The position numbers and the translations under genes were made by a program. A stretch of DNA of 64,000 nt from Acidobacteriota bacterium. GTDB lineage: Bacteria; Acidobacteriota; Terriglobia; Terriglobales; Acidobacteriaceae. Positions within the stretch are counted from its first letter, which is position 1, and each line of letters begins with the position of its first letter. The notes beneath the pieces were generated by a model, which was given only the letters and a program-made list of their open reading frames with translations, searched no databases and was not told the origin of the DNA. Positions 1 through 64,000 of this stretch are shown piece by piece. The stretch spans positions 1-64,000 of the forward strand of contig JAJYVF010000003.1 of the NCBI GenBank assembly GCA_021792135.1, given 5' to 3'.

Positions 1-395
<395 letters not shown>

Positions 396-534
396 ACCTG
401 ATGATTCCCGCCCGACGACGGAGGTCTTCGGGAGGAATCGGCCTCGCGGTGCTCGAAAAAGACCGCGAAGCACTAACATTGTGAGAATGATCGAACCAAA
501 TCTTTCCGATCTCTCACGACTGGCATGTTCAACC

Positions 535-549
535 TGATTGTCAAAGATC
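535..549 (-). promoter_or_regulatory. boxA-like rRNA antitermination site
   Basis: On the minus strand the leader reads GATCTTTGACAATCA, close to the boxA core (TGCTCTTTAACA) that loads the Nus antitermination complex on rRNA transcripts. It lies between the promoter at 661-690 and the 16S 5' end, where boxA is expected. This is inferred from position and similarity; no boxB-like hairpin was verified. Confidence 0.5.
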
Positions 550-660
550 CATACGGATGACCGCCTGAGCGGGCCGTTTTGGATCGAGCGCGCATAGTGC
601 CCGGAGGGCCTTTTGCGCGTCCTCGAACTTGTTGCGCTGTGTTTTTGCGCGAACTTTTTA

Positions 661-690
661 AGAATATCGAATCTCTTCGAGACCTGTCAA
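661..690 (-). promoter_or_regulatory. rRNA operon promoter (sigma-70 type)
   Basis: The minus strand has a perfect -35 TTGACA (690-685), an 18-base spacer and a -10 TATTCT (666-661). Transcription would start near 654 and give a leader of about 260 bases before the 16S 5' end, a typical length. It is the best sigma-70-type match seen upstream of the rRNA. No clear UP element was seen upstream. Confidence 0.75.
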
Positions 691-1084
691 GCGTCCACTT
701 TCCCCTGCCCGCTCAACCCATTCGCTCATCGCCTTCCGGATTATCCGGGGCGATGCGTGCACCAGCGCCAAACTCTGAAAGATCATCTCCGGCGAGCAGC
801 GCTGGCCGGAGGGCGGCTGACCGCCCGTGGGGAAATTACCGAGACCAACTCCCGTCTCGCCCCATACCTGCAATGGATTGTTCTGTTTTCCTGGCGCCTC
901 GCGCCTGCCGAACAGTCCCGCCTCGCTCATCTCAACCGGGGCGGCTATGATCCGCCCGCGAGGCCTATCCCACTGCCTTTGATCGATTCTTACTCTAGCA
1001 CGCGGGCCGCTCTTCTGCAAGGCGCGCTGCTATTCAGAAGCGACTTCCTGATACTACCTGCCTGGCCCCATCCACGCAACTGTT
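691..1084. other. intergenic, no gene seen
   Basis: This stretch lies between the rRNA promoter and the end of marC. Short open frames exist on both strands, but they overlap each other, lack ribosome sites and look like GC-rich noise. A direct repeat aactgttgaaaa (1078-1089 and 1098-1109) sits at its right end beside the marC terminator-like hairpin. Confidence 0.6.
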
Positions 1085-1124
1085 GAAAACGGCCGGAAAC
1101 TGTTGAAAAGCGCCTATTCCGGCC
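1085..1124 (-). terminator. terminator-like hairpin at end of marC
   Basis: The minus strand shows an 8-bp stem GGCCGGAA (1124-1117) with TTCCGGCC (1098-1091), followed by GTTTTC. The loop is long (18 bases) and contains the marC stop codon, so this is a weak intrinsic terminator candidate. Confidence 0.4.
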
Positions 1125-1818
1125 GAGCAATCACGCCCAGATCGGTCAGGCCGTTGACGAAGAACTGCATGGCCAGGGCGACGAGCAGCAGCCCCATGAT
1201 ACGCACCAGAATGCGAATGCCGGTCTCGCCGAGCAGCCGGCGCAGGCGGTCGGCTCCGCTGAGCACGCCAAAGCTGGCCAGGGCTGTGATGGCGATCGAA
1301 ACCAGAATGGCGAGCATCTGCCAGCGATTCGGCGCCTCTCCCACCAGCACCATCACGCTCGAAATGGCCCCCGGCCCAGCCAGCATGGGAATTCCCAGCG
1401 GAACGATCCCGGCATCTTCGCGGGCTGCGGCTTCCTGGGTCTCGTCGGAAGACTCCTGGGTCGGGGAGCGCCTCGCCTCCAGCATATCGATGCCAATGAG
1501 CAACAGAATCAGGCCTCCGGCGATCTCAAAGGCGGGCAACCGGATGCCGAAGAGGCGAAAGATGAACTGTCCTGCCAGGGCAAAGGCGGTGAGCACAATC
1601 CAGCAGGTCACGGCGGCCTTCCGGGCCATCCGCCGACGCCGCGCAGCGTCCACCCCCGCGGTAATGGCAATGAAGGAAGGGATGGCGGCAAAGGGATCGA
1701 CCAGAAAGAAAATCGAGCTGAGCGCGAGCAGCGAAAACCGCACATAGGTCGAGCTCAGCGCGTGCTCGGCGGCTTTCGCCGGCGAAACCAGGGCGAACAC
1801 AGGGAAGTTGGCTGCCAT
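1114..1818 (-). CDS. marC: MarC family integral membrane protein
   Basis: This 234-residue inner-membrane protein has about six hydrophobic segments and the family signature GIPMLAGPGAISSVMVL near residue 145. The N-terminal segment around FFLVDPFAAIPSFIAIT is also typical of MarC/NAAT proteins. The family has been linked to small neutral amino-acid transport in some archaea, but its function in bacteria is unsettled; an old link of MarC to multiple antibiotic resistance was not upheld. The start is supported by GGGGGAG five bases upstream of the ATG. It is transcribed towards the rRNA operon, with a hairpin after its stop, and is divergent from the receiver-like gene at 2163. Family assignment is secure, substrate unknown. 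Confidence 0.9.
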   Translation of the reverse strand: MAANFPVFALVSPAKAAEHALSSTYVRFSLLALSSIFFLVDPFAAIPSFIAITAGVDAARRRRMARKAAVTCWIVLTAFALAGQFIFRLFGIRLPAFEIAGGLILLLIGIDMLEARRSPTQESSDETQEAAAREDAGIVPLGIPMLAGPGAISSVMVLVGEAPNRWQMLAILVSIAITALASFGVLSGADRLRRLLGETGIRILVRIMGLLLVALAMQFFVNGLTDLGVIARPE

Positions 1819-2162
1819 GCGGGCTCCCCCGCATTATCCCAGACCCGCTGGGTAGCCTGGGTAAATCTTACCGGCTCTGCCGTAAGGACTTCTCCCCGGA
1901 GAATGGTTGCCTGCAGGAATCTGAGATAGTAAACCGTTTTGTTACAGCATGATAAGAGCAGGTGGAGGGTATGGCACGAGTCTTGCCGATCTCGATTCCG
2001 CACCTCAGGAGATTGCTGAGGCGTGCAGTTGCGGGCAGCGGCTTTCGGCATCTTCCGAAAGCGAGGCGGCCGGCATTTCAGACTGCTTCCGCATTCCAGA
2101 TCCGAACTGGAGGCATCGGGAACAGACAACTCAGGCGGTTCATCTACGCAGGAGGAGAACGC

Positions 2163-2579
2163 GTGCCCGCTATGATGTCCTGGTCGAAGGTACCCCTTGA
2201 TGAGCCCCTTGCCTGTGCATCCATTCTGCTCGCGAGCGACTCGGAAGCTCTGGGCAACTCGATGCATCGCATGCTGCAGGGCGAAGGTTTTCAGGTTCAG
2301 TATGCCGGACACTATTCCGAGCTGGATTCGCATCCGGATTCCGGAGCTTTTGACATGGTCCTGCTGGAGGTGACCGGCGAACACGCCGTGGAGGCGGCCG
2401 TGGAAGCGGCCCTCCGCATCAAGCGCGCCCGCGCCGGACAACTCGTCGGCTACGTGGCAGACGCTACCCTGACCGCCAGCGGCCTGGCCGGCGATGCGAT
2501 CTTTCCGCGCAACTCGCCCGATCTGCCTGGAAGCCTGCGCACCTTTCTGTCGGAGGAATCAGAAAGCACCGACCGTTAG
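2163..2579 (+). CDS. degenerate receiver-domain (pseudo-REC) protein
   Basis: This 138-residue protein consists of a single receiver-like fold. The N-terminal strand reads ASILLASDSEALGNSMHRML, close to the ILLVDDDEALRNSL pattern of response regulators. The acidic pair is reduced to Ser25-Asp26, and the usual phospho-acceptor Asp of a VLLDV strand is Glu69 (DMVLLEV). The conserved Lys near the C-terminal strand is not evident (GDAIFPRNSPD). It therefore probably cannot be phosphorylated normally and may be locked in one state or act as a binding domain. A GTG start at 2163 is chosen because GGAGGAG lies six bases upstream; an ATG start further upstream would add about 67 poorly conserved residues. 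Partner unknown. Confidence 0.65.
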   Translation: MPAMMSWSKVPLDEPLACASILLASDSEALGNSMHRMLQGEGFQVQYAGHYSELDSHPDSGAFDMVLLEVTGEHAVEAAVEAALRIKRARAGQLVGYVADATLTASGLAGDAIFPRNSPDLPGSLRTFLSEESESTDR

Positions 2580-2635
2580 GTTAGCGGCCTGTGGCAGAAA
2601 TCGGAAGCTCGGAGAAGGCTTCCTCAGGGCTGAAC

Positions 2636-2758
2636 AGCTTGCGGGGAAAAGGGCCCATCGAAAAAATACCTTCAGGGGCTAAAGCCGCACTGATTATGCG
2701 GAGCTTATGGCACGGCTGAAGCCGTGGCCCTTCAGAACAGGACTTTCATCACAGGCTG
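2636..2758 (+). repeat. REP-like palindromic element (copy A)
   Basis: This intergenic element has a left motif TTCAGGGGCTAAAGCCGC (2671-2688), a spacer, and a right palindrome CACGGCTGAAGCCGTG (2710-2725) followed by GCCCTTCAGAACAGGACTTTC. The preceding AGCTTGCGGGGAAAAG (2638 onward) also recurs before the copy near 14041. Related copies lie at 13945-14155, 28129-28198 and, inverted, 35421-35451. Confidence 0.75.
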
Positions 2759-2880
2759 TCAGCGGCAGTGCCGCTCCGCCCCTCTTTCCGGCGAGCCGGG
2801 ATCTGAACCGCCGAATCTCTTCAGAGAAACTTCAGATTTCCGGTGTAGCCTTGGTTCCCTGAGAGGAGCAGAACCACACC

Positions 2881-3915
2881 ATGAGAATCCCAGGTTGGGC
2901 GCCCAGCGTTGTTGCCCTTGCCGGCCTGATCGGCGGCCCGTCCCTGCTGCACGCGCAGGGTCCCTTCCACATCCAGCGCGAATGGAAGATCGGCGGGGAG
3001 GGCGGCTGGGATTACCTGACGGTGGACCCGAGTTCGAAGCTGCTCTACATCACGCGGGGCAATCACGTGATCGTGGTCGATACCGCTCAGGGCAAGCAGG
3101 TCGCCGACATTACCGGCCTGCACGGGACGCACTGCGTAGTCTTCTCCTCCGACGGCGTGCACGGGTACATTACCGACGGCGGCGGCAATCAGGTGGCGGA
3201 GTTCAACCGCAGGACCAACACCATCGAGAAGACGATTTCGGCCGGGACCAATCCCGACGGAGCGGTCTTCGAACCGGTCACCAGGACGGTCTGGGCGTTC
3301 AACGGGCGCAGCCATAATGTAACTGTGATTGCTACCACTACGAATCAGGTGGTGGCGACCATCGAACTGCCGGGCAAGCCGGAGTTTCCGGTGGCCGACG
3401 GCCATGGTTTTGTCTACGACAACATCGAGGACAAGAGCGAAATCGTCCGCCTCGATGCCAGAACGCGCAAGCTCGTCGCGACCTGGCCGGTGGCGCCAGG
3501 CGAGAGCCCGTCGGGGCTGGCCATCGACCGGGCGCACCACCGGTTGTTCTCTGTCTGCGACAACCAGAAGATGGTGGTAATGAACTCCGAGACCGGCAAA
3601 GTGGTGGCGACGCCGGCCATCGGCGAGGGACCCGATGCTGCGCGGTTCTCGGCGAACGATCAGTACATCTTCAGCCCGAATGGCGAGAGCGGCACGCTCA
3701 CGGTGGTGCGCGAAGACAGCCCGGATCGCTACAGCATCGCGCAGACGCTGCCCACCAAACGGGGAGCGCGCACGATGGCGATGGATCCCGACGGCCAGCG
3801 CGTGTATACGGTCTCCGCCGAGTTCGGTCCCCGGCCCGCGGCGACGGGGGCGAATCCGCATCGCTGGCCGTCCATCATTCCCGGCAGCTTCGAAGTGATC
3901 GTGGCCGGCAAGTGA
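2881..3915 (+). CDS. secreted YVTN-type beta-propeller protein
   Basis: The 344-residue product begins with a signal peptide (hydrophobic stretch to about residue 23, cleavage after LLHAQ). It then carries repeated blades of about 40 residues with the pattern LYITRGNHVIVVDTAQGKQV and RLFSVCDNQKMVVMNSETGKVV, typical of YVTN/surface-layer propellers. Such proteins are abundant in Acidobacteriota and are thought to bind proteins or sugars outside the cell; no catalytic residues are recognisable. GAGGAG precedes the ATG by about nine bases. It converges with the M28 peptidase gene, with 21 bases between the stops. The fold is confident; the function is not known. Confidence 0.8.
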   Translation: MRIPGWAPSVVALAGLIGGPSLLHAQGPFHIQREWKIGGEGGWDYLTVDPSSKLLYITRGNHVIVVDTAQGKQVADITGLHGTHCVVFSSDGVHGYITDGGGNQVAEFNRRTNTIEKTISAGTNPDGAVFEPVTRTVWAFNGRSHNVTVIATTTNQVVATIELPGKPEFPVADGHGFVYDNIEDKSEIVRLDARTRKLVATWPVAPGESPSGLAIDRAHHRLFSVCDNQKMVVMNSETGKVVATPAIGEGPDAARFSANDQYIFSPNGESGTLTVVREDSPDRYSIAQTLPTKRGARTMAMDPDGQRVYTVSAEFGPRPAATGANPHRWPSIIPGSFEVIVAGK

Positions 3916-3936
3916 ACCCGGCCTCGGTGCGCGGTT

Positions 3937-6240
3937 TCAGTTGCTCTGCCCCGGGCTGCTGCGGCGGGAGGCCACTCCTGTGGGCGCGGGTGCGCGGGCG
4001 ATTTCCTCATCCGATTTCGGCAGCAACTGCTGCGCCTGCTTCAGCAGTTCGGCCTCGTGTTCCAGCGCCGCGGCGACGCGCGCGATCTGCTCGTCGGCTT
4101 CGGTCCACTTCTTCTGCTCGATCGCCTCCCGCACTCCCGGGATGGTTTTGACACCGTAGCCTGTATAGAAGCCCGGTGCATAGAGCAGGTGCTGAAACCA
4201 CGGGCGGTTGGGCAGGCCGCGCGGATCGGTCAGCAGACGTTCGCTGCGAATCAGGTCGAGGTTGACGCCCACGGGGGCGATTCCGCCGGCGGCGGCATAC
4301 GCGCTGTCGAAGCTCTGCGCGGCTTCCGTTAAGTCGTCGGAGGCCTGATCGAGCGGAGCAAAATTCAGGTAGGGCGGAATCGGCTCGACTGGCGGCGGCA
4401 CCATGGGCTTTTTGGGATCGTAGAGGGCCTTGTAGTCGCCCTCGGAGATTTCCAGGTTGTTTTCCTTCGCCTTGCTGCGCATGGCGGCGTCCAGGGACTT
4501 CAGCTGCCCAACATACAGGTGCACGGTATCGGCCAGATCGGAGAACTGGAAGGGGAGGATGTCGGCATCGGCCATGCGCATCACCATGGTGCCTGCTGTC
4601 TGGGCCAGGGCGCGCCCGTAGTCGAAGGTGGTGTCCTCAAAGTGCGTGTACCAGTAGAAGTCGTCGTAGACGGAGTGGTACTGCCCGTCCTCCTCATCCT
4701 CGCCGCCATACCCGAGGTCCACACTGGCAATGCCGAGATGGTCGATGAAGACGGTATAGTCGGAACCGGAGCCGAGGGCGGGCATGCGCAGATCGGCGCG
4801 CGAGCGGATCTTTTCGCGCTCCTCGGGCGTTGCACGCGAGATATCGACCAGCCGCACCCGCTTCCACACGGACATCTTTGTCTCGGGATCCTGGATGTCC
4901 CTGGCCACATCATTGACGAAATTTTCGAGGGACTGCGAACCCTCGGCCTGGAAGTAGCCGCGGCCGTTGCCATCGGAGTTGAAATAGGCCACGGCGTGCT
5001 GCTTCAGTTCGTCGGCGTGATACTCGGCCCACTCCGTCGAGCCGAGCAGCGCGGGTTCTTCCCCGTCCCAGAAGCAGTAGATGATGGTGCGTTCCGGTTT
5101 CCAGCCCTGCTGCAGCAGCTGGCCCAGGGCGCGCGCTTCCTCCAGCTCCGGGCTGGTGCCGGAAAGGGGATCGCCCGCGCCATTCACCCAGGCGTCATGA
5201 TGGTTGCCGCGGATCACCCACTGATCCGGATACCTGGAGCCGGGAATGCGTGCAATCACGTCGTAGAGCGGCTTGCGGTCCCAGTTGAAGGCGACGGCCA
5301 GATGGACTTTCGCGGTACTCGGCCCCACATGGTAGGTGAACGGAAGCCCGCCGCGCCAGGCTTCCGGAACGGTCTCGCCTCCCAGAGATTTGAGCAGCGG
5401 GGTGGCATCGGCCCAGGAGATGGGCAGCACCGGAATTTTGGTGAGGGTCTCGACCTTGTCGAGAGGAATCAGCTTCACGCCGGGGACGGCACCCACTCCG
5501 GGCGTCTGCGGATCGCCGGGATAGACGGGCATATCCATGACGCTGCCGCGCTGCACACCTTCGGAAGGCCGCATCGGGCCGGCAGGGTAGGGATCGCCAT
5601 CGAAGTAGCCGTCATCGCGCGGGTCGGAGTAGAGGATGCAGCCGATGGCTCCGTGCTCGGCGGCGACTTTGGGCTTGATGCCGCGCCAGCTCATTCCATA
5701 ACGCGCGATCACGATCTTCCCTTTCACCGAAATGCCCATGCGGTCCAGAACCTCGTAGTCTTCGGGCCGGCCGTAGTTCACATACACAATGGGCGCGGTC
5801 ACATCGCCGTCGCGCGAATAGGCGTTGTAGGTGGGAAGCTGTTCGCTGGTCTGGCCGGAGGTGGGATCGACGCTGACCGGAGGCTCCTGCAGCTTCGCCC
5901 TGAAGGGCTCAGGCCCCAGAAGCTCGAGCAGGCGCGACTTCGGGGTGGGAAAGAGGGCGGTGAACTGCTCGATCTTTGCGTCGAGCCCGTAGGACTTCAG
6001 CTGGGCCAGCAGCCACTCGGCGTTGTTCCTGTCATAGGGCGAGCCAATGTTGTGGGGGTAGGCGGAGAGCCGGCGCATGTCCTCGCGGATCCGGTCGCGG
6101 TCCGGCAGGGCGCGAAACTTCTGTTCCCAGGTGATTTCCGTAGCCGAGTCTCCGGGCGTATACCCGCGAAGGACATGCCCGGAGTCAACCGCGTGGGCGG
6201 CAAAGGCGAACAGGCAGACAGCAGCAAGGGTCAGGCGCAT
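3937..6240 (-). CDS. secreted M28 peptidase, glutamate carboxypeptidase II-like
   Basis: This 767-residue exported metallopeptidase resembles NAALADase/transferrin-receptor-like proteins. It has a signal peptide (residues 1-17), a protease-associated domain roughly at 130-330, and a di-zinc M28 domain with GNHHDAWVNGAGD (about 345), CFWDGEEPALLGSTEW (about 390), GSGSDYTVFIDH and YHSVYDDFYWYTHF (about 521). A C-terminal helical dimerisation domain starts near residue 620. The order and length match eukaryotic-type glutamate carboxypeptidase II rather than the short bacterial aminopeptidases. It probably trims acidic or other small peptides in the periplasm or outside. The tail (ARAPAPTGVASRRSSPGQSN) is low-complexity. 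It is a single gene with a 370-base upstream gap. Confidence 0.9.
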   Translation of the reverse strand: MRLTLAAVCLFAFAAHAVDSGHVLRGYTPGDSATEITWEQKFRALPDRDRIREDMRRLSAYPHNIGSPYDRNNAEWLLAQLKSYGLDAKIEQFTALFPTPKSRLLELLGPEPFRAKLQEPPVSVDPTSGQTSEQLPTYNAYSRDGDVTAPIVYVNYGRPEDYEVLDRMGISVKGKIVIARYGMSWRGIKPKVAAEHGAIGCILYSDPRDDGYFDGDPYPAGPMRPSEGVQRGSVMDMPVYPGDPQTPGVGAVPGVKLIPLDKVETLTKIPVLPISWADATPLLKSLGGETVPEAWRGGLPFTYHVGPSTAKVHLAVAFNWDRKPLYDVIARIPGSRYPDQWVIRGNHHDAWVNGAGDPLSGTSPELEEARALGQLLQQGWKPERTIIYCFWDGEEPALLGSTEWAEYHADELKQHAVAYFNSDGNGRGYFQAEGSQSLENFVNDVARDIQDPETKMSVWKRVRLVDISRATPEEREKIRSRADLRMPALGSGSDYTVFIDHLGIASVDLGYGGEDEEDGQYHSVYDDFYWYTHFEDTTFDYGRALAQTAGTMVMRMADADILPFQFSDLADTVHLYVGQLKSLDAAMRSKAKENNLEISEGDYKALYDPKKPMVPPPVEPIPPYLNFAPLDQASDDLTEAAQSFDSAYAAAGGIAPVGVNLDLIRSERLLTDPRGLPNRPWFQHLLYAPGFYTGYGVKTIPGVREAIEQKKWTEADEQIARVAAALEHEAELLKQAQQLLPKSDEEIARAPAPTGVASRRSSPGQSN

Positions 6241-6610
6241 GCGAAACGAGCCTCACAGAAGCGGTGGAGAGATGCGAGATGAAATACGACCAGATGGTCG
6301 TGGCGACGACGCGCGGGATGGACCGGCAATCGAACATGCAGCGGCAGCAAACCAGATTGCGCGCGGGCTACACTCCGCGCACAACCGTTCATATATCAGA
6401 AAGTGGCCGAAAGCAACGGCTCCTGCGAGGCAAAGACTGGTACTGCTGCAGGCAGGGCCAGGGTTCGGGAACAGGAGCCGACCTGTGGATGACAGGCTGG
6501 CGAGTGCGGGCACAGGCGTTTGGGACACAGGGGCTGAAACCCATTGAACTCTGCGCCATGTGCCGCAAGACTGGCGCAGGCTGGGGATCCGGTCCTCTTC
6601 CTTCTCCTCC
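6241..6610. other. intergenic, possible degraded repeat element
   Basis: No convincing gene lies here. Overlapping frames on both strands lack ribosome sites. The motif acacaggggctgaaaccc (about 6519-6536) resembles the left arm of the REP-like elements seen elsewhere, but a right palindrome is missing, so at most this is a remnant. Confidence 0.5.
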
Positions 6611-8008
6611 TCAATAGCCGCCTTCTCCTCCATACGCGAGGTTGTCGAAGCGGGTGCAGCGGGCGATCCAGGCTAGTTCGATGGAGCCAGTGGGGCCGTT
6701 GCGTTGTTTGGCTACGATGATTTCTGCTTTGTTGTCGGTGTCGGGGTCGGATTCGCCGTTCTTGTCGCGGTTGTAGTAGCTCTCGCGGTGGATGAAGGCG
6801 ACGACGTCGGCGTCCTGCTCGATGGAGCCGGATTCGCGCAGGTCGGAGAGCATGGGCTTCTTGTCGCCTCCGCGCTGCTCGGAGGCGCGGGAGAGCTGCG
6901 ACAGCGCGATGACGGGGATGTTGAGTTCTTTGGCGAGGGCTTTCAGGCCGCGGGAAATCGCCGACACTTCCTGGGTGCGGTTCTCGTAACGCTTCGCGTT
7001 GGGTCCGGTGCTGCCGGCGCTCATCAACTGCAGGTAGTCGATGACGATGAGGTCGAGCGAGCCCATAGTCTGGCGCAGGCGGCGGGCTTTGGCGCGCATT
7101 TCGGTGAGGGAGATGCCGGGGGTGTCGTCGATGTAGATGTGGGCTTCGACGAGGCGCTCGAGGGCGTTGGTGAGCTTGTCGCGGTCTTCGCGGAGGAGGA
7201 AGCCTTTCTGGATCTTCTGCGAATCGACGAGGGCTTCGGAGGCGAGCATGCGGCGCAGCAGGGATTCCTTGGACATTTCGAGGGAGAAGACAGCGACGGT
7301 TTTCTGGCCCTGAATGGCGGCGTTCTGCGCGATGTTGATGGCGAAGGCGGTTTTGCCCATGGAGGGGCGGGCGGCGATGATGACCAGCTCGGAATTCTGG
7401 AGGCCGCTGGTCATGCGGTCCAGCTCGTCGAAGTGCGTGGCGAGGCCGGTGACCTCTTTGCCTTCCTTGTAGAGGTTATCGATGGTCTTGAAGGAGCCGG
7501 CGACGACATCGTGAATGCTGGAGAAGGCGCGGGTGATGCCGCGCTCGGTGACTTCGAGGAGGGAAGTCTCGGCGGCGTTGAGGACCTCGAGGGCATCCTC
7601 GCTCTGATCGGCGGCGCGGGTGATGGCGCCGGAGCAGACCTGGATGAGCTGGCGGAGGAGGGATTTGTCCTTGACGATGCGGACGTATTCCTCGATGGAG
7701 AGGCGGCGGGGCAGGCCTTCGGTGAGGGAGGCGAGCCAGGCGACGCCGCCGACGGATTCGATCTCCTTGCGGCGGGCCAGCTCTTCGCTGAGGGTGACGA
7801 TGTCGACGACGTGGTTGCGGTCGATGAGCTCGCCCATGCGCGCGAAGACGCGCTGATGCGCGGTGAGGGCGAAGTCCTCGGCGCGCAGGATGCTGGCGGC
7901 TTCGCTGTAGGCGTGGTTATCGAGGAAGATGGCGCCGAGGATGGTGCGTTCAGCGTCGAGGGAGGCAGGGAGGCCGCGTTCGAATTCGATGTCGGGTGTG
8001 GTGGCCAT
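6611..8008 (-). CDS. dnaB: replicative DNA helicase DnaB
   Basis: At 465 residues this is the normal length for DnaB. The N-terminal primase-interacting domain (about 10-110) is followed by the RecA-like helicase domain with Walker A ARPSMGKT (213-220), a Walker B strand LDLIVIDYLQLM near 320, and the DnaB-specific blocks VEAHIYIDDTPGISLTEMRA and PMLSDLRESGSIEQDADVV. It unwinds DNA ahead of the replisome as a hexamer. No intein is present. It is transcribed alone, divergently from the NTF2-like gene at 8171, with 162 bases between the starts. Confidence 0.97.
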   Translation of the reverse strand: MATTPDIEFERGLPASLDAERTILGAIFLDNHAYSEAASILRAEDFALTAHQRVFARMGELIDRNHVVDIVTLSEELARRKEIESVGGVAWLASLTEGLPRRLSIEEYVRIVKDKSLLRQLIQVCSGAITRAADQSEDALEVLNAAETSLLEVTERGITRAFSSIHDVVAGSFKTIDNLYKEGKEVTGLATHFDELDRMTSGLQNSELVIIAARPSMGKTAFAINIAQNAAIQGQKTVAVFSLEMSKESLLRRMLASEALVDSQKIQKGFLLREDRDKLTNALERLVEAHIYIDDTPGISLTEMRAKARRLRQTMGSLDLIVIDYLQLMSAGSTGPNAKRYENRTQEVSAISRGLKALAKELNIPVIALSQLSRASEQRGGDKKPMLSDLRESGSIEQDADVVAFIHRESYYNRDKNGESDPDTDNKAEIIVAKQRNGPTGSIELAWIARCTRFDNLAYGGEGGY

Positions 8009-8170
8009 TCTCAGGAAAGTGTAGGAGGAAAAGCGAGAGGCGCGGGGATTTTCGCGGCTGCGGATAACCGGGGGGATGTGTGCAGAAGGCGCGCAGATCG
8101 ATGCAGGGGATGGATTCAGCGGGGAGCGTCATATTATGATAGAGACACCCCGGAAAGAGAATTGTGTCTT

Positions 8171-8767
8171 ATGTTGCAAAAGTCGTTATGGATTGGCGTG
8201 TTCGCAGTTGGATTGTGCGGAGCGGGGACGCTCCGGGCTCAGCAGGCTGAGTCGGTGAAACCCGGTCAGCCCCAGCCTCCGGCCGTGAAGGAATTCCAGG
8301 GATACGAAGACCAGTGGAGCACGGCAGTGGTGAAGGCCGACCAGTACACGATGGAGTACCTGCTGTCGCCGCTCTACGTGGACATCTCCGCGACGGGCGA
8401 TGTGACAACGCGCAACCAGCAGATCGCGCTGCTGTTCGACAAGGGCGCGGAGCCGGTGAGCATGGAGCAGCGCGTGGTGAGCGTGCGCGAGTTCGGCGAT
8501 ACGGCGATCGTGAGCGGGACGTACATCATCAAGTTCCGCCTGAACGGCAAGGATCGCGAGCAGCGGGGCGTCTTCACGCACATCTATGAGCGCGCGCACA
8601 ACCACTGGGCCTGCGTGAACGCGCAGCGCACGGCGGTGGTGGACACGGCGCCGGGCAAACCGCAGAAGGTTCAGGAGCGCAGCGATGCGGCGATGCCCTT
8701 CCACATTCCGTTCTTCCACAAGGGCGCGGAGCCGGCGGACACGGCGCAGGCGACCAGCCCGCAGTAG
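8171..8767 (+). CDS. secreted NTF2-like (DUF4440/SnoaL-type) protein
   Basis: This 198-residue protein has a clear signal peptide (MLQKSLWIGVFAVGLCGAG, cleavage near LRAQQ). A cone-shaped NTF2-like domain follows: a helix with the pattern WSTAVVKADQYTMEYLLSPLYVDIS, then strands MEQRVVSVREFGDTAIVSGTY and GVFTHIYERAHNHWACVNAQ. That arrangement is typical of DUF4440/SnoaL-fold proteins, which either bind small ligands or act as isomerases or cyclases; no catalytic residue can be named. The open frame extends far upstream inside dnaB, but the ATG at 8171 gives the signal peptide and is preferred. An AT-rich catattatgata near 8131-8142 may hold the promoter. It lies 44 bases upstream of alr. Confidence 0.7.
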   Translation: MLQKSLWIGVFAVGLCGAGTLRAQQAESVKPGQPQPPAVKEFQGYEDQWSTAVVKADQYTMEYLLSPLYVDISATGDVTTRNQQIALLFDKGAEPVSMEQRVVSVREFGDTAIVSGTYIIKFRLNGKDREQRGVFTHIYERAHNHWACVNAQRTAVVDTAPGKPQKVQERSDAAMPFHIPFFHKGAEPADTAQATSPQ

Positions 8768-8811
8768 CCTGGGGCGCCGGCCGGCCCTGGTGCGCGATCG
8801 GCTCGGAGACG

Positions 8812-10005
8812 ATGACCTTCACGCGACCTGACTGGGCCGAGGTGTCCCGCGGCCGGCTTCTTCACAACTACCGATGGCTGCGCGAGCTGGCCGGGCTGCG
8901 CGACTCACCCCAGCGAGCAGGCTCGCCGGGGACCCCGAGTGATGAGCTGGTCGCTGTGGTCAAGGCCAATGCCTACGGGCACGGGCGCGCGGGATGCGCG
9001 TCGGTGCTGGCCGGGGAGGGCGCGGGCTGGTTCGGCGTGACCAGCGTGGAGGAAGCGGTCAGCCTGCGGCAGGTTTGCCCGGGGGCGCGGATCCTCGCGA
9101 TGTCGGGGCTGTGGCACGGCGAAGCGGAGGCGGTTCTGGCGCGCGGCATTACGCCGGCGGTTTGGGAGCCGCTGCACCTGGAACTGCTGGTGGAGGCGGC
9201 GCAGCGACGGGGCTCAGGCGCGGGCACGGTTCCGGTGCATCTGGAAATTGACACGGGCATGTCGCGGCAGGGCGTGCCGCCCGGGGAACTGGAGCGGCGG
9301 CTGGAGGCGTTTGGGGCGGGATCGCCGCTGCGGCTGGAAGCAGTGATGACGCATTTTCATTCTGCCGAAGATCGGGAGGCGACGCAGGCGCAGATGCGGG
9401 TCTTCGCGGCGGCCGTGGAGGGGATCGTGGGGCGCGGGCTGCGGCCGGAGTTCCTGAGCGCGGGCAGTTCGGCGAGCGTGCTGCAACAGGATACAGAGGA
9501 TGTTACCAATCTGGCGCGGCGGATCGGGGCACGGCGGATGGTGCGCGTGGGGCTGGGGCTGTATGGGTATGCTCCGTCTCCGGCGCGGCAGGGCGGGGCG
9601 GGGCTGTTGCCGGTGCTGGCGTGGAAGAGCCGCGTCACCTCGCTGCGGGAGATCGAGGCGGGAGCGGTCGCGGGCTACGATGCCACGTTCCGCGCGGAGC
9701 GGCGCACACGGCTGGCGCTGGTGCCGGTGGGCTATGCCGATGGCCTGAGCCGGCGGCTGTCGAATTGCGGATGCATGCTGGTGCGGGGGCAACGCGCGGC
9801 CATTGCCGGACGCATCTCCATGGATCAGACGATGCTGGATGTGACGGAGATTCCCGGCGTGGCGATTGGCGATGAGGTGGTGCTGATCGGCGAGCAGGGC
9901 GGGGAAAGCATCAGCGCGGCGGACCTGGCGCAGCAGACGGGTACGATTTCCTATGAGGTGCTGTGCGCCATTGGGGCGCGCGTGCCGCGGGTGATGGTGG
10001 ACTGA
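8812..10005 (+). CDS. alr: alanine racemase
   Basis: This 397-residue PLP enzyme interconverts L- and D-alanine for peptidoglycan. The PLP lysine is Lys51 in VVKANAYGHG, and the second catalytic residue, a Tyr, lies in AGYDATF. Typical blocks HLEIDTGMSRQGV, VGLGLYGY, LVPVGYADGLSRRLS and GRISMDQTMLDVT are all present. A short insertion (residues about 32-44, SPQRAGSPGTPSD) sits before the PLP strand. The stop overlaps the start of the next gene by one base (TGATG), so the two are probably translated together. Confidence 0.96.
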   Translation: MTFTRPDWAEVSRGRLLHNYRWLRELAGLRDSPQRAGSPGTPSDELVAVVKANAYGHGRAGCASVLAGEGAGWFGVTSVEEAVSLRQVCPGARILAMSGLWHGEAEAVLARGITPAVWEPLHLELLVEAAQRRGSGAGTVPVHLEIDTGMSRQGVPPGELERRLEAFGAGSPLRLEAVMTHFHSAEDREATQAQMRVFAAAVEGIVGRGLRPEFLSAGSSASVLQQDTEDVTNLARRIGARRMVRVGLGLYGYAPSPARQGGAGLLPVLAWKSRVTSLREIEAGAVAGYDATFRAERRTRLALVPVGYADGLSRRLSNCGCMLVRGQRAAIAGRISMDQTMLDVTEIPGVAIGDEVVLIGEQGGESISAADLAQQTGTISYEVLCAIGARVPRVMVD

Positions 10006-11315
10006 TGCTGGGAAAGCTGTACGGCCGCTGGATGCATGCCTGGGAGACGGCGCTGACGACGCGTGACGAGAACCGCGTGGTGCGGCCCATGGAGTGGGGG
10101 TTCGAGTGGCTCGAGGACTTTGCCCGGGCGGCCGGCCTGGGCGGCGAGATTGCGCGGGCGCAGCGCGACCCGCGCGTGGCCGAAGGGGCGATGGAGGCCC
10201 TGAATGAAGCCATCGTCGCAAACAGCGAGGCTTTCTTCGGTTATGAGCAACCGGTGGATTTCCGGCTGGAGGTGCGGGCACCGCAGTTGTTCCCCACCAA
10301 TGTGCGCCCGGAAACGCTGCGCCGCGATGCCATGCTGAAGGAGCAGGCTGAGAATGGCAGTCTGAAGAGGGCACAGTTTCTGCGCTTCACCTCGCCGGTG
10401 CGCACGCCTTATCCGGAAAACGACCTGGTGAATGCGCGGTGGTACCCCGCGGACGACCCCGCCACGCCAGAGCCGGGCGCACCGGCGCAAGACAGGGCCG
10501 AGGGGTCAGGGCGCAGAGCACAGGGAAAGCCGCGGCAGGCGATGATCGTGATGCCGCAGTGGAACGCGGATGCCTTCAGCCACAATGCGCTGTGTGGGCT
10601 CTTCAACCGGTTTGGGATTGCGGCGCTGCGGCTCAGCAAGCCGTATCACGATATTCGGCGGCCGGCGGAGATTGAGCGGTCCGATTATGCGGTCAGCTCC
10701 AACCTCGGGCGGACGATTGCCGCCTGCCGCCAGGCGGTGGCGGATGTGCGCTGCTGCCTGGACTGGCTGGAGTCGCAGGGGTACGAGCAGTTCGGGATTC
10801 TGGGCACGAGTCTTGGATCGTGCTACGCCTTCATCGCCAGCGCGCACGATGCGCGGATTCGGGTGAACGCCTTCAATCACGCCTCGATGGCCTTCGGCGA
10901 TGTGGTGTGGACGGGGCAGAGCACGCGGCATATTCGCGCCGCCTTTGCCGACGCGGGGATGACGCAGGAGCAGCTTTATCGGCTGTGGAGCGGCGTCAGC
11001 CCGGTTTCGTACATGCGGCGTTTTGCGGAGAACGCGAAGCGGGTGCTGGTGATCCACGCCCGCTACGATCTGAGCTTTTTGCCGGAGTACTCGGAGCAGG
11101 TGCTGCGGAGCTTTGCGGCGCACGGGATTGATTTCGTCTCGAAGGTGCTGCCCTGCGGGCATTACACGACGGGGGAGTTTCCCTATAAGTTTCTCGATGG
11201 GTGGTGGATCGGGTCGTTTGTGCACTCGGCGTTCAGGGAGCTGGCGCGCGAGGGGCCGGGCCCACCCCAGCTTATCGGAGAGGCCGACCGGCGCGAACTG
11301 ACGAGGACCCTGTGA
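10005..11315 (+). CDS. alpha/beta hydrolase, ABHD18-like
   Basis: This 436-residue alpha/beta hydrolase has the nucleophile elbow GILGTSLGSCYAF (Ser near 269), then a helix and a late strand RVLVIHARYDLSFLPEYS supplying the acid. LPCGHYTTGEFPYKF supplies the catalytic His. The layout, with about 150 residues before the core domain and the block MPQWNADAFSHNALCGLFNR, recalls the ABHD18/DUF2048 group, whose substrates are unknown. Residues about 150-180 (TPEPGAPAQDRAEGSGRRAQ) form a low-complexity insertion. It starts on an ATG that overlaps the alr stop, so it is translationally coupled to a cell-wall enzyme; this suggests but does not prove a shared process. Confidence 0.8.
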   Translation: MLGKLYGRWMHAWETALTTRDENRVVRPMEWGFEWLEDFARAAGLGGEIARAQRDPRVAEGAMEALNEAIVANSEAFFGYEQPVDFRLEVRAPQLFPTNVRPETLRRDAMLKEQAENGSLKRAQFLRFTSPVRTPYPENDLVNARWYPADDPATPEPGAPAQDRAEGSGRRAQGKPRQAMIVMPQWNADAFSHNALCGLFNRFGIAALRLSKPYHDIRRPAEIERSDYAVSSNLGRTIAACRQAVADVRCCLDWLESQGYEQFGILGTSLGSCYAFIASAHDARIRVNAFNHASMAFGDVVWTGQSTRHIRAAFADAGMTQEQLYRLWSGVSPVSYMRRFAENAKRVLVIHARYDLSFLPEYSEQVLRSFAAHGIDFVSKVLPCGHYTTGEFPYKFLDGWWIGSFVHSAFRELAREGPGPPQLIGEADRRELTRTL

Positions 11316-11448
11316 ATCCGTAGTGCGAGAGAGATGCCGGAGGCGCCGGCGAGTCCAGGGGCTCTGCGCGCCATTGAGTGTCATGGGAAACGGGTGGGCT
11401 TGCGAGCAACCCAGCCCCAACCGGGAAGCAGAGGCTGCCTCAGCGGGC

Positions 11449-11454
11449 TATAAT
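11449..11454 (+). promoter_or_regulatory. TATAAT -10 element before the receiver/zinc-ribbon gene
   Basis: A perfect TATAAT (preceded by GGGC) lies 41 bases upstream of the chosen ATG at 11495. No good -35 hexamer is seen 16-18 bases upstream, so the promoter may be activator-dependent. Its position supports the downstream start codon. Confidence 0.4.
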
Positions 11455-11494
11455 TTGCCGGATTGGGGCGGAGGACCAAAACCCCGAGCTGCTC

Positions 11495-12139
11495 ATGGAA
11501 ACCGGGCGTCCATTTCGGTGTCGCGTGCTCATTGTCGAGGACGATCCGGCGGTGCTGGAGACCACGGCGGCGGTGGTGCGCAGTTTTGGATATTCCGTGC
11601 GCACGGCCGAAGACGGTTTCGTCGCTCTCCACATCCTCAGAGAAGCCCTGCCGGACCTGATCATTTCCGATCTGAGCATGCCCAGCATGTCCGGATTCGA
11701 GCTTCTGTCGATTATTCGTCGCAGGTTCCCGCACATCCCCACCATTGCCGTCAGCGGGGAATACATTGCCGCCACGATGCCTGTTGGACTGTTGGTGGAC
11801 CATTTTTTCCAGAAGGGCGACCACACCCCGGAACAGCTGCGGGAGAAGATGAAGGAGCTCATCTCGAATTCGCCGATCCGCCCGCCCCTGGGCAAAGCAG
11901 ACAAAGCGCCGCTGTGGATTCCCAGGAGAGATGCGGAATACATCGTGGTCACCTGCCCCGAGTGCCTGCGCTCCTCTTCCATTTCCGATGACACCGCGCC
12001 GGGCGAAGTACGCGACGTGGAGTGCCTTGCCTGCGGCGCAACTATTCGGTACCTGGTGGATGCGGGGGTTCTGAAGTTGCTCGAGCAGAGGAAGAGCATG
12101 GTTCCACCTTCGCCGGTTAAAGGCAATTCGGGGCGCTGA
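11495..12139 (+). CDS. response-regulator receiver domain with C-terminal zinc ribbon
   Basis: This 214-residue protein has an intact receiver domain (about 8-125): acidic pair in LIVEDDPAVLE, phospho-Asp in LIISDLSMPSMSG, and switch Lys in FQKGD. A basic linker follows. The C-terminal module (about 148-190) has two cysteine pairs, CPEC and CLAC, spaced like a zinc ribbon. There is no recognised HTH, enzymatic or GGDEF output, so the ribbon is probably the output (protein or nucleic-acid binding). The ATG at 11495 is preferred because the TATAAT at 11449 would exclude the longer reading from 11378. No kinase gene is adjacent. Confidence 0.75.
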   Translation: METGRPFRCRVLIVEDDPAVLETTAAVVRSFGYSVRTAEDGFVALHILREALPDLIISDLSMPSMSGFELLSIIRRRFPHIPTIAVSGEYIAATMPVGLLVDHFFQKGDHTPEQLREKMKELISNSPIRPPLGKADKAPLWIPRRDAEYIVVTCPECLRSSSISDDTAPGEVRDVECLACGATIRYLVDAGVLKLLEQRKSMVPPSPVKGNSGR

Positions 12140-12206
12140 GGTTTTCCGCGATGGCCAAGGGTGGGCGGTCCGGAAATCGCCAGGGGTGCCGGGAACCCCA
12201 TGCGCG

Positions 12207-13466
12207 CTACCGGAGGCGTAGTTGTTGAGCCCTGGCTTCGGCGGGGCCAATGACCCTGGCCGCGAGGTGATCGAGCAGGCTGGCTTCGGACTGGTATCTG
12301 TAGGGTTCCAGGACCCAGTGGTATCGCGCCTGAAGGTCGCGGAACATCGCGTACTCGCGCTGGCCTTCCAGAATGATGGTCTGTACGGGGACGACCGTGC
12401 CCGGGATGACCATTGCGAGTTCATGGGGAACGGAACTGGGGTCAGTCAGATCGGCGATGATGAAGCGCGCGAGGTTGGCTAGTGTGGTCACCGTTCCGGT
12501 CAGGTCTTTGCTGTCGGGTTTCTGGAAATCGAAGAGGATGGGCAGGTAATCGCGGCGGCGCAGCTCCTCCCGTATGGCGTCCAGAACGGCTTTGCGCTCG
12601 TCGGTAAATCTGCCGAGAATCAGGACCACCCTGGAGGTGATGGTGTCGATCACCTGGCGGATTCGTTGGTTGTTCAGGAGCAGATAAACGAACTGGGCGA
12701 CTTCCAGGTTGTCGACCTGAATGACGGATTGATCCTGTCCAGTGATCACCAGGTTCGACTGGATGGCTCCGTCCAGCCGAACGTCCCAGGCAGAGATTCC
12801 GTAGACTTTACAACCCGTGAGATTTGCGTTTTCCAGGTTGGTACCGACCAGGGCGGCACCCTCAAGGATCGCGTTGCTGAGGTTCGCCCACCTCAGGTCC
12901 GCACGGCTAAGGTCCGCCCAGCTTAGGATTGCGGCAGGAAGCATCGCCTCGGTGAGGATTGCTCCACTCAGGATTGCTCCGCTGAGGTTGGCGCCGCTGA
13001 GGTCTGCCTGGGTAAGGTCGGCCCCGCTGAGGTCTGCCCCGCTGAGATTCGCCTGACCGAGCGACGTCCTGCTGAGATCCGCCCCGATGAGGATCGTCTC
13101 GCTCAGGTCCGCCAGATCGAGGTGCGCCCGCGTGAGGCGAGCCTGATCGAGGCGCGTCCGATGGAGGTCGGCCCCTCCAAGAGTCGCCCCGCTGAGGTCC
13201 GCCATACTGAGGTCAGCCCCTCTGAGTTTTGTCCCGCTGAGGTAGGCCTGGCTGAGATCAGCCCCGCTGAGATTCGCTTTGGCGAGATTCGCACCGGCGA
13301 GAATGGCCCAGGAGAATTCGGCCCCGGTGAGGTTCGCCCCGGTGAGGTCCGCGCCGGTGAGATCGACCAAGAAGGGCTCCGCGTCGGCCTGAGCGTTCTG
13401 CTGATGCCACTCATTCCACGCTTCGACTCCCTCTCTCAGCTTCGCGAGGTGTTCAGGGTTCGCCAT
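12207..13466 (-). CDS. pentapeptide-repeat protein with C-terminal Rossmann/TIR-like domain
   Basis: This 419-residue protein opens with a short helical N-terminus (HLAKLREGVEAWNEW). A long run of pentapeptides A(D/N)LXX follows (about residues 33-235), forming a right-handed quadrilateral beta-helix. A conserved transition (CKVYGISAWDVRLDGA) and linker lead to a C-terminal alpha/beta domain (about 278-400). Its blocks are VVLILGRFTDERKAVLDAI, YLPILFDFQKP and LARFIIADLTDPSSVPHEL. That domain looks like a TIR/nucleoside-deoxyribosyltransferase-type Rossmann fold, but no confident family name can be given. It lies 36 bases downstream of acpS on the same strand. A role in signalling or as an effector is speculative; the domain architecture itself is clear. 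Confidence 0.8.
   Translation of the reverse strand: MANPEHLAKLREGVEAWNEWHQQNAQADAEPFLVDLTGADLTGANLTGAEFSWAILAGANLAKANLSGADLSQAYLSGTKLRGADLSMADLSGATLGGADLHRTRLDQARLTRAHLDLADLSETILIGADLSRTSLGQANLSGADLSGADLTQADLSGANLSGAILSGAILTEAMLPAAILSWADLSRADLRWANLSNAILEGAALVGTNLENANLTGCKVYGISAWDVRLDGAIQSNLVITGQDQSVIQVDNLEVAQFVYLLLNNQRIRQVIDTITSRVVLILGRFTDERKAVLDAIREELRRRDYLPILFDFQKPDSKDLTGTVTTLANLARFIIADLTDPSSVPHELAMVIPGTVVPVQTIILEGQREYAMFRDLQARYHWVLEPYRYQSEASLLDHLAARVIGPAEARAQQLRLR
12790..13380. repeat. 15-bp periodic coding repeats of the pentapeptide region
   Basis: The DNA shows dozens of imperfect 15-base units around gctgaggtccgcccc in the plus-strand reading. They correspond to one pentapeptide each on the minus strand. 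The repeats are coding and diverged, and should not be mistaken for a CRISPR or a satellite. Confidence 0.85.
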
Positions 13467-13502
13467 ATTCGCGCTCAGGACGTGTTCGGTACTCGGGAAG
13501 GC

Positions 13503-13880
13503 CTACGCCTCGAGATGGACGGAGGCCATGGCCAGGGCGGCGGTGTGGGTGAGGGAGAGGGAGACGCGGGTGACGCCGAGTTGTCCGGCGATGGCGCGGG
13601 CGCGGCCGGAGAGGTGCAGGGTGGGACGCTGGCCGGGAAGGCGGCGGACTTCCAGCTCCCGCCAGGTCACGCCATACTGGATGCCGGTTCCGAGGGCTTT
13701 GGCTGCGGCTTCCTTGGCGGCGAAGCGGGCGGCGAAGCTTTCGGCAGCAGAGGCCTTTCCGCGGCACCAGGCAATTTCCTCGTCGGTGAAGACGCGGCGA
13801 AGAAAGCGTTCGCCGAAGCGCTCGATGGAGCGGGCGATGCGCTCCACCTCGATGAGGTCAATGCCCGTGCCGACCAGCAT
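13503..13880 (-). CDS. acpS: holo-[acyl-carrier-protein] synthase
   Basis: This 125-residue enzyme transfers 4'-phosphopantetheine from CoA to ACP. The metal-binding GIDLIEVERI (Asp8) and the FAARFAAKEAAAKALG block with its Glu are intact, and the C-terminal VSLSLTHTAALAMA strand is typical. Length and motif spacing match bacterial AcpS. The pentapeptide gene follows on the same strand after 36 bases. Upstream (to the right) lies a repeat-rich gap of about 350 bases. Confidence 0.95.
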   Translation of the reverse strand: MLVGTGIDLIEVERIARSIERFGERFLRRVFTDEEIAWCRGKASAAESFAARFAAKEAAAKALGTGIQYGVTWRELEVRRLPGQRPTLHLSGRARAIAGQLGVTRVSLSLTHTAALAMASVHLEA

Positions 13881-13939
13881 GAGGCCACAGTAGCACAGGG
13901 GGGAGTGAAGCGCCTGCGGTCCAGGCCGCCGGAGTTCGG

Positions 13940-14155
13940 AAAAACTTCCCTCAGGGGCTGAAGCCCCACGGATCCTGCACCTTTATGGCACAGGTAAGCA
14001 GCTTGCGGAAGAAGAGGTCAATGGAAACAGAATCTCCCTCAGCGGCTGAAGCCGGATTGATTTTGCCGCCCTGAACGGCCCGGCTGAAGGCGGACCCCTT
14101 CAAAGAATCAGGTCTTTGCGCAAACTGTAAAGCCGTGCCCTTTCAAAACAGGACC
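13940..14155. repeat. cluster of REP-like palindromic elements (copies B, C, D)
   Basis: Three related pieces lie here: a left-arm palindrome TCAGGGGCTGAAGCCCC (13951-13967); a unit with CAGCGGCTGAAGCCGG (14040-14055) and a right part CCGGCTGAAGGCGG with CCCCTTCAAAG (14090-14105); and a right-end piece TAAAGCCGTGCCCTTTCAAAACAGGAC (14128-14154). The preceding AGCAGCTTGCGGAAGAAG (13997 onward) repeats the flank of copy A. Together they fill the gap between acpS and the gene at 14232, with no coding sequence seen. Confidence 0.7.
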
Positions 14156-14231
14156 TGGATCCGGGGCTGTTCAGCGCCTCCATGAAAAATTCGGGCTGAA
14201 GATTTCGCCGCAATGCTCCGATGCAGGAGAT

Positions 14232-14636
14232 GTGCGAGGAAACTTCGGAGAAATCAAACCGCTGAAGCCGTGGGACCTGACCCTTACCGGTGTCTGTACG
14301 GAGGACGCGCCGCGCACGGTGCGTTTTCTGACCGGGGCGGTGATGGCCTGCGGGGGGTGCGTGCTGTCGCGGCGCTTCGACGGCGGCGAGGCGGCAGCGA
14401 TCGAATTCGAATTCGTGCGCGCCGGCTGCGTGGAGATGTACAGCGTGCTGATCGCCGCGGGTCTGGAGCTGAGCGCGCAGTCGCATCGGACGCTGGCCGC
14501 CCTGTGCCAGTGCACGCGGGAGACGCTGGAGGCCACCGGCGCCGATCCGGTGCGAGTCGAGCTGACCGTCCGCGAAGCAGCTGCGGACTCACGCTGCGAG
14601 CCGGGCGGATGCTCGAGCCCCTTTCGTGGGGCGTAG
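14232..14636 (+). CDS. conserved hypothetical protein (134 residues)
   Basis: I do not recognise a named family. The protein is soluble, about 134 residues, with alternating strand and helix patterns (TGVCTEDAPRTVRFLTGAVM, IEFEFVRAGCVEMYSVLIAA, LCQCTRETLEATGADPVRV) and several cysteines. The pattern would fit a small alpha/beta domain. The start is uncertain: GTG at 14232 has GGAG only two bases upstream, and the first residues (GEIKPLKPWD) overlap a fragment of the REP-like repeat (CTGAAGCCGTGG), so translation may begin a little elsewhere. Codon use looks like the neighbouring genes. It precedes the geranylgeranyl-reductase-type gene by 80 bases in the same direction. Confidence 0.55.
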   Translation: MRGNFGEIKPLKPWDLTLTGVCTEDAPRTVRFLTGAVMACGGCVLSRRFDGGEAAAIEFEFVRAGCVEMYSVLIAAGLELSAQSHRTLAALCQCTRETLEATGADPVRVELTVREAAADSRCEPGGCSSPFRGA

Positions 14637-14716
14637 AAGAGGAGTGTGCACTTCCGTGTGGCTGGCTGGGACGGCCGGGGTCCGGCTGCGGAAAGCCGAT
14701 CAATACAATCTCTCAC

Positions 14717-15838
14717 ATGGAGCTGTGGGATGCGATCATCGTGGGCGCAGGTCCGGCCGGCTGCGCGGCGGCCTGGGACCTGGCAGCCGCCGGCCACGCG
14801 GTCCTGCTGCTGGACCGCTCTGACTTTCCCCGCCATAAGGCCTGTGCCGGGGGGCTGACCCGAAAGTCGCTGCGGGCGCTGCGCTATTCGGTGGCGCCGG
14901 TGGCGCGGGCGTCGGTTTCTTCCATCGTGATCGAGAAGCAGCGCGGCCAGGCGTCCACGCTGGACAGCCGCAATCTGGTCTGCGTGATGACGGTGCGCCG
15001 CGAGCTGGATGAGTACTGTCTCCGGCAGACCCTGGCGGTGGGTGCGCAGTTCTGCCGCATCGGTGGGATTGCCGGCATCGAAGCCGGTCCGGACGCCGTC
15101 ACGGTGCAAACGGAGGGGCAGAGTTTCCGGGGGCGGTTTCTGGTGGGGGCGGATGGGGTACACAGCCGGATTCGGCAGCTGCTGGCCGGGGAGCGGCCGG
15201 CGTGGTTCCGGCGCGGCTTTGCCCTCGAGGCAGAGGTACGGCCGTCCGGGGGGTGCGATTCGAGGCTCATCTTCGATCTTGCCCCGGTGCGCCAGGGCTA
15301 TGGCTGGGTGTTCCCCAAGCGCGACCACCTCAATGTGGGGCTCTATACCGAATCTTCCGGGGAGAAGCTCGACCGGCAGCGACTGGCTGCCTGGATTGCC
15401 GAGCGCTTCGGCGATGCCGGCGTGGAGCATGTCACCGGGCAGTATCTGGGATTCGGCGCGGAAAACGCGCTGGCGATGGACGGCCGCACTTTCCTGGTCG
15501 GTGACGCCGGGGGCTTTTCCGACCCGCTCACCGGGGAGGGCATTCACGGGGCCATCGCCAGCGGGCAGGCAGCAGCGGCGGCCATCGCCGGGGAACTGCG
15601 CCACGGGGAGGCGGCCCATCGCGTCTTCGCCCAGCGCACCGCTCAGCTGCGCCAGGATCTGCGCCTGTCTGCCGCGGGAGCGCGGTGGTTCTACGGCAAT
15701 CTCGAAGTGGGCTACCGGGCGCTGACCGCTCCGGTGTTTCGCAGAGCTGTGATCAATGCCTACGCGAACGGAACGAAGATCGCAGCGCTGGCCAACGCCA
15801 TTCGGCGCTTTGCGCGGCTCTTTCCATCCACCGCGTGA
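14717..15838 (+). CDS. geranylgeranyl-reductase family FAD-dependent oxidoreductase
   Basis: This 373-residue flavoprotein has the N-terminal dinucleotide motif DAIIVGAGPAGCAAA, the family segment FPRHKACAGGLTRKS (about 35-50), a DG motif in FLVGADGVHSRIRQ, and the FAD-ribityl motif FLVGDAGGFSDPLTGEGI (about 258-275). These features place it with the geranylgeranyl reductase/ChlP group of group A monooxygenase-like proteins. In non-photosynthetic bacteria such enzymes may saturate isoprenoid chains of quinones or lipids; the substrate here is unknown. The ATG at 14717 starts immediately before the nucleotide-binding strand, which excludes longer readings. The respiratory operon begins 246 bases downstream, so a role in respiratory quinone maturation is possible but inferred. 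Confidence 0.88.
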   Translation: MELWDAIIVGAGPAGCAAAWDLAAAGHAVLLLDRSDFPRHKACAGGLTRKSLRALRYSVAPVARASVSSIVIEKQRGQASTLDSRNLVCVMTVRRELDEYCLRQTLAVGAQFCRIGGIAGIEAGPDAVTVQTEGQSFRGRFLVGADGVHSRIRQLLAGERPAWFRRGFALEAEVRPSGGCDSRLIFDLAPVRQGYGWVFPKRDHLNVGLYTESSGEKLDRQRLAAWIAERFGDAGVEHVTGQYLGFGAENALAMDGRTFLVGDAGGFSDPLTGEGIHGAIASGQAAAAAIAGELRHGEAAHRVFAQRTAQLRQDLRLSAAGARWFYGNLEVGYRALTAPVFRRAVINAYANGTKIAALANAIRRFARLFPSTA

Positions 15839-16084
15839 GCGTGCCGCGGAAATTGGCGGGCGTGTGGCGGAGGGGCCGGGGCGGCTTTTCTGCTGTTAAG
15901 ATAAATTTTCGGACGGAAACGGCGGGCAGTTTCAGCCGCGCACGTGAGCCGCCGGCAAACCCGACTCGTGCGCGCGTTGTTCTGAGCGAGACTGGCATCT
16001 CCTGGCTGGATTTACGCACGGGCCCCAATAAAACCGATACGTATACGCGGCAGCAGCATCCAAAGTATTTCGACGCAAAAACAG

Positions 16085-17119
16085 ATGAAATCCATGACCC
16101 GGGAGTATGGCGCGCGCGCGATTCGGCTGAGTCCACTGCTGGCGGTATTGCTCGCGGCGCGGCACGCATGGGCGGATGGTCCACAGGCGACACCTGACAT
16201 TTTCGCTCCGGCTTCCACCCCGGCGCAGAGTATTGTGGGCCTCTCCATTTTCACACTGGCCATTACGGGCGCCATCTTTGTCGTGGTGGGGGGGCTGCTG
16301 ACCTTTGCCATCATCCGTTATCGCGAGCGCAGCACCGACGCGGCCAGCGAGCCGCCGCAAATTTACGGTAGCGTACAGGTGGAACTCGCCTGGACGGTGA
16401 TCCCGATCCTGATCGTGGTGGTGTTGTTTCTGACGACGGCACGCATCATTTTCGCCATTCAGGACGCTCCGGAGCCAAAGTCCGCCCTGGACGTGACGGT
16501 GGTCGGGCACCAGTTCTGGTGGGAGTACCGCTATCCGAAGCTCGGCATCGTGACCGCGAACGAGCTGCACGTTCCGGTGGGGAAAGCCACCTATCTTCGC
16601 CTGCTTTCCGCCGACGTGATGCACAGCTTCTGGGTACCCCAGCTGGCCGGGAAGACCGACGTGGTTCCCAACCATCCCAACGAAACCTGGATTGAACCGC
16701 AGCATACGGGGCTGTATGTGGGGCAGTGCGCGCAGTTCTGCGGCGTCGAGCATGCCAAGATGCTGATCCGCGTGTATGTCGATACGCCGGAACAGTTCGC
16801 CGCGTGGGTGCACGATCAGCAGCAGCCCGCGCCCAGCGATCCCGAGGTGGCGGCCGGCCGGCGCGTCTTTGAGACCAATGCCTGCACCAACTGCCACAGA
16901 ATCGCGGGGACTCCAGCCCGGGGAACCTTCGGGCCGGACCTGACACACCTTGCCAGCCGCGCAACCCTTGCTTCGGGTGCGGTGATCAACAACCCGCAGA
17001 ATCTGCGCGAGTGGATCAAGGACCCGGATCATTTCAAGGAGGGCGTGCTGATGCCCGCCATGCAGCTGAGCGACTTGCAGATCGACCAACTCGTGGCCTA
17101 TCTTTCAACGCTTCACTAG
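16085..17119 (+). CDS. ctaC: cytochrome c oxidase subunit II with fused cytochrome c (caa3 type)
   Basis: This 344-residue subunit II has a signal-like first segment, two membrane spans (about 45-70 and 95-115), and a periplasmic cupredoxin domain with the CuA ligands in CAQFCGVEHAKM and the earlier His in MHSFWVP. A C-terminal haem-c domain has CTNCH near 267-271. The fused haem c defines a caa3-type oxidase, which takes electrons through its own cytochrome. It heads an eight-gene operon; ctaD starts 15 bases downstream. Confidence 0.95.
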   Translation: MKSMTREYGARAIRLSPLLAVLLAARHAWADGPQATPDIFAPASTPAQSIVGLSIFTLAITGAIFVVVGGLLTFAIIRYRERSTDAASEPPQIYGSVQVELAWTVIPILIVVVLFLTTARIIFAIQDAPEPKSALDVTVVGHQFWWEYRYPKLGIVTANELHVPVGKATYLRLLSADVMHSFWVPQLAGKTDVVPNHPNETWIEPQHTGLYVGQCAQFCGVEHAKMLIRVYVDTPEQFAAWVHDQQQPAPSDPEVAAGRRVFETNACTNCHRIAGTPARGTFGPDLTHLASRATLASGAVINNPQNLREWIKDPDHFKEGVLMPAMQLSDLQIDQLVAYLSTLH

Positions 17120-17134
17120 TACCAGGACGGCGGA

Positions 17135-18829
17135 ATGGCGGACCAGACCTTACCAATTGCCGGAACTCTCGGCGTCACCCCGCAGCGGAGCAGGAGCAGC
17201 CGGCTGCTCGCGTGGCTGCACGAATGGGTGATCACGGTCGATCATAAGAAGCTGGGCATTCTGTACATCAGCTATTCTCTGATCTTCCTGCTGGTGGCCG
17301 GAGCGGAGGCGATCTGCATCCGTATTCAGCTGGCGATGCCGAACAATCATTTTCTGTCGCCCGAGGTCTTCAACCGGCTGTTCACGATGCACGGCACCAC
17401 CATGGTTTTCCTGGTGGGCATGCCCATCCTCTTCGGGTTCGCCAACTACCTGGTGCCGCTGATGATTGGGGCGCGCGACATGGCCTTCCCGCGGCTCAAT
17501 GCCTTCAGCTTCTGGCTGACTGCCTTTGGCGGGTTGCTGCTTTATTACAGCTTCCTCGGCGGATTCGGCCTGTACGGCATGGGCAACGCGCCGGATGTGG
17601 CCTGGTTTGCCTATGCGCCTCTGACCGAGAAGGCCTTCTCTCCCGGGCACTCGACCGATTACTGGGCGCTGGCGCTGATCGTCAGCGGATTCGGGACGCT
17701 GGGCACGGCCATCAACATCATCGCCACCACGCTTTCCATGCGCTGCCGGGGGATGACGCTGCTGCGCATGCCGCTCTTTGTCTGGCTGATGCTGGTGGTG
17801 AGCGCCATGACCCTCGTCACCATCACGCCTCTCACGGCGGCGCAGGCCATGCTTGTCATCGACCGCTATCTCGGCGGGCACTTCTTCGATACCCAGGCAG
17901 GCGGCTCGGCGGTGGCATGGGCACACTTCTTCTGGATCTTCGGCCATCCCGAGGTGTACATCCTGGTGCTGCCGGCCTTTGCCATCGAGAACGAAATCGT
18001 ACCCGTCTTCTCGCGCAAGGGGATCTTCGGTTATCCGGCGATGGTGGCCGCTTCGGTGGGCATCGGATTCGTCAGCATGGGCGTGTGGGCGCACCACATG
18101 TTCACCATCGGGCTGACCTCGGTCGGCAACACATTCTTTGTTCTCTCGACCATGCTGGTGGGCATTCCCACGGGGATCAAAATCTTTAACTGGCTGGCGA
18201 CGATGTGGGGCGGCAGGATCCGTTTTGCCTCACCCATGCTCTTCGCGACGGCATTTATCTTCCAGTTTCTGATTGCCGGTCTTACCGGGATCATGCTCTC
18301 CGTGGCGCCCTGGGACTGGCAGCTGCACAATTCGTACTTTCTGATTGCGCATTTCCATTACGTCCTGGTCGGCGCCATTGTCTTCAACGTTTTCGCGGCC
18401 ATCTACTACTGGTATCCGAAGGCCACCGGGCGCATGCTGGACGAGAAGCTGGCGAAGTGGCACTTCTGGCTCTTTGTTCTTGGCTTTCACATTACCTTCG
18501 ACACCATGCATTTCGTCGGGTTCATGGGAATGCCGCGGCAGATCTATACGTATCTGCCGGACCGCGGATGGGGTCCGCTGAACCTTGTTATCTCCATTGG
18601 CGGCTTCATTCAGGCGATTGCGGTGCTTATTTTTGTCTATAACCTGGTGCATTCGTATTTCCGCGGCAAAGAGGCGGGCAACGATCCCTGGGACGCGTGG
18701 ACGCTGGAGTGGTCGACGCCCTCGCCGCCTCCGGTCTATAACTTCGCAACCGACCCGGTCGTTTACAGCCGCCGGCCACTGTGGGATCTGAAGCATCCTG
18801 AAGATCCGGACTGGAAATACGAGTCATGA
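17135..18829 (+). CDS. ctaD: cytochrome c oxidase subunit I
   Basis: This 564-residue, 12-span catalytic subunit contains haem a, haem a3 and CuB. The blocks MHGTTMVFL (low-spin haem His), HFFWIFGHPEVYILVLP (CuB His and the cross-linked Tyr, residues of the K channel), GVWAHHMF (CuB His pair) and HFHYVLVG (haem ligands) are all intact. It reduces oxygen to water while pumping protons. The stop overlaps the subunit III start by four bases (ATGA). Confidence 0.97.
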   Translation: MADQTLPIAGTLGVTPQRSRSSRLLAWLHEWVITVDHKKLGILYISYSLIFLLVAGAEAICIRIQLAMPNNHFLSPEVFNRLFTMHGTTMVFLVGMPILFGFANYLVPLMIGARDMAFPRLNAFSFWLTAFGGLLLYYSFLGGFGLYGMGNAPDVAWFAYAPLTEKAFSPGHSTDYWALALIVSGFGTLGTAINIIATTLSMRCRGMTLLRMPLFVWLMLVVSAMTLVTITPLTAAQAMLVIDRYLGGHFFDTQAGGSAVAWAHFFWIFGHPEVYILVLPAFAIENEIVPVFSRKGIFGYPAMVAASVGIGFVSMGVWAHHMFTIGLTSVGNTFFVLSTMLVGIPTGIKIFNWLATMWGGRIRFASPMLFATAFIFQFLIAGLTGIMLSVAPWDWQLHNSYFLIAHFHYVLVGAIVFNVFAAIYYWYPKATGRMLDEKLAKWHFWLFVLGFHITFDTMHFVGFMGMPRQIYTYLPDRGWGPLNLVISIGGFIQAIAVLIFVYNLVHSYFRGKEAGNDPWDAWTLEWSTPSPPPVYNFATDPVVYSRRPLWDLKHPEDPDWKYES

Positions 18830-19416
18830 GCGCGATCCCTGTCTCCGACTTCGAGCAGCCGTGGGAACTGCCCTCGCGAGGGCGGATCGGCATGCTTTCG
18901 CTGATCATCGGCGAGAGCGCCATCTTCACCATCTTCGTGGTCGCCTACATCTTTTACATCGGCAGGAGCGTGAGCGGCCCCACGCCGCAGCAGGTGCTGG
19001 ATATCCCCATCCTCAACACCATCTGCCTGCTTTCGAGCAGCGTGACCATCTGGCTTTCGGAGCGGCAGATCGAGCGCGGCAACATGAGGGCCTTCGCGGC
19101 CCTGTGGGCTCTCACCATGGGCCTGGGCATCGAGTTCATCATCGGCACGTGGCTGGAGTGGAAGAAGCTGATCTTCGTGGACGGGCTGACGATCCGCACG
19201 AATCTCTTCGGGACTACGTTCTATTCCCTGGTCGGACTGCATGCGACCCACGTTGTGGTGGGTCTCATCATGCTGACCTTCGTCCTCATTTTCACCCTGA
19301 CCGGGCGCCTGAACCATGCTCACGCCGAGCGCGTCGAGGTGCTGGCGCTCTACTGGCATTTTGTCGATGCGGTCTGGGTGGTGGTGTTCACCGTGGTGTA
19401 CATCGTCGGGCGATGA
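18826..19416 (+). CDS. ctaE: cytochrome c oxidase subunit III
   Basis: This 196-residue membrane protein has five spans, the usual length of bacterial five-helix subunit III. The segments RIGMLSLIIGESAIFTIFVV, TFYSLVGLHATHVVVGLIML and EVLALYWHFVDAVWVVVF are hallmark family blocks. It stabilises the catalytic core. Its ATG overlaps the ctaD stop, and the next gene starts 13 bases after its own stop. Confidence 0.95.
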   Translation: MSAIPVSDFEQPWELPSRGRIGMLSLIIGESAIFTIFVVAYIFYIGRSVSGPTPQQVLDIPILNTICLLSSSVTIWLSERQIERGNMRAFAALWALTMGLGIEFIIGTWLEWKKLIFVDGLTIRTNLFGTTFYSLVGLHATHVVVGLIMLTFVLIFTLTGRLNHAHAERVEVLALYWHFVDAVWVVVFTVVYIVGR

Positions 19417-19429
19417 AGCGGAGACGCGC

Positions 19430-20326
19430 ATGACAGAAATGGCCCATCACAAGGCGGGAGCGGAGCACGGCGAGACCATTCATCTGCCCGCGCCCACGCA
19501 CTGGCCGATCATCCTGGCCTTCGGATGCACGCTGCTCGCGGCCGGACTGGTGACAACGCCCGGCATCGGCATCTTCGGCGGCGTTCTCATCGTTACGGGG
19601 TGCGTCGGGTGGTTCCGCCAGGTCCTGCCGCACGAGGCGCACGAGGATGTTCCGGTGCGCGCGGACAAAGTTGTCATCGAGACTTCCAGGCGCTCGGTCG
19701 AGCGTCTGCAGTTCGGCCCCGACCAGCGCGTGCATCTGCCCGTCGAGACGTATCCCATCCGCAGCGGCATCAAGGGGGGTATCGCCGGGGGCTTCGCGAT
19801 GATCCTGCCGGCCATTCTCTATGGACTGATCACCCAGCACAGCATCTGGTATCCGGTGAACCTGCTGGGCGGCGCGGGCGTCGCCAACTGGAGCCACGTC
19901 ACCACGGCGGAGATCGCCAGCTTCCACTGGAGCTGGCTGATGATTGCCATCGTCATCCACGGCATTACCTGTCTGCTGGTGGGGCTGCTCTACGGCGCCA
20001 TGCTCCCCATTCTGCCGCGCCACCCGGTGCTGCTGGGCGGCCTGCTGGCTCCGCTGCTGTGGACCGGCCTGCTGCATTCCAGCATGGGTGTCATCAATCC
20101 GGCGCTGGATGCGCACATCTCGTGGGGATGGTTCGTGGTCTCGCAGGTGACCTTCGGCGTGGCCGCGGGACTGGTGGTGGCCCGCGACAACCGCATCCGC
20201 ACCAGCGGGCGGCTGCCGTTCTTCGCGCGCATCGGCCTGGAGGCGCCGGGTCTGATGGAATCGAACCCCCATGCCGGCCCGCCGGCTGCGGAACGGCCCG
20301 GACCGGGCCATCAGGAGAAGCACTGA
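19430..20326 (+). CDS. unassigned multi-span membrane protein of the respiratory operon (subunit IV-like N-terminus)
   Basis: This 298-residue protein has a His/Glu-rich start, then two close spans (about 28-65, WPIILAFGCTLLAAGLVTTP and a second ending VGWFRQVLPHEAHED) that resemble oxidase subunit IV hairpins. A soluble stretch of about 50 residues follows, then roughly five more spans (about 118-260) and a hydrophilic tail. I do not recognise a family for the C-terminal half. It lies inside the oxidase/bc operon, with its stop overlapping the next start (TGATG), so it is very likely a structural or assembly component. ATG at 19430 is chosen because an earlier in-frame ATG (19316) lies inside ctaE. 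Confidence 0.7.
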   Translation: MTEMAHHKAGAEHGETIHLPAPTHWPIILAFGCTLLAAGLVTTPGIGIFGGVLIVTGCVGWFRQVLPHEAHEDVPVRADKVVIETSRRSVERLQFGPDQRVHLPVETYPIRSGIKGGIAGGFAMILPAILYGLITQHSIWYPVNLLGGAGVANWSHVTTAEIASFHWSWLMIAIVIHGITCLLVGLLYGAMLPILPRHPVLLGGLLAPLLWTGLLHSSMGVINPALDAHISWGWFVVSQVTFGVAAGLVVARDNRIRTSGRLPFFARIGLEAPGLMESNPHAGPPAAERPGPGHQEKH

Positions 20327-21036
20327 TGCGGCTCAGCACGCTGGTCGCTCTGGGGCTTCCATTTCTGCTGGCGGGGTGCGGGCAGATGCCCGGCGAACCG
20401 CACAGTCCGCCGGTTCCGCCGGAGCAGGTTACCGACTTCGCCACCCTGTACGCAAGGAACTGCCAGGCGTGCCACGGAACCGGCGGCCAGAACGGACCCG
20501 CGATGGACCTGGCCAATCCGGAGTTCCAGGCGCTCGTCGACGACAACACCCTGCGGACCATCATCTCCGATGGACTGCCTGGCACCCAGATGCCCGCGTG
20601 GGCACAGTCGGCCGGAGGCATGCTGACCGATCAGCAGATCAGCGCGATCATTGGCGGCATGCGCAGGAACTGGGCAAAGCCGGATGCTTTCGGCGGCGCG
20701 ACGCCCCCGGCTTTCGAGCAGCCGAAGGGGGGAGATGCGAACCACGGCAGGCAGGTGTATCAGGCCCGCTGCGCCGGCTGCCATTCAGGACCGAAGCGCC
20801 AGCAGCTCACCAGCCCGGTCTACCTGTCGCTGGTGAGCGATCAGGCGCTGCGCAGCATTATCCTTGCCGGACGGCCGGACATCGGCCAGCCCGACTGGCG
20901 GATGCAGACGCCGCAGACCTCAGGTCCTCCGCTTGCGCCACAGGATGTAACCGACGTCGTTGCTTATTTAGGATCGCTGCGAAATCCTGATGTGGTTTCC
21001 GCGGCCCCCACCCCCATGCCGTCGCCGAGGAGATAA
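20326..21036 (+). CDS. di-haem cytochrome c lipoprotein
   Basis: This 236-residue protein begins with a lipoprotein signal (LPFLLAGCG, lipobox Cys18) and carries two class-I cytochrome c domains. The haem motifs are CQACH (about 46-50) and CAGCH (about 151-155), with axial Met candidates in TQMPAWA and downstream. It would be tethered at the outer face of the inner membrane, where it could stand in for cytochrome c1 between the Rieske/cytochrome b unit and the oxidase. It overlaps the preceding stop and is followed after three bases by the Rieske gene. Confidence 0.88.
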   Translation: MRLSTLVALGLPFLLAGCGQMPGEPHSPPVPPEQVTDFATLYARNCQACHGTGGQNGPAMDLANPEFQALVDDNTLRTIISDGLPGTQMPAWAQSAGGMLTDQQISAIIGGMRRNWAKPDAFGGATPPAFEQPKGGDANHGRQVYQARCAGCHSGPKRQQLTSPVYLSLVSDQALRSIILAGRPDIGQPDWRMQTPQTSGPPLAPQDVTDVVAYLGSLRNPDVVSAAPTPMPSPRR

Positions 21037-21039
21037 ACC

Positions 21040-21684
21040 GTGAACCCAGACGAGAGGAGCGACAATCCGGAGAAGGCCAGCACCGGCCCGGAAGCCGGAG
21101 CGGCCAGGGAACAGGCCAGCGAGCGCGACGGGCCGGCGGCGGTTTCGCGCCGCTGGCTGCTGCTGAAGGCCGGCATCGCGCTCAACGGCCTGGTCGGCGT
21201 CGCCATGGCGATCCCCATCATTCGCTATCTGCTCTGGCCGGTCCGCAAGGATGCTGCCTATAACTCTTGGGTCTCGCTGGGCAGGACCAGCGAATTTCCG
21301 GTGGGCGAAACCCGCCTCGCCAATTTCAGAACGCCCTGGACCCGCCCCTGGGATGGCCAGACGGACCATGTTCCCTGCTATGTACGCCGGGAGGGCAGCG
21401 CTCAGTTCACCGTATTCGCCATCAACTGTGCCCATCTGGGATGCCCGGTGCGCTGGTTCCCGCAGTCGCAGCTCTTTATGTGCCCGTGCCACGGCGGCGT
21501 CTATTACGCCGACGGTTCGCGCGCTTCCGGCCCGCCGGAGCGCGGCCTGTTCACCTATCCGCACCGGATCACGGGCGGCAACCTGGAGATCGACGCCGGG
21601 CAGATGCCCACGCTCTCGAATACCGCGAAGCTGACGAACATCGCCACGCCCGGGGAAGAAGAGGGATGCTCATGTCGCGGATGA
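21040..21684 (+). CDS. qcrA: Rieske iron-sulfur protein of a bc-type complex
   Basis: This 214-residue protein has a basic N-terminal region and one membrane anchor (about 45-65). The C-terminal Rieske domain holds the 2Fe-2S ligands in CAHLGC and CPCHGG (about 128-150). It would accept electrons from quinol and pass them to haem c. It uses a GTG start (21040), three bases after the previous stop, in a context with AGGAGA nine bases upstream. Its last residues (CSCRG) overlap the start of the cytochrome b gene by 13 bases. Confidence 0.93.
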   Translation: MNPDERSDNPEKASTGPEAGAAREQASERDGPAAVSRRWLLLKAGIALNGLVGVAMAIPIIRYLLWPVRKDAAYNSWVSLGRTSEFPVGETRLANFRTPWTRPWDGQTDHVPCYVRREGSAQFTVFAINCAHLGCPVRWFPQSQLFMCPCHGGVYYADGSRASGPPERGLFTYPHRITGGNLEIDAGQMPTLSNTAKLTNIATPGEEEGCSCRG

Positions 21685-23165
21685 AGCGCATCTACGACTG
21701 GTTCGAGCAGCGGCTCCAGATCGAAGGGCCTGTCAGGGAAGCGGTCCTGCACAAGGTGCCGCGCAACACCGCGAGCTGGTGGTACGTCTTCGGCAGCGCC
21801 GCCTTCACCCTGCTGATCCTGCAGGTGGTCACGGGCATTCTGCTGGCCCTGGTCTATGTGCCCTCCGCGGCGCAGGCGTGGGAAAGCCTGAACGTCCTGA
21901 ACCATCAGATTCCGCTGGGCTGGTTCCTGCGCGCCGTCCATGCCTGGGGATCGAACTTCATGGTCGCGGTGGTGTTCATCCACATGGCGCAGGTTTTCCT
22001 CTTCGGCGCCTACAAGTTTCCGCGTGAGCTTACCTGGACGGTCGGGGTCTTTCTGCTGCTGCTGACGCTGGGCATGGCCTTCAGCGGCCAGGTGCTCCGC
22101 TTCGATCAGGACGCTTACTGGGGACTGGGCATCGGCGTCTTCATCATGGCGCGCGTGCCGCTCATCGGCGGACAGCTCGTGCACCTGCTGCTGGGCGGCC
22201 CCATCATCGCCGGAGCCACGCTGTCGCGCTTTTTCACGCTGCACGTCTTCATCATTCCGGGCACGCTGCTCTTTCTCGCCGCTGTGCACATCTGGATGGT
22301 CCTGAAGCTGGGCGTCAACGAGTGGCCGATGCCCGGACGCGTCGTTCATCGCGAGACGTATATCGCCGAGTACAACAAGCTGGCTCACGACGACGGCATT
22401 CCCTTCGTGCCCGGCGCTTTCTGGAAGGACCTGGTTTTTTCGGGGGCCGTGCTCGCTGCTGTCTTCGTGTGCGCGCTGGTGCTGGGGCCCTCCGGCCCGG
22501 GCGGGCAGCCGGATCCGTCGATCATCCAGACGGTTCCCAAGCCGGATTTTCCCTTCCTGTGGATCTACTCGGTCCTATCGTTCCTGCCGCCTTCGCTGGA
22601 GACGCCGTTCATCCTGATCGCTCCGATCGCGATGATTGCCGGGCTGCTGGCGGTGCCGTTTGTCGCCTCTGAAGGCGAGAAGAGCTGGCACCGCCGCCCG
22701 GTTGCGGTGCTGGCGCTCACCACCGTCGCCGTTGCCTGGGCGGTCTTCACGCATCTGGGCATGTACACGCCCTGGAGCCCGCACATGAATGCATGGAGCG
22801 GCGACCCCATCCCGGTGCGGTATCTCCGCGAAGCCACGCCGCTGGTGCGCCAGGGAGCGGTCATCTTCGAGTCCAAGCAATGCCGCAACTGCCACCAGAT
22901 CGGCGGGCACGGCGGCGAGCGCGGGCCGGCTCTCGATGACATTGCCACGCGCATGACGCCGGACCAGATGCGCTTCAAGGTGGTGACCGGCGGCGGCAAT
23001 ATGCCGGCCTTCGGCAAGAACCTTTCGCCGCCGGAGATCGAGGCGCTGGTCGCGTTTCTCGAAACGCTGCATCCGGCGAACGAGCCGCCCGCGGCCGACG
23101 CCGCGCAGCGGGCCATTGAGACCGGTGGCGGGGCGCCGCCTCCGGTGGGCGGGCACAGCTACTGA
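21672..23165 (+). CDS. qcrB: cytochrome b with C-terminal haem-c domain (bc complex)
   Basis: This 497-residue protein has a cytochrome b N-terminal half of four spans with paired haem-ligand His (RAVHAWGSNFMVAVVFIHM and TLHVFIIPGTLLFLAAVHIW). The PEW-equivalent is changed to PDFPFLWIYSVLSFLPPSLE. Three further spans follow, then an extra C-terminal cytochrome c domain with CRNCH near 404-408. Fusion of b and c domains distinguishes it from the usual bc1 complex. The ATG at 21672 is preferred over 21666 because GAGGGA lies five bases upstream of it. It ends ten bases before ctaG. Confidence 0.92.
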   Translation: MSRMKRIYDWFEQRLQIEGPVREAVLHKVPRNTASWWYVFGSAAFTLLILQVVTGILLALVYVPSAAQAWESLNVLNHQIPLGWFLRAVHAWGSNFMVAVVFIHMAQVFLFGAYKFPRELTWTVGVFLLLLTLGMAFSGQVLRFDQDAYWGLGIGVFIMARVPLIGGQLVHLLLGGPIIAGATLSRFFTLHVFIIPGTLLFLAAVHIWMVLKLGVNEWPMPGRVVHRETYIAEYNKLAHDDGIPFVPGAFWKDLVFSGAVLAAVFVCALVLGPSGPGGQPDPSIIQTVPKPDFPFLWIYSVLSFLPPSLETPFILIAPIAMIAGLLAVPFVASEGEKSWHRRPVAVLALTTVAVAWAVFTHLGMYTPWSPHMNAWSGDPIPVRYLREATPLVRQGAVIFESKQCRNCHQIGGHGGERGPALDDIATRMTPDQMRFKVVTGGGNMPAFGKNLSPPEIEALVAFLETLHPANEPPAADAAQRAIETGGGAPPPVGGHSY

Positions 23166-23175
23166 TGAGCAGTTC

Positions 23176-24024
23176 ATGAGCGCAGACGCACTGATCACGA
23201 GGTGGGACATTCCCTGGGCCGTCACGGCCGCCCTCGTGCTTACCGCCGCGATCTATGTCCGGGGCTGGATTCGGATTCGCCGCACCCGCCCGGCGCTCTT
23301 CCCGGACTGGCGTCTGGCGACGTTTCTGGGCGGTATTCTGGCCATCTTTGTCGCCGTGTCGTCGCCGCTGGACACCTTCAGCGAGTCACTGCTCTTCATG
23401 CACATGGCGCAGCACTTTTTCCTGATGTCGCTGGCTCCGCCGCTGATCGTGCTGGGAGCGCCGGTGGTGCCGATGCTGCGCGGCCTGCCCCGGCCGGTGA
23501 TTCGCTGGCTGCGGCCGCTCTTCGCGACCGGACTTTTCCACCATATCGGGGACTTTCTGACGCGGAAGCGGGTTGCGTGGCTGGCCATGAACGTGGCCTA
23601 CCTGGGATGGCACATCCCAAAGGCCTATGAATTTGCTCTGGCCTCAGAAAACTGGCATAACTGCGAGCACGCCTGCTTCTTCTTCACGAGCCTGATGTTC
23701 TGGTGGCCGGTCTTCGCGCCGTGGCCTTTCCGGCAGCGCGGGTCGCGGTGGGTTTTGCTGCCGTATCTGCTGCTGGCGGATGTGGTGAATACCGGCCTGT
23801 CGGCGTTTCTGTGCTTCTCGGGGCGGCTGCTCTATCCCAGCTACGCGGCGGTGCCGCGGCCGTTCGGGCTGAATCCGCTCACGGATCAGGTGGCCGCGGG
23901 AGCGTTTATGTGGGTGATGGGAACGATGGTGTTCCTCATCCCGGCGATGGGCGTGACCTTGCAACTGCTCTCGCCGCGGCGGGGAAGGATGGCCGTGCAG
24001 CCTGCAATGGCGGCGCCACGCTGA
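23176..24024 (+). CDS. ctaG: CtaG-family cytochrome c oxidase assembly protein (Caa3_CtaG)
   Basis: This 282-residue membrane protein has about seven spans and the family's His-rich helices: LLFMHMAQHFFLMSLAPP, GLFHHIGDFL, LGWHIPKAYEFAL and NWHNCEHACFFFTSLMFWWP. This Caa3_CtaG group (unrelated to Cox11-type CtaG) is needed for caa3 oxidase formation in Bacillus and is thought to deliver copper. As the last gene of the operon it fits that role. The ATG at 23176 is the first in-frame start after the qcrB stop. A convergent methyltransferase gene follows after 24 bases. Confidence 0.9.
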   Translation: MSADALITRWDIPWAVTAALVLTAAIYVRGWIRIRRTRPALFPDWRLATFLGGILAIFVAVSSPLDTFSESLLFMHMAQHFFLMSLAPPLIVLGAPVVPMLRGLPRPVIRWLRPLFATGLFHHIGDFLTRKRVAWLAMNVAYLGWHIPKAYEFALASENWHNCEHACFFFTSLMFWWPVFAPWPFRQRGSRWVLLPYLLLADVVNTGLSAFLCFSGRLLYPSYAAVPRPFGLNPLTDQVAAGAFMWVMGTMVFLIPAMGVTLQLLSPRRGRMAVQPAMAAPR

Positions 24025-24048
24025 GCTGCCACGGCCCTTGTCCGACGA

Positions 24049-25068
24049 TTACGGTCGGGTCGCCAGGATGAGCGGCGAGTGTCCCGGCGAGGGGATCGTC
24101 CGCGGGTTAGCGAAGCCGGCCTCCTCGAGCCATGCGCTGATCTCCTCGACCGACCAGGTGGTGCCGTTCTCGGTATTGACCAGCATGTTGACGGCGAAGA
24201 GGAGCCCGGTCATAGGCCCGGTGCGTTCCTGATTGACGAGGAACTCGGCGACGGCGATGGTGCCGCCGCTGGCCAGGGACTCGAAGGTCTTGCCGAGCAG
24301 GCGGCGGCTCAGCGCTTCGCCCTCGCTGTGCAGGATGTGGCCGAGGGTGGCGAGCTGATAGCCGGACCCGAAGTCGGCGTCGTGCAGGTCACCTTCGACG
24401 AAAGAAAAGCGGTCGGCGAGGCCGAAGCGGGCGACGGTTTTCTGGGTGACGGGAATGACCTCCGGCCAGTCGACGGCCGTGACCCGGACGCGGGGGGAGG
24501 CCTGGGCCTGGGCGATGCCCCAGACACCGGAGCCCGCCGCGAGGTCGAGGACGCGCACCGGCTCGCCTGATGCTCCGAAGCTCATCTCGTTGGCCATGTA
24601 CTGCGCGGCGGGATAGCTCATGGGGAAGATGTCGGTGACGAAGTCGTGGAAGAATTCGCCGCCGCTCTTCTCCTGGTTGACCGCGGCCACTGGCTGGCCG
24701 GTGGCGACCACCTTATTGAGGTGCAGCCAGCGGGGAACGAGGTGCTCGCTGGTGTGGCGGATGAGGCCGCCCATGAATCCGGGTTTGGTGCTGACGAGGA
24801 AGGCGGAGCTTTCCGGCGTCAGGGCGTAACGGCCCTCCTCATCGATGGCCAGAAAATTGAGGCCGACGAGGGCGTTCATGATGGCGGTGAGGCCGCGAAC
24901 CGAGGCGCCGGTGGCTTTTTCCACCTGCCAGATGTCTTTGGGGCCGCTGTCGAGCGCGTCGAAGACGCGGTGTTTGATGGCTGCTTCCAGAATCAGAGGC
25001 GGGGCATAGCCCCATGCCATTTGCATGATGCGTTCAGGGGTTACCTGCGCCTGCGTTGCGGTTGCCAT
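24049..25068 (-). CDS. SAM-dependent O-methyltransferase (acetylserotonin/CrtF-like)
   Basis: This 339-residue protein has an N-terminal winged-helix dimerisation domain (about 8-95, with ALVGLNFLAIDEEGRYALTP). The Rossmann SAM-binding domain carries motif I VRVLDLAAGSGVWGIAQAQ (about 170-190) and a later LGHILHSEGEALSRRLL block. The layout matches small-molecule O-methyltransferases; the substrate cannot be told. The ATG at 25068 has AAAGGA ten bases upstream and is preferred over a start 13 codons earlier. It stands alone, converging with ctaG. Confidence 0.85.
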   Translation of the reverse strand: MATATQAQVTPERIMQMAWGYAPPLILEAAIKHRVFDALDSGPKDIWQVEKATGASVRGLTAIMNALVGLNFLAIDEEGRYALTPESSAFLVSTKPGFMGGLIRHTSEHLVPRWLHLNKVVATGQPVAAVNQEKSGGEFFHDFVTDIFPMSYPAAQYMANEMSFGASGEPVRVLDLAAGSGVWGIAQAQASPRVRVTAVDWPEVIPVTQKTVARFGLADRFSFVEGDLHDADFGSGYQLATLGHILHSEGEALSRRLLGKTFESLASGGTIAVAEFLVNQERTGPMTGLLFAVNMLVNTENGTTWSVEEISAWLEEAGFANPRTIPSPGHSPLILATRP

Positions 25069-25270
25069 ACGCTGTCCTTTTGGGTTGGGGTCTCGGGGAT
25101 ATTGCACTTGCCGGGGAAACTGCGAGTCTACCAGTTCACCCCCACGCCTGGAATTACAGGATTAAAACTGACGGGCCGGACGGCCAGCATGTGTCCTGGT
25201 CCTGGGCGGGTGCGGATGTGAGCCAGCAGACGGCTGCCCATACCGGCTGCTTCGGTACACTGAAGCTGAT

Positions 25271-28027
25271 ATGTCATCCAGCACGAATTCCGGCCCGCGG
25301 ACCCCGGCCTGGACCGGGTCCTCCATCCGCGAAGCCTTCCTGAAGTTCTTCGAGACCAAAGGGCACCGCCGCGTGCACTCCTCTTCGCTGGTGCCTGCCA
25401 ACGACCCCACGCTGCTGTTTACCAATGCGGGCATGAACCAGTTCAAGGACGTGTTTCTGGGGCTGGAGCGGCGGGACTACTCGCGCGCGACGACGTCGCA
25501 GAAGTGCGTGCGGGCCGGGGGCAAGCACAACGATCTCGAGAACGTGGGCTTTACGCGGCGGCACCATACGTTTTTCGAGATGCTGGGGAACTTCTCGTTC
25601 GGCGATTACTTCAAGAAGGATGCGATCGCCTACGCGTGGGAGCTGGTGACGTCGCCGGAGTGGTTTGGGCTGCCGAAGGACCGGCTGTACGTGACGATCT
25701 TCAAGGGCGCGGACGGCGTGCCCCGCGATGAAGAGGCGTACAACCTGTGGCTCGGGCAGGGTGTGCCTGCGGAGCGCATCTTCGAGTTTGGGATGAAGGA
25801 CAACTTCTGGCAGATGGGCGATACCGGCCCCTGCGGTCCCTGCTCGGAGATCTTCTATGACATGGGGATCGAGGCTGCCGAAACGCCGGGCGTCGATAAG
25901 CCCTTTGGGCAGGATGAGGCGCGCTATGTGGAGATCTGGAATCTGGTCTTCATGCAGTTCGACCGCAATGCGCAGGGAGAGCTGAACCTGCTGCCCAAGC
26001 CTTCGATCGATACGGGGATGGGGCTGGAGCGGGTGGCGGCGGTGCTGGAGGGAGTGGTCTCGAACTTCGAGACGGATTTGTTTGTGCCGCTGATTGAGCG
26101 GGCGGGGGAGCTGACGGGGCAGGTTGCAGGGAAGAGCGGGTCAGCGGGTCAGCCGGCCAGCGGGTCAGCGGCACAGGGCGAGGGTGGACTGACGGGCAAT
26201 GCGTCGTTGCGCATCATTGCCGATCATGCGCGGGCTTCGACGTTCCTGATCTCAGATGGCGTGCTGCCTTCGAATGAGGGGCGCGGGTATGTGCTCAGGA
26301 AGATTCTGCGGCGCGGGATTCGGCATGGGCGGCTGCTGGGGCAGGATCAGCCGTTCATGTGCCAGATGGTCTATGCCGTGCGGGATGAGATGCAGGATGC
26401 GTATCCGGAGCTGAAGGACAGTGCGGATCGTGTGGCGAAGGTGGTGGAGGCCGAGGAGCGGCAGTTTGCTCGGGTGCTGGAGATTGGGGCAAAAAGGCTA
26501 AACGACGAGATGTACGGAGGTAACTTTGATGGGCGCATAGCCTTCCATCTCTACGAAACCTACGGGTTGCCGCTCGACTTCATGATGGATGCGGCGCGGG
26601 ATGCCGGTATTCATTTCGACCTGCAGGGGTTTGAGGAGGCGCGCGCGGAGGAGCAGGCGCGGGCTCGGGCTTCGTGGAAGGGCGGCTCGCAGAAGAGCGC
26701 CAGCCCGGTTTTCCGGGACTTGCCGAAGACCGCCTTTGAAGGTTATCGGCTGCTGCGCGTCGATGGCGCGGAGGTTCTGGCGATTGTGAAGGACGGCCAG
26801 GGGGTCCCTGCCGCCAGTGCAGGTGATGCGGTGGAGGTTGTGCTCGACCGGACCAGCTTCTATGCCGATTCGGGCGGGCAGATCGGCGATACGGGCGTGC
26901 TGATGTCCGACGATCACAACTCCGTTGTGGCCGATGTGAGCGGGTGCACCAAGCCCGTGCAGGGCGTCTTTGCGCATCGCGCGGTGCTGCGCCAGCCGCT
27001 GGCCGTCGGCGATCGGGTGGATACGGTGGTGGACGCGAACTTCCGCAATGCGGCGCGGCGCAATCATACGGCAACGCATCTGCTGCACGCGGCCCTGCGC
27101 GAGGTGCTGGGAACGCATGTGAAGCAGGCGGGCTCGCTGGTGGAGCCGAATCGCCTGCGCTTCGACTTCTCGCACTTCGCCGGGATCGCCGATGAGGAGC
27201 TGCAGGATATCGAGGACATCATCAATCAGCAGACGCTGCGCAATACCAGGGTGGAGACGCTGGAAGACGTGCCCATCGATGTGGCGGTCAACGAGTATCA
27301 CGCGATGGCGCTCTTCGGCGAGAAGTATGGGGAGAAGGTGCGGGTGGTGAAGATCGGCGACTTCTCGACGGAGCTGTGCGGGGGGACGCATACGGGGGCG
27401 ACGGGCGAGATCGGGGTGGTGAAGCTGCTGGGCGAGGGCAGCGTCTCCTCGGGGGTGCGGCGCGTGGAAGCGGTGACCGGCCTGGGGGCGCTGAACGAGT
27501 TCCGCCGCGATTATCAGGTGGCGCAGCTGGCGGCGCAGCTGGCTCCCAGCGCGGAGCTGGCGCCGGCGGAGGCGCTGCGGCAGCGGATCGCGTCCCAGGA
27601 AGACGAGCTCAAGAAGCTGCGGCGCGAGCTGGATGAGGCGCGGATGAAGTCGGCGGCGTCGGCGGTGTCGAAGGCGACCGACCAGGCGGTGGAGGTTGCC
27701 GGGATTAAGGTGCTGGCGCAGCGCGTGGATCATCTCGACCGCGGGCAGATGCGGACGCTCATCGACAATCTGCGCAACAAGCTGGGGTCGGGAGTGGTGG
27801 TGCTGGGTGGAGCGCAGGAGGAGGGGAAGGTTGCGCTCATCGTGGGCGTTACGAAGGACCTGACCGGCAAAGTGCAGGCGGGGAAGGTCGTGGGGCAGAT
27901 TGCGAAGCTGGTCGGCGGCTCGGGGGGCGGGCGTCCGGATATGGCGGAGGCGGGGGGCAAGGACGCGAGCCAGCTGGATGCCGCCCTGCGGAGCGCTTCG
28001 GAGGTGGTGAAGGGGATGGTGGGGTAG
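25271..28027 (+). CDS. alaS: alanyl-tRNA synthetase
   Basis: This 918-residue enzyme charges tRNA-Ala. Class II motifs appear in the N-terminal domain ([34 protein letters not shown]). The editing domain has its zinc/active-site blocks NHTATHLLH (about 597-605) and CGGTH (about 703-707). The C-terminal coiled coil and DHHA1 domain follow, ending with [22 protein letters not shown]. Residues about 285-305 contain a Gly/Ser/Ala insertion encoded by 8-base direct repeats. The first dozen residues ([13 protein letters not shown]) are an unusual extension before the class II core. Monocistronic. Confidence 0.97.
26137..26176 (+). repeat. tandem 8-bp repeats inside alaS
   Basis: Five units of 8 bases follow one another: cgggtcag, cgggtcag, ccggccag, cgggtcag, cggcacag. 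They encode a low-complexity [14 protein letters not shown] insertion between conserved parts of AlaS. Loss or gain of one unit would shift the reading frame. Confidence 0.8.
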
Positions 28028-28044
28028 CTGAGAATTGGGCCCGG

Positions 28045-28082
28045 CCCACCCTGTCGTCCACACACGGGACGACAAGGGTGGG
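28045..28082. repeat. long inverted repeat after alaS
   Basis: The arms CCCACCCTGTCGTCC (28045-28059) and GGGACGACAAGGGTGGG (28065-28081) can form a long hairpin with a short loop. It lies 18 bases after the alaS stop but has no T-run, so it may be a dispersed palindromic element or a factor-dependent terminator structure. Confidence 0.65.
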
Positions 28083-28128
28083 GCACCCACGCCTTCTTCA
28101 TATCGAGGGGCACCCGGCTGCTTTACGG

Positions 28129-28198
28129 CGCAGGGGCTAAAAGCCCGAGTGTTTTGGGGCATTCGATCGGCACGACTGAAAGTCGTGCCCTGATACAA
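28129..28198 (+). repeat. REP-like palindromic element (copy E)
   Basis: Left arm CAGGGGCTAAAAGCCCGAG (28131-28149), spacer GTGTTTTGGGGCATTCGATC, and right palindrome GGCACGACTGAAAGTCGTGCCC (28169-28190) followed by TGATACAAGG. It ends a few bases before the ribosome site of the following gene. Confidence 0.75.
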
Positions 28199-28212
28199 GG
28201 CGGGAGGGCTAA

Positions 28213-30141
28213 ATGACGCTTCGCCGTGGTTGTTTCGCGGTTGCCACTGTTGTGCTTCTTTCCCTCATTTCCGCTGCCGCGCCGGCGCAGACGGCGCCGA
28301 TGACGCCGGATATCCCGCCGGAGGTCACTCCGCCGCAGACGGACTATAACTACACGCGGCGGGCGGTGATGATCCCCATGCGGGATGGGGTAAAGCTCTA
28401 CACCGTCATCCTCATCCCCAACGGCGCGCACAATGCGCCCATGCTGCTGACGCGCACGCCCTATAACGCGGCGGCGCGGTCGCATCAGACCGAGTCCCCC
28501 TACCTGCTGGAGACGCTGCCGGAGGGCGATGATGTTTTCGTCAAGGCCGGCTATATCCGCGTGTGGCAGGATGTGCGCGGGAAGTACGGGTCGCAGGGCC
28601 AGTACGTGATGACGCCGATGCCGACGGGGCCGCTGAATCCCGACGGTCCGAACGACACGAAGGACGCGTGGGACACCATCGACTGGCTGGTGAAGAACGT
28701 GCCGGAGTCCAATGGCAAGGTGGGGATGATCGGGTCGTCGTATGAGGGCTTCACGGTGGTCATGGCGCTGATCAACCCGCATCCGGCGCTGAAGGTGGCC
28801 GCGCCGGAGAGCCCGATGGTGGATGGGTGGATGGGCGATGACTGGTTCCATTACGGCGCTTACCGCCAGGTGAATCTCGACTACATCACCGGGCAGACGA
28901 GCTCGCGCGGGGGAGGATCGCCGATCCCGCGCCTCCATTACGACGATTACACCAATTTCCTGGAGATGGGCTCGGCCGGGGATTTCGCGCGCTACGCGGG
29001 TCTGGAGCAGTACCCCTTCTGGCGGAAGACCGAGGAGAATCCGGCCTACGACGCCTTCTGGCAGGATCAGGCGCTGGACAGGATCATGGCGAAAACTCCG
29101 CTGAAGGTGCCGGTGATGTGGCTGCAGGGGCTGTGGGACCAGGAGGACATGTGGGGGGCGATCCACTGCTATGAGGCGGTGGAGCCGAAGGACACCCACA
29201 ACAACATGAATTATCTGGTGATGGGGCCGTGGCGGCACAGCCAGGTGAACTACACGGGCTATTCGCTGGGGCCGCTGCGCTGGGACGGCAATACCGCGCT
29301 GCAGTTCCGCCGCGATGTGCTGCTGCCCTTCTTCAACCAGTACCTGAAGGACGGCGCGCCGAGGGCAGATACGCCGCCGGTCTTCATCTACAACACCGGG
29401 GAGAACCACTGGGATCGCCTGTCGCACTGGCCGCTGAGCTGCGAAAAGGGGTGCGATAACGCGTCGAAGCCGCTGTATCTCGAGGGCGATGGGAAGCTCT
29501 CGTTCGACGCGCCGCAGGCGGGATCGGCGCAGTATGACGAGTATGTCTCCGATCCGGCCAAGCCGGTGCCCTTTTCGCCGCGGCCTTTCTACGAGGGAGA
29601 CGCGCAGGCCTGGGAAACCTGGCTGGTGCGGGACCAGCGCTTCGTGGATGGGCGGCAGGACGTGCTCACCTGGGAAACCGCGCCGCTGACCAGCGCGGTG
29701 CGCGTGGCCGGGCGGCCCGAGGCGCATCTGTACGCCTCGACGACCGGCACCGATGCGGACTGGGTAGTGAAGCTGATCGATGTGCAGCCGCCGGCCGTGC
29801 CGTCGGATCCGAAGATGGGGGGGTACGAGCTGCCCATTTCGCTGGACATTTTTCGCGGGCGGTACCGGACGAGCTTCTCGCATCCTGAGGCGATCACGCC
29901 GAACCAGCCGCTGCTGTATCAGTTCGGCCTGCCCATGGTGAATCACGTTTTTCAGCCGGGGCACCGGATCATGGTGCAGGTGCAGTCCACGCTTTTCCCG
30001 CTGTACGACCGGAACCCGCAGACCTTTGTGCCGAACATCTTCGACGCCAAGCCGGGCGATTATCAGAAGGCCACGGAGCGGGTGTGGCACACGCCGGGGG
30101 ACGCCAGCTTTCTCTCTCTGCCGGTGGTTGCGGCGGAGTAG
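28213..30141 (+). CDS. secreted CocE/NonD family hydrolase
   Basis: This 642-residue protein has a signal peptide (LISAAAPAQ cleavage region, about residue 26). An alpha/beta-hydrolase domain follows, with the nucleophile in GMIGSSYEGFTVVMA (Ser about 175) and the early block YTRRAVMIPMRDGVKLYTVI. A lid region comes next, then the C-terminal jelly-roll domain (about 430-640). The family includes X-prolyl dipeptidyl peptidases (S15), cocaine esterase and cephalosporin acylases; the exact substrate is unknown. GGGAGGG lies five bases before the ATG. It ends 23 bases before glpK, so co-transcription is possible but functionally unexplained. Confidence 0.9.
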   Translation: MTLRRGCFAVATVVLLSLISAAAPAQTAPMTPDIPPEVTPPQTDYNYTRRAVMIPMRDGVKLYTVILIPNGAHNAPMLLTRTPYNAAARSHQTESPYLLETLPEGDDVFVKAGYIRVWQDVRGKYGSQGQYVMTPMPTGPLNPDGPNDTKDAWDTIDWLVKNVPESNGKVGMIGSSYEGFTVVMALINPHPALKVAAPESPMVDGWMGDDWFHYGAYRQVNLDYITGQTSSRGGGSPIPRLHYDDYTNFLEMGSAGDFARYAGLEQYPFWRKTEENPAYDAFWQDQALDRIMAKTPLKVPVMWLQGLWDQEDMWGAIHCYEAVEPKDTHNNMNYLVMGPWRHSQVNYTGYSLGPLRWDGNTALQFRRDVLLPFFNQYLKDGAPRADTPPVFIYNTGENHWDRLSHWPLSCEKGCDNASKPLYLEGDGKLSFDAPQAGSAQYDEYVSDPAKPVPFSPRPFYEGDAQAWETWLVRDQRFVDGRQDVLTWETAPLTSAVRVAGRPEAHLYASTTGTDADWVVKLIDVQPPAVPSDPKMGGYELPISLDIFRGRYRTSFSHPEAITPNQPLLYQFGLPMVNHVFQPGHRIMVQVQSTLFPLYDRNPQTFVPNIFDAKPGDYQKATERVWHTPGDASFLSLPVVAAE

Positions 30142-30164
30142 AATCCGACCCGAAGTGAGGTGGC

Positions 30165-31676
<1,512 letters not shown>

Positions 31677-31779
31677 GCCGGGCAATGCGCCTGCCGGCCG
31701 TTGTGCGGCGGCATCCGCCCGGGACTATGATGAGTTCCTCCTGGTTTCCGAGCAGCGAGCTCCGGAAGGCGGTGCAGCG

Positions 31780-32045
31780 ATGTGCCTGGCGATTCCCGGC
31801 AGAGTGGTCGAGACCTTCACGCATGAAGGCATGCACATGGCCCGGGTGCAGTTTGGCGGAGTGACGCGCGAGGCCTGTCTTGACTACGTGCCCGAGACGC
31901 AGGTGGGCGAATACGTCCTGGTGCATGTGGGCTTCGCCATCAGCCGCGTCGACGAGGAAGAAGCGCAGCGGACCTATCAGGCTCTGGCCGAGCTGGATCA
32001 GCTGGCGGAGCTGGAAGCGCCGGTGGTCGAGGAGGGGAGCGGCGC

Positions 32046-32049
<4 letters not shown>
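31780..32049 (+). CDS. hypC: hydrogenase maturation chaperone HypC
   Basis: This 89-residue protein starts with the invariant [10 protein letters not shown], whose Cys2 binds the Fe(CN)2CO precursor and HypD. The OB-like core ([40 protein letters not shown]) is typical of HypC/HupF. The ATG at 31780 is fixed by the required Met-Cys start. Its stop overlaps hypD (ATGA). Confidence 0.95.
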
Positions 32050-33166
<1,117 letters not shown>

Positions 33167-33170
<4 letters not shown>

Positions 33171-34276
33171 GCTCGGCTAAGGAGGAGGAGCGCGGAGCGG
33201 CGGTGGAGGCAGGCGCGGGCCCGTTCGGTGCGTGCCCGCTGCCGATCTTCGATCATCCGCAGATTGTGCTGGGCCACGGCAGCGGCGGGAAGTTGTCTGC
33301 GGAGCTGATCGAGAAGGTCTTCGTCAGCCGCTTCCGCAACGCGACTCTGGAAAAGATGGACGATCAGGCGGTGCTCGAAGTGGCCGGGGCACGGCTCGCC
33401 TTCACCACGGATTCCTTTGTGGTCACGCCGATCTTTTTCCCCGGGGGCGATATTGGCACCCTCGCCGTCAACGGCACGGTGAACGACCTGGCCGTCGGCG
33501 GAGCGAAGCCGCTTTATCTGGCCGCAGCCTTCATCCTTGAAGAGGGTCTTTCCGCCGCCGACCTCGCGCGCGTTGTCGATTCGATGGCCCAGGCGGCGGC
33601 CAATGCCGGAGTGCAGTTCGTTACCGGCGACACGAAGGTGGTGAATCGCGGGAAGGGCGACAAGCTCTTCATCACGACGACCGGGATTGGTCTGCTCGAC
33701 CGGCCTACGCAGCTCTCCGCCGATCGCGCACGGCCCGGAGACAGAATCCTGCTCAGCGGGACTATCGGCGACCACGGCATCACCATCCTCTCGCAGCGGG
33801 AGGGCCTGGAATTCGATACGACCCTGACGAGCGACTGCGCGGCACTGCATGGGCTGGTGGCCGCCATGCTCGACGCTGCGCAGGCGGCCGGAGGCCTCGA
33901 TGGCATGCGCGTGATGCGCGATCCCACGCGCGGCGGTGTGGCTACGGTGCTGAACGAAGTGGCGGCGCGCTCCCATGCCGGCATGGTGCTGCGCGAGGGC
34001 GATATTCCGGTGCGGGAGGCGGTGCGCGGGGCGTGCGAGATGCTGGGGCTGGATCCGCTGTATGTCGCCAACGAAGGCAAGCTGGTGGCGATCGTCGCGC
34101 CGGAGATTGCCGATCGGGTGCTGGCGGCGATGCGGCAGCATCCGCTGGGCGCGGACAGCCGCATCATCGGGGAGGTCGTCGAGCAGCATGCGGGCATGGT
34201 GCTGATGAAAACTTCCGTCGGAGGCACGCGCGTCGTCGACGTGCTCTTCGGGGAACAACTGCCGCGCATCTGCTGA
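33167..34276 (+). CDS. hypE: hydrogenase maturation protein HypE (carbamoyl dehydratase)
   Basis: This 369-residue PurM-like ATPase dehydrates the C-terminal thiocarbamate to thiocyanate, the CN donor. The N-terminal [13 protein letters not shown], the [25 protein letters not shown] strand region (abridged) and the essential C-terminal ending LPRIC (Cys369) are intact. About 30 extra residues ([16 protein letters not shown]) precede the core. ATGA overlap with hypD fixes the start; hypA follows after 60 bases. Confidence 0.95.
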
Positions 34277-34336
34277 TGAAAACTTCGGGCCAGAGGTCAG
34301 CGCGCATGAGGCACTCGGAAGCGAGCGAGGGCCGCC

Positions 34337-34678
34337 ATGCATGAGCTGTCGATCGCCCTCAGCATGATGGACCGCATCCGCGAGGAGTCTGTGCGGCACA
34401 GCGGGACGGTGCGCTCGGCGCATGTGCGGATCGGGGTGCTGTCGGGGGTTGACTCCGAGGCTCTGCGCTTTGCGTGGGAGATGGCCCGCGCCGGGAGCGA
34501 GCTGGAGGAGGCGGAGCTGGAGATCGAAAGCGTGCCGCTGCGTGTGCGCTGTCCTGTCTGCGGGGTTACGCGCACAGCGGAGATTCAGTCCATCGCCTGC
34601 CCGCACTGCGTGACGCCGGAGCAGGATATCGTGGAGGGCAGAGAAATGGAGCTTACCGCTCTGGAGATCGATTCGTGA
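34337..34678 (+). CDS. hypA: hydrogenase nickel-insertion protein HypA
   Basis: This 113-residue metallochaperone starts with MHELSIALSM, whose His2 (with Glu3) binds nickel. A zinc site is formed by CPVC and CPHC (about 74-95). It inserts nickel with HypB. The stop overlaps the GTG start of hypB (GTGA). Confidence 0.95.
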   Translation: MHELSIALSMMDRIREESVRHSGTVRSAHVRIGVLSGVDSEALRFAWEMARAGSELEEAELEIESVPLRVRCPVCGVTRTAEIQSIACPHCVTPEQDIVEGREMELTALEIDS

Positions 34679-35367
34679 CCGCGCAGCCTCGCCTCGTGGA
34701 AGTCCGCTCCCGCATTCTGAAGGAGAACGATGTGCTCGCGCGCCAGCTGCGCGAGCGCTTTCAGCAGGCCGGCGTGTGCGTGGTCAGCTTCGTGTCCAGC
34801 CCCGGCTCGGGCAAGACGACCTTTCTCGAAAAGCTGATGGCGGGCCTGTCGGCGCGGCATCGCATCGCGGCGCTGGTTGGGGATCTGGCGACGGAAAACG
34901 ATGCGAGCCGGCTGGGCCGCGCCTGCTCGCAGGTGCGCCAGATCACCACAGGGACGATCTGCCATCTCGATGCGAAGATGATCGCCGCGGCGATCGAGGG
35001 CTGGAGGCTCGAAGAGCTGGACTTCCTCTTCATCGAGAATGTCGGGAATCTGGTCTGCCCATCGAGCTACGATCTTGGCGAACAGATGCGAGTCGTCCTG
35101 CTCTCCGCGACCGAGGGCGAGGATAAGCCGCTCAAGTACCCCACCATCTTCAACACCGCCGATGTCGCGCTGATTACCAAGATGGACCTGGCGGCTGCCG
35201 CCGAATTCAATCTGGACGAGGCCCGGCGCAGCATCCTGAGCGTGCGGCCCGGCATGCGGATCCTCCAGGTGTCCGCCAAGACCGGCGAGGGCATACAGGA
35301 GACCGAGGCGTGGGTGGAATCGCTGCGTGCTCCGCAGCCGAAACAGCACAGTGACGGTTACATATAA
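34675..35367 (+). CDS. hypB: hydrogenase nickel-insertion GTPase HypB
   Basis: This 230-residue SIMIBI GTPase has the P-loop SSPGSGKTTFLEKL (about 38-51), the segment GDLATENDASRL, a metal/dimer region HLDAKMIAAAIE, ENVGNLVCPSSYDLGE with the conserved Cys, and the TKMDL specificity motif. It lacks the N-terminal CxxCGC high-affinity nickel site and any His-rich stretch, so it is a short-form HypB that relies on partner proteins for nickel. A GTG start at 34675 overlaps hypA. It ends the hyp cluster; no hypF or hydrogenase gene follows. Confidence 0.94.
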   Translation: MTAQPRLVEVRSRILKENDVLARQLRERFQQAGVCVVSFVSSPGSGKTTFLEKLMAGLSARHRIAALVGDLATENDASRLGRACSQVRQITTGTICHLDAKMIAAAIEGWRLEELDFLFIENVGNLVCPSSYDLGEQMRVVLLSATEGEDKPLKYPTIFNTADVALITKMDLAAAAEFNLDEARRSILSVRPGMRILQVSAKTGEGIQETEAWVESLRAPQPKQHSDGYI

Positions 35368-35720
35368 TCCGCCGCCCGGCTGCCGCGAGGCTGCTTCCCA
35401 GGGGCAGGCGCAGGACACCTGATTTTGAAGGGGCACAGTTTCAGCCGTGCCGCAGCTGACGCAAACGAAGCCGGCCACTGGTCTCGCGCACGACGGGGCA
35501 GAGCGCCAGCCCTGGCTGGTCCGAACCTTTTTGAGGACGTTGACCTGGAGCTCCGCGGCGCGAGCTGTCCACGGGGCGCGGCATGAGCGGGATTGTGGAT
35601 CCTTTTCAGAGCTCGCGCAAACAAGCGGGGCGAAGTGGATACCACGATGGACACCAAGACTGTGATTTTGTGGACACCATGATGAACACCATGGCGGTAC
35701 GTCATTGATTTTGAGAGGAC
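35368..35720. other. intergenic: inverted REP-like fragment and direct repeats, no gene
   Basis: No gene is supported between hypB and the tRNA. On the minus strand 35451-35421 reads GGCACGGCTGAAACTGTGCC then CCTTCAAAATCAGG, the right end of the REP-like elements in opposite orientation (copy F). Near the tRNA 3' end an imperfect direct repeat gtgga(t/c)acca(c/t)gatg(g/a)acacca occurs at 35635-35656 and 35670-35691. Confidence 0.6.
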
Positions 35721-35807
35721 TGGTGCCGAAGAAGGGACTCGAACCCCCACACCCTTGCGGGTACATGGACCTGAACCATGCGCGTCTGCCAATTCCGCCA
35801 CTTCGGC
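35721..35807 (-). tRNA. tRNA-Leu (anticodon CAG)
   Basis: The minus strand folds as a class II tRNA: acceptor GCCGAAG with CTTCGGC and discriminator A, D-arm GGCGGAATTGGCAGACGC, anticodon stem CATGG/CCATG around loop TTCAGGT (anticodon CAG), long variable arm TACCCGCAAGGGTGT, and T-arm GGGGGTTCGAGTCCC. The CCA end is encoded (35723-35721). The long variable arm and the anticodon identify leucine. Confidence 0.96.
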
Positions 35808-35851
35808 ACAAAAAGTCAAGCGCGGGCGCGCTGGACGGGCAGCAATTGCTA

Positions 35852-35879
35852 GTGTTACAAAGGCCTGCACCCATGTCAA
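35852..35879 (-). promoter_or_regulatory. promoter for tRNA-Leu
   Basis: The minus strand has a perfect -35 TTGACA (35879-35874), a 16-base spacer and -10 TAACAC (35857-35852). Transcription would start near 35845, about 38 bases before the tRNA 5' end. Confidence 0.6.
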
Positions 35880-35932
35880 TCGCGCGACCACTCCCGGCAT
35901 CGCGCTATCCTGTCAGGAGACGATCTTTCCTC

Positions 35933-36166
35933 ATGACCGCAGATCCTCAGCCCAAACCTATTCCGGAGGCGCAGGCCCGGGAAATTCGCAGGCTTTCGCA
36001 CGACCTCAGTAATGCGCTGGAAATCGTTCTGCAGACAAGTTATCTGCTGGGCACAGTGCCGATGGATGAGGATGCCAGCAAATGGCGCGCCATGCTCGAC
36101 AACGGCGTGCAGCAGGCCGCGGAAATTAACCGCTCGCTGCGCGACTATATCCGCGGGAACAGCTAG
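35933..36166 (+). CDS. small protein resembling a stand-alone HisKA (DHp) domain
   Basis: This 77-residue protein is almost entirely a predicted helical hairpin. The first helix holds an H-box-like motif EIRRLSHDLSNALEIVLQ with His23 followed by Asp24, as in histidine-kinase dimerisation domains. The second helix is MLDNGVQQAAEINRSLRDYI. No ATPase domain follows: the stop comes right after the hairpin. It may act as a phosphotransfer or dimerisation module for kinases encoded elsewhere. ATG at 35933 starts just before the domain; the ribosome site (AGGAG, 14 bases upstream) is poorly spaced, and earlier readings run into the tRNA region. Moderately sure that it is a real gene. Confidence 0.55.
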   Translation: MTADPQPKPIPEAQAREIRRLSHDLSNALEIVLQTSYLLGTVPMDEDASKWRAMLDNGVQQAAEINRSLRDYIRGNS

Positions 36167-36520
36167 TCAGCCGACGGAGGGCTCGTTCCAGGTTCCCGGG
36201 CGCGTCTCTTTCGTACCACGGGATCAGGTTCGCTGCCTTGCTCGATCAATCTCGCCCCCTCGTCCAATATCCTTCAGACCACCCGACGGAGCCGATGAGC
36301 GATCGCCCGGATGGTGCTTTGGCAGCCCGATCGGGGTAACAGTCGCCGGAACACTGTCTGAAAATGGCCGGCTTTCTTCCTGACCGCGGCGTGGGCGGAC
36401 TGATTCAGCACCTGGAGCAGATATCTGTTGTCCCTGGCGGAGCGGCTGCTGTGGTTTTCTCCGGTGCTTTCGTCCCCCCGGAAAGGTTCCCACCATCCTC
36501 AGCGCGATATCGGAACCCTG
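36167..36520. other. intergenic between convergent genes, nothing assigned
   Basis: About 350 bases between two convergent stops. I looked for RNase P RNA, SRP RNA and tmRNA signatures and found none. Frames on both strands are short, and the plus-strand one runs into rluD antisense. Confidence 0.5.
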
Positions 36521-37507
36521 CTACACCGGTGACTCAATCTGCCGCAGCAGCGTTTCCAGCTCCTCGGGCAGCGGCGAAGTCAGCCGCACCCTCTCGCCGG
36601 TGCGCGGATGCGCAAACTCCAGCTCCGCCGCGTGGAGAAAGTTCCGGTTGAGGGTCAGGCTCTCCGCTTCCGGATCAGTTCTCTTGCGCGAAGGAGTCAC
36701 CGTCAGCCGCGCCGGCGCGCCGTACAGCGTATCGCCCACCACCGGATGCCCCAGCGAGGCCATATGCACCCGGATTTGATGCGTCCGTCCCGTTTCGATC
36801 CGCACCGCAAGCAGTGTGAACGGCCCAAAGCGCGACGTGATCCGCCGCAGCACGGTGTAGTGCGAAACCGCCGAACGCGCTCCCGTCTGCCGCCGCGTCG
36901 TCATCCGCGTCCGCCGCAGCAGATCGCGCGCGATCGGGGCGTCAATGGTCCCGCGATCCTGCTTCAGATGGCCGTGAACCAGCGCCAGATAGGTCTTGCG
37001 CATCTCGCGCCGCGCGAACATCTGCGCCAGCCGTGCATGCGCCGCATCGCTGCGCGCCACCACGATCAGCCCGCTGGTCTGCTTATCCAGCCGGTGCACG
37101 ATTCCCGGCCGCAGCTCGCCCCCGGTGGAGGAAAGCGTCCGATAGCGGTGCAGCAGGGCATTGACCAGCGTTCCCCCCTCGCCCTCCACCGCCCCCGCTC
37201 CGGCATGCACCATCATGCCGGCGGGCTTGTCGATTACCGAGATCTCGTCATCCTCATAGACGACCTTCAGCGGGATATCCTCGGCAAAGGCCTTCAACGG
37301 CGGCGGCGCTGGACTACCCAGCACCTCGACCATGTCGCCTTCCCGCAGCCGGTACGAAGCTCGTGGCGCCGCTCCGCGAAGCCGCACCTTGTCCTGCGAG
37401 AGCAGCAGTTGCACGCGTTCCCGGCTCACGCTCGTCAGCTGGCCGGTCAGCCACGCATCCAGCCGCTGCCCCGCGGCCTCCGCCGGCACCGTGAATGTGC
37501 GGGTCAT
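36521..37507 (-). CDS. rluD: ribosomal large-subunit pseudouridine synthase RluD family
   Basis: This 328-residue enzyme has an N-terminal S4 RNA-binding domain (about 5-75, with QRLDAWLTGQLTSVSRERVQ) and the pseudouridine synthase domain with the catalytic Asp in GIVHRLDKQTSGLIVVA (about 150). The block ETGRTHQIRVHMASLGHPVVGD is also typical of RluD/RluA. It modifies 23S rRNA, in E. coli at helix 69. The ATG at 37507 lies two bases after the stop of the upstream esterase, implying coupled translation. Confidence 0.93.
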   Translation of the reverse strand: MTRTFTVPAEAAGQRLDAWLTGQLTSVSRERVQLLLSQDKVRLRGAAPRASYRLREGDMVEVLGSPAPPPLKAFAEDIPLKVVYEDDEISVIDKPAGMMVHAGAGAVEGEGGTLVNALLHRYRTLSSTGGELRPGIVHRLDKQTSGLIVVARSDAAHARLAQMFARREMRKTYLALVHGHLKQDRGTIDAPIARDLLRRTRMTTRRQTGARSAVSHYTVLRRITSRFGPFTLLAVRIETGRTHQIRVHMASLGHPVVGDTLYGAPARLTVTPSRKRTDPEAESLTLNRNFLHAAELEFAHPRTGERVRLTSPLPEELETLLRQIESPV

Positions 37508-37509
37508 AG

Positions 37510-38484
37510 TTACGGATGTTCCCCGGGCTCGCCCGGCCCGCTCAGCCCCTGGATCCACGCGGGAACATTGGGCATGGGCGGAGGAGGAGCCGGAGCGGTT
37601 GAAGGAATCCATCCCCGCTGCACCAGCCAGTTGCGGAGCAGCGTCGGCCACGTGGAGAGCGGCAGGATCGATCCGCAGAGGCCGCAGCCGTGGTTGGCGT
37701 AATCGTACAGGTGCAGTTCCGCCGGGATGTGAAACTGTATCAGCGCGCGATAGAAATCCAGGCTGTTCACCACCGGAACCACCGGGTCATGGGTCGTCGC
37801 AAACAGAAATGTCGGAGGCGTCAGCGCGGTGACGGCAAACTGGTTCGAATAGCGGTGCTCCAGCTCCCGACTTACCTTCGGCCCCAGCAGATTCATGCGC
37901 GAACCGGCATGTGCCTCCGGCAGCTCCATGCTGATCACCGGGTACGAGAGCACCTCGAAGGCCGGCCGGCAGCTCAGCGAATCCGCCGCATCCGGCGAGG
38001 CCAGCTTCACCGTGTCACCATCGCAGTGCGTCCCCAGCGCCGAGGCCAGATGCCCGCCCGCCGAGAATCCCCACACGCCCAGGCGGTCCGGATCGATTCC
38101 GTACCCCGCCGCGTGGGCGCGGATCAGCCGCATCGCCCGCTCGCCATCCTCAATCTCCGCGGGATAGTGATACGGCGCAACGCGGTAATCCAGCACGAAG
38201 GCCGGAATTCCCTGGGCATTCAGCCAGTCCGCGATCTGCACGCCTTCATAGCCGATGGCGACCATCTGGTAGCCGCCGCCCGGAATCACCAGCACCGCGG
38301 TGCTGGTCGAGCGCGTCTTCGGCAGAAAGGCGTACATGCGCGGCTTGTCCGCCTCGCCATGGCCCAGCGCGCCCGGCGCCCCGTGGGGCCAGAGGTAAAC
38401 GGGCGCAGGAAATCCCGCCGGGACCTGGGCCCTGAGCAGGACAGAGGCTCCTATCAGAAGAAGCAACCAAACGTATCGTTTCAC
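37510..38484 (-). CDS. secreted alpha/beta hydrolase, acetyl-esterase-like
   Basis: This 324-residue protein has a signal peptide (LLLLIGASVLLRAQ). The fold follows the BD-FAE/acetylxylan-esterase-like hydrolases: oxyanion region VLVIPGGGYQMV, nucleophile GVWGFSAGGHLASALG (Ser about 142), acid in FLFATTHDPVVPV and His in YDYANHGCG. A proline-rich tail (TAPAPPPPMPN) follows. Such enzymes deacetylate plant polysaccharides; the substrate here is inferred only. It lies 55 bases downstream of kch and directly before rluD. Confidence 0.85.
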   Translation of the reverse strand: MKRYVWLLLLIGASVLLRAQVPAGFPAPVYLWPHGAPGALGHGEADKPRMYAFLPKTRSTSTAVLVIPGGGYQMVAIGYEGVQIADWLNAQGIPAFVLDYRVAPYHYPAEIEDGERAMRLIRAHAAGYGIDPDRLGVWGFSAGGHLASALGTHCDGDTVKLASPDAADSLSCRPAFEVLSYPVISMELPEAHAGSRMNLLGPKVSRELEHRYSNQFAVTALTPPTFLFATTHDPVVPVVNSLDFYRALIQFHIPAELHLYDYANHGCGLCGSILPLSTWPTLLRNWLVQRGWIPSTAPAPPPPMPNVPAWIQGLSGPGEPGEHP

Positions 38485-38539
38485 GGCACTAGTATATGCA
38501 GCCCCACTCGCCCGCCGCGAGCAGCCGCGCCGTCAGCCA

Positions 38540-39772
38540 TCACGATGTCCTGCCCGAGGGAGCAACTGCCCCTCCGTTGCGCTGCTGGAAGACCCGCTGC
38601 ATCACGAACTCCGGAGTAACGGTCTCGCCGGAGAGCAGCATCGCCGTCAGTTCCCCGCCCAGGACCTGGGGAGCAATCACCACGTCCGGCTGCACCAGCT
38701 TCACGCGGCTCAGGTGCCGCGCATCGTTGACTACGGTCACCGTGCGCGCCGACCCGCCCAGCTCCCGCACCGCCAGCACGCAAAAGGCGTTCTCCGAATC
38801 GTCCGCCATCATGGCCAGCACGGCCTCCGCATGCTGCGCGCCCGCCTCGCGCAGCACATCTGTCAGGCTGGGATCGCCCACCACCACATCCACATCCTTC
38901 AGGTGTTCCTCCTCCGGCGTTTCCCGCAGGATCCGCGTGACCGGGCGGCCCCGTCTGGCCAGTTCCCGCCATGTGTTCTCCGCCAGCGGAGTATTCCCGA
39001 TGACAACAAAGTGATTCTCGCGTTTCATCCCCGCACCTTTTCTGTTCATGATGCGCTGCAGACTCTGCCCCACCAGCGGCGCAATCACCGCCGTCAGCGA
39101 TGTGGCAAACACCGCCACTCCCAGCACAATCACCGACACCGTGAACAACCGTGCCTCGGGGGTTTTGGGCACGATATCGCCGTAGCCGACCGTGCTCATC
39201 GTCACCATGGCGTAGTACAACGCCGTGATCAGGTCGTGAATCGGCGGCCTGAATTCCAGGCCCAGGTAGTAGCTGCCGAACGTGGCATACATCAGCAGCA
39301 TCAGCACCGAGGCGACGGCGAACAGGGTGCTGGCGGCAAGGCTCGACCGGTCGAAATACCGCCACGCCAGCAGCAGCGCCACAGCCGTAAAGGAGAAATA
39401 GGCCAGCAGCAGGTCGACGTGCGTGCGTCCGGTCAGCAGCGTGTTGACCCAGCCGGTCAGGGCCAGCAGCACGGCGATCACCCATGCCAGCCGCGAACGC
39501 CACAGCAGAGCGACCCCCATGATCACCATGCCCGCGCCGATCAGCAGCGGAGGCAGCAGCGACGGGCGCACATGAAAGTCGCCCTGCAGCAGCTGCTGCA
39601 GGTACGGCCGCCAGTCGGAAGCGAAGTGCGCATGCAGCATCCACGACCCGCCCAGCACCAGCAGCAGCGCCAGGGGAATATGAGGAAACCAGTAGTGCCC
39701 GCGCAGCAGGTGGTAAACGCGCTGGAAGCGCACGCGCATTCGTGGTATGGGAAGTATCTTCATCACCGGCAC
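38540..39772 (-). CDS. kch: Kch-type potassium channel with RCK domain
   Basis: This 410-residue protein has about six spans. A pore helix and selectivity filter MSTVGYGD (192-199) and the inner helix LFTVSVIVLGVAVFATS are followed by a TrkA-N/RCK domain beginning NHFVVIGNTPLAENTW (253 on). Length, pore context and RCK closely follow E. coli Kch. As in E. coli, a Met (Met249) sits immediately before the RCK domain; here it is preceded by AAAAGG seven bases upstream (39041-39036), so a separate soluble RCK could be made. The full-length start context is weaker. It precedes the esterase gene. Confidence 0.9.
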   Translation of the reverse strand: MPVMKILPIPRMRVRFQRVYHLLRGHYWFPHIPLALLLVLGGSWMLHAHFASDWRPYLQQLLQGDFHVRPSLLPPLLIGAGMVIMGVALLWRSRLAWVIAVLLALTGWVNTLLTGRTHVDLLLAYFSFTAVALLLAWRYFDRSSLAASTLFAVASVLMLLMYATFGSYYLGLEFRPPIHDLITALYYAMVTMSTVGYGDIVPKTPEARLFTVSVIVLGVAVFATSLTAVIAPLVGQSLQRIMNRKGAGMKRENHFVVIGNTPLAENTWRELARRGRPVTRILRETPEEEHLKDVDVVVGDPSLTDVLREAGAQHAEAVLAMMADDSENAFCVLAVRELGGSARTVTVVNDARHLSRVKLVQPDVVIAPQVLGGELTAMLLSGETVTPEFVMQRVFQQRNGGAVAPSGRTS

Positions 39773-39873
39773 AGCACCAGTTTAGGATGCACCCTGTTCG
39801 TGCCGCCGCGCCACAGGCACGCTGGTGCCGCGCTGAAGCTCTTCGCCCGGCAGCAACGGAAGCGCCCGCCCGG

Positions 39874-40191
39874 CTATCGGCACATCTCCTCAAACAGCTC
39901 GCGCACCTGTTTCCTGGCCTGGACCAGCGCCCGGCATCCCGCAGCCGTCGCCACATAGACCCTTCTGCTGTGGCCGTTCACCAGATGCTTCTCCGAACGC
40001 AGCCAGCCGCGCCGTTCCATGCTGTGCAGCAGCGGATACATGGTTCCCGGTCCGAGCCGATAGCCATGGCGGCCGAGTTCCTGCATCATGCCGAGGCCGA
40101 AGATGGGCTCTTCAGCGGCATGATGCAGCACGTGCAGGCGAAGGAGACCGATATAGAGTTCCTGATTGCGCGCGCCTGGTTTCTGGTTCAT
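39874..40191 (-). CDS. PadR family transcriptional regulator
   Basis: This 105-residue winged-helix repressor has the PadR block GPGTMYPLLHSMERRGWLRSE and the wing RRVYVATAAG, with a short C-terminal dimerisation helix. PadR proteins usually control a neighbouring gene. The likely target is the barrel protein gene just upstream (15 bases apart on the same strand), possibly with autoregulation. No operator was identified. Confidence 0.9.
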   Translation of the reverse strand: MNQKPGARNQELYIGLLRLHVLHHAAEEPIFGLGMMQELGRHGYRLGPGTMYPLLHSMERRGWLRSEKHLVNGHSRRVYVATAAGCRALVQARKQVRELFEEMCR

Positions 40192-40206
40192 CCGAATCTG
40201 GTCCAG

Positions 40207-41064
40207 CTATCGAAATCCCGCCTGCCCGGCTGCCGGCCACGGAAGACCGGCGTCCGGCCTCTTGTCGTCCTTGCCCCATGTCCAGTACATGCCCGCGTAT
40301 GCATAGTTCTCCGTCTGCCCCACGACCGAGTGTCCGTAGCAGAAGAGAAATTGCTCGTTGGGATTGTGCCTGAAGTGGTAGTAACCGCCCAGGTCAATCA
40401 TCGTCGAGGCCTCGGTCTGCGGAGTCGCGAAGCCCTCCTTGCCGTGCGCGAAGACCTCACCCCCGAACTCCAGCCGGTCGCCAGGAAAAGTGTACTTGAG
40501 CAGGAACCCTCCGTAAGAAAAGTCGCGGTACTGGACCTGCGGCACCACCGTTTCGCCTGCGCCGCCGTCCAGCAGCCACGGGCCGAAATTTTTCTGCAGC
40601 CACAGCGGCAGCCGGTACCAGGCCTTGCCCACGCCCAGTCCTTTGGCGTAGCTGCCGGTCGGCATTTCGAATATGGTGAAGGTCCCGACCTGGGGGAAGT
40701 ACTTCGACTCTTTGATGTAGGCGATCTTTGCGCCCAGCTCCATATCGATCAGGCCAAAGGCGCTGGGACCGACGCCGCCCGGGAGATAGACCGGGTTATT
40801 CGATGGATTGATGGAGCCCCAGGGCAGAATGGCGTGGAGCTGTACGCGCGGGACCGCGCCCCAGTTGAACTCAAAGGCCGGGCCGGTGGAATCCATCTCC
40901 GCCGGCGTCCCGTCGGCAGAACCGAAAATGTAGAACTCGTAGTGCTGGTAGTCGACCGGAACCGGATCGTCGGTCTGGTAGGGTGGCCCCTGCGCCCAGA
41001 TTCTGGGAGCATCCGCCAGGAGCAGCAAAACCACAGCCTTCAGAAACTGACGGTAAGGCCGCAA
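40207..41064 (-). CDS. putative outer-membrane beta-barrel protein
   Basis: This 285-residue protein starts at TTG (41064), chosen because GGAGGA lies four bases upstream and the product then begins with a perfect signal peptide (LKAVVLLLLADAPRIWAQ). An upstream GTG (41118) would add 18 residues with no ribosome site. The mature part is rich in alternating aromatic strands (HYEFYIFGSADG, VQYRDFSYGGFLLKYTFPG, GGYYHFRHNPN) and ends near an aromatic segment, as in transporter-like barrels of the phenol-degradation MetA-pathway type. Family assignment is tentative. It precedes padR in a probable two-gene operon. Confidence 0.6.
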   Translation of the reverse strand: MRPYRQFLKAVVLLLLADAPRIWAQGPPYQTDDPVPVDYQHYEFYIFGSADGTPAEMDSTGPAFEFNWGAVPRVQLHAILPWGSINPSNNPVYLPGGVGPSAFGLIDMELGAKIAYIKESKYFPQVGTFTIFEMPTGSYAKGLGVGKAWYRLPLWLQKNFGPWLLDGGAGETVVPQVQYRDFSYGGFLLKYTFPGDRLEFGGEVFAHGKEGFATPQTEASTMIDLGGYYHFRHNPNEQFLFCYGHSVVGQTENYAYAGMYWTWGKDDKRPDAGLPWPAAGQAGFR

Positions 41065-41204
41065 ATTTCCTCCGGAGTCAATGGGCTCACGGGCATAATC
41101 GAGTTTCGATAATGGCACGAGCCGAATTTTGCGGTCAACCCGCGGGAATGAAGACCCGAATCGCCCGCAGCCGCGCCATTCATGTGGCAGGCGAAGAGGA
41201 CATC

Positions 41205-42026
41205 CTAGGAAGACAGAACTGTCGCCTGCTCCTCGTCATGCATCCGTGGCTGGCGCCGCAGCCACAGCGCGCCGCCCAGCAGAACCGCTGCCGTCGAAAG
41301 CAGCTGTGCCAGGGTCAGCGCGCCGCCCAGCAGCGGTTCCCGCGCCGCGTCGCCACGGAAGAACTCCAGGAAGAAGCGGCAGAGGCCATAGAGGAACAGC
41401 CACGCACCGGCAACCTCCCCATCCGGGCTGGCTGAACCTCTCCGCCGCCCGAGCCAGAGCAGCAGCCCGAGAATGGCAAGCGAAGCCGCCGCGTCATAAA
41501 GTTGCACGGGGTGCAGGCGAACACCGAGGGGCACCCGGTACCACAGATACGCAACAACGCTGCGGTAGGTCACGCCCCAGGGCAGCCGGGTCGGTGTCCC
41601 CCACGAAAGTCCGGCGCAGAAGGCCCCGATGCGGTTGACGGCAAAGGCGAGCGCGACCCCCGGAGCGACCACATCGGCCGTGCGCAGCAGCGGCAGTCCT
41701 TCAGCGAGCGCGTAGAGCGCGGCCGCCGCCGCGCCCGCCGCCGCGCCGCCCAGCGCAATCCAGCCCCCGGGCAGGGTGGTCAGCCCGAGAATCCAGAAGG
41801 GATGGGCGCGAAACTCCCGGAGATTAGCGGCCACCACCAGCAGCCGAGCGCCGAAGAGCGCCGTCAGAATCGCAATCAGCCCCAGGTTCCAGACCTTGTC
41901 CGGGCGGATGTCGACGCGACGCGCTTCGTGGATGGCCAGGGCCAGCGCCGCCAGCAGCGCCAGGGCGGTGAAGACGCCATAGGCGGGAATCGCAATGCGT
42001 CCGAAATGGAAAAGGAGGGGATACAC
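41205..42026 (-). CDS. lgt: prolipoprotein diacylglyceryl transferase-like protein
   Basis: This 273-residue protein has about seven spans in the Lgt pattern, with MYPLLFHFGRIAIPAYGVF at the start, PDKVWNLGLIAILTALFGARL, and LHPVQLYDAAASLAILGLLLWL. Lgt attaches diacylglycerol to lipobox cysteines. Key residues differ from E. coli Lgt: the HGG-type loop reads LPGGWIALGG, and the GRxGNFxNxE signature reads NRIGAFCAGLSWG, so the usual His and Asn are missing. It could be a divergent active Lgt or a paralogue. 6S RNA and zapA lie upstream on the same strand. Confidence 0.75.
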   Translation of the reverse strand: MYPLLFHFGRIAIPAYGVFTALALLAALALAIHEARRVDIRPDKVWNLGLIAILTALFGARLLVVAANLREFRAHPFWILGLTTLPGGWIALGGAAAGAAAAALYALAEGLPLLRTADVVAPGVALAFAVNRIGAFCAGLSWGTPTRLPWGVTYRSVVAYLWYRVPLGVRLHPVQLYDAAASLAILGLLLWLGRRRGSASPDGEVAGAWLFLYGLCRFFLEFFRGDAAREPLLGGALTLAQLLSTAAVLLGGALWLRRQPRMHDEEQATVLSS

Positions 42027-42084
42027 CAGTCGAGCAGATGAAGAAGCCCGGGCGAACGACTGAGGGATTGCCGGGGGTGGAACA

Positions 42085-42283
42085 GAGGAACCGACCCGCG
42101 GGGCCGTGGGGCGATGCGCCGGTGAACCCGTCCTAAGACGGTGGGAACCCTCCGCGGCTCTTTAGGCATTCCGGACTGGCGGACACTGCGCACCGAGCCG
42201 ATTTGTCGAGTCGAGCTCCCTGTTCAGTTGAATGTAGGTTCAACCAGCGTTGACCGCCCTCACCTGCTTTGCAGGCCGGTCTC
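42085..42283 (-). ncRNA. ssrS: 6S RNA
   Basis: An approximately 199-base RNA lies just downstream of zapA, the classic position of ssrS. Closing stem: GAG-A-CCGGCC at the 5' end (42283-42274) pairs with GGTCGG-TTC-CTC at the 3' end. Inside, GGAGGGTTCC and ACGGGTTCACCGGCGCATCGCC resemble the conserved 3' half of 6S RNAs (compare GGGTTC and CGGCGGCATC in E. coli). 6S RNA binds sigma-70 RNA polymerase in stationary phase. The ends are estimated from pairing. Confidence 0.78.
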
Positions 42284-42291
42284 ATGACTGG

Positions 42292-42321
42292 ATGCTAACG
42301 GGATCGTTCCTCATTTGGCAA
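42292..42321 (-). promoter_or_regulatory. probable 6S RNA promoter
   Basis: The minus strand has TTGCCA (42321-42316), an 18-base spacer and TAGCAT (42297-42292). Transcription would begin near 42284, matching the 5' end predicted from the closing stem. Confidence 0.5.
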
Positions 42322-42372
42322 GCGCGCCCGGGTCGCCTCCGCTCCCCCGAACGGGTGATTCGGCGGGCGGGC

Positions 42373-42699
42373 CTACCCGGCCTTTCGTTCCTCGCCCAGC
42401 ACTTCATCCAGCAGCCCGGTGAGCGAATGCGTGCGGCTGCGCAGGGAGGCCGCGGTCTCGCCCGAGCGCGTCAACACGGCGAGGCGCTCCTGCAGCTGGA
42501 CAAGCTCATCGGCGATGTTCAGGGCCGCCAGCACGGCGACGCGCAGCGAATCGACGGTGCGCCCGGCTGCGGCAACGGTCCGCATCCTGGCGTCCACCAG
42601 GGCTGCCAGCTGCTCGAGATACTCCCGATTGCCACCGCGCAGCCGGTAGGTCTGGTCGTAAATCTCGACCGCGATAGCCTGACTTTCGTTCTCCGTCAT
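42373..42699 (-). CDS. zapA: cell division protein ZapA
   Basis: This 108-residue protein has the ZapA domain: an N-terminal strand (AIAVEIYDQTYRLRGG), the helix EYLEQLAALVDARMRTVAA, then SLRVAVLAALNIADELVQLQERLA and a coiled-coil tail. ZapA bundles FtsZ filaments at the division ring. It follows the coiled-coil gene by five bases and is followed by the 6S RNA, an order also known in proteobacteria. Confidence 0.92.
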   Translation of the reverse strand: MTENESQAIAVEIYDQTYRLRGGNREYLEQLAALVDARMRTVAAAGRTVDSLRVAVLAALNIADELVQLQERLAVLTRSGETAASLRSRTHSLTGLLDEVLGEERKAG

Positions 42700-42704
42700 C
42701 GGCG

Positions 42705-42986
42705 TCAGGAAGCAATTTCATCCAGCTGTTTCAGGAGCCGCTCCACGCGCTGTCGTACCTGCTCGCGATCCCGCTCCAGGGCCTGCACCTGCTCCTGGGC
42801 CTGCTGGAGCAGGGCCGCCTCGGCATCGAGCTGGTTCTGCAGCCGGGCCGCCTGCTGCTCGGCCGCGGCGCGCGCCGCGCGTTCGTCCTTCACAAGCTCC
42901 ACGGCGCGCAGAACGCGCTGCTCGAGCGCGCTGAAATCGTCTGCCGCCGTCGAAACTTCCGCTTCCACAACGCTGAGTGTTGCCAT
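42705..42986 (-). CDS. ZapB-like coiled-coil protein
   Basis: This 93-residue protein is nearly one continuous coiled coil (ALEQRVLRAVELVKDERAAR, then LERDREQVRQRVERLLKQLD) with many Ala, Glu, Gln and Arg residues. Its place immediately before zapA suggests a ZapB-type partner that links ZapA to the division ring; this is from context and composition only. The ATG at 42986 is chosen over a GTG three codons earlier because AGGTGA lies five bases upstream of it. Confidence 0.65.
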   Translation of the reverse strand: MATLSVVEAEVSTAADDFSALEQRVLRAVELVKDERAARAAAEQQAARLQNQLDAEAALLQQAQEQVQALERDREQVRQRVERLLKQLDEIAS

Positions 42987-43027
42987 CCAGGTCACCTCAC
43001 ACCGCCCAAAGCGAGCGCTCTGCGCGC

Positions 43028-43033
43028 AGTATA
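43028..43033 (-). promoter_or_regulatory. -10 element for the zapB-like/zapA operon
   Basis: The minus strand carries TATACT (43033-43028), 42 bases before the ATG of the coiled-coil gene. A TTTTCA 15 bases upstream is the best -35 available, so the promoter call is tentative. Confidence 0.4.
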
Positions 43034-43231
43034 GCGCCCCGGAGGCGGTGAAAATCCTGGAAACAGGCCCGTGCCTGCGGGAAGGTTCCTCTTTTTGCCA
43101 CTCGCAGCGGCGGTACGCGGTGAACGCGAGGCCAGCGGATTTCCCACATCTTCGAGTTCTGGTCGATGTCCACTCCGGAGCCCGGCCACAGTTCCTGCAG
43201 AATTGCCCACTGAGAGCCGAGCGACGCCCGC

Positions 43232-43807
43232 TCAGTGACCCCTGGCCAGCAGAAAGATCACCAGCCCGATGAGCACCAGCATCATCGAGCCCAAAGTGAC
43301 GCCCAGGATCTTCATCAGCGAATGAACCGCTTTCACATCCTCGGCCAGCTCCGCAGTCTGGGTTGCATTCCTTTCCGCGGCTGCGCGCACCTTTGCCGTG
43401 TCTTCCTCCACTCGCTTCATCTGCAGCATCTGGTCCTGCACCACCGTGCGCAGGTCCCGGTGTGAGGTCTGCAGTTCGCGCTGCGAGGTCTGGAGGTCGG
43501 TCACCGACTGCTTCAGCTCAGGCGGGAACGCGGGTGGCGATGCATGGGTGTTGCTCACCTCGAGCAGCCGCGCGAGGTAGGGCACCAGCACCCTGAACTG
43601 CAGCAGGGCCTTCCACATCGGATTATGTTCCAGTTCCCGGAGATCCGCGAACGAGGTTGGCGACACCGGCTCCAGCTCCGCCGACCGGTCCGGAGAAGCC
43701 ACAGCCGCGGCCCCCGAAGGTTGGGAATAAGGAGGGGACGCGGGCTTCTCGTCCGATGCCAGCGCAATGAGTCTGTCTACCGCCGATTCGCTCGCGTTCC
43801 GATTCAT
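43232..43807 (-). CDS. tail-anchored coiled-coil membrane protein, unknown function
   Basis: I do not recognise a named family. The 191 residues comprise a disordered N-terminal third rich in Ser/Pro/Ala, a helical middle (LREL, MWKALLQFRVLVPYLARLLEV), a coiled coil with the internal repeat LQTSQRELQTSHRDLRTVV (about 106-124), and a single C-terminal membrane span (about 170-188, TLGSMMLVLIGLVIFLLA) ending RGH. The protein would sit with its body in the cytoplasm. It lies between the zapA group and motB on the same strand, but with gaps of over 100 bases on both sides. A link to flagellum or division is speculative. Confidence 0.6.
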   Translation of the reverse strand: MNRNASESAVDRLIALASDEKPASPPYSQPSGAAAVASPDRSAELEPVSPTSFADLRELEHNPMWKALLQFRVLVPYLARLLEVSNTHASPPAFPPELKQSVTDLQTSQRELQTSHRDLRTVVQDQMLQMKRVEEDTAKVRAAAERNATQTAELAEDVKAVHSLMKILGVTLGSMMLVLIGLVIFLLARGH

Positions 43808-43921
43808 TGGGATTTCCTCAGAACACTATAGACAAACCCACCCTGCCGCTCCACATTCTTTTTTGCCGACCGAATCCATCGGTAAGCAGCGGCCGGGACG
43901 GGATTTGCGCCGCGGAGCGGT

Positions 43922-44701
43922 TTAGAGGGCCGGTGGTGGCGGCGCGCTGATGCGGGGCAGGACGACGATGTCCACGCGCCGGTTCTGGGCGCGGCCTTCG
44001 GCGGTATCGTTGCCGGAAACGGGGTGATACTCCGCGAAGCCTGCGGCCGAAAGCCGCCCGGGAGCGAATCCGTGCTCGACGATGAGGCTTTTGACCATCT
44101 CCGTCGCCCGCGCCGTCGAAAGCTCCCAGTTGGAGGCAAACTGCGCGGTGCGGATCGGCACGTTGTCCGTGTGCCCCTCGATGCGCAGATCCCAGGGCGT
44201 ACGCGCCAGGGTATTCGCAATGGCGTCCAGAGTCACCCGGGACTGCGCGTGGGGCACAGCCGAACCGCTGTCGTAGAAACCAGCCTCGCGCAGCGAGATG
44301 ACCAGGCCATCCCGGCCCATCCGCAGCGCCACCACATGCCCGGCAATCTGGTTCGAGAGCAGCCCGGTCAGTCGCGCTTCCAGCTCCTTCAGATCCCGCT
44401 GGACGGCGGGCGAGGCCGAGAGGTCGTCTCCCAGGATGACATTCACTGGCGCCGCAGGCTCGCGGCCATCCGCCAGCGCTCCCTGGTGGGCCCGGGAGGG
44501 AGCCGTGGAGGGAAACAGGCCCAGCGTCTGAAACGCCGCCTCGATGGAATGGGCAATCTGGCTCTGCCTGCGCTGATCGGCGCGCGAGCTGGCATAGAGA
44601 ACGACAAAGAAAGCAAAGAGCAGGGTGATGAAGTCCGCGTAGGAGACCAGCCACCGGTCGTGGTGGGCATGGTCCCCGCCTTTGCCGCCGCGCCGGCTCA
44701 T
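43922..44701 (-). CDS. motB: flagellar stator protein MotB
   Basis: This 259-residue protein has one N-terminal span with the proton-carrying Asp in LVSYADFITLLFAFFVVLYA (about 18-37). A linker and plug region follow, then an OmpA-type peptidoglycan-binding domain with IEGHTDNVPI and AEGRAQNRRVDIVV. It anchors the stator to the wall. It overlaps motA by four bases. Confidence 0.94.
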   Translation of the reverse strand: MSRRGGKGGDHAHHDRWLVSYADFITLLFAFFVVLYASSRADQRRQSQIAHSIEAAFQTLGLFPSTAPSRAHQGALADGREPAAPVNVILGDDLSASPAVQRDLKELEARLTGLLSNQIAGHVVALRMGRDGLVISLREAGFYDSGSAVPHAQSRVTLDAIANTLARTPWDLRIEGHTDNVPIRTAQFASNWELSTARATEMVKSLIVEHGFAPGRLSAAGFAEYHPVSGNDTAEGRAQNRRVDIVVLPRISAPPPPAL

Positions 44702-45468
44702 CGCTGCGCCTCCGGCCCGGGACTCTTCCCCCCCCGGAAGCTCTCCAGCTTCACCTCGATCATGCGGGGATTCATCCCTTCCACAATGGAGATCACGCCC
44801 TCGAGTGCCATCTCCTTCAGGCGTTGCTCGTCGCGCGCCCGCTGTTTCAGCTTGCCGGCGGCCGGAAGAAAGAAGAGGTTGGCCGAGCCCACGCCATAAA
44901 TCGTCGCCACGAAGGCCACAGCGATCCCACGCCCCACCTGGTCCATGTGGTCCAGGTGCTGCATGACCTGGATCAGCCCGATGACCGCGCCGATGATGCC
45001 GATGGTCGGCGAGAAGCCGCCGGCCGACTCGAAGACCGCCGGGATGCGCGCCTCCATCTCCCCGGCATTCTCCATCTGCACTTCCATGATGCGCCGCAGT
45101 TCCGGGGGTTCGGTGCCGTCGACGGCCAGCGTCAGAGCCTGGCGCAGGAAGGGATCGGCGATCCGCGGCAGCTCCTGATCGAGGGAGACAATCCCGCTCC
45201 GTCGCGCTTTGTTGGCAAAGGAGACAATCTGCCGCAACAGCGCCTCGCCCTCGTCGCCGCGATGGAGAAAGACGCGCGCCAGCCGCTGTCCCGCGGCCAG
45301 CACGGTTTTGAGCGGGAACTGCAGCATCACCGCTCCCAGCGTGCCGCCAAAGACGATCATGGCCGCCGTGGGCTGTATCACCTGCCCAAGGTAGCCGCCC
45401 TCCAGCAGCAGGCCGGAAAGAATGCCCGCCAGCGCCAGAAGAATTCCTGCCAGGCTGCCCGCATCCAT
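44698..45468 (-). CDS. motA: flagellar stator protein MotA
   Basis: This 256-residue, four-span protein has the MotA/TolQ domain: VFGGTLGAVMLQFP, the cytoplasmic loop with IADPFLRQALTLAVDGTE, and the paired helices GGFSPTIGIIGAVIGLIQVM and GRGIAVAFVATIYGVGSANL. With MotB it forms the proton channel that drives rotation. The ATG at 45468 with GGAG upstream gives the normal N-terminus; a 36-residue upstream extension would be Arg-rich and run into flbD. Confidence 0.94.
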   Translation of the reverse strand: MDAGSLAGILLALAGILSGLLLEGGYLGQVIQPTAAMIVFGGTLGAVMLQFPLKTVLAAGQRLARVFLHRGDEGEALLRQIVSFANKARRSGIVSLDQELPRIADPFLRQALTLAVDGTEPPELRRIMEVQMENAGEMEARIPAVFESAGGFSPTIGIIGAVIGLIQVMQHLDHMDQVGRGIAVAFVATIYGVGSANLFFLPAAGKLKQRARDEQRLKEMALEGVISIVEGMNPRMIEVKLESFRGGKSPGPEAQR

Positions 45469-45472
45469 GGTC

Positions 45473-45751
45473 CTAGCTCCGCTTCCCGCACGCGTCTTCG
45501 TCCGGCTGCGGTTTCCGGATGGTCTCGGGAGCCGGCGTCCAGGCCAGAGCCAGGGGGTAGCGCGCGGCCTCGGCAAAGACCCGCGCCCGGTACGCGATGG
45601 TGCGGCGGACGACTTCGTCGCAGCTTTCCAGCACCACGATCTTCTCGCCGTTGACCAGCGTCAGCACGGTATCCGGCGCCGCGTCGGCATATTTAATCAG
45701 ATCGCTGTTCACCACCAGCGGATTGCCGTTGAGCCGGGTGAGATGAATCAT
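45473..45751 (-). CDS. flbD: FlbD family flagellar protein
   Basis: This 92-residue protein begins MIHLTRLNGNPLVVNSDLIK, the hallmark of the small FlbD/SwrD family (not the Caulobacter regulator of the same name). In Bacillus the homologue SwrD increases flagellar motor power, consistent with its position four bases before motA. The C-terminal extension (APETIRKPQPDEDACGKRS) is variable. A sigma-28-like -10 box lies 22-29 bases upstream of its ATG. Confidence 0.88.
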   Translation of the reverse strand: MIHLTRLNGNPLVVNSDLIKYADAAPDTVLTLVNGEKIVVLESCDEVVRRTIAYRARVFAEAARYPLALAWTPAPETIRKPQPDEDACGKRS

Positions 45752-45772
45752 TGTGTTCTCCGCTCAGCGGTC

Positions 45773-45780
45773 TTATCGGC
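45773..45780 (-). promoter_or_regulatory. sigma-28-type -10 box for flbD-motA-motB
   Basis: The minus strand carries a perfect GCCGATAA (45780-45773). The matching -35 position reads TCAC instead of TAAA, so this is a half-site. Transcription would start near 45766, with GGAG in the short leader before the ATG at 45751. Confidence 0.45.
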
Positions 45781-45860
45781 AGAAGGAGCGGCCGGGTGAA
45801 CTGTGCTCCACATGCAGGACGCCGACCGCGCACGCCATTTGCCAAAGGCAGCCAGGCGGA

Positions 45861-45887
45861 TAAAGCGACCCGGGCGCAGGCCGATGA
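45861..45887 (+). promoter_or_regulatory. sigma-28 (FliA) promoter of fliC
   Basis: TAAA (45861-45864), exactly 15 bases, then GCCGATGA (45880-45887), against the FliA consensus TAAA-N15-GCCGATAA. The transcript would start about 85 bases before the flagellin ATG. Confidence 0.8.
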
Positions 45888-45978
45888 AGGCACTGAGTCA
45901 AGCGGTTCCCGGGAGTCGCACAAGCCCAGCGGCACGCGCTCCGTTCAGGAACCCAACTTCAGCAGAGGAGATACGAAT

Positions 45979-46875
45979 ATGTCTTTGGGAGTCCTGAACA
46001 ACATCTCTGCGATCTACGCCGAGAACAACCTCAACCAGACGCAGTCCAGCCTGCAGGGAGTGCTGACCCAGCTCTCTTCGGGTTCGCGCATCAATTCCGG
46101 AGCCGATGACGCCGCCGGTCTTTCGCTGGCGAATGGTCTGCAGGCGAATTCCGCTGCACTCACACAATCCGCGGCCAACGCAACGGAAGGCGTGGGACTG
46201 CTGCAGGTCGCCGATGGCGCGCTTTCGCAGGTAACCAACCTGCTCAACCGCGCCGTCACCCTGGCAACCGAGGCATCCAACGGCACGCTGACCACGGCGC
46301 AAAACACCGCGGCCGATCAGGAGTTCCAGTCGATTCTCGACGAAATCAACAACATCGGAAGCACCACCACCTACAACAGCAACCAGGTGTTCGGCGGGAC
46401 GGCGGCCACAAGTGTGGTCATCTTCACCGGTGACGGCAGCTCCAGCGGCACGTCGACCGATACTCTGAGCCTGGCGAAGCTCTCCAGCGCAGGAGTCGGG
46501 GACACGGGCGGCACGCTGGCTTATGCGGCGGGCGCCATCACCTACACGCCCGGCACCGGGACCGACCTCAGTGCCGACAAGCTGGATACAGCTGCTCACG
46601 CAACCACCGCCCTCAGCGATGTCTATACCGCCATCCAGGACGTGGCGGCCGAGCGCGGCTACGTCGGGTCGCAGATCAACACCCTCACGGCGGTGAGCAA
46701 TGTCGAAAACACCGAGCAGGAGAACGTCACTTCGGCGGAGAACGCGGTGACGGCGACCGACTACGCGGCAGCATCCTCGAACCTCTCCAAGTACGAGATC
46801 CTGATGCAGACCGGCATCTCGGCTCTCGCGCAGGCCAACAGCACACAGCAGATGGTGACCAAGCTGCTTCAGTAG
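45979..46875 (+). CDS. fliC: flagellin
   Basis: This 298-residue filament protein has conserved N-terminal helices (SLGVLNNISAIYAENNLNQT and SSGSRINSGADDAAGLSLAN) and C-terminal helices (YVGSQINTLTAVSNVENTE to ISALAQANSTQQMVTKLLQ) that form the filament core. The variable centre is short (about 140-225, Gly/Ser/Thr-rich, GTAATSVVIFTGDGSSS). AGAGGAG lies nine bases before the ATG. It is transcribed from a sigma-28 promoter and ends at an intrinsic terminator. Confidence 0.96.
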   Translation: MSLGVLNNISAIYAENNLNQTQSSLQGVLTQLSSGSRINSGADDAAGLSLANGLQANSAALTQSAANATEGVGLLQVADGALSQVTNLLNRAVTLATEASNGTLTTAQNTAADQEFQSILDEINNIGSTTTYNSNQVFGGTAATSVVIFTGDGSSSGTSTDTLSLAKLSSAGVGDTGGTLAYAAGAITYTPGTGTDLSADKLDTAAHATTALSDVYTAIQDVAAERGYVGSQINTLTAVSNVENTEQENVTSAENAVTATDYAAASSNLSKYEILMQTGISALAQANSTQQMVTKLLQ

Positions 46876-46894
46876 ATTCCTCCATCACCTGCAC

Positions 46895-46922
46895 GCGGGG
46901 AGCTTCGGCTCCCCGCCTTTTT
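46895..46922 (+). terminator. intrinsic terminator of fliC
   Basis: Stem GCGGGGAGC (46895-46903) with GCTCCCCGC (46908-46916) around a TTCG tetraloop, followed by CTTTTT. A textbook Rho-independent terminator, 19 bases after the flagellin stop. Confidence 0.9.
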
Positions 46923-46985
46923 CGTTAGCTGAAACTAATCCGGGCTGCGGAACCTGGTCCTCCTGCTGCTGAGACGAAGCCCGGG

Positions 46986-47012
46986 TGAAGTTCCTCCCCG
47001 AGGTGACGATAA
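46986..47012 (+). promoter_or_regulatory. sigma-28-type promoter immediately upstream of fliD
   Basis: TGAA (46986-46989), 15 bases, then GACGATAA (47005-47012), matching 10 of the 12 defined FliA consensus positions. The predicted start of transcription (about 47019-47020) coincides with the fliD ATG, implying a leaderless transcript. Confidence 0.55.
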
Positions 47013-47019
47013 CAAGAGC

Positions 47020-48429
47020 ATGGGCAACGTCGGCATATCGTTTGGCTCTCCAACCAGCGGTCAGGGCTTCGATGTCTCTTCGACCGTCAGCCAGATTGTC
47101 GGCAATCTGCGGGCGATCGAGACCCCGTGGAAGAATCAGCTCACTTCGCTGCAGGCGCAGGACACGGCGCTGACCAGCATCGGCACGGATCTGAGCAGTC
47201 TCTCCACCGCGCTCCAGTCGCTCACGGATTTCGAGGGCGTGCTGAGCGAGAAGGAAGGGTCGAGCTCCGACACCTCGGTGCTGGAGCTGACCGGTGCGAC
47301 CAGCAGCGCCGTGGCCGGCAGCCACACGATTGTGGTCAGCAGCCTGGCGCAGACCGCCTCCTGGTACAGTGACGACCTCGCGGCGAGCGATACGCTCAGC
47401 GGCAGCCTGGTGGTGAACGGCCAGACCATCACCCTCTCCGACGGCACCGCGACCGACTCGAGCGGGAACACGATCCCGGCCAACAATGCGCTGGCATCGC
47501 TGGCCGCGTATATCAACTCGGGCAGCTACGGAGTGACGGCGAATGTGATCACCGACTCCGGCGGGTCGCGCCTCAGCCTGGTCAGCGACACCAGCGGCCA
47601 GAGCGGGAATTTCAGCGTTGATTCCGGCGGGCTCACCGATACGGCAACGGGCAGCACGGTGGGGTTCAGCGAGCCGCAGACGGGGGAAGACGCCAGTTTT
47701 TCGGTGGACGGCATTCCCATGACCAGCGGGTCCAACACCGTGACCAGCGCCATCCCCGGCGTGAGCTTTCAGTTGCTGAGCGCCGCGCCCGGCGAACCGG
47801 TTCAGGTCGAGATCGCCAACAACAACAGCGACGTGGAATCGGCCGTCTCCGGTTTCGTCAATGCATACAACGCCGTGGTGAAGGACCTGAACACCCAGGA
47901 AGGCCAGGACTCGTCGGGCAACCCCGAGCCGCTGTACGGCAACCCCAACGTGGCCATGCTGCAGGAGCAGCTCCAGCAGGCCCTGGGCTTCACGCAGTCC
48001 TCGGGTGCCATTACCTCGCTGACGCAGCTGGGAATTACGGCCAGCAGCAGCGATGACGGCACGCTCACCCTCGACAGCAGCACGCTGGGGAGCATGCTCA
48101 ACAGCAACTACCAGGACGTGGTGAACTTCTTCCAGCCGAGCGGCAGCTTCGCGTCCTTCGGCGACAATCTCACCACGGTGCTGAACGGCCTGGGCAACAG
48201 CGCCCCGGATGGCGCCATCTACCTGGCGCTGCAGCAGGACTCCTCGGAGGAGACCCAGCTCAACACCAACATCGGCAACGAAGACGCGACCATCAGCGCC
48301 GAACAGACGCAGCTTACCACCGAGCTGAACCAGGCCAACTACACTCTCCAGGAAATTCCCTCCCAGATCCAGGAGATCAACGAGATGTACAGCGCCATCA
48401 CCGGCTACAGCCAGAACACGAACGGGTGA
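47020..48429 (+). CDS. fliD: flagellar hook-associated protein 2 (filament cap)
   Basis: This 469-residue cap protein has the N-terminal helix GFDVSSTVSQIVGNLRAIE and the family block SSLAQTASWYSDDLAASDTL. The hypervariable middle is Ser/Thr/Gly-rich, and the C-terminal domain runs VSGFVNAYNAVVKDLNTQEG to the final helix with QIQEINEMYSAITGYSQN. It folds flagellin subunits at the filament tip. No Shine-Dalgarno is seen before the ATG (only AAGAG), and no alternative start exists nearby. fliS follows after 24 bases. Confidence 0.94.
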   Translation: MGNVGISFGSPTSGQGFDVSSTVSQIVGNLRAIETPWKNQLTSLQAQDTALTSIGTDLSSLSTALQSLTDFEGVLSEKEGSSSDTSVLELTGATSSAVAGSHTIVVSSLAQTASWYSDDLAASDTLSGSLVVNGQTITLSDGTATDSSGNTIPANNALASLAAYINSGSYGVTANVITDSGGSRLSLVSDTSGQSGNFSVDSGGLTDTATGSTVGFSEPQTGEDASFSVDGIPMTSGSNTVTSAIPGVSFQLLSAAPGEPVQVEIANNNSDVESAVSGFVNAYNAVVKDLNTQEGQDSSGNPEPLYGNPNVAMLQEQLQQALGFTQSSGAITSLTQLGITASSSDDGTLTLDSSTLGSMLNSNYQDVVNFFQPSGSFASFGDNLTTVLNGLGNSAPDGAIYLALQQDSSEETQLNTNIGNEDATISAEQTQLTTELNQANYTLQEIPSQIQEINEMYSAITGYSQNTNG

Positions 48430-48453
48430 TCGGCGGCACACGAACGGAGAAGC

Positions 48454-48912
48454 ATGAATTACCAGCAGCAGGCGATCGCCGGGATGAATCCGGTGGAGTT
48501 GATCGTCGCTCTCTACGACGGCATGATCCGCTTCCTGCATCAGGCCATCGACGCGATTGAAAGTCGGAATCCGCGCGAGCGCCGTATCGCTCTCGGCCGG
48601 GTACTGGAGATCCTGATGCACCTGCAGTCGCGTCTGCGCATGGATGTCGGCGGAAGCTCGGCCAAAGCGCTGTCCGAGTTCTATGCGTCCATTCTTGCGC
48701 TCTGCCTCGAAGGGTCGCGGCTGGAATCGACGGCGCGCCTGCGGGAAGCGCTCGGTTGTATCCGCGATGTGCGCGAAGCGTGGAGCGTGGCGGCGCGCGA
48801 CCCGGAGGTCGTGCGGCTGCTGGCCTCCGGTGGTGACAGAGGACACCCGGCAGCCATTCCGGCGCAGCGCAGGCCGGCGTCCGAACTGGAGGCCTCCGGC
48901 TGGACCGCGTAG
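48454..48912 (+). CDS. fliS: flagellar export chaperone FliS
   Basis: This 152-residue helical protein has NPVELIVALYDGMIRFLHQA and ALGRVLEILMHLQSRLRMDV, typical of the FliS four-helix bundle that holds flagellin before export. About 30 residues at the C-terminus (GGDRGHPAAIPAQRRPASEL) form an extra flexible tail not usual in the family. CGGAG precedes the ATG. The gene ends ten bases before the convergent ABC transporter gene. Confidence 0.93.
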   Translation: MNYQQQAIAGMNPVELIVALYDGMIRFLHQAIDAIESRNPRERRIALGRVLEILMHLQSRLRMDVGGSSAKALSEFYASILALCLEGSRLESTARLREALGCIRDVREAWSVAARDPEVVRLLASGGDRGHPAAIPAQRRPASELEASGWTA

Positions 48913-48922
48913 GAGCGGTCCC

Positions 48923-50686
48923 TCAGCCGGTGACGGCCAGCTCTTCTTCGAGCTGCTGCTTCTGGAAGAGGCTGGCGTAATAGCCATCGCGCTCCAGCAG
49001 CTCCTCGTGGGTGCCCAGCTCGGCGATGCGCCCGCGGACCAGCACTGCGATGCGGTCGGCGTTTCTGACGGTCGAAATGCGGTGGGAAATCAGGATGGTG
49101 GTGCGGCCGGCCATCACCGAGCGCAGCTCGCCGAGGATCCGTTCCTCGGTATAGGTATCGACGCTCGCCAGGGCGTCATCCAGGATCAGGATGCGCGGAT
49201 TGCGCAGGACGGCGCGGGCCAGCGCGGTCCGCTGTTTCTGCCCGCCGGAGAGGGTAAGGCCGCGCTCGCCCACCAGCGTCTCGAAGGCGTGGGGGAAGCG
49301 CTCGAACTCGTGGCGGATGTGCGCTGCCTCCGCCGAGCGCAGGATCTCCGGCATGTCCGCGCCCTCCACGCCGAAGGCGATGTTGTCCCGGATGCTGGTG
49401 CTGAAGAGAAAGGTTTCCTGCGGCACGAGGCCGGCGGCGCGGCGGAGTTCGTCCAGGGGGTAATCCTGCAGGGGTCGTCCGTCGAGCAGCACGGCACCGG
49501 GAGGGGCGTCGTAGAGCCTCGGGATGAGGCTGACCAGCGTCGATTTCCCGGAGCCGGTGGGCCCGACCAGCGCGAGGCTGCTGCCCGCCGGAATCTTCAG
49601 TGAGATGCCGTGCAGCACTTCGACCGGATTTCCGTTCGTTGTGGGATACGCGAAGTGCAGGTTGCGGAATTCGATCTCGCCCCGAATCTCCACACCGCCC
49701 GGAGCGACCGCCGCTGCGCGGTCGTCGATGCTCGGCTCGGCGGTCAGCAGTTCGTGGATGCGCATGACGGAGGCGGTGCCGCGCTCGAAAAGGTTGACCA
49801 CCCAGCCCACGGCGATGATCGGCCAGGTCAGCATCATCATGTAGGTGGTGAAGGCGACGAAATCGCCGAGGCGGATGCGGTGGGTCAGCACCTCATGGCC
49901 GCCGACCAGCAGCGAGATGACCAGGGCCAGACCGAGCATGAATTCGAGCGTGGGCCACAGCATCCCCATCAGCCGGACCAGGCGCAGGGCGCGCCGGATG
50001 TACTCGCGGTTGGAGCGGTCGAAAGCCTCGATCTGCGCCTCTTCCTGAGCGAAGGCCCGCACCAGCCGCGCTCCGGAGAAATTTTCCTGGGCCTGGGCAG
50101 AGATATCGGAGAACATCGCCTGGATGCGCTCGAAGCGTTCATGAATCTTCCGTCCCATGAACTGGATGAGAACGCTCGCGAGCGGCATCGGCGCCAGGGC
50201 GGTCAGGGTCAGGAAGGGACTGATACGCAGCAGGAAATACAAGGCCCCCACGGAGAAAAGGATGGTGTTGGCGCTGTACATCACGGCCGGACCCAGCAGC
50301 ATGCGCACGGCGCTGAGGTCGTTGGTCATGCGGGCCATGATGTCGCCGGTGCGGTGCTCCTGGTAGTACGAAGCCTCCTGCTTTTCCAGCTGGCGGAAGA
50401 GATCGTTGCGCAGATCGAATTCGATATCGCGCGAGATGCCGATGATGATCCAGCGCATGAGGAAGAGCAGCACCCCGTGCGCAGCCGTGACGGCAAGCAG
50501 CAAACCGGCGTAGCCGAAGATCCTGTTCCAGGCAGCGCCGGCCTTCAGGCCGTCGACTGCGACACCGATAACGCGAGGGAACTGGACCCAGATGGCGTTG
50601 GCCGCGATGGTGCACAGGCAGCCCCACAGATAGCCGCGCCAGTAGCGGCGCATGTAAGGGAACAGCGGCTTGAGTTTAGTAAGCAT
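48923..50686 (-). CDS. ABC exporter, fused permease and ATPase (MsbA-like)
   Basis: This 587-residue half-transporter has six spans in the N-terminal part (about 15-320, with TGDIMARMTNDLSAVRMLLG). The ATPase domain has Walker A LVGPTGSGKSTLVSLIPRLY (about 372-391), signature LSGGQKQRTALARAV and Walker B RILILDDALASVDTYTEERI. Such dimers export lipids, peptides or drugs. Its position 21 bases downstream of the LptF-LptG fusion, an LPS-transport component, makes a lipid or LPS-related role plausible but unproven. Confidence 0.92.
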   Translation of the reverse strand: MLTKLKPLFPYMRRYWRGYLWGCLCTIAANAIWVQFPRVIGVAVDGLKAGAAWNRIFGYAGLLLAVTAAHGVLLFLMRWIIIGISRDIEFDLRNDLFRQLEKQEASYYQEHRTGDIMARMTNDLSAVRMLLGPAVMYSANTILFSVGALYFLLRISPFLTLTALAPMPLASVLIQFMGRKIHERFERIQAMFSDISAQAQENFSGARLVRAFAQEEAQIEAFDRSNREYIRRALRLVRLMGMLWPTLEFMLGLALVISLLVGGHEVLTHRIRLGDFVAFTTYMMMLTWPIIAVGWVVNLFERGTASVMRIHELLTAEPSIDDRAAAVAPGGVEIRGEIEFRNLHFAYPTTNGNPVEVLHGISLKIPAGSSLALVGPTGSGKSTLVSLIPRLYDAPPGAVLLDGRPLQDYPLDELRRAAGLVPQETFLFSTSIRDNIAFGVEGADMPEILRSAEAAHIRHEFERFPHAFETLVGERGLTLSGGQKQRTALARAVLRNPRILILDDALASVDTYTEERILGELRSVMAGRTTILISHRISTVRNADRIAVLVRGRIAELGTHEELLERDGYYASLFQKQQLEEELAVTG

Positions 50687-50707
50687 CCCCGTCGACTCCG
50701 CCCGTGG

Positions 50708-53026
50708 CTAAGTGGCTGTACGCAGCAGCAGATACGCTCCGGCCAGCCCAAAGAGAAAATCCGGAGACCACGCTGCCAGAAACGCGGGCAGCCAGCTCAC
50801 ATTGCCCATCGCTTCAAAGAAGCCGGACACAACGAAATAGGCAATGGCCACGCCGATGGCGACAGCAATCCCCGACAACGACCCGCGCCTGCCCATGGAG
50901 ATGGCAAAAGGAATGGCGAGCACACCCATCACCAGCGTAATCAGCGGATAGGCCAGCTTGTGGTTCAGCTGCACCCGCAGCGGCACGGTGTTAAACCCGC
51001 TCTGGCGCAGGTCGTGAATGTAGCGGGCCAGCTCGCCGAAGCTCATTTCCGACGACTGCCGCACTTCCTTCTTGAAATAGGATGGCGGCTCCTGGATCTC
51101 CGGGAAGGCGCTGACGGCGAATTTGCGATAGCTGGAGATTTCATCGCCGCTGAAGGTCCGCTCCCAGCCGTCCTCGAAGACCCAGGTGTTCAGTTTGGGC
51201 TCCCAGTGCGCGGTCGAGGCGAAGATCCTGCGCTCCAGGCTGAAGGAGCCGGGCGTGAACTCGAAGACGGTGATGTTGCCGAAGGTGTCGATCTCCGGAT
51301 CGAAGTATTCGTAGTAGAACATGCGGCTGGACTGGCCGGGCCGCTGCTGGCCGAAGATCCATTTTCGCCCCGGATGTTCGAAGGTCTCGGCCGGCTTGCC
51401 CTTGATCACGTTGCGCAGCGCTTCCTGCCTGCGATTGGCCTGCGGGAGGTACAGATTGTCGAACAGGAAGAGCGCCACCGAGAGCATGGCCGCAATCGCC
51501 AGCACCGGAACCGTGATCCGGTAGAGGCTGATGCCTGTGGCTTTCATCGCCGTCAGTTCGCTCGACCGGGTCATGACGCCAAAGACCACGAGTACCCCGA
51601 TCAGCACGCTGAGGGGCGTGATGAGGTAAATCATGCTCGGCGTCAGGTTGATGAGGTATTCGCCGACGGTGACCAGGGGCGTTTTGTTGCGGATGATGTC
51701 GCCCAGCAGCTCGAAAAACGTGAAGACCAGCATCAGCATGACAAAGGAGACCAGCACCATCGCAAATGTCAGCAGGAACTCGCGCAGGACGTATTCGTCG
51801 AGGATGAGCGGAAACCGCCCGCGCGATACGCGGCGCCGCCCGGGCAGCCGGATCGTTCCCGCGGCTCCCGCGGGCTCTTCGGCCTTCAGCCGGAACCAGT
51901 TTCCCAGGGAACTCAGCGCCGCCAGCGCCGCGCCCCCGGTGGCCATCTGCCGCAGCAGCGCGATGCCGCAGATTGCGAACAGAACGTTGGCCTCCCACAC
52001 ACCGGCGAAAGCCGGGATCTTGTGCTGGCGTGCCAGCGCCGTCCCCGTCGAGGAGAGGAAATAGTAGATGAAAACCAGCGCGATGGTGAGCACGAACCCC
52101 GCGCTCTTGCCGCCCCGTCGCGACGAAATCCCCAGGGGCACGCCGACCAGCATCAGCACCAGGCAGGCCGCCGGATACGCCAGCCTCTTCTGAAATTCGA
52201 TCTCGTAGAGCCTGCCGTTCCTCCCATGCGTGCGTGCCAGCACCTGGCTGTTGCTCATGGCCAGGATCGGCGTATCGCTGTGCCCGAGGCGCACATCCTC
52301 CTGGGAGGCCGTCTGCAGGGGAAGATCGGTCTGGGCAAAGGTGGAGACGGTGTAATCGCTGGGCTGCCCGGGAACCGTCTGGTGTTCGGTGCCGTCGCGC
52401 AGCCGCATGGTGATGGTCTGGTTCGGCCCGTTCACGACGGTGGCGCGATCCGCTGTCGTGATTTTGGGGGCGTTGGGATTGCTTACGTCGGCGAGGAAGA
52501 TACCGCGCCAGTTGGAGGCACCCAGTCCCGCCCGCACGTCCTCGACATAGAGGACGTAATTCCTGAAATCCTCATAGAAGACGCGCGGCTGCACCTCATA
52601 GGAGGCCTGCGCGTTGGCCAGGGAATTTTCCACGCGAAGCATGGCCGCCGTGGCTTTGGGTGCGAAATAGAGGGAGTTGCTCAGGCTGACGAGCCAGGCG
52701 GCCACCGAGACGATCCCCACCACGCGGACGAAGCTCCAGACCCCCACGCCCGAAGCCCGCATCGCCGTGATTTCGCTGTCGGCGGCCAGCCGGCTCAGCC
52801 CCAGCAGGATACCCACCAGCACGGCCATGGGGATCGTGAAGGTGAACATGTCCGGCAGCAGGAAGAGCACGATCTTCAGCACTGAACCCAGGGAGGCGCT
52901 GTTGCGGACCACCAGATCGAGCAATCCGGGCAGATAGCGGATAAAGAGGACAAAAGTAAAGATCGCCCCCCCGATCAGCGCGTGAGACAGAACCTCGTTC
53001 AGGATGTAACGGGTAAGGATCCGCAC
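50708..53026 (-). CDS. fused LptF-LptG permease of the LPS export machinery
   Basis: At 772 residues this is twice the usual LptF or LptG length. Residues about 1-390 form one YjgP/YjgQ unit (MRILTRYILNEVLSHALIGG; spans; periplasmic beta domain; RLAYPAACLVLMLVGVPLGI). Residues about 400-772 form a second (LDEYVLREFLLTFAMVLVSF; MTRSSELTAMKATGISLYRI; HKLAYPLITLVMGVLAIPFA). Each has six spans around a jelly-roll domain. The fused protein would supply both membrane halves that pull lipopolysaccharide out with LptB. The linker around residue 375-400 is rich in Gly/Arg. The ABC exporter gene follows after 21 bases. Confidence 0.9.
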   Translation of the reverse strand: MRILTRYILNEVLSHALIGGAIFTFVLFIRYLPGLLDLVVRNSASLGSVLKIVLFLLPDMFTFTIPMAVLVGILLGLSRLAADSEITAMRASGVGVWSFVRVVGIVSVAAWLVSLSNSLYFAPKATAAMLRVENSLANAQASYEVQPRVFYEDFRNYVLYVEDVRAGLGASNWRGIFLADVSNPNAPKITTADRATVVNGPNQTITMRLRDGTEHQTVPGQPSDYTVSTFAQTDLPLQTASQEDVRLGHSDTPILAMSNSQVLARTHGRNGRLYEIEFQKRLAYPAACLVLMLVGVPLGISSRRGGKSAGFVLTIALVFIYYFLSSTGTALARQHKIPAFAGVWEANVLFAICGIALLRQMATGGAALAALSSLGNWFRLKAEEPAGAAGTIRLPGRRRVSRGRFPLILDEYVLREFLLTFAMVLVSFVMLMLVFTFFELLGDIIRNKTPLVTVGEYLINLTPSMIYLITPLSVLIGVLVVFGVMTRSSELTAMKATGISLYRITVPVLAIAAMLSVALFLFDNLYLPQANRRQEALRNVIKGKPAETFEHPGRKWIFGQQRPGQSSRMFYYEYFDPEIDTFGNITVFEFTPGSFSLERRIFASTAHWEPKLNTWVFEDGWERTFSGDEISSYRKFAVSAFPEIQEPPSYFKKEVRQSSEMSFGELARYIHDLRQSGFNTVPLRVQLNHKLAYPLITLVMGVLAIPFAISMGRRGSLSGIAVAIGVAIAYFVVSGFFEAMGNVSWLPAFLAAWSPDFLFGLAGAYLLLRTAT

Positions 53027-53119
53027 GGTAAAGCTCAGTTTTCAGTTTAGAGCGAAATCAGCGATCCTGTTTCCCTATTCAAACCTGCCAGGTGCGGCCT
53101 TCTTTGGCGGAGAGCCGTG

Positions 53120-55423
53120 TCAGGGATTGTAGCTTCGGCGAGCACCTTCGCTGGTTTCGCTCCCGCGCGGGGTGAAACCCCTCAGGCGCAGGCTGTTCGA
53201 GAGCACACTGACCGAGCTGAGGGCCATGGCCGCGCTGGCGATCGCCGGGCTCAGCAGGATATGGAAGCCGGGATAGAGCGCCCCGGCGGCGATGGGAATC
53301 CCCAGCAGGTTATAGCCGAAGGCCCATCCCAGGTTCTGGCGCATGGTGCGCAGGGCGCGCCTTGCGAGCAGCACCGCATCCAGGATCTGCTGCGGTTCGC
53401 CGTGGAGCAGGATCGCATCGCCGGCTTCGCGCGCCAGGTCCGCGCCTGTTCCCATAGCGAGGCCGGCATCCGCCTGAATAATCGCGGCCGCATCGTTGAT
53501 GCCGTCACCCGCCATGGCGACGCGGCGGCCCTGCCGCTGCAGCTCGCGGATCCTGGCCAGTTTTTGTTCCGGCAGCAGACCGGCCCAGACTTCTTCGATA
53601 CCGGCGGCGCGGGCGATGGCTTCGGCGGTGGCCGGGGTGTCCCCGGTCAGCATGGCGGTCCGGATACCCATTTGCCGCAATCCCGCAATGGCGGCGGTGG
53701 CCGTCGAGCGGAGGGTGTCGCGGGCCTCGATGGTGCCCACCAGTAAGTCGTTTCGCGCCAAATACATGCGCGTTGATCCCTGCTCGGCAGGGACCTGCTC
53801 CGGAACCGCAGTGTCCAGCTCCCGCATCAGGACGGCATTGCCCGCCGCGGCGGCGCCGCCGTCCACGATCCCCTGGATTCCCTTGCCAGGAACAGCCCGA
53901 ACCTCCAGCGCCGGCTGCACGTTCACGCCATGCTTTTCGGCGGCGCTCAGAATTGCCCGTGCCAGCGGATGCTCCGAGCGCTGCTCGAGTGCCGCAGCCA
54001 GGGCCAGGACGTCGCCTTCGCTGAAGCCGTCGGCGGGCCGCACCGCCGTCACTTCCGGCCTGCCCTCGGTCAGGGTGCCGGTCTTGTCCAGCACCAGGGT
54101 GTCCACGCGCGCCAGGCGCTCCAGGCTTTCGCCGCCCTTGAAGAGAATCCCCAGCTGGGCTCCGCGACCGATGGCAACGGTCAGGGCCGCGGGAACGGCC
54201 AGGCCCATGGCGCAGGGGCAGGCAATAACCAGGACGGCGATGGAGATGGCAAAGGCGCGGCCCGCTCCTCCGCCCAGCGCGATCCAGATCAGGAAGGTGA
54301 GAACCGCCAGCCCCAGCACCGCCGGAACAAAGACCGCGCTTACGCGGTCGGCCAGCTGCTGCATGGGCGCGCGAGAACCCTGCGCCTCCTGAACCAGCCG
54401 CATCATCTGCCCGAGCACGCTGTCGGCGCCGATGGAGGTTGCCCGATACTCCAGCGACCCGTCAAAATTCAGCGATCCGCCGATGACCCGGTCGCCGGCC
54501 TGGCGCGTCACCGGAACAGATTCGCCGGTGATCAGCGACTCGTCGATGGAGCTGATGCCCGCCAGCACCATGCCATCGACGGGCACGCGCTCGCCGGGAC
54601 GCAGCACCACAATGTCGCCGGCGACGACCTGGCCCAGCGGAATCTCGGCTTCCCGGCCATCCCGCAGCACCCGCGCCGACTGCGGCTGCAGCTTCAGAAA
54701 CTCGTGCAGGGCATCGAGAGTACGGCGCTTGGCGCGCGCATCGAGCCAGCGCCCCAGCAGCAGGAAGCCGAGGATCAGCAGCACCGAGTCGTAGTAGACC
54801 TCGGGATGCATCCCATGCCGGAGGAAGATGCCGGGCGCAACTGTGGCTGCCAGCGAATACGCGAAGACAGCACCAGTGCCGAGCGCCACCAGGGTATTCA
54901 TGTTGGTGCTGGCGTGCATGGCCGCCGTCCAGGCCTGGCGGTAGATGATGCCCCCGCCCCAGACCATGCCCACCAGGGATAGGGCGAGCATCGCATATTC
55001 CGGAGCCCGGGGCGATACTGTCAGGACCGGAGCGAGCCATCTGTGCGCGTTCATCAGCGCCATGACGAGGGCACCGCCAGCGAGGGTGGCGAAGGCCCTG
55101 GCGCGCAGGGCGCTTTCGTCCGTGGCGGTTTCCGCGACCGGCGCGCCGGTTTCCACGGGAGGTTCGGCGTCATAACCTGCGTCGCGGACGGAGGCGATCA
55201 GGTCCTCAAGCCTGGCCACCGCGGGATCGAAGCTCACCCGCGCCGAATTGGTCAGCAGGTTGACCGAGGCGTCGCTTACTCCGGAAGTCGAGCGCAAGGC
55301 ACGTTCCACGTGGCCCTGGCAGGCCGCGCAGCTCATACCGGTCACCGGCAGCGTAATGGTGCAGACACTTCCCGCGGCAGGCGCAGCGCCCTTCTCTTTC
55401 TTCTCGACAGTGGCCGGCATCAC
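53120..55423 (-). CDS. copA: copper-exporting P1B-type ATPase
   Basis: This 767-residue pump has one N-terminal metal-binding domain (MSCAACQGHVERAL, about 28-41) and eight spans. The ion-binding CPC lies in VIACPCAMGLAVPAAL, the phosphorylation motif is DKTGTLTEGRPEV, and the hinge is MAGDGINDAAAIIQADAGLA. These are CopA (P1B-1, copper(I) export) hallmarks. Its start overlaps the copZ stop by four bases. No copper-responsive regulator is adjacent, but an OmpR-type two-component pair lies 106 bases beyond copZ. Confidence 0.94.
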   Translation of the reverse strand: MMPATVEKKEKGAAPAAGSVCTITLPVTGMSCAACQGHVERALRSTSGVSDASVNLLTNSARVSFDPAVARLEDLIASVRDAGYDAEPPVETGAPVAETATDESALRARAFATLAGGALVMALMNAHRWLAPVLTVSPRAPEYAMLALSLVGMVWGGGIIYRQAWTAAMHASTNMNTLVALGTGAVFAYSLAATVAPGIFLRHGMHPEVYYDSVLLILGFLLLGRWLDARAKRRTLDALHEFLKLQPQSARVLRDGREAEIPLGQVVAGDIVVLRPGERVPVDGMVLAGISSIDESLITGESVPVTRQAGDRVIGGSLNFDGSLEYRATSIGADSVLGQMMRLVQEAQGSRAPMQQLADRVSAVFVPAVLGLAVLTFLIWIALGGGAGRAFAISIAVLVIACPCAMGLAVPAALTVAIGRGAQLGILFKGGESLERLARVDTLVLDKTGTLTEGRPEVTAVRPADGFSEGDVLALAAALEQRSEHPLARAILSAAEKHGVNVQPALEVRAVPGKGIQGIVDGGAAAAGNAVLMRELDTAVPEQVPAEQGSTRMYLARNDLLVGTIEARDTLRSTATAAIAGLRQMGIRTAMLTGDTPATAEAIARAAGIEEVWAGLLPEQKLARIRELQRQGRRVAMAGDGINDAAAIIQADAGLAMGTGADLAREAGDAILLHGEPQQILDAVLLARRALRTMRQNLGWAFGYNLLGIPIAAGALYPGFHILLSPAIASAAMALSSVSVLSNSLRLRGFTPRGSETSEGARRSYNP

Positions 55424-55626
55424 CGCTCCACGGAAGCGGGATACCCAGCCTTCTCCACGGCGGAGACGACTGCTCCGTCCGGCAAATGCTCGGGAACCTG
55501 CAGGCGCGCGGCACCCACCCGAACGTCGCCAACCTGCGCGCCGTCCACCTTCTCCAACGCCTGCTTCACGCGGCGCACGCAGGCGTCGCAGTGCATGTTT
55601 TCGATCCGAAGCGTGATTTCTCGCAT
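55420..55626 (-). CDS. copZ: CopZ-like heavy-metal-associated chaperone
   Basis: This 68-residue single HMA domain has its metal site in MHCDACVRRVKQAL (the CxxC type, Cys13 and Cys16), with a ferredoxin-like beta-alpha pattern ending AVEKAGYPASVER. It probably hands copper(I) to CopA, with which it overlaps (ATGA). An imperfect dyad AGATGAACTGCATCT lies about 20 bases upstream of the ATG and could be an operator; no regulator can be named. Confidence 0.88.
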   Translation of the reverse strand: MREITLRIENMHCDACVRRVKQALEKVDGAQVGDVRVGAARLQVPEHLPDGAVVSAVEKAGYPASVER

Positions 55627-55732
55627 GATTCCCCCGTATAAACTAGATGCAGTTCATCTGCTGTGGACTCACCCCGCGTTCGCGGAGAGATAAAGTACAC
55701 CAGAATCGCGCGGTACAAACCCATCACGATGG

Positions 55733-56473
55733 TCACTGGCGGAATTCGCCTCGGGCCCGCCCCTCTTCCGGATTCGGCATGAAGCGGTATCCCACGCCCC
55801 GTATGGTCTGCAGGTACCTGGGTGAGGCCGGATCCTCCTCGATATAACGACGCAGCCGCACGATAAAGTTGTCTATGGCCCGGGTATCGGTGTCTTCGCG
55901 TACGTGCCAGACCTGTTCGAGCAGCTCCTTGCGAGATACGATGCGCTCCCGGTTGCGGACCAGATGCCGCAGCAGGTCGGCTTCCATCAGAGTCAGCCGC
56001 ACGATGCGATCGGGGGCATGCAGTTCCAGCGCTTCAAAGTCGATGCGCCTCCCGTCGAAGATGAACTCGGCCATTTCCTCCGGCCCATTCTTCCGGGCGA
56101 CCCGCGGCCAGCTCATCCGGCGCAGCAGCGCGTACAGCCTGGCCAGCAGCACCGACAGCTCGAAGGGCTTGGCCAGATAATCATCGGCGCCCGCGGCAAA
56201 GCCCTTCACGATGTCCTCAGTCCGCCCGCGCGCCGTCAGCATCAGAACCGGGACGTAATTGCCCTTCTCGCGGAGCTCTGCCGCAACCTCAAAGCCATTT
56301 CTGCCGGGCAGCATCACGTCGAGAACCACAGCATCGAACGGCTTCGTTTCGAGCGCCTCCAGCGCCGTTTCTCCGTCGCCGGCCACGCTCACTTCGTGGC
56401 CCTCGGCCTGCAGATTGAACTGCAGCCCCTCGGCCAGGTGTGCTTCGTCTTCCACAATCAGGATGCGAGCCAT
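55733..56473 (-). CDS. OmpR/PhoB-family response regulator
   Basis: This 246-residue regulator has a receiver domain (ILIVEDEAHLAEGL; phospho-Asp in VVLDVMLPGRNGFEVA; Lys in DYLAKPFELSVLLARL). A winged-helix DNA-binding domain (about 135-235) contains LTLMEADLLRHLVRNRERIV and the recognition region RAIDNFIVRLRRYIEEDP. The sensor kinase gene lies three bases upstream and is transcribed first. Targets are unknown; the nearby copZ-copA operon is a candidate. Confidence 0.93.
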   Translation of the reverse strand: MARILIVEDEAHLAEGLQFNLQAEGHEVSVAGDGETALEALETKPFDAVVLDVMLPGRNGFEVAAELREKGNYVPVLMLTARGRTEDIVKGFAAGADDYLAKPFELSVLLARLYALLRRMSWPRVARKNGPEEMAEFIFDGRRIDFEALELHAPDRIVRLTLMEADLLRHLVRNRERIVSRKELLEQVWHVREDTDTRAIDNFIVRLRRYIEEDPASPRYLQTIRGVGYRFMPNPEEGRARGEFRQ

Positions 56474-56476
56474 TCT

Positions 56477-57400
56477 TCAGTCCTGGTCCCTGACCGGAGT
56501 CAGGATGCGGGGAAGTTCCAGCCGAATCGTCGCTCCGTGTCCCTCGCCGGGGCTCTCCGCCACAGCATCGCCGCCGTGCTGGCGGGCAATGGTGCGTACC
56601 AGATACAGCCCCAGTCCGGTACCCTTGTTGCGCAGCACGCTCCGGGTGGGCACACGATAGAAACGGCGGAAAATCCGCTTCAGATGTGCCGGGGGGATTC
56701 CGATCCCCTGGTCGGTCACGCTGACCCGTACCCAGGCGTCGTGCTCCACGCTGAGCGCCACCCGCATCACCACACCATTGGGAGAATACTTCACCGCATT
56801 GTTCAGAATATTGAGCAGCGCCGTCTGCAGTTCCTCACGGTCGCCACGCACCAGCATCGGCAGGGGTGTCTCCTCGACCTCCAGGGTAATCGCGCTCTCC
56901 TCCAGATGGTGGCGCAGGAGCGTGGTGCGGATGCATTCTTCCGCCAGCCCCCGCATTTCCACGGGGGCGCGAACGTGGGAGCGTGCCCGCTGCCCCACTT
57001 CGCCGGCCTTCAGCACCTGCTCCACGGTAGCCAGCAGGCGGTCACTGTCCTCCATCATGCGCCGGTAGAACTCGTGGCGCTGCGCCTCGTCGAGATTTCT
57101 GCGCTGCAGCGTCTCGAGATAGAGCCTGATCGAGGTTACCGGGGTCTTCAGCTCATGGGTGACGGCGCTCAGGAAGGCGTCCTGCCGCTCATTCGTGCGC
57201 ACCTCGCGGACCAGGAAGATGGTGTTCAGCGCCACGCCGGCAATCAGCAGCAGGAAAAAGGGGATGCCGAGAGCCAGAGGCACGATCCGGCGCCAGTTCA
57301 GCAGGATCCAGCTTACGTTCAGCGCCACTGCCACGCCGATCAGGCAGACACCGAGCAGCGTGAACAGCACCATATTCCGTTTTCGCCCGCTTAACCGCAT
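56477..57400 (-). CDS. sensor histidine kinase
   Basis: This 307-residue kinase has two N-terminal spans (about 10-30 and 38-60) with almost no periplasmic loop. The H-box is AVTHELKTPVTSIRLYLETL (His about 88), then come N-box LLNILNNAVKYSPNG, G1 VTDQGIGIPPAHLKRIF and G2 NKGTGLGLYLV. With so short an external part it may sense the membrane or a partner protein rather than a periplasmic ligand. Paired with the response regulator downstream. Confidence 0.92.
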   Translation of the reverse strand: MRLSGRKRNMVLFTLLGVCLIGVAVALNVSWILLNWRRIVPLALGIPFFLLLIAGVALNTIFLVREVRTNERQDAFLSAVTHELKTPVTSIRLYLETLQRRNLDEAQRHEFYRRMMEDSDRLLATVEQVLKAGEVGQRARSHVRAPVEMRGLAEECIRTTLLRHHLEESAITLEVEETPLPMLVRGDREELQTALLNILNNAVKYSPNGVVMRVALSVEHDAWVRVSVTDQGIGIPPAHLKRIFRRFYRVPTRSVLRNKGTGLGLYLVRTIARQHGGDAVAESPGEGHGATIRLELPRILTPVRDQD

Positions 57401-57412
57401 CGGCCCAATGCA

Positions 57413-57446
57413 AAGCGCCCGCCACGGATTCTCCGCGCGGGCGCTT
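57413..57446 (-). terminator. hairpin between desaturase and kinase genes
   Basis: A perfect 10-bp stem AAGCGCCCGC/GCGGGCGCTT with a 14-base loop lies just after the desaturase stop on the minus strand and is followed by TGCATT. It lacks a long T-run but probably separates the two transcription units. Confidence 0.5.
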
Positions 57447-57471
57447 GTATTGTCTCACCAAACCCAGGCAG

Positions 57472-58416
57472 CTAAGCCACTCCGGCCGGCCGCGGGTTGT
57501 TCGGATCGTACTGCGCGACCTTGATCTCCCGGGCCAGGCCCACCTTCTCGAGCAGCCAGATGCCCCAGAAATTGGGGTCCAGCTCATACCACTTCAGGCC
57601 ATGACGCACCGAGACGGGATGCGCGTGGTGATTGTTGTGCCAGCCCTCGCCGCCGGTAATCAGCGCCACCCACCAGTTGTTGCGGGAGTCATCCCGCGTC
57701 TGGAAGCGCCGTGATCCCCACATGTGGGTAGCCGAGTTCACCAGCCAGGTGGCGTGCAGCCCCAGCGTCGTCCGCAGGAAGATGCCCCAGAGCACGCAGG
57801 GCCAGCCGCCGATGGCAAACAGAGCCAGACCGACGAGCACCATGGGAACCCAGTGGTACCGGCTCAGCCAGACGTAGAAGCGATCTTTTCTCAGATCCGG
57901 CACATAGCGGGCCAGCGCCTCGGTCTCGGCGTTCAGCGAGTCCCCGATCAGGATCCAGCCCGCGTGAGCCCACCAGCCGCCCTCATGCGGCGTGTGCGGA
58001 TCGCCTTCCTGATCGGAAAGCTGGTGATGGACCCGGTGCAGCGAAACCCAGAAAATCGGCCCACCCTCCATGGCCAGCGTCCCGCAGACCGCGAGCACGT
58101 ATTCCAGCCACTTCGGAACCCGGTATCCCCGATGCGTGAGCAGGCGATGGTAGGACATACCGATGCCCACATTGGTGGCCAGCACCCACAGCACCAGAGC
58201 GCAGATCAGGGCCTTCCACGTGAACATGAAGAGCGCGGCGATGGCGCCGGCATGAAAGACCAGCATGAACATGGCGGTGAACCAGTTGGTCCCCTTCTGC
58301 GCCTTGCGGCCGAGTCTTGGCATGACCGGCAGGCTGTCTTTGCGGGAGAAGTGCTGAGCCGGTGCTGCACCCGGGCCTGGAGAAACAAGAGGCTTTTCCA
58401 TCAGATCGGTAGACAT
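57472..58416 (-). CDS. acyl-CoA (stearoyl-type) desaturase
   Basis: This 314-residue membrane di-iron desaturase has four spans and the three histidine boxes: HRLLTH (about 90-95), HRVHH (about 127-131) and HNNHH (about 264-268). The block EGWHNNHHAHPVS fits delta-9 acyl-CoA desaturases. It introduces a double bond into saturated acyl chains and adjusts membrane fluidity. The N-terminal 30 residues are a Pro/Ala-rich extension. It stands alone, 297 bases from the divergent gene at 58714. Confidence 0.92.
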   Translation of the reverse strand: MSTDLMEKPLVSPGPGAAPAQHFSRKDSLPVMPRLGRKAQKGTNWFTAMFMLVFHAGAIAALFMFTWKALICALVLWVLATNVGIGMSYHRLLTHRGYRVPKWLEYVLAVCGTLAMEGGPIFWVSLHRVHHQLSDQEGDPHTPHEGGWWAHAGWILIGDSLNAETEALARYVPDLRKDRFYVWLSRYHWVPMVLVGLALFAIGGWPCVLWGIFLRTTLGLHATWLVNSATHMWGSRRFQTRDDSRNNWWVALITGGEGWHNNHHAHPVSVRHGLKWYELDPNFWGIWLLEKVGLAREIKVAQYDPNNPRPAGVA

Positions 58417-58713
58417 GAGGGGATTACTATTTCCGTGGAGGTATTGAAATACGGCGCGGAAGAGTTGCGCCTGGTTTCACCGTACCAGTCCTGACCGGGG
58501 CGCTGGTGTAAGACTTTTGTAAGCTGGTGTTTCTTCTATGGTGGTTGTTGACAACGCGCAGAATCCAGGAGGTCGCATCAGGATCTCTCCTGAACCGTCA
58601 GTGCGCCGGCCGGGATTCGGAGCGCCCGAGCAGAGGTTCCGCCGACGGCGGGTCTACCTGCGTCGCAGTGTCCTTTACGTCGCCTTAATGGAGTCCGGAG
58701 ACCATAGTTCCCG
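58417..58713. other. intergenic between divergent genes
   Basis: This stretch must hold the promoters of the desaturase (minus) and the beta-propeller/phosphoesterase gene (plus). A TTGACA at about 58548-58553 lacks a convincing -10. A 59-codon frame (58538-58717) is not supported by a ribosome site. No RNA gene was recognised. Confidence 0.5.
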
Positions 58714-61521
58714 ATGAAACGTTCCTCCTGTGTCCTGTTGCTTTGCGTTTCCGCCAGCCTTTGCGCCGCCCAGACCATCAATCTCCCCTCCAGCAAGGAA
58801 ATCCTGGAGCCGGTTCCCGGCAAACCACAGCAGCTTAACAGCCTTCCCATGGCTGCCGCCTGGTCGCCGGACCATCGCTATCTGGCTCTGGTGAACGCGG
58901 GCTATGGCACACCTGAGTCCGACTACGAGCAGTCGATCGCCGTCCTGGATACGGCGACGGGACGGCTGCGGGATTTCCCCGATTCGCGGACGCTGATCGG
59001 CGCTCCGCAGACCCTGTACTCCGGGATCGCCTTCTCCGGCGACGGCACCCATCTCTACGTCAGCTTCGACTCAATCAGCGATCCCGATGGCGGAAAACGG
59101 AACCAGACCGGCAACGCCGTCGCGGTCTATAAATTCACGGGCGACCAACTCACCCCTGAGCGGCTGATCCCCGTCCCGCTCCGCAGCCTTTCAGGTGGGC
59201 GCCTTCAGCATCACGGCGGGCTCGGTCTGCCGGAAGACGACGCAATCCCCGCCCCCGCGGGACTGGCTCTGTTCAGAGGCCCCGGCGGCGCAGAACAACT
59301 CCTGGTCGCCGACGAGTACTCGGACGGCGTTTGCCTCATCGATGCGCTGACCGGAAAGCTCGAGACGCGCTTCGATCTCTCCTCGGGCCCCATCATTCCC
59401 TCCACCTACCCCATTGCTGTGGCCGCCAGCCGTGACGGCCGCCGCGCCTGGGTGGCTCTCTGGAATGGCTCGGCCGTGGCCGAACTGGATCTTCGCGCCG
59501 GGAAGGTGCTGCAGCGGCTGCCGCTGCTGCCCCCGGCCCGCAGCACGTCGCCCAGTTCCCACCCCGTGGCCCTGGTGCTGAGCCCCGATGAAAAGATGCT
59601 CTACGCGGCTCTCTCCAACCGCGATGCAGTGGCGGCCATCCGCGTAAGCGGCAGCACCATGCGCCTGGCGCGTTTCTATGACACCCGGCTGCCCGGTCAG
59701 ACCTTCTTTGGCGCCATGCCCGATGCGGTCGCGCTTTCTTCCGACGGGGCCACGCTTTATGCGGCCAACTCAGGTTCCGACGCTGTCGCTGTCTTCAACC
59801 TTCGCGGGGCACAGAAGGGCGGCGCGCCTGTCGGCGCTGCGGGATTCATCCCTACGGAGTGGTATCCGACGGCCGTGGCCGTGAGCGGTGGCCGGCTCTA
59901 CGTTGCTACCGCCAAAGCCCGGGGCACCGGTCCCAACGCCGCGCCTCAGCCCCAGCCAGCGCATCCTGTCCCTGACGCGGGGCACAGGCTTCGGCGGCCA
60001 CATACCTATATCGCCACGATGCTTCATGGTTCCCTGGCCACCATCGATGTGGGGGATGCGCGCGCTCATCTGGATGAGCTGACCCGGCAGGTCGTCGAAA
60101 GCAACCTGATGAATGCCGCGCAGAAGACGATCCAGTTCCAGGCGGGCAGGAACCCCATCCGGCACGTGATTTACATCATCAAGGAGAACCGCACCTACGA
60201 TCAGATCTTTGGGGATCTGGGTGTCGGCGACGGCGACCCCTCGCTGACGATGTATGGCAAGGACATTACGCCCAACCTGCATGCCCTGGCCCTGCAGTTC
60301 GGGGTGCTCGACAACTTCTACGATTCCGGCGAAGTCTCCGGGGACGGCCACGTCTGGTCGACCGCGGCTATCAACAGCGACTATAACGAACGGACCTGGC
60401 AGATCGCCTATCGCGGCCGCGAGCGCCCCTATGACTTCGAAGGGGTTGTGGAAGAAGGCTATCCTCTGCTGGAGAACATCCCCGACATCGACGAGCCGGG
60501 CAGCGGCTACATCTGGACGGACCTGGCTCGGCATGGGAAATCGCTCTACCATTTCGGAGAATTCATCTCCAGTGAGTTCTGCGACGAAACCGGCGAGGCG
60601 AGGCCGGCCATGCTGCCCGGGGAAGGCGGTACGCCCGAGGGTCACCATCCCTGCCCGCATCCCTACATTCATAAAGGCGATCCGATCCCTGCGAACTACG
60701 GAGGCGGCCTCAGCCAGTATCCCTGGGCAATTCCGCTGATCTATAAGAACGTCGCCACTAAGCCTGAACTTCAGGGCCATTTCGACCCGCTTTACCCGGA
60801 CTTCAACCTGATGTTCCCGGACCAGCTGCGGGTCAGCGAATTCCTCGTCCACTTCAACCGCTGGGTTGCCGATCTGAAGCAGGGCCACGACACCATGCCT
60901 GGCTTTGTCATGCTGCGCCTGCCCAACGACCATACGGCGGGAACGCGCCCCGGCTCACCCACGCCGCGAGCCTCGGTGGCGGATAACGACCTGGCTGTCG
61001 GCCGCGCTGTCGATGCCATTTCGCACAGTCCTTACTGGGATTCGACTGTCTTCTTCATCCTGGAGGATGATGCCCAGGACGGGGCCGATCATGTGGATGC
61101 TCACCGGTCCATCGCGCTGGTGGTCAGCAAATATTCGCCCCACAATGCGACACCGTTTGTGGACCACACCTTCTACACCACCGTCAGCACCGTGCACACC
61201 ATTCTTACCCTGCTGGGCGTGCCGCCGCTGAATAACAACGACGCTTTTGCTCCGCCGGAAGCTTCGCTGTTCAGCGGAACCGGGGACCAGCCGCCCTTCA
61301 CTGCCGATTACCGCAACCGCGATAACGGCCTGATCTACACCGCCAATACTCCCAAAGCGGTGGGCGCCAAAGAGTCGAGCAAGATGGATTTCAGCCACGA
61401 GGACCGGGCTCCCACACGCAAGCTCAACATCATCCTCTGGAAGGATGCCATGGGGAACAAACCCATCCCATCGATGCTGCTGCATCCTGAGCAGCCGCGG
61501 CACGATGACGATGGTGACTAA
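58714..61521 (+). CDS. secreted beta-propeller fused to phosphoesterase domain
   Basis: This 935-residue exported protein has a signal peptide (LLCVSASLCAAQ, about 1-20). A YVTN-like beta-propeller (about 40-440) carries blades such as LYAALSNRDAVAAIRVSGST and LYAANSGSDAVAVFNLRGAQ. A C-terminal alkaline-phosphatase-superfamily phosphoesterase (about 480-880) follows, with VIYIIKENRTYDQIFGDLG (metal ligands near 489-492), SGDGHVWSTAAI and FILEDDAQDGADHVDAHRS. The latter resembles the phospholipase C/acid phosphatase group (phosphoesterase family). It could release phosphate from lipids or nucleotides outside the cell, with the propeller binding the target; substrate unknown. Confidence 0.87.
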   Translation: MKRSSCVLLLCVSASLCAAQTINLPSSKEILEPVPGKPQQLNSLPMAAAWSPDHRYLALVNAGYGTPESDYEQSIAVLDTATGRLRDFPDSRTLIGAPQTLYSGIAFSGDGTHLYVSFDSISDPDGGKRNQTGNAVAVYKFTGDQLTPERLIPVPLRSLSGGRLQHHGGLGLPEDDAIPAPAGLALFRGPGGAEQLLVADEYSDGVCLIDALTGKLETRFDLSSGPIIPSTYPIAVAASRDGRRAWVALWNGSAVAELDLRAGKVLQRLPLLPPARSTSPSSHPVALVLSPDEKMLYAALSNRDAVAAIRVSGSTMRLARFYDTRLPGQTFFGAMPDAVALSSDGATLYAANSGSDAVAVFNLRGAQKGGAPVGAAGFIPTEWYPTAVAVSGGRLYVATAKARGTGPNAAPQPQPAHPVPDAGHRLRRPHTYIATMLHGSLATIDVGDARAHLDELTRQVVESNLMNAAQKTIQFQAGRNPIRHVIYIIKENRTYDQIFGDLGVGDGDPSLTMYGKDITPNLHALALQFGVLDNFYDSGEVSGDGHVWSTAAINSDYNERTWQIAYRGRERPYDFEGVVEEGYPLLENIPDIDEPGSGYIWTDLARHGKSLYHFGEFISSEFCDETGEARPAMLPGEGGTPEGHHPCPHPYIHKGDPIPANYGGGLSQYPWAIPLIYKNVATKPELQGHFDPLYPDFNLMFPDQLRVSEFLVHFNRWVADLKQGHDTMPGFVMLRLPNDHTAGTRPGSPTPRASVADNDLAVGRAVDAISHSPYWDSTVFFILEDDAQDGADHVDAHRSIALVVSKYSPHNATPFVDHTFYTTVSTVHTILTLLGVPPLNNNDAFAPPEASLFSGTGDQPPFTADYRNRDNGLIYTANTPKAVGAKESSKMDFSHEDRAPTRKLNIILWKDAMGNKPIPSMLLHPEQPRHDDDGD

Positions 61522-61551
61522 GGGCGGGCCGATTCTCGATGCTGTTTGCGG

Positions 61552-62586
61552 CTATTGCGCCCGGTACCAGTCCGCCGTGCGGCGGATGCATTCTTCGAGG
61601 CCGACGGTTTCGCGCAGGCCGAGCAGGCTGGCGGCAAGCTTCACCGAGGGAACGTAGCGCAGCGGAGCAACGCCCGGCTGCGGCTGGCGGGCGACACGGA
61701 TTTCGGTGGCTGAGTTGAGGGTCGCGGCCACAATCTGCGCGAGCTCCAGAATGCTCACGTCATGGTCCGAACCGACATTGATGGGAGCGAGCGCCGGAGC
61801 ACGGAACAGAATGGTCCACAGCCAGATGGCGAGATCGGCCATGTAGAGATAGGAGCGCCGCGGGGTTCCGTCGCCCTGAATCTGAATCGGCCTGCCCGCG
61901 AGGAGGTCTGCGATGAAGTTGCCGATAGCGAAGTGGATGTCCAGACGCAGGTAGGGGCCGCAGAAGGTCCAGCAGCGAGCGATCTTGCATTCGAGACCGG
62001 TTTGCTTCTGGTAAAGACTGCAGAGAAGCTCCGACACCCGTTTCCCTTCCGCGTACACGCTGGCGGGATCTAAAGGATCGGGCGCCCCGGCGTAGCTCTC
62101 CGGGACGTGCGTAAGCTCCGGGGGCTGTTTTCCATAGACTGCGCCCGAGCTGGTCAGGAGGAACTTCTTTGCCCCGCAGGCAGCGGCGAATTCGAGAGTC
62201 CGCTCCGTTCCCGCGATGATGGTGGAGAGCATCTCGAGAGGAGCTTCCGCAGCCTGCCTGGCACTGGCTTCGGTCGCTGCGTGAATTACGAAGCCGTAGG
62301 ATCCGCCGGGAAAGGAGAAACTGCGCGCATCGCCGAAGAGCAGATGCAGGGCGGGATCGTAGGCAAGGTGGGGGCACTTCTTCGCAAACGATTCGGGGTT
62401 GCGCGTCAAAACCGTGACTTCTGCTCCCAGGCTTAGTTCGCGATTGATGTGGCAAAAGCTTTCCAGTAACCAGCAGCCAAAGAAGCCTGTTCCGCCGGTG
62501 ATAAAGAGCCGCTCGCCGCGCATTTCCTGCCATAACTCCCGGGTCTTCGCAGCGATCAGCTCCAAATCCGGGGCAAGCTTGTTCAT
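61552..62586 (-). CDS. NAD-dependent epimerase/dehydratase (nucleotide-sugar type)
   Basis: This 344-residue extended short-chain dehydrogenase has the nucleotide motif LFITGGTGFFGCWLLES (about 29-45), a serine region FLLTSSGAVYG, and the catalytic Tyr-x3-Lys in ASVYAEGKRVSELL (about 177-190). The C-terminal substrate region includes ARCWTFCGPYLRLDIHFAIG. It probably converts a nucleotide-activated sugar for surface glycans (epimerase, dehydratase or reductase). It lies 68 bases downstream of the NeuB-type gene on the same strand. Confidence 0.87.
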   Translation of the reverse strand: MNKLAPDLELIAAKTRELWQEMRGERLFITGGTGFFGCWLLESFCHINRELSLGAEVTVLTRNPESFAKKCPHLAYDPALHLLFGDARSFSFPGGSYGFVIHAATEASARQAAEAPLEMLSTIIAGTERTLEFAAACGAKKFLLTSSGAVYGKQPPELTHVPESYAGAPDPLDPASVYAEGKRVSELLCSLYQKQTGLECKIARCWTFCGPYLRLDIHFAIGNFIADLLAGRPIQIQGDGTPRRSYLYMADLAIWLWTILFRAPALAPINVGSDHDVSILELAQIVAATLNSATEIRVARQPQPGVAPLRYVPSVKLAASLLGLRETVGLEECIRRTADWYRAQ

Positions 62587-62654
62587 GGTGATGGGTCCGT
62601 CGTCACGACACAGAGTTGGGTGCTTCGCAGCAGAACATTCTGTCTCCGTCCTGA

Positions 62655-63749
62655 TCAGCTCTCGACGTCGAGGCCGCGCTGATAAATGATTTTCCGCAGG
62701 GAAGGAATCTGCGAGTAGGGGCTTTCGATATCGTCGATCCTGACAGGATCATCCTTCCTAATCGGCTTCAGCAGCATCTCCCCTCGCATCAGTTCCCGAC
62801 AGGAAAGCTGTCCTTTCTGCAGCGGAATCGCCAGGTAGACATCGTCATCCATCAGGCAATGCCCTTCGGGCAGGTCGGTCTTTGCATAGACACCGCGGAC
62901 CAGCGCATCGAGATATTCGATCTCCTTCCTGGGCGGAATGCGCTTCTGTGTTCCCGGGGCTCCGCACATTTCCTTCGCTTTATGGAAGGCCTTGAACCAT
63001 TCATCGAGCTGATGGGGAAGACTGCAGTAAGACGAAACCTTCATGCCGTCGGTCTGGATGTCGATGTGGCGTTCGAACATTCGGGCTCCCTTGGCATAGG
63101 CGATCAGCATCGAACTGGTCCAGTCTCTGTACTCGTGCGTGGAGAAGCCGATGGTGTTGCGCGGATAACGGTTGCGGAGAAAATCGATCTGGTTCAACTC
63201 CAGCTCCGCGTCTTCCGATGGGTAGATGGACACGCAGTGATTGATTCCCAGGGGAATGTTCCGGTTCGAGAAGAACGTTACGATGTCGTCCATATCCTTC
63301 AGAGACGAGCCGCCCGTGGAAACAATGACCGGCTTCTTGGTCCTGGCAATCTTTTCGATCAGAGCCCAGTCGTTGAGATCGGAGCTGGCGATCTTGATGA
63401 TCGGAATCCCCAGCTCCATGCACAGGTCAACAGAACTCTCGTCAAAAGGAGTAGCGGTCGCAGTGAATCCTGCCTGGCGGATTGCCCTTACGAGAACGGC
63501 ATATTCTTCGTGGCTCAGACGCGTATCCAGCGTCTTCCTGACATAGCGAAGGTCTTTGCGGTCAATGAAATGTTTATGAATGAACGAATCGACGTCGCGA
63601 AACTGGAGCTTGATCGTGGCTCTGACGTTGTTGAACCGAACCACCTGCGAATACGCGGCGACGATCTTCAGGCCACGCTCGAGATTGCCGAGATGATTAT
63701 TGGCCATCTCCAGCACAAAAAGGTCTTCGAAGATATCCTTGTCAATCAC
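62655..63749 (-). CDS. N-acetylneuraminate/pseudaminate synthase family protein (NeuB-like)
   Basis: This 364-residue enzyme has a TIM-barrel NeuB domain starting DLFVLEMANNHLGNLERGL. The strands TATPFDESSVDLCMELGIP, IIKIASSDLNDWALIEKIA, KPVIVSTGGSSLKDMDDIV and NTIGFSTHEYRDW match the sialic/pseudaminic/legionaminic synthases that join PEP to a hexosamine. A C-terminal antifreeze-like SAF domain (about 293-345, GHCLMDDDVYLAIPLQKGQL) is present. The sequence leaves open which nonulosonic or related acid is made. It overlaps the HAD phosphatase gene by four bases, which suits the next step of dephosphorylation. Confidence 0.85.
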   Translation of the reverse strand: MIDKDIFEDLFVLEMANNHLGNLERGLKIVAAYSQVVRFNNVRATIKLQFRDVDSFIHKHFIDRKDLRYVRKTLDTRLSHEEYAVLVRAIRQAGFTATATPFDESSVDLCMELGIPIIKIASSDLNDWALIEKIARTKKPVIVSTGGSSLKDMDDIVTFFSNRNIPLGINHCVSIYPSEDAELELNQIDFLRNRYPRNTIGFSTHEYRDWTSSMLIAYAKGARMFERHIDIQTDGMKVSSYCSLPHQLDEWFKAFHKAKEMCGAPGTQKRIPPRKEIEYLDALVRGVYAKTDLPEGHCLMDDDVYLAIPLQKGQLSCRELMRGEMLLKPIRKDDPVRIDDIESPYSQIPSLRKIIYQRGLDVES

Positions 63750-64000
63750 ACGAGCTCCTCTGCCGCCAATGGCATGAATTGTAAGAAATCCTCCAGCCTG
63801 CAGGATACGGGCACAGAGGCGACGTCGACCGTCCCGTACCCATGAGCCATATGGATAAATGGAATGCCGACTGCGGCCGCTGCTTCGGCGTCATCGATTG
63901 TATCGCCCACCATCGCGCAGTCCTCCGGACCCATGCCGCGGCCGGTCAGAACATCTCTGATCATTTCTTCCTTCCCGGAATAAGCCGGAAGCCGCGAGTC
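63746..64000 (-). CDS. HAD-superfamily phosphatase (C-terminal part; truncated by window end)
   Basis: Only the last 84 residues are inside the window; the frame stays open to base 64000 (DSRLPAYSGKEEMIRDVLTG at the edge). The motif AMVGDTIDDAEAAAAVGI is HAD motif IV, whose acidic residues bind magnesium. The downstream stretch has a substrate-strand pattern of phosphoglycolate-phosphatase-like enzymes. Overlap with the NeuB-type gene (ATGA) suggests it dephosphorylates a sugar-acid 9-phosphate or a related intermediate; that role is inferred. Confidence 0.8.
   Translation of the reverse strand, partial: DSRLPAYSGKEEMIRDVLTGRGMGPEDCAMVGDTIDDAEAAAAVGIPFIHMAHGYGTVDVASVPVSCRLEDFLQFMPLAAEELV

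Follow-up and report, generated by a model that had tools for sequence, protein, structure and literature searches.

A probable single-chain LptF-LptG permease encoded in all sampled families of Acidobacteriota

LptF and LptG are normally two membrane proteins that pair to pull lipopolysaccharide (LPS) from the inner membrane. Our analysis concerned a window of 64,000 nucleotides from the genome of a soil-dwelling Acidobacteriota bacterium (GenBank assembly GCA_021792135.1, contig JAJYVF010000003.1, positions 1 to 64,000), in which a sequence-only reading had proposed that two YjgP/YjgQ (LptF/LptG) units share one 772-residue frame. Inspection of the locus confirmed this arrangement. The open reading frame (ORF) from 53026 to 50708 contains 772 uninterrupted codons and zero internal stops, and the Pfam model PF03739 (LptF_LptG) matches it twice, for a summed score of 566.6 bits. 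Both matches are near full length (model positions 1-352 and 2-353) and score 279.2 and 300 bits, respectively, against a cut-off of 27.9. Exactly 21 bases, as previously described, separate the ORF from its downstream neighbor (50686..48923), and that gene, which had been called a fused exporter-like ABC gene, indeed encodes a 587-aa half transporter with ABC_membrane and ABC_tran domains. A promoter and terminator scan gave no score above that of shuffled sequence. The features of the locus are as follows.

50708..53026, minus strand: lptFG, single-chain LptF-LptG permease, 772 aa, GTG start at 53026, stop at 50708-50710
51929..53026, minus strand: LptF half, residues 1-366, assigned by TIGR04407 score, structural match and tree grouping
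51812..51928, minus strand: predicted cytoplasmic linker, residues 367-405, variable and basic, with residues 387-403 at pLDDT <50
50711..51811, minus strand: LptG half, residues 406-772, assigned by TIGR04408 score, structural match and tree clade
52772..52774, minus strand: Glu85, equivalent to E. coli LptF E84 of the coupling helix, E in 45 of 46 proteins
51557..51559, minus strand: Glu490, equivalent to E. coli LptG E88 of the coupling helix, E in 40 of 46 proteins and Q in 6
48923..50686, minus strand: ABC exporter half transporter, 587 aa, ABC_membrane plus ABC_tran, a neighbor of lptFG and not a subunit of LptB2FG

The two halves were distinguished by scoring each one separately. The whole protein obtained 371.0 bits against the LptF model TIGR04407, a figure that adds both halves. 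The N half alone scored 227.8 bits against TIGR04407, which is 2.2 bits under the cut-off of 230, versus 155.1 bits against the LptG model TIGR04408. The C half alone scored 244.7 bits against TIGR04408, above its cut-off of 240, versus 155.7 bits against TIGR04407. The same division was evident in a tree of 62 rows, comprising the halves of 24 fused proteins (taken from 46 aligned) together with 14 separate genes. Here, one split (SH-aLRT of 88) placed the N halves on the side of separate LptF and the C halves on that of separate LptG, and the C halves formed a single clade (SH-aLRT of 99). A fusion of two LptF or two LptG copies can thus be discarded, as the N and C halves score ~73 and ~89 bits higher, respectively, with their own models and fall on their own sides of the tree. 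The order within lptFG is LptF followed by LptG, as in the lptF-lptG operon of E. coli. The N halves required two changes on the tree rather than one, and the outgroups available to it were few and long-branched. The tree is compatible with a single origin, in which the genes of an ordinary lptF-lptG operon would have been fused before the acidobacterial families diverged.

Two circumstances had been named that would undermine the fusion, a frameshift or misread stop between the halves and the presence of separate lptF or lptG genes elsewhere, and neither was encountered. The source genome (5.1 Mb, completeness score of 100%) contains no PF03739 match beyond the two halves of lptFG. Among named relatives, which are mostly titled Acidobacteriaceae or Acidobacteria and reach up to 84% identity (Acidobacterium sp.), all 80 loci match lptFG from residue 1 to at least residue 765, and each of the 80 is a single open frame, with at least 750 codons in 79 of them and 736 in the other. 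No observation pointed to an assembly or sequencing artefact that joined two genes, and such an artefact is next to impossible, as the fusion is found in all 80 of these relatives, isolate assemblies included, and in all 78 sampled families of the phylum. The latter figure is a hand tally over the matches listed in several profile surveys, and among these matches, every family had at least one genome with an ORF of sufficient length for both halves, taken as roughly 730 codons and above, a result that addresses how widely the fusion occurs in Acidobacteriota. Overall, a PF03739 match was present in 295 of 297 Acidobacteriota genomes, with none in the remaining two (G029 and G207). In one survey, both matches fell within a single ORF in 50 of 51 genomes, and the sole exception (G143) has its gene divided over contigs. 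We also read 80 distinct loci from 49 families, which yielded 66 complete ORFs of at least 730 codons, 8 that were truncated where the fetched stretch or the contig stops and still retained at least 650 codons, and 6 shorter ones running off an end. There was no instance of two separate lptF/lptG genes among these 80 loci.

It should be noted that one genome (G136) does carry separate, adjacent lptF and lptG genes (359 and 353 aa, with a 4-base overlap) besides its fused gene. The pair is located on a 16-kb contig (L225, G136:C21), in which a 10-kb stretch has a GC content of 45% versus 58% around the fused gene of the same genome. Because its GC content is so much lower, the pair is probably derived from a contaminant contig. 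There was also a single genome (G015) with two fused lptFG genes on different contigs (L022 and L051), which are 42% identical to each other. Another record, titled Verrucomicrobia bacterium Tous-C9LFEB (L134), contains an lptFG gene of the Acidobacteriaceae type with 59% identity and likely reflects a naming or binning error. Unfused lptF/lptG-type genes were read as controls from nine loci (E. coli, Sphingomonas, Fusobacterium, Deinococcus, Azospirillum, Pseudorhodobacter, Legionella, Bacteroides, and the G136 pair); the loci read outside of Acidobacteriota are only a handful and not a survey of other phyla, and all are unfused. A Bacteroides finegoldii plasmid record (L263:651-2882) has a lone PF03739-type permease directly after tgt, and in PMC11130926, LptG/F-type genes gave no complementation when tested as queuosine-precursor transporters. 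From these surveys, we can conclude that the fusion is present in all 78 sampled families of the phylum and is not an oddity of one genome.

A model of LptFG was produced with AF2 from a 46-row alignment and had a pLDDT of 86.8 and a pTM of 0.82. Only residues 383-385 and 387-403 at the join and a short loop (548-553) fell below a pLDDT of 50. When compared with known structures, residues 2-367 matched the LptF chain 5x5y_F (Z of 26.8, the best LptF structural match), while residues 405-771 matched the LptG chain 6mjp_G (Z of 28.2). The model and the structure comparison place three helices, a periplasmic beta-jellyroll, and another three helices in each unit, for 12 helices in the chain, whereas the packing of the two halves against each other is judged from the pTM and the chain-by-chain matches. 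Thus, the LptF-LptG fusion and the fixed 1:1 ratio of F to G, both of which had been claimed from the sequence, are shown or implied by the sequence, the tree, the structural model and the phylum survey alike. The linker between the halves is variable, ranging from 25 to 104 residues (n = 46 proteins), and its net charge is positive in all 46, as expected for the cytoplasmic loop that we predict it to be. Since the C-terminal end of the last LptF helix and the start of LptG are both cytoplasmic, such a linker can join the halves without a change in topology. The only one of the 46 linkers with predicted helices (L024:1486-3918) has two of them, an even number that would likewise maintain the topology.

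A long, variable linker that is predicted to be disordered would also tolerate a cut. Accordingly, we considered whether the product might be cleaved after insertion, or the G half made separately from an internal start, either of which would restore an ordinary LptF/LptG heterodimer. Between codons 341 and 420, the only in-frame start codons are a GTG at codon 343 and an ATG at codon 361, the latter of which could serve such a start. However, judged by eye, no Shine-Dalgarno-like purine run is present in the 22 bases ahead of either codon, and in all 78 sampled families the frame remains open, which would be unexpected if the join were useless. The check for an internal start that had been suggested along with the fusion thus speaks against a separately made G half, and we regard a heterodimer as very unlikely. 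LptFG would instead remain a single, unprocessed chain.

The coupling residues through which LptF and LptG engage their ATPase are kept in the single chain, with Gln in place of the LptG-side Glu in 6 of 46 proteins. In E. coli, LptF E84 and LptG E88 are both required for LptB to be bound and driven (PMC5082905), and these correspond to Glu85 and Glu490 of LptFG. The LptB groove residues matching these coupling glutamates are F90, R91 and R150, and all three, together with E163, are conserved in each of the eight acidobacterial LptB proteins compared. Counterparts of E. coli LptG K34, K40 and K41 are absent from the LptFG of the window. In E. coli, these lysines are LPS contacts, and because they are not kept, the lipid-facing chemistry of LptFG may differ.

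We also examined the remainder of the Lpt set. LptB is encoded by a separate 242-aa gene on another contig of the source genome and scores 354.6 bits, above its cut-off, while an LptD gene is located at a different place. Directly upstream of lptB, with an overlap of 1 base, is the following gene.

L174:5518-8037 (G000:C8), minus strand: LptC plus LptA-like fusion, 839 aa

The 839-aa protein scored 51.1 bits against the LptC model TIGR04409 (cut-off of 38), with the match covering residues 147-205. It scored 52.2 bits against the LptA equivalog TIGR03002, below the cut-off of 71.7, but 59.8 bits against PF03968 (LptA/LptD-N), above the cut-off of 20.4. As PF03968 was reached and TIGR03002 was not, we refer to its C-terminal part as LptA-like rather than LptA. 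A search of the source genome for LptA using OstA_2 (PF13100) returned nothing. The predicted structure (pLDDT of 82.4, pTM of 0.69) consists of one N-terminal helix, after which the protein is almost exclusively beta-strands; residues 48-215 match LptC (6mit_C, Z of 17.8), residues 594-820 match LptA and the N-domain of LptD (Z of about 12-15.6), and the ~380 residues between the LptC and LptA-like parts are predicted to be mostly beta-sheet. In a set of 80 genomes covering most families, the LptC model matched in 55 and not in the other 25, and every listed match was within an ORF of 607-1349 codons, although LptD or other OstA-type proteins may account for some of the second LptC-model matches. 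Both the LptC and LptA/LptD-N domains were found in all four such proteins scanned from other families, and a family survey of the LptC-LptA-like protein found a match in 60 of 60 genomes. Five of these (G309, G323, G325, G330 and G333) had only shorter ORFs of 199-599 codons, some of which start at contig ends, while those of G330 and G333 appear to be interrupted within one contig. Thus, by domain matches and predicted fold, LptC and an LptA-like part are fused as well, besides LptF and LptG. The source genome has the same gene order as E. coli over this region (lptC-lptA-lptB-rpoN-hpf).

Among the named relatives, 62 loci extend far enough downstream to be assessed, and 51 of these have an ABC exporter within 1.5 kb after lptFG. 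A P-ATPase, presumably copper-type as judged by its sequence, precedes lptFG in 36 of 66. Against MsbA (TIGR02203), the exporter of the window scored 388.1 bits, below the cut-off of 602. It ranked fourth in the source genome (387.7 bits), in which the best ORF scored 514.5 bits and none reached the cut-off of 602, and when compared with MsbA- and SmdA-type exporters, the downstream gene stayed under the curated cut-off in each of the 25 listed comparisons. A role for this gene as the MsbA of the pathway is unsupported, as the genome has a better MsbA match, and the same is true of a role as the ATPase of the extractor, since LptB is encoded elsewhere in the genome.

For nine other families, regions were chosen in which lptFG and the LptC match are separated by ~15-25 kb (L207-L224). 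In order, the cluster comprises accA, recJ, lptC-A, lptB, rpoN, hpf, an hprK-like gene, rapZ, PTS genes, a miaB-type gene, a gene with a BFN domain, parA, parB and, last, lptFG, although individual genomes have gaps or insertions. The identities of rpoN, hpf, hprK, rapZ and the PTS genes are those that we assume from their sequences and from the order in E. coli. A heuristic gene-calling script placed lptC-A and lptB in seven of the nine regions; in the other two (G078 and G127), opposite-strand ORFs were called where these genes were expected, with the LptC match nearby. Most of the nine regions have lptFG closely after parB, such that genes for chromosome partition and LPS export adjoin. The lineage of the window has lost the linkage of lptFG to the lptC-A/lptB cluster.

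These neighborhoods bear upon the idea that LptFG exports another lipid or glycolipid, perhaps with a different ATPase such as that of the adjoining exporter. The recurrent pairing with the exporter would suit this idea, as would the loss of the basic residues of E. coli LptG and the proximity of a Bacteroides PF03739-type gene to tgt. However, the exporter has an ATPase domain of its own, the genome encodes a full Lpt set (LptB and the LptC domain both above their cut-offs, plus LptD), the coupling residues are conserved on both the LptFG and LptB sides, and lptFG is clustered with lptC-A and lptB in seven of the nine regions from other families. Consequently, we consider export of a different lipid very unlikely. 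We are instead confident that LptFG is a natural single-chain form of the membrane half of the LptB2FG LPS extractor and that it works with an unfused LptB. The single chain would supply both membrane halves and sit on an LptB dimer, and the resulting complex would lift LPS from the inner membrane. LPS would then be handed to a single-chain bridge, consisting of the LptC domain, the long beta-sheet and the LptA/LptD-N-like end, and would pass from there to LptD. It also seems likely that the entire phylum employs such a condensed Lpt machine, with LptFG and the LptC-LptA-like chain on an LptB dimer, requiring four genes with LptD rather than six. If so, Acidobacteriota could not regulate LPS export by making and breaking an LptC-LptA contact, and with F permanently joined to G, the extractor would necessarily be asymmetric between its two sides. 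Both the natural single-chain LptFG and the LptC-LptA-like chain should be of use to structural studies and in efforts to tell apart what the F side and the G side each contribute.

Acidobacteriota are common in soil, and they will be overlooked by gene surveys in which length is used to count a single LptF and a single LptG in each genome. A 2022 paper (PMC8871954) describes lptF/lptG as "apparently lacking in Acidobacteria", which is contradicted by the PF03739 matches in the source genome and in 295 of 297 genomes. In the same paper, genes are selected by the length of the hit, the coverage of the profile and the copy number, and presence tables of this sort are used to argue about the ancestral bacterial envelope. 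A double-length protein could fail this type of selection, so the doubled length is a likely reason for the reported absence. No published description of an LptF-LptG fusion was found in a search of the open-licence literature. Protein databases very likely already hold these double-domain sequences.

In comparison with the known LptB2FG(C) complexes of E. coli, Klebsiella, Vibrio and Acinetobacter, each half of LptFG is alike in fold and length. F precedes G, as in the lptF-lptG operon of E. coli, and the glutamates of the coupling helices are kept. LptFG differs from the LptB2FG structures in being one chain rather than two, with an additional cytoplasmic linker of 25-104 residues, and its identity to them is 18-24%. 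It also lacks several of the basic residues of LptG. The 839-aa protein similarly shares an N-terminal helix, an LptC-like part and an LptA/LptD-N-like part with E. coli LptC, LptA and the LptD N-domain, except that it is a single polypeptide with ~380 extra residues between these parts. Like MsbA and the SmdA-type exporters, the gene downstream of lptFG encodes a half transporter that combines a membrane domain with an ATPase domain, but it is under the curated MsbA cut-off and is not the best MsbA match of its genome. Overall, LptFG is LptB2FG in a new arrangement rather than a new kind of system.
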